DNA of 35,380 nt from an uncultured Verrucomicrobiota bacterium (GCA_903906135.1 CAIVJE010000111.1:1-35380), one strand, 5' to 3'. Shown: positions 1 to 35,380, counted from the stretch's first letter. Notes: generated from the letters alone by a model not told the origin. Program-made: numbers and translations.

Positions 1-107
1 CCTGCCGCCCCGATCGTCTCATCGCCGAGCAACTCGCCGCCCTCACTCATTTCCATCAGGCCCCCGCGCCTAGCTTCCCGTCGAGCCAGTCTTCCTCCCC
101 GCACTAA
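1..107 (+). CDS. C-terminal end of an unidentified protein (partial, enters from left edge)
   Basis: Frame 3 is open from the window edge to TAA at 105-107 (..CRPDRLIAEQLAALTHFHQAPAPSFPSSQSSSPH*). It is convergent with the following minus-strand gene. Too short to identify. Confidence 0.35.
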   Translation, partial: CRPDRLIAEQLAALTHFHQAPAPSFPSSQSSSPH

Positions 108-136
108 TTAGGAGAATCAGCGCAATCACGTTCAGT

Positions 137-1231
137 TTACGCGGGCAAATTGTGCTGTAGAAACCGCAGGAAATTGCCGTGCATGATCCCCGCAATCTCA
201 CTGGGCTGATAACCCCGTTGCGCCAGCAGGAGCGGCACTTTTTGCAAATCGGCAATGGTATCGAGATCCTCCGGTGATTGCTCATGACCAAAGCCGCCGT
301 CCAAATCGGTGCCGATGCCAGCGTGCTGCGCATTGCCCGCGAGTTGGCACACGTGATCGATCTGCTCCACCATGTGCGCCAGTTTTACGCCCACCTCACT
401 GGGGCGAGTTTTATTTTTCACCCACCCCGGCACGAGCATCCACGCATCCAGCGCCGTCCCCAACACCCCACCCCGCTCGATCACAGTCTTAATCTGCGCA
501 TCATCGAATTGTCGTACCCCCGGCACCAAGGCTCGGCAATTTTGATGACTAGCCCAAAGCGGGCCGTGAAAAAGTTTAGTCGCTTCCCAAAAGGCTTCAT
601 CGCTCAAATGCGTGCAGTCGAGGATCAGGCCTAAACGATTCATTTCTTTAATCAGCTCGCGACCAGCCGGGCTCAGCGGCCCCGTCGCTTCCGTCCCCGG
701 AGCATAAGTGCCGGGGCCGTAATGCGCCGGACCAATGGCGCGCAACCCTTGCGCAAAGGAACGTTCCAAGTGTTGCAACGTCACCATCGAATCAGCGCCT
801 TCTAAACTCAGGACATAACCAATCGGCCGCGGCGCAGCGGTGGCCGACTCCGCGGGTGAATCGACCGAGGGTTGCCACAATTTAATCATCTTCGCCAAGC
901 CGGCCTGGTTGGTGATGGGAAACATTTCGCCGCGCTCTTCCATCGCCCGATACCACGCCAACTGGCCCTGCGTTTGCGCCCACGCCTGCGCCGGGGAATG
1001 CCAACCGGACAACGGATGGGTCGGTTTGACGTAACGCGCAATCTGCGTCGCCACACAAATCCCGACCTGACCGCGGCGCATCTCGGGCAGGCAAACCGTC
1101 CCGTGACCACGGTCCGCCTTATCCTGCTGATCTTTTTCCCGCGCGCGAATTTCAGCGATGGGGCGCGTCAGATCGCGATTCCACTCCAACGCGTTCATAC
1201 TCAGATCAAGGTGGGCGTCAAAAATAAGCAT
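137..1231 (-). CDS. Membrane dipeptidase (peptidase family M19)
   Basis: M19 metal-ligand signatures present: IFDAHLDL (HxD), SLEGAD (E), LDCTHLSDEAFWEA (H), LWASHQNCRAL (H), GIGTDLDGGFG (D). Confidence 0.9.
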   Translation of the reverse strand: MLIFDAHLDLSMNALEWNRDLTRPIAEIRAREKDQQDKADRGHGTVCLPEMRRGQVGICVATQIARYVKPTHPLSGWHSPAQAWAQTQGQLAWYRAMEERGEMFPITNQAGLAKMIKLWQPSVDSPAESATAAPRPIGYVLSLEGADSMVTLQHLERSFAQGLRAIGPAHYGPGTYAPGTEATGPLSPAGRELIKEMNRLGLILDCTHLSDEAFWEATKLFHGPLWASHQNCRALVPGVRQFDDAQIKTVIERGGVLGTALDAWMLVPGWVKNKTRPSEVGVKLAHMVEQIDHVCQLAGNAQHAGIGTDLDGGFGHEQSPEDLDTIADLQKVPLLLAQRGYQPSEIAGIMHGNFLRFLQHNLPA

Positions 1232-1282
1232 GGGATAAATAGGGGCTTTAAATAAAAATGGATGCGCCGCCGCCGAGGGCGT

Positions 1283-2404
1283 TCAAATGGTGATTTGCCG
1301 AGCGCGACCGGTAATCGGCCAGCACTCCCCCGCCACGCCCGCGGTCACGGTCACAGCCTGGGCGTAGAGCGCGACGGTCGGACAAATATGCCAAGGAATT
1401 CCATACAAACAATCGCCCACGGCAAAATCCGCCGCGTGCGCAGTGGCGACCACCAGATGCTCTTCGCTGTGCAACACGGCCGTGGCGTCGGGGAGATTGA
1501 GAAAAATGACTCGGGGATGAGGATTCTCCGCCGCAATCGCTTTATGACCTAAGTCCAACGTCAAATGATTAGCCTGCGGCTTGCTGACGACGCGCGTCAG
1601 GACTAAGGCCGCCTGGAGAAAATCTAAATCTGGACAGAGTTGCGCGTAGCCCGCATCCCAAAAAATACAGGTACCCGGACTACATTCCACTTCGCCGCGT
1701 TGCGCATGAATCGGGAAAGTCGGGGTGCCACTGGCGATGATCCGCGGCACGGCGAAACCATGCGCAATGAGCGTTTGCCGCAATTCGTTTACGGGGGCGT
1801 AAGCCTCCGCCACCCGTTGCGTGCGCACCGCCAAATCGCGGTCATGAATATGACCGTCGTAGGCGTGCAAGCCCGCGAACCGCAAAGCGGGCAAGCTGGC
1901 GATGAGTTGGGCCAACGCCAAAGCCTCCGGCCCGGGTTTAATGCCGGTGCGCCCCATGCCACAGTTGAGGTCAATTAAAACAGCCAGCACCTGCTGCGCC
2001 GCGTTAGCCGCCTCGGCCAGCGCGCGCGTTGCCGCGGCATCATCCACGACGGCGGCAAATTGGGTCGCAGGAAATTTTTGAATTAACTGCAGCCAACGCC
2101 CCAGGTTGGGCCCGACGAGCGGATACGACAGCAACACTTCGGCCGCGCCGGCGCCGGCGGTAACTTCAGCTTCAGCAATGGTTGCGCATTTAAATTTAGT
2201 GATCCCGGCCGCGCGCTGCAGCGCAATAATCGGAGCGAGCTTATGCGTTTTCATATGCGGCCGCAAGCGCTCAACCCCACCCGCCAACACGATCATCCGG
2301 CGGATATTTTCGCGGACGCGATCAGGATAAACCAACAACGCCGGCGAGGCCACGGTCTCGTGATTAGTAAGCTCATACCAGTTTTTCACGAGAGGGCGGG
2401 GCAT
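1283..2404 (-). CDS. D-threonine aldolase / DSD1-type D-serine dehydratase-like PLP enzyme (fold type III, alanine racemase-like N-terminal domain)
   Basis: PLP-lysine motif RPHMKTHK; C-terminal EEHLVV and GDCLYGIPWHICPTVALY metal-binding HxC. The start is moved from 2518 to the internal Met (MPRPLVKNWYEL) because the upstream extension lies within the RidA gene. Confidence 0.85.
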   Translation of the reverse strand: MPRPLVKNWYELTNHETVASPALLVYPDRVRENIRRMIVLAGGVERLRPHMKTHKLAPIIALQRAAGITKFKCATIAEAEVTAGAGAAEVLLSYPLVGPNLGRWLQLIQKFPATQFAAVVDDAAATRALAEAANAAQQVLAVLIDLNCGMGRTGIKPGPEALALAQLIASLPALRFAGLHAYDGHIHDRDLAVRTQRVAEAYAPVNELRQTLIAHGFAVPRIIASGTPTFPIHAQRGEVECSPGTCIFWDAGYAQLCPDLDFLQAALVLTRVVSKPQANHLTLDLGHKAIAAENPHPRVIFLNLPDATAVLHSEEHLVVATAHAADFAVGDCLYGIPWHICPTVALYAQAVTVTAGVAGECWPITGRARQITI

Positions 2405-2435
2405 CGTATTAAAAAAAGCAACGGCCGCGGCGGTT

Positions 2436-2897
2436 TTACCCCAATTCAAACATCGCCTCGATTTCGACGGCAATATTACCCGGCAGCGAGCCCGCGCCGA
2501 CCGCGCTGCGCGCGCCAATCCCTTGCTCGGGCCCGAACACTTCGACCATCAACTCACTGAAGCCGTTAATCACTTGCGGGTGTTGGGTGAAATCAGCGGC
2601 GGCATTAACGAGGCCCAGTGTCTTCACGAGACGCTTAATCCGGTCCAACGAGCCCAGCTCCTGCCGCAAAGTAGCGAGCATGGTCAGACCCACTTGGCGG
2701 GCGGCAAATTTTCCCTGCGCGAGCGTCAAATCGGCTCCGACGCGGCCGGTCAGCATCGTGCCATCAAGCTGCAACGGGCCGTGACCAGAAACATAAGCCA
2801 ATGAACCCACGCTGACCACCGGGCGATAAATCCCCCCCAAAGGCGGTGGTGGGGGCAGCGCTAAATTTAAGGCAGCAAATCGTTTTTCGTGGCTCAT
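2436..2897 (-). CDS. RidA (YjgF/YER057c/UK114) family enamine/imine deaminase
   Basis: RidA-like sequence (GSLAYVSGHGPLQ.. QVGLTMLATLRQELGSLDRIKRLVKTLGLVNAAADFTQHPQVINGFSELMVEVFG). Confidence 0.85.
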   Translation of the reverse strand: MSHEKRFAALNLALPPPPPLGGIYRPVVSVGSLAYVSGHGPLQLDGTMLTGRVGADLTLAQGKFAARQVGLTMLATLRQELGSLDRIKRLVKTLGLVNAAADFTQHPQVINGFSELMVEVFGPEQGIGARSAVGAGSLPGNIAVEIEAMFELG

Positions 2898-2969
2898 AAA
2901 TAAAATAACTGAACCGCTAACCTAAGTATCCGCGGCGCCGAGGCAAGCCTACGGCACCGCGCGGACTGA

Positions 2970-4394
2970 CTACTCAGATTTTTTGGCGCGAGATTTCTTG
3001 GCGACCGTCTGCTTAGCATTAAGCCAAACTTGTCCCTTGGCATTGACGTTCAGCCAATAAATTTCTCCGCCGTGCTCCGCAAAGGTGGGTTTGGCTTTGG
3101 GTGAACTTGGCCGCTCGAGACCCGCCGTGACTAAGATCGCCTGTAATTGTGCTTCGGATTTTTCTAATTTTTTTGCCAAGTCTTTGACGAGCGCGGTGAC
3201 CCCTTCGCCGCGCTTCTTGGGCTCCATCATGAGCCGCATTGCGGTCAGAGTATTTTCTGGCGGCAAGACTTTCCCCGCCGACCGCCCTTTAGTGGGCACA
3301 AAGGCATCGCGCGAATCCGCGGAACCGCGCGCCGACCCGGCCGCCCGAGGAGCCGCGGCCACCGGTGCTGGCGCCAGTGCGTCCGCCTCAAGCGTTTTTT
3401 CTTCGGCATTAATCCAAATCTCTCCGCGCTGATTGCGGTTGAGATAATATTCAAAATTACCTTCCCGCGCCAACACGGGCTCATCTCCCCCCGATAAACG
3501 CAGCCCGAATTCGCTCAACTTTTCTAGCAGCTGCGCGTCATCGAGTTTTAACGCTTTGGTCAGATAGGGAAAGCTACCGGACCAGCCGTGACCGCGCCGA
3601 TTGCGTCGCATCATGGTACGAATGCGACCCAGGAAAGAATCTGATCCGGCAAAGACCGCCTCAATGGCCCGCGCCGGTTGTTCCGCCCGGGGCTCCGGGC
3701 GCGGCGCGGCCACGGGGGCGACGGGGCGGGCGGGTTGCTGTTCAGCGGGGACGGGGGTCGTCTGCGCGATCTTAAATTTCTTATCCCGCGTGTTTACCCA
3801 GATGCGGCCGTTTTGATCGCGCTCCAACCAATAGAGCGACCCGTCATAATCAACCACGTCGCCTTTTGCTTCACCCGCGGCCGGGAGCGGTAAACCGCAT
3901 TCTTCAAAGGCGGTGAGCACTTCCCGCGCATCCTGTTCAAATTTCTTGGCGAGAAAATCTAACTCTACCGTGCGATCCCCGTGCGCATTTTTTCGCAAAA
4001 ATGGCTGCAAGGCTTCGAAAAGTGTCGGCAAATCTTCTTCACTGCCCTCGAGGTCATCGAAATTGCCGAGCCCCAAATCAATCGGGAGCGGGGCATTGAC
4101 CGGACGCGTGGGCGGCAAGTCGTCGGCAAAAGAGCGTTCATCCTTCCCGTCATCTTCCTCTGCGGGAATGGGTGGTGGCGTATAAGCGGGTTTCGCCGCG
4201 GCGGGCGGAAACCAATCCCGCGCGACGGGGCGACGGGCCAGGCCATTAAACACGAGTGGATTATCCGGCTTCGCGGTAAAATTGATGATCTCCCATTCAT
4301 CCTTACCCAGTTGCCCGAGGTGTTGTTCGAGCAATTGCATGTTGGCAAAACCCAGTGGTCCACTGGAGATCAATTTATATTCCCAAGATGACAT
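2970..4394 (-). CDS. Hypothetical protein with N-terminal DUF4177-like segment and three copies of a YWL-N-G-xIWxN repeat module
   Basis: Long ORF. N-terminus MSSWEYKLISSGPLGFANMQLLEQHLGQLGKDEWEIINF resembles DUF4177. The internal repeats are visible by eye. Confidence 0.7.
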   Translation of the reverse strand: MSSWEYKLISSGPLGFANMQLLEQHLGQLGKDEWEIINFTAKPDNPLVFNGLARRPVARDWFPPAAAKPAYTPPPIPAEEDDGKDERSFADDLPPTRPVNAPLPIDLGLGNFDDLEGSEEDLPTLFEALQPFLRKNAHGDRTVELDFLAKKFEQDAREVLTAFEECGLPLPAAGEAKGDVVDYDGSLYWLERDQNGRIWVNTRDKKFKIAQTTPVPAEQQPARPVAPVAAPRPEPRAEQPARAIEAVFAGSDSFLGRIRTMMRRNRRGHGWSGSFPYLTKALKLDDAQLLEKLSEFGLRLSGGDEPVLAREGNFEYYLNRNQRGEIWINAEEKTLEADALAPAPVAAAPRAAGSARGSADSRDAFVPTKGRSAGKVLPPENTLTAMRLMMEPKKRGEGVTALVKDLAKKLEKSEAQLQAILVTAGLERPSSPKAKPTFAEHGGEIYWLNVNAKGQVWLNAKQTVAKKSRAKKSE

Positions 4395-4529
4395 GTGAAC
4401 CCAACGCATCCTGCATCACCCCGCCTGACGCCAGCTTATATTTTTCGCCGCCGCCCAGAAAATTTCTAGCCATAAATAGTCGCCCCGATCCTGCTTCCCA
4501 ATTTCGCCAATTCTGTCCAAACACTGCGC

Positions 4530-5228
4530 ATGCGCCGCCTAGACCAACTGCTCGCCAATCTCGGCTACTGCTCGCGCCGTGAAGCCCGCGGCTGGATTCA
4601 AGCGGGCCGCGTTACCGTGCGCGGCGTCACCGAAAAAGATTTCGGCGCCAAAGCGAATCCCGCCGAGGTCCAAGTAGACGGCGCCCCGCTGGATCATCCG
4701 GATGGTTTATTGCTCCTGCTCCATAAACCTGTAGGCTTAGTCTGTTCGCACGATGAGCGCGAAGGCCCTAATGTTTACAGCCTGCTCCCCCCGCGTTGGC
4801 GCGAACGCAACCCCGCGGTCACCAGTATTGGCCGGCTGGATAAAGATACGAGCGGGCTGCTGCTGCTCACCGATCAGAGTGAACTCGTGCATCAACTAAC
4901 CTCGCCCAAGCAGAAGGTGCCCAAGGTTTATCGCGCCACTCTCGCCACCGATTTACCAGCTGGCCTCGCCGCTGTTTTCGCCAGCGGCACGCTGCTGCTA
5001 AAAGATGAACTCAAGCCGTGTGCTCCCGCCGATTTAAAAGTAATCACGGCGCGCGAAGCTGAACTCACTTTGACGGAAGGCCGCTATCACCAAGTTCGCC
5101 GCATGTTTGCCAGTCAGGGATGTGAAGTGCTAACCTTGCATCGCGCTCAATTTGGCCCGCTGAGCCTAGCCGATCTGCCCGCCGGACAATGGCGCCCACT
5201 GCCCCCGGGGACATTTGCCAACCGGTAG
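4530..5228 (+). CDS. rsuA: RsuA-like rRNA small-subunit pseudouridine synthase
   Basis: S4-like N-terminus (RLDQLLANLGYCSRREARGWIQAGRVTV), catalytic GRLDKDTSGLLLLTDQ, C-terminal EGRYHQVRRMFASQG. Confidence 0.85.
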   Translation: MRRLDQLLANLGYCSRREARGWIQAGRVTVRGVTEKDFGAKANPAEVQVDGAPLDHPDGLLLLLHKPVGLVCSHDEREGPNVYSLLPPRWRERNPAVTSIGRLDKDTSGLLLLTDQSELVHQLTSPKQKVPKVYRATLATDLPAGLAAVFASGTLLLKDELKPCAPADLKVITAREAELTLTEGRYHQVRRMFASQGCEVLTLHRAQFGPLSLADLPAGQWRPLPPGTFANR

Positions 5229-5267
5229 GCTTCGCGGCTTGCTCCCCGTATTCTTCGAGCCGGGAGG

Positions 5268-6089
5268 CTATTTTTCGTCATTGATGCTAAAATCAAGCGG
5301 CTGAATCACGCGGGTATTGACCTTCCGGCCTAATTTCATCCCCGGCTTAAATTTCCATTTTACGACGCCATCCAAAGCTGAGCGCTCGAAGCCCCGGTGG
5401 GTGCTGGAAACAATGTAAGGAAAAATAACATCCCCACCTGCGGTCACAATAAAACCCACCCGCACGTGAGCATAAGATACCTCGGCTTTTAACTCATAGG
5501 GAAACACGGGAGGCGGCTGGATAATGGGCTCAGGCGCGCGATCTAAATCAGAAATATTAAAAAGATCCTTGATGCCACTGGTGTCCGGTCGCCCCCGCTG
5601 AATATTGAGTGGGATTGCGGTCAAACTATTCGGCGCGCTGTCGATTTTAGCGGGAATCGTATAATCGATCAGCTGCGTAAAACTAGCGTCCAACGGTACC
5701 TGCACCGGGATATCTTGGAGCATAGGCACCTGCACACTGGGTTCAGCGATGGGTTCATCATCCGACAATACCTTGGGCTTTTCCTCATCCTCTTTCAGCT
5801 CTGGCATCACCAATATCTCAATCGCGGTTTCGACTACCATCGGGGCTTTCTTAACGACCGTACGCTCATTCCACCCTAAAAGTAAAATGGCATGGAAGCT
5901 CGCTGAAATCAGTAAGGCCAACCAAGGAATCCGTGATGGCGGCGGGATGCCAGAATAGTGAAAGGTGCTAGCCGGGAGCGCCGCGCGCATCACCGACTGA
6001 GCCCCAGGCGCAAAGCGAACCTGCGTGGCACGTGCTTGACTGGGGGTTATAGCCAACACCGGTATAGGGTGATGGGAATGGAGAATCAT
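5268..6089 (-). CDS. TonB family energy transducer
   Basis: One TM segment (WLALLISASFHAILLLGW), proline-rich linker, C-terminal TonB domain (YAHVRVGFIVTAGGDVIFPYIVSSTHRGFERSALDGVVKWKFKPGMKLGRKVNTRVIQPLDFSI). The start codon is uncertain. Confidence 0.75.
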   Translation of the reverse strand: MILHSHHPIPVLAITPSQARATQVRFAPGAQSVMRAALPASTFHYSGIPPPSRIPWLALLISASFHAILLLGWNERTVVKKAPMVVETAIEILVMPELKEDEEKPKVLSDDEPIAEPSVQVPMLQDIPVQVPLDASFTQLIDYTIPAKIDSAPNSLTAIPLNIQRGRPDTSGIKDLFNISDLDRAPEPIIQPPPVFPYELKAEVSYAHVRVGFIVTAGGDVIFPYIVSSTHRGFERSALDGVVKWKFKPGMKLGRKVNTRVIQPLDFSINDEK

Positions 6090-6206
6090 GCCTTAGAATA
6101 TGCCCTTCCCGCCCGCCGCTCTCGTCATTCTTTGGCTTTAGCCGTGCATGGTTTGCTGCGGTAAAACACTCTTTTTCAAGTCTTCCCCCTGCCCGCCACA
6201 CGTGTC

Positions 6207-6539
6207 ATGATTAGGCCTATGTCTCCTGCTTCCCTTACTAGCGCTCAACGCACCCAACTCCGCGGCCTCGGCCAAACCATGCCTGACTCCCTTCAAGTCG
6301 GCCGCGAAGGTGCCACCGTCACCCTTATCGCCCAACTCGAACGCGTGCTCACTCAACGTGAATTGGTAAAAATCCGCATCACCGGCGGCCAAGATCGCCA
6401 TGCGCGCGCCGCCTTACACACCGCCCTCGCCCTAGCCACCCAAAGCGAATGCGTCGGAGCCGTCGGCCACACCGCCCTATTTTGGCGCGCGGGCCCAGAA
6501 GGTTCTAAATTTCTGACCGCCCCTCATGACGCTGGCTGA
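6207..6539 (+). CDS. yhbY: YhbY/CRS1-type RNA-binding protein
   Basis: CRM-domain pattern LTSAQRTQLRGLGQTMPDSLQVGREGATVTLIAQLERVLTQRELVKIRI. Confidence 0.8.
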   Translation: MIRPMSPASLTSAQRTQLRGLGQTMPDSLQVGREGATVTLIAQLERVLTQRELVKIRITGGQDRHARAALHTALALATQSECVGAVGHTALFWRAGPEGSKFLTAPHDAG

Positions 6540-7608
6540 ACTCGGCTGGACGGATTTTTTTGCGCAAGCCTTCGCGCCCTATGCAGCCGAAGGCTGCCAG
6601 CCCGGGCGCGTCACGCTCGAGCTCAAAGGCTATTTTGAAGTAACCGGCGAGTTCGGCGCCAAGCTTGGGGCGTGCTCGGGAAAGTTTATCAATACCGCCG
6701 TGGCGCAGTCTGCCTTCCCAGCCATCGGCGACTGGGTCGCGGTCACGCCGCAAATTGGCGAAGCTGCCCGCGTCCATATCCACGCCATCCTCCCCCGTCG
6801 GACAAAGTTTTCCCGCCAAGCCGCCGGCCAAGATGTCGTCGAACAAATCGTCGCCGCTAACATCGATACCGTGTTTCTCGTTAGTGCCCTCGACGGCAAC
6901 TATCACCTGCACCGCCTCGAACGCTACCTGGCCGCCGCCTGGGCCAGCGGCGCCCAACCGGTTATTTTACTTAATAAGGCCGACCTCGCTGAGGACAACT
7001 CGGCCACCCTATGTGCCGAGATTGCGACGGTCGCGCCGCAGGTGCCGGTGTTTATCGTCAGCGCACAAACTCGCCGCGGCCTGAAAGCCCTCGCGCCCTA
7101 CCTCACGCCGGGCGCCACCATTGCACTGCTCGGCTCATCGGGCGTCGGCAAATCTACCCTGATAAACCGCATTGTTGGCGAAAATTTACAGGACACCCAA
7201 GAGGTGCGGGAGGTCGACGGCAAGGGTCGCCATACCACCACGCAGCGCGAACTGCTCGTCGCGCCCAACGGCGTCATCGTAATCGATACCCCGGGCATGC
7301 GCGAAATCCAACCGTGGGCGGCGGAGGCCGGCATTGAGACCGCGTTTGCTGATGTCATCGCGCTGACCGGCCAGTGCCGTTTTGGCGATTGCAGCCACAC
7401 GGTCGAGCCCGGCTGCGCCCTGCAAGCCGCCCTGACCGATGGCACGCTTGCGCTTGCTCGCTGGCAAAGTTACCAGCGACTCGGCCGCGCGACCGCGCAT
7501 GAAGTTCGCCGCACGGATCGGTCCGCCCAGCAACAACACAAATCACATCATAAAAAAATGACGAAGAGCCTTCGCCAACGCGTGCAGGAGAAATCCGGAG
7601 AAGAATGA
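6526..7608 (+). CDS. rsgA: Ribosome small subunit-dependent GTPase A
   Basis: Circularly permuted GTPase motifs in the order NKAD (G4), GSSGVGKSTLINRI (G1), DTPGMRE (G3), plus a zinc-binding C-terminus (CRFGDCSHTVEPGC). Overlaps yhbY by 14 nt. Confidence 0.95.
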   Translation: MTLAELGWTDFFAQAFAPYAAEGCQPGRVTLELKGYFEVTGEFGAKLGACSGKFINTAVAQSAFPAIGDWVAVTPQIGEAARVHIHAILPRRTKFSRQAAGQDVVEQIVAANIDTVFLVSALDGNYHLHRLERYLAAAWASGAQPVILLNKADLAEDNSATLCAEIATVAPQVPVFIVSAQTRRGLKALAPYLTPGATIALLGSSGVGKSTLINRIVGENLQDTQEVREVDGKGRHTTTQRELLVAPNGVIVIDTPGMREIQPWAAEAGIETAFADVIALTGQCRFGDCSHTVEPGCALQAALTDGTLALARWQSYQRLGRATAHEVRRTDRSAQQQHKSHHKKMTKSLRQRVQEKSGEE

Positions 7609-7688
7609 GTGTTATTTCACCCGAGGGCCGCCTCGCGGAGTGAGCGCGCCATTGACGCCCCGCTGCTTTTACTAAGAGTTATTCACTT

Positions 7689-8408
7689 ATGTTCATCATC
7701 TTGGGCTCAGACGGAAAAGAATACGGGCCGGTCACCGTGGGGAATGTGATCGAGTGGATTCGTGATGGCCGCGCCAACTTGGCCACGAAGGCTAAGCGCG
7801 ACCGCGAGGATGCATGGAAAACTTTGGGTGACTTCACCGAGTTCAGCGGCCGAGCCCCCGAGCCAGCGACGCCACCAACCGAGGAGACTGACGAACCCGA
7901 GAGCGCGATCCCGGTACTCGTCGCCGACCCTGAGGCGGCCAGCCGCTGGCTGCGCCTGCCGGCGGCTTTAATCGATGGATTGCTCAAGACGTTGTGCTAC
8001 CTGCCAATCAGCATTCCTTTAGTTCGAACGATCTTCACGGAAGCCCTCAGTGGCGAGCAACGCTCGTTCAGTGAAATCACCGAGCTCACCAGTAATATCG
8101 TCAACGAACACCTCGCCCAAGCTCTGCCTTTTCTTGGCAGCCTACTCCTCATCCAATTTTTTCTGCTCGCGACCCGCGGTCAGACGATTGGCAAATGGCT
8201 GCTCCGCCTGCGCATTGTTCGCCATGATGACAGCTCAGCTCCGGGCTGGTATCGCGCTTTTCTGTTACGCGCCAATTTACCTTTCATGATCGAGCAAATT
8301 CCCGTGCTCGGGTTTGTTTTTTGGATCGTCGACTCGAGCTTCATTTTCCGCGCTGACCGCCGTTGCCTGCATGATCATATCGCCGGCACCAAGGTCATCA
8401 TCGCCTAG
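7689..8408 (+). CDS. GYF_2-domain plus RDD-family membrane protein
   Basis: N-terminal GYF_2-like (GSDGKEYGPVTVGNVIEWIRDGRANLATKAKR); C-terminal RDD-type TM domain (LPAALIDGLL.. TRGQTIGKWLLRLRIVR.. RADRRCLHDHIAGTKVI). Confidence 0.8.
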   Translation: MFIILGSDGKEYGPVTVGNVIEWIRDGRANLATKAKRDREDAWKTLGDFTEFSGRAPEPATPPTEETDEPESAIPVLVADPEAASRWLRLPAALIDGLLKTLCYLPISIPLVRTIFTEALSGEQRSFSEITELTSNIVNEHLAQALPFLGSLLLIQFFLLATRGQTIGKWLLRLRIVRHDDSSAPGWYRAFLLRANLPFMIEQIPVLGFVFWIVDSSFIFRADRRCLHDHIAGTKVIIA

Positions 8409-8414
8409 GCGACG

Positions 8415-8451
8415 GCAGAGATTCTCTGCGCGCCCGTGAGGCCGACCTCAC
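8415..8451. terminator. Two consecutive hairpins in a convergent intergenic region (possible bidirectional terminator)
   Basis: GCAGAGA-T-TCTCTGC (8415-8429) and GTGAGG-CCGA-CCTCAC (8436-8451) lie between the stop at 8408 (+) and the stop at 8448 (-). There is no U-tract, so the function is inferred. Confidence 0.4.
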
Positions 8452-9425
8452 ATGATTTGGTCGATTAGCGGCTCTCCCTTAATAAAATGGTGCAAGTTTG
8501 CCAAGAAATGCTGCACCAATTTCTCGTCTTGATCGCGCGTCCCGCCGCCGAGGTGACAAGTAATAAAGCAATTCGGCGCCCGCCAGAGCGGATGCTCGGG
8601 TGGCAGTGGCTCCGGATCCATTACATCCAAATAGGCTCCGCTAATCTGACCAGCCGTGAGCGCCGCGATGAGCGCCGCTTGGTCGACGGTCGTGCCGCGA
8701 CCAATATTATAAAAACGCGCGGTCGATGACATCTGCGCGAAGCGGCCAGCATTCATAAAATTCCGCGTCGCCGTGGAGTCGGGCAATAAATTAACCACGT
8801 GATCTGCTACCGCTAGCGCCGCGCTTATGCCAGCGTCAGTGACGACTTCCACGCCTTCATCACCCCGCGGCGTGCGCCGATAAGCAATCACGCGACCGCC
8901 AAATGGAGCCAGCAAGGCGGCCAACCGCCGGCCAATGGCGCCAAACCCCAGCAACAAGACAGTTTGCCCCGTCAACACTGTCGCCGAGTAGCGATCTTCC
9001 AAATAACGCCAAGCGCGCATCCCATCTTGATTGCGCAGCTGCGTGGGTAAATTACGGGCTAGGGCCAACATGGCCGCTAGAATTTGCTGCGCACAAGGAT
9101 CCGCAAATACCGCCGAAGCATTAGTCACCTTGGTGCCGCGTGTTTGCATCGCAGTCCGAAAATCTGCTCGCTCATAGCGAGTGTAACCCGCTGAAGAGAG
9201 CGCCAACCAACGCAGCCGCGGCTGCGCCATCACTTCCGCCGGCGTGGGCTGCCCATACGCAATGTCCGCTTCCGCCAAGGCGGGATCCGGCTCGGCTTCG
9301 ACTAACACCGAATGCGTCGAGCTCGCGGATTGCAGCAAGCGGCAACCGGCCGCGGCCAAGCCGGTGGTAAAAAGTTCATGGGCTTCAGGCCGCAAGTTAT
9401 AATTGGTCCAGATCGTCAGACTCAT
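8448..9425 (-). CDS. D-isomer-specific 2-hydroxyacid dehydrogenase
   Basis: NAD-binding LLGFGAIGRRLAALL, RGTTVDQAALIAAL, DVMDPEPLPPEHPLWRAPN. Confidence 0.88.
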   Translation of the reverse strand: MSLTIWTNYNLRPEAHELFTTGLAAAGCRLLQSASSTHSVLVEAEPDPALAEADIAYGQPTPAEVMAQPRLRWLALSSAGYTRYERADFRTAMQTRGTKVTNASAVFADPCAQQILAAMLALARNLPTQLRNQDGMRAWRYLEDRYSATVLTGQTVLLLGFGAIGRRLAALLAPFGGRVIAYRRTPRGDEGVEVVTDAGISAALAVADHVVNLLPDSTATRNFMNAGRFAQMSSTARFYNIGRGTTVDQAALIAALTAGQISGAYLDVMDPEPLPPEHPLWRAPNCFITCHLGGGTRDQDEKLVQHFLANLHHFIKGEPLIDQIM

Positions 9426-9489
9426 AAAATTATCACACTAATAGAAGGCGTTCGCGACAAGCCTAACTGTGAATGCACTATTGCGGCCA

Positions 9490-10839
9490 TTACTGCGTCA
9501 CGCTGAAGGGCGCCCCTGTTTTGGCGCGCACTTCCTCGAGGGTAACTCCGGGATGCAGCTCCTTGAGCCACAGTCCACGGGCCGAAGACACTTCGAAGAC
9601 GGCGAGATCGGTAATAATCAAGCTGACGACCCCCCGCCCGGTAATGGGCAAAGTGCATTGGGGCAGAATTTTTGGACTACCATCTTTGGCGCAGTGCTCC
9701 ATCACGACCACGACACGCTTAACCCCGGCGACCAGGTCCATGGCGCCGCCCGGGCCTTTCACCATCTTTCCAGGCACCATCCAATTGGCGATATCCCCAT
9801 TCGCCGCCACTTCGAGCGCGCCGAGTATGGATAAATCAATATGGCCACCACGGATCATCGCAAAGGAGTCGGCGCTCGAGAAAAAAGCGGAGCCGGGAAT
9901 GGTGGTGATGGTTTGCTTGCCCGCATTAATCAGATCCGGATCCACGGACTCTTCCGTGGGGAACGGCCCGATTCCGAGTAAACCATTTTCAGACTGCAGC
10001 GTGACGTTCATTCCCACTGGGATAAAATTAGCGACCAAGGTCGGAATCCCGATGCCCAGATTAACATGATAGCCATCACGCAACTCCTGCGCGGCGCGCC
10101 GCGCCATCAATTCGCGCACCGGTGATTCTTTTTTGGAAGCGGCACTCCCGCGGACCGTGCGAAACTCGATGCGTTTCTCATAATGGCTCCCTTGAAAAAT
10201 CCGATCCACATAAATGCCCGGGGTGTGAATCTCGTCTGGGGCCAAGACGCCAATCTCGACCAATTCTTCAACTTCCGCGATGCACACTTGGCCGCAGGTC
10301 GCGATCATCGGATTAAAATTACGCGCCGTTTTGCGATAAATAAGATTACCCGCTTTGTCCCCGCGCCACGCCTTAACCAAAGCCACATCCGCTTTAATGC
10401 TGGGCTCGAGCACATATTCTTGGCCGTCAAATAGCTTAGTCTCTTTGCCCTCAGCCAATTTCGTGCCCACCGCGGTTCGCGTATAGAAGCCGGGAATCCC
10501 AGCTCCGCCCGCGCGGAGTCGCTCGGCCAACGTGCCCTGAGGAATCAACTCCAGCTCCAGTTCGCCCGCGAGGACCTGCCGCTCGAATTCCTTGTTCTCG
10601 CCCACATAGGAGGCCAACACTTTTTTAATTTGCCGCGTCGTGAGCAACAGCCCCATGCCGAACCCGTCAACCCCAGCATTATTTCCCACAATCGTCAGGC
10701 CCTGCACCCCACTATCGCGCAAGGCCGCGATAAGATTCTCTGGAATTCCACAGAGCCCGAAGCCGCCGGCGGCGATGGTTTGATGATTTTGCAGGAGGCC
10801 GGCGAGCGCCGTGACCGCATTGGGGTAAACTTTACTCAT
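9490..10839 (-). CDS. 3-oxoacid CoA-transferase, A and B subunits fused
   Basis: SCOT/ScoA-type N-half ([39 protein letters not shown]) and ScoB-type C-half with catalytic SENGLLG in one ORF. Confidence 0.92.
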
Positions 10840-10871
10840 AAGGGTAAGCGATTTCGTAAGAAATTAAATAA

Positions 10872-12050
10872 TTACAGCCGTTCCACGCATACCGCGAGAC
10901 CTTCGCCACCGCCGATGCAAATGGTCGCGACGCCGCGCCGCGCGCCGCGTTCTTGGAGAGCAGCGAGGAGGGTCACGATAATGCGCGCGCCACTGGCGCC
11001 AATCGGATGACCGAGCGCAATGGCGCCGCCACGCACATTAAGTTTATCCGCCGGTACTCCGAGTTCCTGCTGCAGCGCGAGCGGCACCACCGCAAACGCT
11101 TCGTTTACTTCCCACAGATCAACGTCCGCCACTTGCCAACCAGCAGCGGCGAGGGCCGCTTGGGTGGCTTGCACGGGAGCCGTTGTAAACCACAAGGGAT
11201 CCTGGGCCTGACTGCCAAATGAAACGATGCGCGCGATGGGCTTCAAACCACGCGCCTGCGCCAGGGCCGCTGTCGTGAGCACGAGTGCCGCGGCCCCATC
11301 GTTAAGACTAGAAGCATTCGCCGGGGTGATCGTGCCGTCTTTTTGAAAAGCGGGCTTCAAGGCGGGGATTTTATCGTACTTAACCCGCGCCGGACTTTCG
11401 TCCTGATGCACGAGCGTGATGTTGCCCTTGGCATCACTGAGTTCGACGGGCGTAATTTCAGCCACAAATTGACCCGCTTGCTGCGTAGCGTTGGCGCGCT
11501 GAAAGCTCGTCATGGCGAAGGCATCTTGTTGCGCCCGGGTGAATTTATATTTGGCCGCACATTGCTCCGCACAATTCCCCATATGAATATTGTTATAGGG
11601 ATCCCACAACCCATCCGTAATTACTGAATCGACGACTTGTTGATGGCCCAACCGGTAGCCATCACGGGCCTTGGGCAACAAGTAAGGGGCGAGCGACATA
11701 TTTTCCATGCCCCCCGCAATGTACATTGCACCCACGCCGGCCTGGAGCGCGTGCGCCGCCTGCATGACGGCCTGCAACCCCGAGCCACACACTTTATTAA
11801 TTGTCACGCAGCGCACAGACGAGGGTAAGCCCGCCTGCAAGGCGGCCTGGCGGGCCGGCGCCTGACCCTGACCAGCGGACAAGACATTACCCATGAGACA
11901 GTCGGTGATATCCGCCGCCGCGATGCCGGCCTGCGCCACCGCGCCTTTAATCGCCGCGGCCCCCAACCGGGGGGCTGGCACCGTCGCGAGAGCGCCTTGA
12001 AAAGCACCGAGGGGGGTCCGCGTAGCCGAAAGAATCACGATAGAGTTCAT
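10872..12050 (-). CDS. Acetyl-CoA C-acetyltransferase (thiolase)
   Basis: Thiolase signatures: VCGSGLQAVMQAA (nucleophile Cys), NVRGGAIALGHPIGASGARI, CIGGGEGLA. Confidence 0.95.
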   Translation of the reverse strand: MNSIVILSATRTPLGAFQGALATVPAPRLGAAAIKGAVAQAGIAAADITDCLMGNVLSAGQGQAPARQAALQAGLPSSVRCVTINKVCGSGLQAVMQAAHALQAGVGAMYIAGGMENMSLAPYLLPKARDGYRLGHQQVVDSVITDGLWDPYNNIHMGNCAEQCAAKYKFTRAQQDAFAMTSFQRANATQQAGQFVAEITPVELSDAKGNITLVHQDESPARVKYDKIPALKPAFQKDGTITPANASSLNDGAAALVLTTAALAQARGLKPIARIVSFGSQAQDPLWFTTAPVQATQAALAAAGWQVADVDLWEVNEAFAVVPLALQQELGVPADKLNVRGGAIALGHPIGASGARIIVTLLAALQERGARRGVATICIGGGEGLAVCVERL

Positions 12051-12126
12051 ACAACAGTCAGCAGGATTAAGGGGTAAATCGAGAAAGCAAATTTTAGCCG
12101 AGATAGTTTAAACTTTAACGACCGCC

Positions 12127-12735
12127 TCAACTCGGGCGCGGAATGGTAAATAATTCAGTCGTGCGGGTATAATAATCGCCGCCCATGCGACCGATCGTAT
12201 CCAGCAAGCGTGGATCGATTTGTCCATCCGCCCCCAACACCTGCTCGCTGACATGCATGCAGACGACCGTCCCGAATACGACGTTGGCGGAGAGCGGCCC
12301 GGTCCCGATGTTAACGATGCGCTCGAGTCGACACTCCAAGGACACCGGCGCAGCCGCGACGCGCGGTGGGCGGACTTTAAGCGATGGCGCGGTCGCAATC
12401 TTGCAATGATCAAATTCACTTTCACCGTGTGGGAGCGGCGCCGCGGTCGCGTTCATGGACTCACGCAACGCATAAGGGACGATGTTGATCACAAATTCAG
12501 GGACTTGCTCCACGTTGATCACGCTGTCCTTTTTCTTGCCCTGACGGTCGACCGCCCCCGTGAAAAGCAATGTCGGGGGACTGGCGCAGACTCCCTGAAA
12601 AAATGAGAAGGGCGCTAAATTAGTGTGGCCGGCCGCGGAAATGGTCGAGACCCACGCGATCGGCCGCGGATTAATGGCGTTAATTAACCACGGATAAGCT
12701 TCGCGTGGGGAAATTTTTTCAAAATCGATCAGCAT
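12127..12735 (-). CDS. Flavin reductase-like (FMN-binding split-barrel) protein
   Basis: Flavin-reductase-like domain pattern (NPRPIAWVSTISAAGHTNLAPFSFFQGVCASPPTLLFTG; VSLECRLERIVNIG). Confidence 0.85.
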   Translation of the reverse strand: MLIDFEKISPREAYPWLINAINPRPIAWVSTISAAGHTNLAPFSFFQGVCASPPTLLFTGAVDRQGKKKDSVINVEQVPEFVINIVPYALRESMNATAAPLPHGESEFDHCKIATAPSLKVRPPRVAAAPVSLECRLERIVNIGTGPLSANVVFGTVVCMHVSEQVLGADGQIDPRLLDTIGRMGGDYYTRTTELFTIPRPS

Positions 12736-12835
12736 AATTAAAGCGAAGGCAGCCGGAGGGTTTTTAGGGTAAACGTAAGGAGTAATTCCATGAGCACTTC
12801 AGGAGCTTAAGGCGAGGCTTCTCCCGATCGAATAA

Positions 12836-12849
12836 ATTTTCCGGAAAAT
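12836..12849. promoter_or_regulatory. 14-bp perfect palindrome ATTTTCCGGAAAAT upstream of the LuxR-type regulator (candidate operator)
   Basis: Read directly: ATTTTCCGGAAAAT is its own reverse complement. It sits in the divergent intergenic region 12736-12967. Confidence 0.35.
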
Positions 12850-12967
12850 CCTTTCCGCGCCGCCGGCGGACTAGGCCAAAAGGCGTAATGCGCTTGCGGT
12901 ACCCGCAGCAGTCTGCCAAGTCACCCAACACCAGAGCCACCCCGAGATAGTTCGGCGGCTCGCCGTT

Positions 12968-13594
12968 TTGTTATTCATTCCGCCGATGACACTACTTAAT
13001 CCTGATCGTTCAGCCCTCTTAGTCCACTATGCGGCGATGATGGAAGAAGTTCCGGTAGGAATGCTTCTCCTCAATTGGGCCATCGAGCCCCAGTGGTTTA
13101 ACGCTGAAGCGGCCCGCGCCTGTGCGGTCTGGAATCATGGCGAGCGCCGCGCCGCGGCTCTCCGCGCGCGCCGGGCCTTCCGTCTCCCGACCGCGCTCAT
13201 CGAAGCCTGTCAACTGCTCCGTCTGCGCTGGGATCAAGGCATCACGCTCAGCCAGCCCCACATGGTGAGTGATCACGCCCGCGGCCTCCATGCTCGGATC
13301 AAGCTTCATGTGCCCGCCGGTGGCCAGCCCCCCGCTTTTCATCTTCAACTCGACTATCGCCGGCCCCGCGGTGATCGCGAGCGAGCCCTATCGCCCGGAG
13401 CGGTCGCGCTGCTGGCGCGCCTCACGGAACGCGAACGCGAGGTGGCCATGCGGGTGCGCGAAGGCCTGCGCACCCGAGAAATTGCCACTGAGCTTCACCG
13501 CAGCCCGCTCACCATCAAAACGCAGCTCGCCGCAATTTTTGATAAACTCGACGTCCGCAGCCGCACGCGCGTCGCCGCCCTCCTCAACCGCTAA
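12968..13594 (+). CDS. LuxR-family transcriptional regulator with N-terminal PAS-like region
   Basis: C-terminal LuxR HTH (LLARLTEREREVAMRVREGLRTREIATELHRSPLTIKTQLAAIFDKLDVRSRTRVAALL). Confidence 0.82.
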   Translation: MLFIPPMTLLNPDRSALLVHYAAMMEEVPVGMLLLNWAIEPQWFNAEAARACAVWNHGERRAAALRARRAFRLPTALIEACQLLRLRWDQGITLSQPHMVSDHARGLHARIKLHVPAGGQPPAFHLQLDYRRPRGDRERALSPGAVALLARLTEREREVAMRVREGLRTREIATELHRSPLTIKTQLAAIFDKLDVRSRTRVAALLNR

Positions 13595-13624
13595 CGAGGG
13601 GCGCGCCACGACGCCGACGATCGC

Positions 13625-13638
13625 TTGACGCAGGTCAA
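13625..13638 (+). promoter_or_regulatory. FNR/DNR-type box TTGACGCAGGTCAA upstream of the YwiC-like gene; -10-like GATAAT at 13660-13665
   Basis: Perfect inverted repeat CTTGAC-GCAG-GTCAAG. Its centre (13631.5) is 40.5 bp from the ATG at 13672. Confidence 0.75.
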
Positions 13639-13671
13639 GGCGCGGACGACTGGTTTATCGATAATGCGAGG

Positions 13672-14493
13672 ATGCAACCTCTGGCGGTAATGCCGCGGCC
13701 CATCAGCTCATCGTTGCCGGGAAAAAATTATTTCGGCTCCCCTATCTTTCTGCCACGGGAACATGGCGCATGGTCGCTGGCGCTTGAACCGCTCGCGCTG
13801 GGTTTACTCGTGGCGCCCTCGGCGGCGGGCGGGGCGCTGACAGCGACCGCCCTTGCCGGATTTTTCGCCCGCCGACCATTAAGAGCTTTGCTTCGCGGGG
13901 AAACTTCCGCTGACAGGAATTTAACCCGCTTCACTTTAGGCCTACTGACGTTGCTGCTGATTATCGGGCTCATCGAATTAAAATTAATCAGCGGATTCAC
14001 CGCCGCCTGGCCTCTGCTCTTAGCGATACCCTGCGCAGGATTATTTATCTATTTTGACCACCATCATGAATCCCGCGCTGCAGCTGCTGAGCTCGCTGGC
14101 TGCGCCACCTTTGCAATTTTACCCGCGGCCCTCGCCAGTGCGGCTGGCTGGTCGGCCCCGACAGCTTGGGCCCTCGCGGCGCTCGCCCTAGCGCGTAGCC
14201 TGCCTACAGTTTTAACGATTCGCACTTATCTGCGCTTAGAAAAAAATCAGCGCGCCTACCGCAGCCGGCCACTCCTCGCCGGCGTAATCGCCCTCGGCGT
14301 GATCGCAGGACTCGCTCGCGAACAATTGGTCCCAGGGCTCGCTGTCAGTTTTCTCGCCCTATTACTGACTCGCACATTTTGGTTAACGTCAGCGTGGCGC
14401 CCGCATCTTCCCGCTAAACAAATCGGCCTCCAGGAAGCTGGCTTGGGCTTACTGTATCTTGGGGTGCTCGCGTACGCTTATCATCAACAGTAG
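13672..14493 (+). CDS. YwiC-like membrane protein
   Basis: YwiC-like N-terminus (PIFLPREHGAWSLALEPLALGLLVAPS) and multiple hydrophobic helices. Confidence 0.75.
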   Translation: MQPLAVMPRPISSSLPGKNYFGSPIFLPREHGAWSLALEPLALGLLVAPSAAGGALTATALAGFFARRPLRALLRGETSADRNLTRFTLGLLTLLLIIGLIELKLISGFTAAWPLLLAIPCAGLFIYFDHHHESRAAAAELAGCATFAILPAALASAAGWSAPTAWALAALALARSLPTVLTIRTYLRLEKNQRAYRSRPLLAGVIALGVIAGLAREQLVPGLAVSFLALLLTRTFWLTSAWRPHLPAKQIGLQEAGLGLLYLGVLAYAYHQQ

Positions 14494-14515
14494 CCGAGCT
14501 CATCACTGCACGCCC

Positions 14516-14529
14516 TTGACCTGCATCAA
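14516..14529 (+). promoter_or_regulatory. FNR/DNR-type box TTGACCTGCATCAA upstream of nirK; -10-like TAGGCT at 14552-14557
   Basis: Embedded in the inverted repeat CCCTTGA-N6-TCAAGGG (14513-14532). The -10 candidate starts 29.5 bp from the box centre. Confidence 0.75.
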
Positions 14530-14580
14530 GGGCACGCCGACCCCGCCGTGGTAGGCTCAGCTAGTTCACCACTCTCATCG

Positions 14581-16155
14581 ATGAAAATTAACTCGGTCAT
14601 TGCTCCACCCTCATCCGCTTTTGATCTTATGAAAAATCCGCGCCCACTCACCGCCCTGGCGGTTGTTGTCCTCGTTTTAGCCGCCGCTTTTACCACCGTG
14701 CTGGTTGCCAGCGCTGCAACCGGGCCGGCTGATGCCAAAGGCCCCGTGGTGCTACCACCCGAGCTGGCGAGCATGCCGATTGAGCAAGCCATCCTCACCT
14801 CACCCCCGCATGTCCCACCGGCCATTAAGCGTCAGTATGCGGCTCGTATGGTAGTTAATCTCGAAGTGCGCGAAGTGGTCGCAAAATTGGCCGACGGGGT
14901 TGAGTACACCTTCTGGACTTTCGGCGGCAGCGTTCCCGGATCTTTTATCCGCATTCGCGAAGGGGATGTCGTCGAATTTCATCTCAATAATCACCCGTCC
15001 TCCAAGCTGCCGCACAATATCGATCTCCACGCGGTCACCGGACCTGGTGGCGGGGCGGCCTCAACTTTTACGGCCCCCGGCCATAGCTCGCAGTTTACTT
15101 TTCAAGCCCTCAATCCCGGACTTTATGTCTACCACTGCGCGACGGCCCCGGTCCCAATGCATATCGGCAACGGCATGTATGGCCTCATTCTTGTCGAGCC
15201 GAAGGAGGGCCTCCCCATTGTGGATAAAGAATATTATGTGATGCAGGGCGAGTTCTACACCACCGGCAAATACGGTGAAGAAGGCCTGCAGTCTTTTGAT
15301 ATGGCCAAGGCGATTGATGAGCGTCCGCCCTACATTGTATTTAATGGAGCCGTCGGCTCACTCGTAGGCGACAAAGCGATCACGGCGAAAGTAGGCGAAC
15401 AAGTACGCATCTTCTTCGGTGTCGGCGGCCCCAACATCACTTCTTCGTTTCACATCATCGGGGAAATTTTTGATAAAGTTTACCCTGAGGCCGGACTCTC
15501 ACTGCCTAACCGCCATGTCCAAACCACCCTCGTGCCCTCCGGGGGAGCCACCATGGTTGAATTCAAAGTGGATGTTCCCGGCACCTTTATTCTCGTCGAT
15601 CATTCGCTCACGCGGGCCTTCAACAAGGGTGCGCTCGGTATGCTTAAAGTAACGGGACCCGAAGATCGCGTGATCTACTCCGGTAAAGAAATTGATGCCA
15701 TCTATCTCGGCGCTCAAGCCGAAGCCGGGTCCAACTCGGCTAAACGCGAGGCTGAATTGAAGACGCAAATCGCCGCCGCCATGTCCTCTAATCCCACCAT
15801 CGCTGGTCTCACCAAAGAAATGCAGATCGAAAAAGGCAAACAGGTCTACATGGGGCTCTGCTTTGCTTGCCATCAACCCGACGGCAAAGGCCTCCCGCTG
15901 GCCTTTCCGCCGCTGGCGGGCTCAGATTATTTACTGGCCGATCGCGAACGCGCGGTGCGCACCGTGTTGAAGGGCCTCACGGGCCCGATCACGGTCAACG
16001 GCGTGACGATCAATAGCGTGATGCCGCCCCAAGAAGCCGTTCTCACCGACGCTCAAGTGGCTGACGTGCTCACTTACGTCTACAATTCTTGGGGTAACCA
16101 AGGCGAAGCCTTCACCGCGGCCAAAGTTAAAGCGCTCCGCGCCGAGATTCATTAA
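14581..16155 (+). CDS. nirK: Copper-containing nitrite reductase with C-terminal cytochrome c domain (NirK, three-domain type)
   Basis: T1/T2 Cu ligands [45 protein letters not shown]-terminal heme c motif CFACH. The start is placed at 14581 (or 14629, [13 protein letters not shown] signal sequence) rather than GTG 14548, which lies upstream of the predicted TSS. Confidence 0.93.
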
Positions 16156-16185
16156 TCGTAATGTCGCCAACCCCGCGCTCCGCCG

Positions 16186-17046
16186 ATGCCACCCACTCTC
16201 TTTCTGCGACTCAGCGCGCTCGCGCTCGGCCTGTGGCTGGGGACGGTTGGCGGCGCCGCGCCGCGCCCAGCTCGGCATGATCAACCAGATCTTAATCGCT
16301 CCGCGGGGCTGGGCACTGAAGCGGGTTTAGTGCTCATCCCGGCAGGATTCTATGAGCCACTGATCCGTTCGCCCAAGGATTTGGTAAAAAAACCCGTCGC
16401 CGCTTTCTGGCTTGATGAACAGCCGATTACGAACGGGCAATTTCTCGCCTTTGTGCGCGCTCACCCACGCTGGCAGCGGTCGCAAATCAGCCGACTATTT
16501 GCGGACAGCTCTTACTTGGAGCACTGGGCCAGCGACCTTAACCCCGGCGCGCAGGCTCCGCTCAATGTTCCCGTGGTGCGGATTTCTTGGTTTGCCGCCC
16601 GTGCTTACGCTCGGTGGGTCGGCCGGCGGCTGCCGACTACGGCCGAATGGGAACTCGCGGCGGCAGCTGGTTACACGCGCCCCGACGGCAAAAATGACGA
16701 GGTGCTCCAACATGATCTTTATGCGTGGCTCGCGCGGCCCGTGCCGCCCATTCAAAGCGCCGTTACGACGGCGCGGCGCAATCTGCACGGCGCCCGCGGC
16801 CTCCACGGTTTTGTCTGGGAATGGGTGGATGATTTCAACACGGCCCTCGTTACGGGGGAATCCCGCGCCGATACTGGCCTCGAGCGCGATCGCTATTGCG
16901 GCGCGGGCTCGCTCGGGGCGAAAGACACCAGCGACTACGCAGCATTCATGCGCCAAGCCCTCCGCGCCTCGCTTCAGGCCAATAACACCACCACCTCACT
17001 GGGCTTTCGCTGCGCTCAAGATTTTAGCCCACCGATCCCACGCTAA
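16186..17046 (+). CDS. nirV: NirV-like exported protein of the formylglycine-generating-enzyme (SUMF1) fold
   Basis: Signal peptide, FGE-sulfatase fold motifs (FWLDEQPITNGQFLAFV, RISWFAARAYARWVGRRLPTTAEWELAAAAG, GFVWEWVDDF, LGFRCA). Immediately downstream of nirK. The canonical catalytic FGE Cys pair is not evident. Confidence 0.7.
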   Translation: MPPTLFLRLSALALGLWLGTVGGAAPRPARHDQPDLNRSAGLGTEAGLVLIPAGFYEPLIRSPKDLVKKPVAAFWLDEQPITNGQFLAFVRAHPRWQRSQISRLFADSSYLEHWASDLNPGAQAPLNVPVVRISWFAARAYARWVGRRLPTTAEWELAAAAGYTRPDGKNDEVLQHDLYAWLARPVPPIQSAVTTARRNLHGARGLHGFVWEWVDDFNTALVTGESRADTGLERDRYCGAGSLGAKDTSDYAAFMRQALRASLQANNTTTSLGFRCAQDFSPPIPR

Positions 17047-17069
17047 CCACGCCCACCCACTCTCCAATT

Positions 17070-17690
17070 ATGAAAACGATCGCCACCCGTCTCTTGCTCG
17101 TCGTCTCCGCGGCCTGCGCGCTCACTAGCGCGGCTGGTCACGCCGAAATTAAAGCGTGCTGCGCCGAAAAAACTGCGCCCCTGTCCGCAGCCCCAGCCTT
17201 TAGTCCGGATTCGCTGTACCAGCTTGAGGCCCATTTCACTGACGACACAGGGCGAACCTTCACGTTGGGCGAACTGCGCGGGCAGCCCGTCGTGCTCAAT
17301 ATGTTTTTTTCGGCCTGCGGCTACGCCTGCCCACTCCTCGTCACCGATCTGCAAGCTATCCGCGGGCAACTCCCAGCGGCCATTCGCGCCCGCGCAATTT
17401 TTGTCCTGGTCTCGTTTGACACAGACCGCGACACCCCAGCCGCGCTCGCTACTTACCGCGCCCAGCGTTCTCTCGATCCATCATGGAAACTTTTGCATGG
17501 CGACGCCGATGCGGTGCGCGAACTCGCCGCGCTCCTCGGGCTAAAATATAAACAAGAAACTGATGGCAGCTTTTCTCACTCAAACCTGCTGACCGTCTTA
17601 AATGCTGAAGGCGTAATCGTTCATCAACGCAGCGGCCTCGAGGGCGGACTACCTGCAACTGCGGCTGCGCTGATCACTGCAGTCAAATAA
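17070..17690 (+). CDS. SCO1/SenC family copper chaperone
   Basis: Thioredoxin-like fold with SACGYACPLLVTDL (CxxxCP), FVLVSFDTDRDTPAAL and FSHSNLLTVLN. Confidence 0.85.
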   Translation: MKTIATRLLLVVSAACALTSAAGHAEIKACCAEKTAPLSAAPAFSPDSLYQLEAHFTDDTGRTFTLGELRGQPVVLNMFFSACGYACPLLVTDLQAIRGQLPAAIRARAIFVLVSFDTDRDTPAALATYRAQRSLDPSWKLLHGDADAVRELAALLGLKYKQETDGSFSHSNLLTVLNAEGVIVHQRSGLEGGLPATAAALITAVK

Positions 17691-17706
17691 TTGCGACTGG
17701 CTTCTC

Positions 17707-18909
17707 ATGAAATTAGCCCTCGCGAGCAGCTTACTCGTCATCACGAGCACCCTCGGCGCTGCTGAATTTTCTCCGGCCTCTCAGCTATTTTCTGGCGGTG
17801 TCTTTTCTCTGAACGCACGCCTACGTTCGGAAAATGTCACCCAAACCGGACTGGCTGAGGCGCAGGCCCTCACGCTGCGCACTCGCCTTGGCTTTACGAG
17901 CGTCCCTCACCAAGGCTGGCAGGCGATGCTTGAGGCAGAAAATATCACCGCGGCAAAGAGCAACAGCTACAGCCAAGCCGGCCTCAATTTTGGCGGGGCC
18001 GGCCAAGCTGTAATCGCTGATCCCGAGACGACCGAAATCAATCAGGCCTGGGTTGCCGCGACGGGACCTCACACCACCGCGACCCTCGGCCGTCAGCGGC
18101 TGACTTTAGATAACGCGCGCTTTATCGGCGATGTGGGTTGGCGCCAAAATATGCAGACCTTTGACGGCGTGGTCGTGACCAACCACTCGCTGGCGCAGAC
18201 GATATTAACTTACGGTTATTTTGATCAAATTAATCGGGTCTTTAGCGACCGTCACACCCAAGGCAAGTGGCGCTCCGCTTCATCCATCGGCAACCTGAGC
18301 TACCGCGGCTTCACCGCCGGCACCCTGACCGGCTATGCTTACCTGCTGAATTTAAAAAATCTAGCGGCGGCTAATTCGTGCGCCACCTACGGCGTCAGTT
18401 TTGCCGGCAGCTCTCCCCTCACCGCGACCCTAAAATTAGCCTATCGCGCTGAGCTTGCCCAACAAAGTGACGCGGGGACTAGCCCGCTTAACTATCAGGC
18501 TAATTATTATAATAGTGAGATCGGTCTAGTCGCAGCCGCAGGCAGTATCACCTTGGGCCACGAGGTCCTCGGCTCTGACCATAACGTAGGTTTCAAAACT
18601 CCCCTGGCTACGCTGCATGCATTCAATGGTTGGGCTGATCTTTTCCTCACCACGCCAGCGGCTGGTCTGCATGATACCTCGCTTAAAGCCACCACTACCC
18701 TCCCCGGCCAGCTCGCGCTCATCGCCTGGTGGCATCATTTCGAAACAGCGACCGGCAGCGCCGCCCTTGGGGAAGAATTTGATGCGCAGGCCTCCCGGAA
18801 GTTCAGCCCCGCCATCACCGGCCTCATCAAATTCGCTCAATTCCGCCCCACGGGTACGCTCTGGCCAGCCGTTAAGAAAATTTGGCTGCAAGTAGAATAC
18901 GTTTACTGA
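17707..18909 (+). CDS. Outer-membrane porin-like (alginate-export-like) beta-barrel protein
   Basis: Signal peptide, SLNARLRSENV.., LTLRTRLGF, ATLGRQRLTLDNARFIGDVGWRQNMQTFDGVVV typical of alginate-export/porin barrels, aromatic terminus YVY. Confidence 0.65.
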   Translation: MKLALASSLLVITSTLGAAEFSPASQLFSGGVFSLNARLRSENVTQTGLAEAQALTLRTRLGFTSVPHQGWQAMLEAENITAAKSNSYSQAGLNFGGAGQAVIADPETTEINQAWVAATGPHTTATLGRQRLTLDNARFIGDVGWRQNMQTFDGVVVTNHSLAQTILTYGYFDQINRVFSDRHTQGKWRSASSIGNLSYRGFTAGTLTGYAYLLNLKNLAAANSCATYGVSFAGSSPLTATLKLAYRAELAQQSDAGTSPLNYQANYYNSEIGLVAAAGSITLGHEVLGSDHNVGFKTPLATLHAFNGWADLFLTTPAAGLHDTSLKATTTLPGQLALIAWWHHFETATGSAALGEEFDAQASRKFSPAITGLIKFAQFRPTGTLWPAVKKIWLQVEYVY

Positions 18910-18936
18910 GCCTCGCCCAAGGCTGCTGCGATTATC

Positions 18937-18950
18937 TTGACCCGCGTCAA
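18937..18950 (+). promoter_or_regulatory. FNR/DNR-type box TTGACCCGCGTCAA upstream of the HCO operon; -10-like TAGAGT at 18973-18978
   Basis: Perfect inverted repeat CTTGAC-CCGC-GTCAAG. Its centre (18943.5) is 41.5 bp from the ATG at 18985. Confidence 0.78.
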
Positions 18951-18984
18951 GGTCGGGCAGGCCCTCTTAAGCTAGAGTAGCGGG

Positions 18985-20403
18985 ATGCACTCTTCGGCTC
19001 CGGCCCTCATCGCTGACCCCTCGATCGACGGATCAGCGGTCAGGATTTCGACGACGAGCACACCAGAGACGCGCATCGCCCGCGCTTGGTTTAAATTCGC
19101 GATTGGTAGCTTAGTCTTGGCTGGTCTACTTTCACTCCTGCTCGTGGTGGGCCGCTTACCTTTTCTTGGTTGGTTATTCACTGATCCCCTTTTTTTTAAA
19201 CGAGCCTTAGTGGTTCACGTCGACTTGGCCATCGTGGTTTGGTTTCAAGCTGGCACCTTAGCTTTCCTGGGACTGGCGCTTGGCCCGCGCTTGCCGCGTG
19301 GTCTGACCGCAGTGTCCTTAGCTCTCGCCGCAACGGGCATCATTGGCTTGCTCGTCGGCGCGCTCATGCCCGGCGCTCAGCCGGTGCTCTCGAATTATGT
19401 GCCGGTCATTGATCATCCCATTTTCTTTGGCGGCCTCATCAGCTGGTTTGCCGGGGCGGGCCTATTTTTCATCCTCGCGTTCACCACGCCAGCTCCCGCT
19501 GGGTTGCAGACGCTCACCGCCGGCACCGTCATCGCGCTCCGCGGTTCGGCCGCCGCTAATGTACTCGCCTTGGTAACTTTTCTCGGGGCATGGCAAACTA
19601 CTCCGGCCGCTGCTCCCGCAATTTATTATGAATTAATTTTTTGGGGAGGAGGTCATGTGCTGCAAGCGGCCAATGTCGCTGCGATGCTCGGCTTGTGGCT
19701 CCAGCTGCTCCACCGCTGGTCGGGGCAGACTATTTTATCATCTACGGCGATTACCGCCCTCATCGCTGCCCTCGTGCTACCGCAACTCATTTTGCCGGTA
19801 CTGGCTTTTAGCGGCACGACAGCGAGCAGTTACTTTTCCATGGCCACGCACCTGATGCGCTGGACTATTTTCCCCGTTGTCTTGGTCGTGCTGTGCGTCG
19901 TGACGACGCACGTCTGGCGCCAACGCGCGGGGCTTAATTGGCGTGATTATCGCTTCATTGGTCTCGCCGGCAGCGCGACCTTAACCGTCTTAGGCTTTAT
20001 TCTCGGCTCGTTAATTCGTCAGTCGAGCACGCTCGTCCCCGGTCATTATCATTGCGCGATCGGCGCGGTCACGCTTGCGCTGATGGCCGCCGCTTATGAT
20101 TTATGTTCAGAGGTCGCGCCGGCTAGCCCCACGCCCGCTCCACCGCGCTATGCTCGACTGCAGCTGTTGCTTTTTGGCGGTGGCCAAGCGGTGTTCGGCC
20201 TCGGCTTTGCTTTAGCCGGCGCTTACGGCCTCGGCCGAAAACAATACGGCATCGACCAGCAGGTCCGCTCCCTCGGCGAGTACCTTGGCCTAAGTATCAT
20301 GGGCCTCGGCGGTCTCGTGGCGGTGGCCGGAGGAATTTTCTTTCTCGCCGTCATGCTTCGCCGTCTCGGCGCCTGGCCCAAACGCCCCACTTCCTTGATT
20401 TAA
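18985..20403 (+). CDS. Heme-copper oxidase subunit I-like protein, degenerate CuB site (paralog of 21134-22837)
   Basis: Polytopic. Retains heme-ligand-like VVHVDLAIVVWF and VPGHYH plus GGGHVLQAANV. The usual HH pair is TH (SMATHLMRW). Confidence 0.8.
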   Translation: MHSSAPALIADPSIDGSAVRISTTSTPETRIARAWFKFAIGSLVLAGLLSLLLVVGRLPFLGWLFTDPLFFKRALVVHVDLAIVVWFQAGTLAFLGLALGPRLPRGLTAVSLALAATGIIGLLVGALMPGAQPVLSNYVPVIDHPIFFGGLISWFAGAGLFFILAFTTPAPAGLQTLTAGTVIALRGSAAANVLALVTFLGAWQTTPAAAPAIYYELIFWGGGHVLQAANVAAMLGLWLQLLHRWSGQTILSSTAITALIAALVLPQLILPVLAFSGTTASSYFSMATHLMRWTIFPVVLVVLCVVTTHVWRQRAGLNWRDYRFIGLAGSATLTVLGFILGSLIRQSSTLVPGHYHCAIGAVTLALMAAAYDLCSEVAPASPTPAPPRYARLQLLLFGGGQAVFGLGFALAGAYGLGRKQYGIDQQVRSLGEYLGLSIMGLGGLVAVAGGIFFLAVMLRRLGAWPKRPTSLI

Positions 20404-20407
20404 TCTC

Positions 20408-20557
20408 ATGAATAACGAACCCAAAATCCATCCGTGGCAGAAGGTACTCGATAACCCTTGGCTGCTGCTCGTGCTCGGCGTCCTCATCCCCATTCTTTCC
20501 TACACCACGTGGGGCTGGATCGAACTTCTCCTCACTCCCCCGGCATTGCTGCCCTGA
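20408..20557 (+). CDS. 49-aa single-TM membrane protein, candidate small oxidase/NOR subunit (IIa-like)
   Basis: Translated by hand: MNNEPKIHPWQKVLDNPWLLLVLGVLIPILSYTTWGWIELLLTPPALLP*. Starts 4 nt after the upstream stop and ends 12 nt before the CuA subunit gene. Absent from the ORF track, apparently because of its length. Confidence 0.75.
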   Translation: MNNEPKIHPWQKVLDNPWLLLVLGVLIPILSYTTWGWIELLLTPPALLP

Positions 20558-20569
20558 CCCTTTCCACCC

Positions 20570-21121
20570 ATGAGCTTACGCCCCCTCACCGCCCCGTGGT
20601 TTCACGGTCCTGCTGGTCACGAAAAAATCTGGCTCGGTTGCGCCATCCTCTGGTGCTTCGTGATGTCACTGATGATGCCTTATTGGCATTTCCGCGGAAA
20701 ACAAAATAGCACGGGCGAAGCCTACACCGTTAAGCCCGCTGATTTTTTTGCGCGCACCGAAAAATTTGTCACAGCTAATCGGGTCGGGACTTTCAAAAAT
20801 CCGATCACGAATCCGATGATGCAGGAGCTGCCGCTGGTGGAACCACCGGCCGGCGGAGACGCCTATCTCATCGGGCGGATGTGGCAATGGTATCCCGCCC
20901 TGCGCCTGCGACTCGGGGAGACTTATCGCTTACACCTGTCGTCCCTTGACTTGCAGCACGGTTTCTCGCTCCAGCCGCTCAATATGAATTTCCAGGTGCT
21001 CCCTGGCTATGACCACGTGCTCACCATCACCCCGACCTCCAAGGGTGAGTTCACCATTGTCTGTAATGAATTTTGTGGCGCGGGTCACCACGCCATGACC
21101 GGAAAAATCTTTGTCGAATAA
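20570..21121 (+). CDS. Cytochrome c oxidase subunit II-like CuA protein
   Basis: One N-terminal TM plus a cupredoxin domain with the full CuA motif: LQHGFSLQPLNMNFQVLPG ... CNEFCGAGHHAM (CxxxCxxxHxxM). Confidence 0.9.
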   Translation: MSLRPLTAPWFHGPAGHEKIWLGCAILWCFVMSLMMPYWHFRGKQNSTGEAYTVKPADFFARTEKFVTANRVGTFKNPITNPMMQELPLVEPPAGGDAYLIGRMWQWYPALRLRLGETYRLHLSSLDLQHGFSLQPLNMNFQVLPGYDHVLTITPTSKGEFTIVCNEFCGAGHHAMTGKIFVE

Positions 21122-21133
21122 TCGCCTCCTCCT

Positions 21134-22837
21134 ATGTCAACTTCCTCTCATTCTCTCGCCGCTCCGGGCACGCCTGGTCGTGTGTGCGGTACCACTGGCC
21201 TCGGGGTTTGTCTCGACGCTCAACGCTTCATTAAACTCAACGCGGTCGTTGGCATTGTCTTTTTGCTGCTTGGGGGCATTGCCGCTTTACTGTTGGCGCT
21301 CACGCGTTGGCAGACCGTTCATTTACTGCCAGTTGACTGGTTTTATCGCCTCCTGACTTTTCACGGGATCAATATGTTGATCCTCTGGATTTTATTTTTT
21401 GAGGTCGCGATCCTCTATTTCGCCTGCACCACGCCGCTCAATGCGCGGCTGTTCTCGCGCAAGGTCGCGTACACTTCATTCGGCATGATGCTCACGGGGG
21501 CCGTCATGGTAGACTACATTATCATCGCCGGCCAAGCCGATGTGATGATGACCTCCTACCTCCCGCTCTTGGCGCATCCCCTCTTTTATCTCGGAATTAT
21601 CCTCGTGGCAGTGGGCACCTTGATTGGCGTGTTTAATTTCTTTGCCACGCTTTACGTGGCCAAACGGGATCGCTCCTATACCGGCTCCGTCCCGATCGTT
21701 ACTTTCGGCGCCACGGCCGCCGCGATCATTGCGGTGGTTACCTTGCTGCACGGCGCCGTGGTGATGATTCCCACTTTCACCTATTCGATGGGGTGGACAC
21801 CGCAACCCGATCCCGCCTGGTATCGCCTGATCTGGTGGGGCCTCGGCCATCAATCGCAACAGGTCAACGTCTGCGCCATGGTGAGCGTTTGGTATTTACT
21901 CACCCATATCGTAGTGGGCTCGCGCCCGATCAATGAAGCGGTCTGTCGAACCGCCTTCGTGCTCTATGTGCTCTTTATCAATCTCGCCTCGGCGCATCAT
22001 CTCCTGGTTGACCCCGGCGTCGGCGCGACCTGGAAAATCTGGAATACTTCCTACGCCATGTACCTCGCCGTGCTGGCTTCGATGGTCCACGGTTTTACCG
22101 TGCCGGCCGGCGTCGAAATCGCGATGCGCGAAAAAGGTTACACCAATGGCATCTTTGGCTGGGTCACCGCACTGCCGTGGAAAAATCCCGCGTTCTCCGG
22201 CACCGCTCTATCAGTCGTGATTTTTGGTTTCCTCGGTGGCATTACTGGGGTGACGCTCGGCACGCAGCAGATTAATATTATTGCCCATAATACGCTGCGC
22301 ATTCCCGGACATTTCCATGTCACCGTCGTCGGCGGCACCACGCTGGCCTTCATGGCTCTCGCCTACTATGTGATTCCTCTCATTTTTCAGCGGGACTTTA
22401 TTTTCCGTCGTGTCGCCCGCATCCAGCCTTGGTTGTTTGGTCTCGGGATTGTGCTGCTCTCATTCGGTATGTCATTTGCGGGCTCGATGGGAGTTTCCCG
22501 CCGGAGTTGGGATATCGATACGCAAGGCGTCTACGGCGCCGCGGCTCATCTTTGGCTCGGCGTACTCGGCATCGGCGGGGTACTCGCTTTTATCGGCCTG
22601 CTGATTTTTGCCCTGCTCTGTGTGGGCACCTTGCTCTTCGGAGAGAAAATTGAAGGCCGCGCAATGGCGGACTGGGGCACGCCTCCCGCTCTCGCCGGCA
22701 GTCAACCGGGCTCACTCGCGCATGACCATTATGCCACCAAGGGAACCATTGTACTGGTGCTTACCTTCCTTGCTTGTTTCGCCGTCTATTATTTTGCGAA
22801 CTGGAAGGCCCTCACGGATGTCTGGCCGGTCCGCTGA
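21134..22837 (+). CDS. Heme-copper oxidoreductase subunit I, probable nitric oxide reductase catalytic subunit (non-cNOR/qNOR type)
   Basis: Heme/Cu ligands TFHGINMLILW, WWGLGHQSQQVN, SAHHLLVDPG, PGHFHVTVVGG. The oxidase Tyr at GH+4 is replaced by Gln. Partnered with a CuA subunit, inside a nirK/RIC/FNR locus. Confidence 0.8.
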   Translation: MSTSSHSLAAPGTPGRVCGTTGLGVCLDAQRFIKLNAVVGIVFLLLGGIAALLLALTRWQTVHLLPVDWFYRLLTFHGINMLILWILFFEVAILYFACTTPLNARLFSRKVAYTSFGMMLTGAVMVDYIIIAGQADVMMTSYLPLLAHPLFYLGIILVAVGTLIGVFNFFATLYVAKRDRSYTGSVPIVTFGATAAAIIAVVTLLHGAVVMIPTFTYSMGWTPQPDPAWYRLIWWGLGHQSQQVNVCAMVSVWYLLTHIVVGSRPINEAVCRTAFVLYVLFINLASAHHLLVDPGVGATWKIWNTSYAMYLAVLASMVHGFTVPAGVEIAMREKGYTNGIFGWVTALPWKNPAFSGTALSVVIFGFLGGITGVTLGTQQINIIAHNTLRIPGHFHVTVVGGTTLAFMALAYYVIPLIFQRDFIFRRVARIQPWLFGLGIVLLSFGMSFAGSMGVSRRSWDIDTQGVYGAAAHLWLGVLGIGGVLAFIGLLIFALLCVGTLLFGEKIEGRAMADWGTPPALAGSQPGSLAHDHYATKGTIVLVLTFLACFAVYYFANWKALTDVWPVR

Positions 22838-22855
22838 GCTGCGGCCATAATCGCG

Positions 22856-23875
22856 ATGTCCGCCCCGGACCTCAGCACCTTGGGTCCAACGGCTCAGATA
22901 GAATTTCTGCCCGCCGCTCGCCGCGGTGGCCAAATGGCCACCGCCCGCTTTTTAACCGGGCCCGGCTTGTTAGTTTTTCTCCTGACGGCGCTCGTGAGTT
23001 ACGAAGGCTTTCTGCTGCTAACTATCTTTGGCCCGACCACGGGAAGTTGGCTGGGTGACTTCGTTCGCGATTTTCAACTATGGTGCTATCGTGGAGATCC
23101 GCGCACCGGAGGAGTTTCCTGGTTGGCGGTCTCGGTGATGATGGGCGAACCCCTGTTCGTAGTCGGCCTAGCCGCTCTGCTTTGGCGATCAGCTTTTACC
23201 CAATTAACTTCAATCCGGCCCTGGCAGGCCCACGGGCGCGCCGCCCTCGCGGGATTTGCCCTCATCGTGGGCTGCGCGGGTGGCTTAATGTATTACGCTC
23301 GGAATGATGCGATCCGCGCGCAAATTTTGCCGCCTTTCCCCGGCGAGCGCATTCGCGTGCACCTCGCACTCCCCGCGCTAACCCTGCTCGATCAAACCGG
23401 CACCCCCTTTCGCTTGGCGGATTTGCGCGGCGGCGTGGTGCTAATCACCGGCATCTATGCCGCCTGCACGACTGCCTGCCCAGAAATATTGCTCGAGTTA
23501 AAAAAAATCATGGCGGAATTACCTTCAGCAGAACGGGCAGAGCTGAGCGTGGTCGCGCTGTCGCTTAATCCGGAATATGAAACCACTGCGCTGATGAATC
23601 TCATCGCACAGGGCCACGGCTTTACCCATCCCGAGTTTCGCTATGCTACGAGCTCGTCGCCTGCGGCGATGCACGAAGCACTGACCAGTCTCCAATTTTC
23701 AGCGACGCGCAATCCACAGACCGGCGCGATCGATCACGCGAATCTTTTTCTCTTAGTTGATCGCGATAATCAAATCGCGTATCGCTTCACGCTCGACCCC
23801 CGCCACCGCGCGTGGCTGCGCTCCGCGCTACGAGACCTGCTTCGCGAGCGTCATGTCATCCCCACTGCATCCTGA
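22856..23875 (+). CDS. Multi-TM membrane protein fused to a C-terminal SCO-like domain
   Basis: About three N-terminal TM segments, then LRGGVVLITGIYAACTTACPEILLELKKIMAEL (CxxxCP) and IDHANLFLLVDRD. Confidence 0.8.
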   Translation: MSAPDLSTLGPTAQIEFLPAARRGGQMATARFLTGPGLLVFLLTALVSYEGFLLLTIFGPTTGSWLGDFVRDFQLWCYRGDPRTGGVSWLAVSVMMGEPLFVVGLAALLWRSAFTQLTSIRPWQAHGRAALAGFALIVGCAGGLMYYARNDAIRAQILPPFPGERIRVHLALPALTLLDQTGTPFRLADLRGGVVLITGIYAACTTACPEILLELKKIMAELPSAERAELSVVALSLNPEYETTALMNLIAQGHGFTHPEFRYATSSSPAAMHEALTSLQFSATRNPQTGAIDHANLFLLVDRDNQIAYRFTLDPRHRAWLRSALRDLLRERHVIPTAS

Positions 23876-25982
23876 AGTAGACTGCGCGATCCTCGCGGAA
23901 GCCATGGGACCGACGAACCCGGGGCTGGGTTCAGCCGCCCCACCAGAACCAGTCCGGGCGGCTCGCTTACTGGCGGCCGGCAATGCCGTGGCCACTCGGC
24001 TCGATACTTGGCTGGAACGTTGGTTTCCACGCGAACTCAACCCGCTCGCACAGCTCGGCCCTGCGGCGAATGTCATGCTTTTGCTCGCGACTTTTTCCGG
24101 AGTGTTCCTCCTAATTTGGTATTCACCGAGCACGCAATCAGCTTGGTCTTCGCTCGCCGATCTCGGCCCGCACTCGCTGGGCGGACTTATGCGCAGCATC
24201 CACCGCTACGCTTCTGATTTGCTAATGTTACTCGTGCTGGCCCATGCGCTGCGCACTTTGCTCGCGCGTAAATTTTCCGATGCTCGCTGGCTCGCCTGGG
24301 TCAGTGGCATCGCGCTGGTAGGCCTGATCTGGTTTATTGGATGGACCGGCTACTGGTTAGTGTGGGATGTGCGCGCGCAACTCCTCGCCCTTGATACCAT
24401 CCGCCTGGTGGATGTGCTGCCCCTTTTTGGCGAACCGATGCTCCGCCTGTTCACGGCGGATCACACGGTACCCTCTCTGCTTTTCTTTGTCGTATTTTTT
24501 TTACATATGGTCCTCCCCTTGGGCATCGCCGGAGGACTCTGCCTCCACCTCGCTCGCTTGAGTCGCTCGCCATTACTGCCCAACTGGCGCCTCGCCGTTT
24601 GGTTGATTGGCACGATTATCGTGGCCGCCCTGATTTATCCGGCAGTCAATGCCGAGCCTGCACACCTAACGGTTAAGCCGGATAATTTAAGAATGGATTG
24701 GTGGTATCTCTGGCCATTAACCATCACCGCGCGACTGTCTGGTGGGGGTATCTGGCTCGCTACTCTGCTCGCCACCGCTGGTTTGATGACCGTGCCTTGG
24801 TGGCTCGCCCGCGCACGGCCGCGCGCGATCTATCAAGCGACGGTAAATATTTCGCGCTGCTTCGCCTGCACCTTGTGTTCGCACGACTGCCCGTTTGGCG
24901 CGATTACGATGGTGCCCCGCACTGACGGTAAACCTTTCCCCTCTCAGGCCCAGATCGATGCCGACCGTTGTATCGGCTGCGGCGTCTGCGCAGGAGCGTG
25001 CGATACTCAGGGCATCGGACTTGCCTGGTTCGATGCGCAACAAGTCACCCGTGAGCTCGAAAACTTGATCGTGACGGCAGTTGCGCGCGGTACACCGACC
25101 GCCCTCGCCTTGGTTTGCGCCCAAGCGGATGGGGGCTGGGAATTATTTGCGGCCGCGACGTGGCAGCAGCGCTTACCCGGCTATCTCGTGCGCCCCATTC
25201 CTTGCGTTGGTTGGATCGAACCCAAACTGATCGAGCGGCTCATCAGCAAAGGAGCTACCGCCATCTTGATGGTTGGTTGCGGTTCGAGTGAGCCTTTTTG
25301 CCGCGAAGGCAATCAATGGCTGCCGGCGCGATTAAATGGCACGCGCGAGCCCGCTTTTCGTCCGCAACGGGCCGACCCGCGCAAAATGGCGCAGATTAAT
25401 TTTGATCCCGGGCAACCGCATTTACTCACCGCCGCAGCGATCGCTCTGCGGGAGCAAACGACCCGGCACAAAATACCACGGCCCTCGCATGGCCGAGTCG
25501 GCCTCATGGCTCTCGGCCTGAGCGGACTGCTTTTAACCGCGCTGCTCGTGGTGAGTGATGCTCCCTTTAAAAACCCAGCACCCGCGGCGGCAGAATTCAT
25601 TTTCTCCTTTCGGGCTTATGGCGAATGGGTGTCAGGCGCAGCCCTGGCCTTACCCAATCCCGCCCTCGATCAACGACCGGTGCACATGCGCACGGCACAA
25701 CCCACGCAACGCACCCGCTGGCCGGTCATCGTCCAACTGACCATCGATGGGCAGAGGCAGGAAAAAATTTTCCCGCCAAAAGGATTAAAGTCAGATGGCG
25801 CCTCCGTAGGCGAATTGCGAATTCTGCTTACGCCGGGACCGCATCAAGTCACCGTGCAGCTGCTGACCCAGCCCAAGCGAGAGACTGCGGGGAAAATCTG
25901 GTCCGCCTTGATTAATGCACGATCTAGACATCTCACCGTCCTCACCTTGGAGGCCAATCGCGGGTTTGAATTTGCGCCCTAA
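23853..25982 (+). CDS. Cytochrome b (b6-like) / 2x[4Fe-4S] ferredoxin / MvhD (FlpD)-like domain fusion protein
   Basis: Two HxxxxxxxxxxxxxH heme pairs (HRYASDLLMLLVLAH; HTVPSLLFFVVFFLH); CFACTLCSHDCP and CIGCGVCAGAC; MvhD-like PCVGWIEPKLIERLISKGATAILMVGCGSSEPFCREGN; an extra C-terminal TM plus domain. The start is moved to the internal ATG at 23853, overlapping the SCO gene by 23 nt. Confidence 0.85.
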   Translation: MSSPLHPEVDCAILAEAMGPTNPGLGSAAPPEPVRAARLLAAGNAVATRLDTWLERWFPRELNPLAQLGPAANVMLLLATFSGVFLLIWYSPSTQSAWSSLADLGPHSLGGLMRSIHRYASDLLMLLVLAHALRTLLARKFSDARWLAWVSGIALVGLIWFIGWTGYWLVWDVRAQLLALDTIRLVDVLPLFGEPMLRLFTADHTVPSLLFFVVFFLHMVLPLGIAGGLCLHLARLSRSPLLPNWRLAVWLIGTIIVAALIYPAVNAEPAHLTVKPDNLRMDWWYLWPLTITARLSGGGIWLATLLATAGLMTVPWWLARARPRAIYQATVNISRCFACTLCSHDCPFGAITMVPRTDGKPFPSQAQIDADRCIGCGVCAGACDTQGIGLAWFDAQQVTRELENLIVTAVARGTPTALALVCAQADGGWELFAAATWQQRLPGYLVRPIPCVGWIEPKLIERLISKGATAILMVGCGSSEPFCREGNQWLPARLNGTREPAFRPQRADPRKMAQINFDPGQPHLLTAAAIALREQTTRHKIPRPSHGRVGLMALGLSGLLLTALLVVSDAPFKNPAPAAAEFIFSFRAYGEWVSGAALALPNPALDQRPVHMRTAQPTQRTRWPVIVQLTIDGQRQEKIFPPKGLKSDGASVGELRILLTPGPHQVTVQLLTQPKRETAGKIWSALINARSRHLTVLTLEANRGFEFAP

Positions 25983-26013
25983 TTTATCCCAGCATAGGTT
26001 CTCATCGATTCTC

Positions 26014-26027
26014 TTGATCTGCATCAA
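26014..26027 (+). promoter_or_regulatory. Consensus FNR/DNR box TTGATCTGCATCAA; -10-like TACCTT at 26050-26055
   Basis: Exact match to TTGATNNNNATCAA. The -10 candidate starts 29.5 bp from the box centre. Confidence 0.8.
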
Positions 26028-26080
26028 AGCGGATCCGGCCACTGTCAACTACCTTAGCCACCTGCTCCTCGCTGCTCATC

Positions 26081-26323
26081 ATGAAGCCCATTATCTTTAA
26101 GAAATTTGATGTTCGGCCCCTCCTTGCGCGCGGTGAAGAACCCTTATCGCTCATTCGGGCGCGAGTTGATGCCCTAGCGCCAGGTGATGGCGTGACCATC
26201 ATCGCTCCTTTTATGCCTGCGCCGCTCATCGAGCTACTCAAAGGAGAAGGGTTTAAATCAACCATTGAACGCCGCCAAGATGGTGCTTGGGCCGTAAATT
26301 TCTGGCTCGAGCCGCTGCGTTGA
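26081..26323 (+). CDS. DUF2249 domain protein
   Basis: FDVRPLLARGEEPLSLIRARVDALAPGDGVTIIAPFMPAPLIELLKGEGF is typical of DUF2249. Confidence 0.82.
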   Translation: MKPIIFKKFDVRPLLARGEEPLSLIRARVDALAPGDGVTIIAPFMPAPLIELLKGEGFKSTIERRQDGAWAVNFWLEPLR

Positions 26324-26373
26324 TCGCGCTTTGAGCGCGACTTTATTCGCGAGCCTCCTTATCAGGCTAAGCC

Positions 26374-27093
26374 ATGCCGACGACGCCCCGCTCCGCCGAC
26401 TTTAAGCTGACCGGTCTCATCGGCACATTGCGCTGCTGCCATTTATTCTCGGGAGTGCCCGCGGAAGATCTGGCCGCCATTGCGGCGTTCACCACCGCAC
26501 TGACGATCCCGAAAGATGATTACCTTTTTCATGAGGGCGAAGCAGCCCGTGGTTTCTATCTGGTGCAAAGCGGTGCTTTTAATGTGCATCGAGTCAGTGC
26601 CGCCGGCAAAGAGCAGGTGATTCATATTTTTCGGGCAGGCGAATCTTTCGCTGAAACCGCCTTGGCCTCCACGACCGGCTATCCCGCCCATGCCCGCGCC
26701 GTTGAACCGAGTACTGTTTTATTGATTCCTAAAATTCCGGTGCTCGAACTCATCGGGAGACGCCCCGATCTCGCCCTGCGCATGCTCGGGTCGATGAGCA
26801 CGCACCTTCGCGTGCTCGTTGGCATGCTTGATGATCTCACGCTGAAAGACGTCGAGTCACGCTTACTCAACTGGCTCAACAAACACGGCAGCACCGCACC
26901 CCACGGAGTGATTAAGCTGCCCAGCACCAAACGGGTCTTGGCGGCAGAACTGGGTACCAGCAGTGAAACCCTGTCTCGGACTTTGGCTCGATTGCGCGCG
27001 CAAAAGCTGATCAGCGTCGCCGCTAAAACCATTACCGTGCATAATGCCGAAGCGCTCGTAGCCCAGCTACGCCGCAATTTAGGTGAAAGTTAA
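26374..27093 (+). CDS. Crp/Fnr-family regulator (DNR/NnrR-like, no FNR-type Cys cluster)
   Basis: cNMP-binding fold (DDYLFHEGEAARGFYLVQSGAFNVHRVSAAGKEQVIHIFRAGESFAE) and a HTH with the FNR-type E-xx-SR recognition helix (GTSSETLSRTLARLR). Confidence 0.88.
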   Translation: MPTTPRSADFKLTGLIGTLRCCHLFSGVPAEDLAAIAAFTTALTIPKDDYLFHEGEAARGFYLVQSGAFNVHRVSAAGKEQVIHIFRAGESFAETALASTTGYPAHARAVEPSTVLLIPKIPVLELIGRRPDLALRMLGSMSTHLRVLVGMLDDLTLKDVESRLLNWLNKHGSTAPHGVIKLPSTKRVLAAELGTSSETLSRTLARLRAQKLISVAAKTITVHNAEALVAQLRRNLGES

Positions 27094-27117
27094 AAACAGG
27101 CCCGATCCGCGCTAGGC

Positions 27118-27131
27118 TTGATCTAGCTCAA
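27118..27131 (+). promoter_or_regulatory. FNR/DNR-type box TTGATCTAGCTCAA upstream of the RIC gene; -10-like CATAGT at 27154-27159
   Basis: Inverted repeat CTTGA-N6-TCAAG. Its centre (27124.5) is 40.5 bp from the ATG at 27165. Confidence 0.72.
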
Positions 27132-27164
27132 GGCTACCGGTCCGCCGCTCTGCCATAGTGGGGC

Positions 27165-27893
27165 ATGACCTCCTTTGCCGTATCTGTTGCTCCGCTTTTT
27201 CTCACTCCCGCCACCATGATTGGCGAACTCGTTGCTGCTCGCCCAGCGCTCGCGCGACTCTTCGAGAAACTCGGCATCGACTATTGCTGCGGAGGGAAAC
27301 AAACGCTCGCGGTGGCTTGCAGTCGTCGCGGATTAGAGGTGGCCACTACGATCACTCTCCTCGAGTCAGCGGGCGCTCTTTTGCTTGCGGGCCCAACCGA
27401 AGTTGATGCCGCCGCGATGAGCCTCGCCGAACTCGCTGACCATATTGAGAACACCCATCATGCTTATCTCAAAAGCGAACTCCCCCGCCTCAGCGAAATG
27501 GCGCAGCGTGTTGCCACGAAACATGGCTGGCGTGACGCTCGTCTAACTGCAGTGGCTGCCGCCGTCCATGCGCTGACGGATGAGATGATCAGTCACATGG
27601 AAAAAGAAGAAAAAATCCTTTTCCCCTTGGTGCGTCACATCGAGAAGTCCCGCCAACCAACCGACGCCCTCGCGGGACCCATTCGGCAAATGGAAGCCGA
27701 ACACCAATCGGCGGGACAACTGACCGCCCAGCTACGCGAGCTCACCGATAATTTCGTTCCCAACGCCGAAGCCTGCAACACCCACCGCGCACTCCTGGCC
27801 GGCCTCGCTGAATTTGAAACTGACCTGCACCGTCATGTCCACAAAGAGAACAATGTGCTTTTCCCCCGCGCCCTCGCGCTTGCGGCCGCCTAG
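27165..27893 (+). CDS. ric: Iron-sulfur cluster repair di-iron protein (RIC; YtfE/ScdA/DnrN family)
   Basis: ScdA-N-like LFEKLGIDYCCGGKQTLAVAC, then hemerythrin-like His/Glu pattern (HIENTHHAYLKSELPRL, HMEKEEKILFPLVRHI, EAEHQSAG, HRHVHKENNVLFPRA). Confidence 0.92.
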   Translation: MTSFAVSVAPLFLTPATMIGELVAARPALARLFEKLGIDYCCGGKQTLAVACSRRGLEVATTITLLESAGALLLAGPTEVDAAAMSLAELADHIENTHHAYLKSELPRLSEMAQRVATKHGWRDARLTAVAAAVHALTDEMISHMEKEEKILFPLVRHIEKSRQPTDALAGPIRQMEAEHQSAGQLTAQLRELTDNFVPNAEACNTHRALLAGLAEFETDLHRHVHKENNVLFPRALALAAA

Positions 27894-27894
27894 C

Positions 27895-29319
27895 TTAACC
27901 CGCGTAGGGCGCCGCTAGGTCGAGGCGGAAATAATTGCGCGCGTTGCTGAAACAAACCTCTCGCACCAGCGCGCCCACGAGCGCCGGCTCAGCCGGCAAT
28001 TCACCCCGCTCCATTTCGGCGCCGAGCAAATTACACAATACGCGCCGGAAATATTCATGACGCGTATAGGAAAGGAAACTGCGCGAATCGGTCAGCATGC
28101 CCACGAAGCGCCGCAAGAGGCCATTATTGGATAGCGCATTGAGCTGCCACTCCATCGCTTCCTTTTGATCAAGAAACCACCAGCCGCTACCAAATTGCAG
28201 CTTCCCCGCAATGGAGCCGTCCTGGAAATTACCGATCATGGCCGCGAAAACATAATTATCCGCCGGATTAAGATTATAGAGTACGGTCCGCGGAAGCTCA
28301 TCGGTAGCATCAAGGGTGTCGAGATACCGACTCAGCCCACGCGCTTGCCCAAAGTCACCGATGGAATCGAAGCCCGTATCAGGCCCGAGCTTTTGGAACT
28401 GTCGCGTATTATTTCCCCGCAACGCACCGAGGTGCAACTGCTTCGTCCAACCGCGGGCCGCATCCCACCGCCCCAGTACGAGCATCAAATAGGAGCTAAA
28501 CCGCGCCCCCTCCTCCCGGGTGGCCGCGCGCCCCTGACGGGCCGCCGCAAAAATTGTCCCGGCCTCCGCCGCGGTACAGGGCTCGGCCCAAGCATTCTCC
28601 AAACCGTGATCAGACAACCGCCCGCCGATCGCATGAAAGTCGTCGTGACGTTGCTTTAACGTCGCGAGAAAATCATCGAAAGATTTAATCGTCCCCGCTC
28701 CCGCCGCGCCGGCTAATTTCTCGAGATAGGGATTAAAGATCGCCGGCTGATGCACCAAGAAAGCTTTGTCCGGCCGGAAGGTCGGATAAACCCGCGTCGT
28801 CAGCCCAGATTTCCTGATCCGCCTATGCGTCTCCAGGGAATCTGCGGGGTCATCCGTCGTGCAGATGACCGCGACGCGATTCGCCGCGAGAATATCATGG
28901 ACGCGCATCGTCGGGAGCTTCGCATTAGCCTGCTGCCAAATTTCCTGCGCAGAACTCGGATTGATCGTAGCCTCGAGACCGAAGTAACGCTTCAGCTCAA
29001 GATGCGACCAATGATACAGCGGATTGCGCAGGGTGTATGGCACGGTCGCACACCAAGCTTCATGCTTTTCCCGCGGCGTGGCGTCACCCGTACAAAATCG
29101 CTCGGCGACGCCATTCGCCCGCAGCGCCCGCCATTTATAGTGATCCCCCCCGAGCCAGATTTCGCTGAGATCAGCAAACTGATGGTTGTCGGCAATCTGC
29201 GACGGCGGCAGGTGACAGTGGTAATCGTAAATCGGTTCAGCGGCGGCGTAGGTGTGATACAATTCGCGCGCTGCGTCAGACTGCAGGAGAAAGTCGTCGT
29301 GAATGAAGGGCTTGGTCAT
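27895..29319 (-). CDS. uxaC: Glucuronate isomerase (uronate isomerase)
   Basis: Characteristic N-terminus (FIHDDFLLQSDAARELYHTYAAAEPIYDYHCHLPPSQIADNHQFADLSEIWLGGDHYKWRALRANG) and C-terminal FVGMLTDSRSFLSYTRHEYFRRVLCNLLG. Confidence 0.96.
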   Translation of the reverse strand: MTKPFIHDDFLLQSDAARELYHTYAAAEPIYDYHCHLPPSQIADNHQFADLSEIWLGGDHYKWRALRANGVAERFCTGDATPREKHEAWCATVPYTLRNPLYHWSHLELKRYFGLEATINPSSAQEIWQQANAKLPTMRVHDILAANRVAVICTTDDPADSLETHRRIRKSGLTTRVYPTFRPDKAFLVHQPAIFNPYLEKLAGAAGAGTIKSFDDFLATLKQRHDDFHAIGGRLSDHGLENAWAEPCTAAEAGTIFAAARQGRAATREEGARFSSYLMLVLGRWDAARGWTKQLHLGALRGNNTRQFQKLGPDTGFDSIGDFGQARGLSRYLDTLDATDELPRTVLYNLNPADNYVFAAMIGNFQDGSIAGKLQFGSGWWFLDQKEAMEWQLNALSNNGLLRRFVGMLTDSRSFLSYTRHEYFRRVLCNLLGAEMERGELPAEPALVGALVREVCFSNARNYFRLDLAAPYAG

Positions 29320-29405
29320 ATTAAATTTAAATTCGCGATTTTTAATTCAAGCAATCGACAGCCCCCAAACCCCGCACCGTGGCCGCGGGGCAGGGATCCG
29401 CTGCG

Positions 29406-31226
29406 CTATCTTGAAATGTCGTTCATCATTGCACTGAGCGAGGGGTAACTTGCGAGCAGCTTAGCGGTCGCGGCACAGCGCGTGGGGTCGACGAGGCCAG
29501 TCGTCTCGGCGAGAAAGATGAGGTAGCTTGCGACGCCCTTCGAATAGTTGAGCCGAGCTTCGGAACTGAGGGCGTAGAAGCGGGCGCGCTGCGCATAACC
29601 AGCCGGGGAATGATCACCGAGCGCCGCCTTCTTTGGCTGGCCGCCCGCAGCGAGAACAAAGAGGAAATTATATTCGAAAAAGAACATGTACTCTGGCGAG
29701 GGTGGCAACGCCTCGAGCGCGGCCCGCGTGACGGCGGACGAGGCGAAGACCTCGACTGGACGGCCGGCGGCGGCCAAGGGGGTAGTGATAAAAGTCCGCG
29801 CCATCTTCTGCTCAGTGTCATCGGCGCTAAAGGCGCCGAGGAGAGCCAGCTCCAAGGTGAAGCGGTACCAGTCGCGCCAGAGAGCCTGATCAGCGGTATC
29901 CTGCGAGTTGAACACCGCGATCCCCATCTCGTAGGTGTAGCGACCACTGGTCTTGATCTCGAGCCGGCGGCCGGTCACCTCACCCATGACGCGGTAATTT
30001 TCAGCGGACTTCCCAGAACCAGAATGGAAGCCGATGCTCACTCCGAATTTTACACAGACATCCCACTGTTTCTGAATGAGGGCACGGAGCGCCGCGTTGT
30101 CGGGATAAGGCATGTTCTTTTGAAAGCCGAAGGCGGGGGCGACGTAGTTAACGGGCATCCCGAGGACTTCGCAGAGCGCGAGCATGATGGCGGTCGTCTC
30201 AGGGGTCGTCAGACCGGGCAACTCATCAATCGACAGCTCGCGCAAATAGCGACGGCCGACATCACTCGTAAAAGCAGCAGCGCGGGCGGCGGCGTAGCGC
30301 TCATCGCGGCGCTGCATCTTCTGCATTGGCGTCCAGACCGTCGCGAGGAGCTGGTTGAAAGCGGCCTCGTCCAGTTTCAAACCAGCGGCCGCGACGCGCG
30401 CACGCGTCTTCGTGACGACATCGACTGGAATATCAGCGAGCTTGGCTGGCTGGTTGAGGGCGAGCTCCGGCGACAGGTCGAAGGTGATGTAGCTGGCGAG
30501 CAAGCAGCCGCTCACGAGGGCGGCCTCCCGCGAATCGAATTTGCCGCCGATGGGTTGGTGATCGGCGTTGAATGACCACGCGATCCGGCGATGATGAAAG
30601 CCCGTCTTAAGCTTAGAGAGCACGCAGCCGTGACTCATACCCTCGACGCTCTGGCCTTGATGGCCCTCGGGGACCTCGGTGCCGATGAAGGGAAACGGCA
30701 CGGAATCGAGCCGGCCCGAAAGCATGGCATCCACGTCGTAGACCAACTCACGAGGGATTGAATTCTGGTTGGCCGTGACCCCAAGCTCGAGAGCGCTCAT
30801 CGCCCACTCCACCGCCGGCCAGTGCAAGGTGGTGAAACGTGCCCCCACTCCCAGAGTGCGCTGACCGAGCTGACCAGCGGTCGTCGGGAAGATCGTGGCC
30901 GCCGGATCATGCTCCTGAATGAGATTTTTCAGGGTGAGTAAGTTGGCCCAGGTCGCCGGAAAATAAGTCGCGCCACCGTGAGCAACTCCCTCGACCAAAG
31001 GAGCGCCGACCGCATGTAGCTTCCAAGCGCAATCGCCAGCGGCATTCTCCACGAGGGTCATCTCGCCCGCCCGAGTCGCAAAGCGGCTCTTGGGATATTC
31101 AGAAGTGCGCCCCGCCTGAAGGTCAGCGCGCAGCGTGGGCCAATCGAGGCAGAAATCAGGGCTGATGCACGGATTCTGCGCGATCCGCAGATTGTGCTGC
31201 AGGAGAAAGGCATTGATAGCGGACAT
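29406..31226 (-). CDS. uxaE: Tagaturonate epimerase (UxaE-like) family protein
   Basis: Family recognised from TGFHHRRIAWSFNADHQPIGGKFD and VSIGFHSGSGKSAENYRVMGEVTGRRLEIKTSGRYTYEMG. Co-directional with uxaC. Confidence 0.7.
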   Translation of the reverse strand: MSAINAFLLQHNLRIAQNPCISPDFCLDWPTLRADLQAGRTSEYPKSRFATRAGEMTLVENAAGDCAWKLHAVGAPLVEGVAHGGATYFPATWANLLTLKNLIQEHDPAATIFPTTAGQLGQRTLGVGARFTTLHWPAVEWAMSALELGVTANQNSIPRELVYDVDAMLSGRLDSVPFPFIGTEVPEGHQGQSVEGMSHGCVLSKLKTGFHHRRIAWSFNADHQPIGGKFDSREAALVSGCLLASYITFDLSPELALNQPAKLADIPVDVVTKTRARVAAAGLKLDEAAFNQLLATVWTPMQKMQRRDERYAAARAAAFTSDVGRRYLRELSIDELPGLTTPETTAIMLALCEVLGMPVNYVAPAFGFQKNMPYPDNAALRALIQKQWDVCVKFGVSIGFHSGSGKSAENYRVMGEVTGRRLEIKTSGRYTYEMGIAVFNSQDTADQALWRDWYRFTLELALLGAFSADDTEQKMARTFITTPLAAAGRPVEVFASSAVTRAALEALPPSPEYMFFFEYNFLFVLAAGGQPKKAALGDHSPAGYAQRARFYALSSEARLNYSKGVASYLIFLAETTGLVDPTRCAATAKLLASYPSLSAMMNDISR

Positions 31227-31334
31227 GAAATAACGAGTTGAAGTCGGAAATTAAAATGGAAGCAACAGACAGCAGGCGCAGATAAAGGCTCTTCAACTTA
31301 AACTGGAGACTTAAACGGCACAGCGAAGCGGCGC

Positions 31335-32117
31335 TCAGATCGTCATCGCGTGATACCCGCCATCGACGATGAGCTCGTCACCGGTGATGAAGGAGCCAGC
31401 GGCATCGCTGGCGAGGAGCAGCGTAGCGCCGATGAGCTCGCGGGCCTCGCCGAAACGTTTCATCGGAGTGTGGCCCATGATGTGAGTAACGCGCTCGGGC
31501 GTGAGCACCTTCTTATTCTGCTCCGCGGGGAAAAAACCCGGGACCAAGACATTCACCCGCACCTTGTGCGGCGCCCATTCGCGGGCAAGGTTGAGCGAAA
31601 GATTATGCACGGCGCCTTTGGTGGCCGAGTAGGTGAAAACCCGGGACAACGGCACGACGCCCGACATCGAACCAAGATTGATGATCGAGCCCCCCTGCCC
31701 TCGGCCGACGAGATATTTACCAAAAACCTGACAACCAAGAAAGACGCCCTTGAGATTGACCCGCACGATCCGATCAAACTCTTCTTCAGTAATATCAAAA
31801 AACGGCGTCGCTGAATTGATGCCCGCTCCGTTGACCACAATGTCGACCCGCCCGCTCCGCGCCAACACCGCCGCCAGCAAGCCCTCGACCTCCGCCTTGC
31901 TCGTGGCTTCCGCTGCGTGAAACCACGCGCGGCCACCCGCGGCGCTAATCTGAGCGATCCGCGCCGCCGCCTTTTCTGCATTCCGGCCCACAATCACCAC
32001 TTCGGCGCCCGCCCCAGCCAAGCCGGCCGCCATCGCGCCACACAGTTCACCGGTGCCGCCGATGACGACGGCAACTTTGCCGGTGAGACCAAACAATTCG
32101 TTAAGGTAAGTGCTCAT
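31335..32117 (-). CDS. SDR-family oxidoreductase, probable fructuronate reductase/D-mannonate oxidoreductase (YjmF/UxuB-type)
   Basis: SDR motifs [46 protein letters not shown]. Next to uxaC and uxaE. Confidence 0.75.
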
Positions 32118-32181
32118 AGGTAATTAAGAATCTGAAGGCTAAGCCCGTAGCATAACGGGAACACCGCCGACCGTATATATG

Positions 32182-32214
32182 ATATTGCGAAAAAGAGTTT
32201 ATATTTTGCGAATA
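32182..32214. promoter_or_regulatory. Pair of direct repeats ATWTTGCGAAWA spaced 21 bp, candidate AraC/XylR-type operator
   Basis: TTGCGAA at 32185-32191 and 32206-32212, exactly 21 bp apart, in the divergent intergenic region between the SDR gene and the AraC-type regulator. Confidence 0.6.
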
Positions 32215-32224
32215 GATACTTTAA

Positions 32225-33403
32225 ATGGCCTTGCTCGCTATGACCCCACCCCGCCGGATCGCTGTCTACCTCTCGCTCGAGACGGAGCATGGTCGGGGTA
32301 TTTTGCGCGGAATCGCAAAATTTTTCCACCAAAGAGCCGATGTCACCGTATTAAAATTCACGGATCCCCACTCGTACGACCGCACGGCCCTGCGCCGGTT
32401 ACGGTTAGATGGCATCATCGCCCGAGTGGCCACTCGGCGCCATGAACGTGAATTAGCAGAGCTCCGCCGCCCTGTCGTTAATGTTTCTGGCCAAATTGCG
32501 ACGCCTCACCTGTCCCTGATTAATACCGATGACCTTCGGGTCGGGCAGTTGGCCTTAGGTCACTTGCACGGCCGCGGCTATCGGCACTTTGCCTATTGCG
32601 GTAATAATACCCACCTCGGCTCGATCCTGCGTTACCGTGGCTTCCGCACGGAGGCGCGCAGCCGCGGAGTGGTCACCGCTATTCCACGACACATTTTGCC
32701 GCAAGGTGATCAAAACTCGCCCTATCCCGATGCGACGCGTGCGCGGCTCGCCGCTTGGCTAAAAACCCTTCCGCGGCCGGTGGGAATTCTCGGCTTCACC
32801 GATCGCGTAGCTCTTGAACTTGATGAAGCCTGCGCTCGCCGCGGGCTCCGCGTACCCGAGGATGTGGCAATTCTCGGCGTCGGTAATGATTTAGCCCGCA
32901 TCGAATTTGCCCACGTCGCCCTCTCCAGTATCCAGCTTAACACCCAGCAAATTGGCTGGCTCGCCGCAGAAAAACTTTTCGCCCTGATGACCGGAGCGCG
33001 CGTGATGCCCCAAGAAATCCTCGTCAGTCCCCAGAAAATAGTAACGCGGCTTTCCACTGATCGCTGGGCGGTTGACGATGAAATTGTCACTCTCGCGCTG
33101 GACTATCTCCGCGAGCATGTCGGCAACACTGTTTACGTTGAAGAGGTTGCCCGGGCGGCTGGCGTCACGCGCCGCGTACTCGAGCTGCGCTTCCGCGCGG
33201 CACTCGGCACCTCGGTTTACGCGGAAGCCCAGCGATTGCATTTTGAACGGGCCCTCGAGCTCATGCCGGAGTCGACGTTAACCTTGAGTGAAATCGCCGA
33301 TGCTTCGGGCTTTGAAAGCCCCTCCGTCTTCGCCTCCGCTTTCCGGCGGCGCTACCACACCTCCCCTTCAGAGTATCGACGCCGACTAACCGGCCCGCGC
33401 TAA
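32225..33403 (+). CDS. AraC-family regulator with LacI/periplasmic-binding-type ligand domain (XylR-like)
   Basis: LacI-like sugar-binding region (VAILGVGNDLARIEFAHVALSSIQLNTQQIGWLAAEKLF) and C-terminal AraC HTH (LSEIADASGFESPSVFASAFRRRYHTSPSEYRRRL). Confidence 0.9.
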   Translation: MALLAMTPPRRIAVYLSLETEHGRGILRGIAKFFHQRADVTVLKFTDPHSYDRTALRRLRLDGIIARVATRRHERELAELRRPVVNVSGQIATPHLSLINTDDLRVGQLALGHLHGRGYRHFAYCGNNTHLGSILRYRGFRTEARSRGVVTAIPRHILPQGDQNSPYPDATRARLAAWLKTLPRPVGILGFTDRVALELDEACARRGLRVPEDVAILGVGNDLARIEFAHVALSSIQLNTQQIGWLAAEKLFALMTGARVMPQEILVSPQKIVTRLSTDRWAVDDEIVTLALDYLREHVGNTVYVEEVARAAGVTRRVLELRFRAALGTSVYAEAQRLHFERALELMPESTLTLSEIADASGFESPSVFASAFRRRYHTSPSEYRRRLTGPR

Positions 33404-35380
33404 AACAGGATGCGCACGGAACCACCCAATTCGCGCGGTGATCCGACCCGCGCGTTGCTTGAAATGAGATCCCGCGCCAGCGCATTGCGCAAACTGAGCC
33501 CCAAGGTGCAGCGCCGCGGGCCCACCTTCCACGTGTAGCCGCCGGTGAGGGTAAACAGCCCATAACTTGGCCAAGCGAGATAGGCATGCTTCGCATCCCC
33601 ATAATTAGCCACGTAGGAACCGATATAACTAAAACTGACACTGCTGCTAAATCCTGCCATGCCCAGCAGTGGAAGATAACGCAATTGCACCGTCGCGGTG
33701 TCGACCGGTAGGCGCGTCAGTTGTTGCCCCACCTCAGGATCTAACGACGGCGACTTCGTGGTAATAGCCGCCAGATGCACCGCGCGCAGCGCCGCGGTCA
33801 GCCGGGGCGTAAGTTTATAACGGAGATCAACCCGCGCTCCAGTAAAACGCTCCTCGCCGGCCGCCACCAACTGGGGCTGCGTTTGGGCCGCGTCTAAAAT
33901 GGGATCATCATAAAGTGGATTACGGCGAGCGATATGCTGATTATAGAGCACAAATAATGAAGCGGAGTAATCAAACTTGCCCGCGAGCGCCCGTCCCTTG
34001 AGCCCACTCTCATACCCGAAGGTTGTTTCGTTCTGCTGAATTCTCCCCGTGCGGGCATCCACCGGCGTAGAGGGGTCAAAGGCCGTACTGGCGCTGGCGA
34101 AGAGCAAGACGCGCCGAGGGATCCACTGATAATTGACGCCCGTATGATAACTCAATTGCCCCGTATGATCGCTGAGCTGAGGCCAGAGTGCATTGGGTTT
34201 ATGATCCTGCACGGCTAAGTTTACTTGATCGAACCGGAGCCCGGCCGTGACTACGGTCCGGCCACGATCAAAGGCCGCGCGATCGGTGAGTTCCCACGAA
34301 GTATAACGGGCGGCCTCCTGCCGATCGGTCAAGAGACGCGCGTAAAGATCGGGAGTATAAGCGGGGAAATAATAATCAGGGGCCAAGGGGTTAAAGGCGC
34401 GGACTGCGAGTGGCAGTGCCGCCCGATCGGCAAGACTCAACGCGCGATCGACCCGATCATATTCACCCCAGGTCGCTCCGGCGTAGCTCAGTAATTTATG
34501 CTCGATCCCTGCGGTGCGAAAACGGCCGGTAAATTCAACATGGGTGGCCAAGGCCTGCTGGCGCTGCTCGATATGCCGCGGCTCGCGGGTGCCTTCAAAC
34601 AAACCGGTCGCGAGCACCAACTGCGTCGCGGTGAACCGATCTTGATCGATCGCCCGCCACCAGCCTTCAACCGCCGCCCGCAGTGCCCAAGTTCGATTGA
34701 TTTGCCCTTCAAATTGCGCGCCAACGACGAGGCTTTGCCGCCGGATGCCCGCATCGGGTCCGTTATTATTAAAATAAGCCAAGGGTAAGTACGGCCCGAG
34801 CACCAACTGCCCCGCCGCTAATTTATATTCCGGAATGCCCGCGGTTGGGTTGCCGTCGTAGCGCCGGTAATCAACACTGATCAGGCTACTCGCCGCGCGC
34901 GTATGCTTGAGGGTCAGGGCGCCACTCACCGTGAGATCATTTTCGCGCACAAATTCCTCGGGCCCAATCTTGCGGGACCAATCAACCGCCCAGCGCTGCC
35001 AGATTTTTTTAGGCACGAGGGTGCCGGTTGATTCCCAGCTCGCCCGCTGGCGATTCTCCGTACTCGTCCCCGCCTCCAATTTATTGCGCTCCTTGGCGGA
35101 CGGTCGGGTGGTCAAGAAATTCTGGATGCCGCCGGGGGCGGCGCGGCCCAGCACCGGAACGAGCGGGCCTTGAATCACGATGATTTCATTAATGTTCAAC
35201 GTTTCCAGAATACCCAGCTGCGCGAAGCCGTTGCGCAAAATTGGGGCAGGAAAACCGCGGAGGTTCAGCCGGGTTTCCCCGGCCGCCGCGGCGGCGGGCG
35301 ACGCATTGCTGATCGCGGCCAACTCGGCGGAGATTTCGACGCCGAGTCCCTCCTCGCCGGTAAAATCGATCTCGGTCAGC
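33400..35380 (-). CDS. TonB-dependent receptor (partial, N-terminus beyond right edge)
   Basis: Plug-domain fragment (LNLRGFPAPILRNGFAQLGILETLNINEIIVIQGPLVPVLGRAAPGGIQNFLTTRP) and a long beta-barrel ending in LGGSVRILF. The frame stays open to the right edge. Confidence 0.85.
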   Translation of the reverse strand, partial: LTEIDFTGEEGLGVEISAELAAISNASPAAAAAGETRLNLRGFPAPILRNGFAQLGILETLNINEIIVIQGPLVPVLGRAAPGGIQNFLTTRPSAKERNKLEAGTSTENRQRASWESTGTLVPKKIWQRWAVDWSRKIGPEEFVRENDLTVSGALTLKHTRAASSLISVDYRRYDGNPTAGIPEYKLAAGQLVLGPYLPLAYFNNNGPDAGIRRQSLVVGAQFEGQINRTWALRAAVEGWWRAIDQDRFTATQLVLATGLFEGTREPRHIEQRQQALATHVEFTGRFRTAGIEHKLLSYAGATWGEYDRVDRALSLADRAALPLAVRAFNPLAPDYYFPAYTPDLYARLLTDRQEAARYTSWELTDRAAFDRGRTVVTAGLRFDQVNLAVQDHKPNALWPQLSDHTGQLSYHTGVNYQWIPRRVLLFASASTAFDPSTPVDARTGRIQQNETTFGYESGLKGRALAGKFDYSASLFVLYNQHIARRNPLYDDPILDAAQTQPQLVAAGEERFTGARVDLRYKLTPRLTAALRAVHLAAITTKSPSLDPEVGQQLTRLPVDTATVQLRYLPLLGMAGFSSSVSFSYIGSYVANYGDAKHAYLAWPSYGLFTLTGGYTWKVGPRRCTLGLSLRNALARDLISSNARVGSPRELGGSVRILF

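Follow-up and report, generated by a model that had tools for sequence, protein, structure and literature searches.

The window analysed here is the whole 35,380-nucleotide stretch of DNA from an uncultured Verrucomicrobiota bacterium (GCA_903906135.1 CAIVJE010000111.1:1-35380; G000:C111 in our numbering). It holds a denitrification region, in which genes for a YwiC-like protein, a NirK-cytochrome c fusion, an FGE/NirV-like protein, an SCO protein and a porin-like protein are followed by six genes that we call A to F (Table 1) and then by genes for a DUF2249 protein, a Crp/Fnr regulator and a RIC-type iron-sulphur repair protein. The closest named record to the window is L001, a MAG labelled 'Opitutaceae bacterium', whose gene A product is 98% identical. 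The NirK-type nitrite reductase carries its cytochrome c domain at the C-terminus and precedes the FGE/NirV-like gene, and the position of this cluster relative to the eNOR operon is mobile among relatives. A YwiC-like membrane protein is also found near eNOR on a Thermus plasmid (L048:11096-12193).

Table 1. Features of the window discussed in the text (positions counted from its first nucleotide).
Feature	Position	Strand	Description
YwiC-like gene	13672..14493		YwiC-like membrane protein
nirK gene	14548..16155		NirK-type nitrite reductase with C-terminal cytochrome c domain; an FGE/NirV-like gene follows
Gene A	18985..20403	+	Heme-copper oxidase subunit I-like, 472 aa, 12 TM helices; by sequence, retains heme ligands but has no CuB site or proton channel
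His224 codon of A	19654..19656	+	TM6, counterpart of D His239; invariant in 43 homologues
Residues 261-267 of A	19765..19785		Mid-TM7 segment
Leu273-Ala274 of A	19801..19806	+	TM7 register where the His-His pair is missing
Thr288-His289 of A	19846..19851	+	'TH' of the first-pass annotation; in TM8; His289 not conserved
Gene B	20408..20558	+	49 aa, single helix
Gene C	20570..21121	+	Cupredoxin subunit II, one TM helix, CuA
Gene D	21134..22837	+	eNOR catalytic subunit I, by sequence
Gene E	22856..23875	+	Hydrophobic N-terminus and SCO1/SenC copper-insertion domain
Gene F	23853..25982	+	Cytochrome b (b6-like), two 4Fe-4S motifs, MvhD/FlpD-like domain; start codon uncertain

The eNOR operon and its catalytic subunit

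Both open reading frames that the first-pass annotation had described as tandem heme-copper oxidase subunit I paralogues, A and D, are present in the same cluster, at the coordinates given there; they are not directly adjacent, as the small gene B and the CuA subunit II gene C intervene. Judged from its residues, D is an eNOR catalytic subunit I with a CuA subunit II, eNOR being the CuA-type nitric oxide reductase related to the B family, and the earlier view of it as intact holds. Its heme and copper ligands are all kept (H77/H395 for the low-spin heme, H393 for the high-spin heme and H239/H288/H289 for CuB), and Gln243 lies four residues after the TM6 ligand His239, where the oxygen reductases have a Tyr. 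A Gln at this position is the diagnostic mark of eNOR (PMC8756737). Gln243, His239, His288 and His289 were invariant in all 44 eNOR sequences aligned, as were Tyr254, Ser316 and His319, with Thr322 found in 42; in our own alignment to ba3, the last four residues sit at the K-channel positions Y248, S309, T312 and T315. The nearest PDB relatives of D are the ba3 oxidases (B family). Gene C supplies the adjoining CuA-type cupredoxin subunit II by which eNOR is also recognized, and its CuA ligands (H130, C165, E167, C169, H173 and M176) are invariant among the aligned homologues. A cultured Opitutales strain with eNor, AB-alg1, respires nitrite to N2O and is annotated with the two-gene eNorAB only (PMC13274419), so that an extra gene, if present there, went unreported.

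Gene B had no match in a Pfam scan, and several eNOR loci from outside the Opitutales have a counterpart preceding the subunit II gene. Gene E is a fusion of a hydrophobic N-terminal part to an SCO copper-chaperone domain. Gene F, whose frame is open from 23757 (start at about 23853), encodes a single protein that comprises a b6-type cytochrome b, two 4Fe-4S motifs and an MvhD/FlpD-like domain and is found with eNOR in several lineages; RME88945.1 has a similar domain set (listed in PMC8756737).

Fold and metal sites of protein A

The proposed paralogy of A and D was borne out by a weak but significant BLASTP match (26% identity over about 435 residues, E about 1e-19), by profile-profile comparison (probability 99.7, E 3.6e-25) and by the alignment of the sequence landmarks quoted in the first-pass annotation. 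The AlphaFold2 model of A, built with 42 homologues (pLDDT 88.7, pTM 0.89), has the 12 helices of the COX1 fold that characterizes subunit I of the heme-copper oxidase superfamily. All 38 of its PDB matches below E 0.001 are heme-copper subunit I chains, the best by TM-score being ba3 subunit I (3s8f_A, TM 0.74); searches of the PDB by sequence returned no relatives, even with a profile. PF00115 (COX1) is the sole Pfam match of A (above cut-off, E 6e-13), and a search of Pfam and NCBIfam with the 42 homologues at E values up to 1 gave COX1 as the only significant Pfam family and nothing relevant in NCBIfam. Membership of a known NOR accessory family, which had been named beforehand as an outcome that would overturn the earlier reading, was thus not found among these models, and the candidate identities of this kind, such as NnrS and NorD, were rejected. 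A tblastn search for A on plasmids gave no match.

Four histidines of A (H78, H224, H354 and H356) are invariant in all 43 sequences, in agreement with the earlier remark that the heme-type histidines are retained. By equivalence with D, H78 and H356 form the low-spin heme pair, H354 is the proximal ligand of the high-spin heme and H224 is the TM6 CuB ligand, so that the TM2 His and TM10 His-x-His expected of a catalytic subunit I are found in 43 of 43. R345, R418 and K419 on the propionate side are equally invariant, as are Q227, N230, T288 and E216.

Heme-copper oxidase active sites use three histidines for CuB/FeB, and A keeps only the one in TM6. TM7 of D spans residues 268-291 (24 residues), with His288 and His289 at offsets 20 and 21; TM7 of A (253-276) is of equal length, and the same offsets fall on L273 and A274. 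Across the 43 homologues position 273 is Leu, Phe or Val and position 274 is Ala, Thr, Ser or Pro, with His at neither. The first-pass annotation had read the pair as half lost ('TH instead of HH'), which proved to be a misalignment: in the confident model T288-H289 lies inside TM8 (281-312), aligned with A315/S316 of D, and while T288 is invariant, residue 289 is His in 24 sequences, Gln in 8, Arg in 6 and A, L, E, W or F in the others. The model and the 43-sequence census together reject 'TH' as a remnant of the pair, and two CuB ligands are missing rather than the single one supposed. Correct alignment did not restore the missing His, the other outcome named beforehand as overturning the earlier reading, and instead left the site more degenerate. 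Alignments of TM7 disagree with each other, MAFFT leaving the His-His of D unpaired and hhalign pairing it with P266-Q267 of A; residue 267 is Gln in 26 homologues, His in 16 and Tyr in one, so that one TM7 His is at most arguable in distant homologues (those with His at 267) and none in the window protein.

The Gln that marks eNOR is absent, as had been noted: residue 228, at its position, is Ala here (A228), and all 43 sequences have V, A, T, I or C. A loss absent from the earlier description concerns the proton channel, where Y254, S316, H319 and T322 of D are replaced by L239, H289, R292 and I295. By these residues, the active site and proton supply of A are gone and its heme sites retained. 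With two CuB ligands, the Gln and the K-channel missing in every homologue, there is strong support for the earlier view that A is neither a standard oxidase nor a standard NOR. Within TM7, the segment of residues 261-267 includes an invariant P266 and a Gln or His at 267 in 42 of 43, and lies mid-helix, two turns below the lost His-His.

Linkage, conservation and origin of gene A

When 388 Verrucomicrobiota genomes were searched with the profile, A turned up in eight, each of them a member of the same order and carrying D as well; a ninth, G074 from another family, has D only, with no A elsewhere in its genome. Among 373 Opitutales genomes sampled, D was found in 31, A in 32 and both in 30. 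The three singletons are contig-edge truncations: in the D-only genome (G445) the contig ends just upstream of B and the N-terminus of A lies at the edge of another contig, and in the two A-only genomes (G649 and G695) A is truncated where its contig stops, on the side on which B-D would be expected. The order A-B-C-D-E-F is constant in 22 loci, as far as the contigs reach, and in the loci of the order that were examined, spanning at least five families, unlike the NirK, porin, Crp and RIC genes, which are moved or missing among relatives. We rejected assignment of A to the nirK cluster, which many relatives have at another place or lack altogether, A remaining with eNOR. Outside the Opitutales, the four eNOR loci examined (G074, Defluviimonas, Thermomicrobium and Thermus) have B-C-D and no adjoining A, indicating that A is an add-on of the Opitutales eNOR and that eNOR in general does not need it.

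With membrane sides assigned by homology with the subunit I topology, the mean pairwise identity of A is 0.69 in periplasmic and 0.31 in cytoplasmic loops, and 0.67 and 0.50 in the corresponding helix halves, a pattern consistent with A binding heme and docking a partner at its periplasmic face while having no function at the cytoplasmic one. Only the comparison of the window with L002 has unsaturated dS, and there dN/dS is 0.135 (A) and 0.005 (D); in more distant pairs, in which dS is saturated, the values for A are 0.08-0.13. These ratios indicate purifying selection on A, which evolves several times faster than D. Its intact reading frame, the dN/dS of 0.135 and the fixed operon led us to reject A as a pseudogene.

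In the tree, the A sequences form one clade (100/100) that branches, with a very long stem, from among the eNOR sequences; its closest relative there is eNOR subunit I. An alternative tree with all eNOR in one clade was not rejected (AU test, p 0.28), and an origin of A inside eNOR, where the tree places it, and an origin as the sister of eNOR are both compatible with these sequences. The A and D trees show matching groupings of the same genomes, judged by eye, as expected from joint vertical descent.

Proposed role of A and comparison with known systems

We propose, at a probability of roughly one half, that A is a catalytically inert, heme-bearing paralogue of D serving as an extra, lineage-specific subunit of the Opitutales eNOR, most likely in electron relay or dimerization on the periplasmic side. 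From its ligands, A would bind both hemes, the second probably having H224 as its sixth, distal ligand or else lying in a closed pocket. It would pack beside the B-C-D enzyme to form an unequal subunit I pair, in which the two periplasmic-side hemes of A may act as an electron relay or store serving the CuA/heme chain of D, with NO reduction presumably carried out by D alone. The well-conserved periplasmic loops of A and its variable cytoplasmic side would suit docking and electron transfer at the periplasmic face. We are least confident of the relay step. The accessory, electron-relay and heterodimeric pseudo-enzyme roles suggested in the first-pass annotation fit the fixed linkage to eNOR and the conservation of the heme ligands. 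Against a subunit of eNOR stand the single CuA subunit encoded, which leaves no evident electron entry route into A, the faster evolution of A than of D, and the four outside eNOR loci that lack it. The fuller picture, in which the Opitutales enzyme combines a catalytic subunit I with a different, inert paralogue still carrying both hemes, and A is an evolved heme-relay half-enzyme, is more tentative and somewhat short of an even chance.

The same residues could serve other ends. Without CuB, the former high-spin heme might bind NO, so that A would act next to eNOR as a buffer, antenna or sensor for NO in the membrane; the invariant proximal His354 and the invariant cluster of the TM6 His, Gln227 and Asn230 would suit such a pocket, and the locus lies inside a nitrite/NO gene cluster with NirK, a Crp/Fnr regulator and a RIC repair protein. 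However, A has no signalling domain, the invariant H224 may itself fill the distal site, and ferrous heme holds NO too tightly for easy hand-over, which leaves this pseudo-enzyme unlikely. About equally unlikely is a factor for eNOR assembly or stability outside the working enzyme, one that loads heme or copper or acts as a scaffold for folding: an operon shared with the SCO protein E and the lineage-specific, added nature of A would agree with it, but the invariance of heme ligands and propionate-side residues across 43 homologues implies a bound heme, and eNOR elsewhere has no adjoining A.

That A instead pairs with F, the cytochrome b/4Fe-4S protein, in a complex of their own that delivers electrons to eNOR seems improbable, for although F is in the same operon in all complete loci, its relatives stand alongside eNOR without A in G074 and Defluviimonas. 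We give very little credence to catalysis by A at a metal site of a new or reduced kind, such as heme with H224 and residue 267. The invariance of H224, Q227, N230, T288 and E216 and the Gln or His at 267 in 42 of 43 sequences could be read this way, but at most two histidines lie near the site, the proton channel is lost, and the nearby residues are unlike those of any NOR.

If the proposed subunit role of A is correct, this order-wide operon with an inert, heme-bearing copy would show a respiratory catalytic subunit turning into a partner subunit, and would offer a natural system in which heme binding stands apart from CuB catalysis and from proton pumping. The product of eNOR, N2O, is a greenhouse gas, and NOR gene surveys by subunit I homology could miscount the inert copy. 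Apart from generic COX1, no curated family of Pfam or NCBIfam describes A, and our literature search for an inert heme-copper subunit I or an extra eNOR subunit, whose scope did not extend to the original eNOR publication (Murali et al., PNAS 2024), found no paper with an inert subunit I beside NOR. To our knowledge, heme-copper enzymes have one catalytic subunit I type per complex, and we know of no other superfamily member with two different subunit I paralogues in one enzyme.

Elsewhere in the same genome, a degenerate CcoN-like subunit I of 481 aa (L027:1369-2814, minus strand; G000:C78:22005-23447) lies beside CcoO- and CcoP-like cytochromes. Its His-His is replaced by Ser-Arg and its TM10 His-x-His is lost; homologues are found in 69 of 103 genomes of the order, and 9 of 15 aligned keep the His-His pair, so that the loss is confined to some members. 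Like A, it is subunit I-like and has lost the TM7 His pair, but it belongs to the C family (cbb3-like), has lost its TM10 heme ligands as well and is unlinked to NOR genes.

Compared with eNOR subunit I, A has the superfamily and fold in common but lacks the TM7 His-His, the diagnostic Gln and the K-channel. The eNOR described earlier has two subunits (PMC8756737), whereas the operon here carries an extra subunit I paralogue. The ba3-type cytochrome c oxidase (B family) matches the operon here in having a small subunit and a CuA subunit of one helix each; relative to ba3 subunit I, A lacks the CuB ligands, the active-site Tyr and the K-channel. Unequal pairs of related subunits are familiar from CydA/CydB and PsbA/PsbD, with which A and D may be compared. 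CydA/CydB of cytochrome bd is, like D and A, an unequal related membrane pair with one catalytic member, by analogy only and not homology: the bd family is unrelated to A and D, A keeps its heme ligands, and its complex with D is a proposed one.
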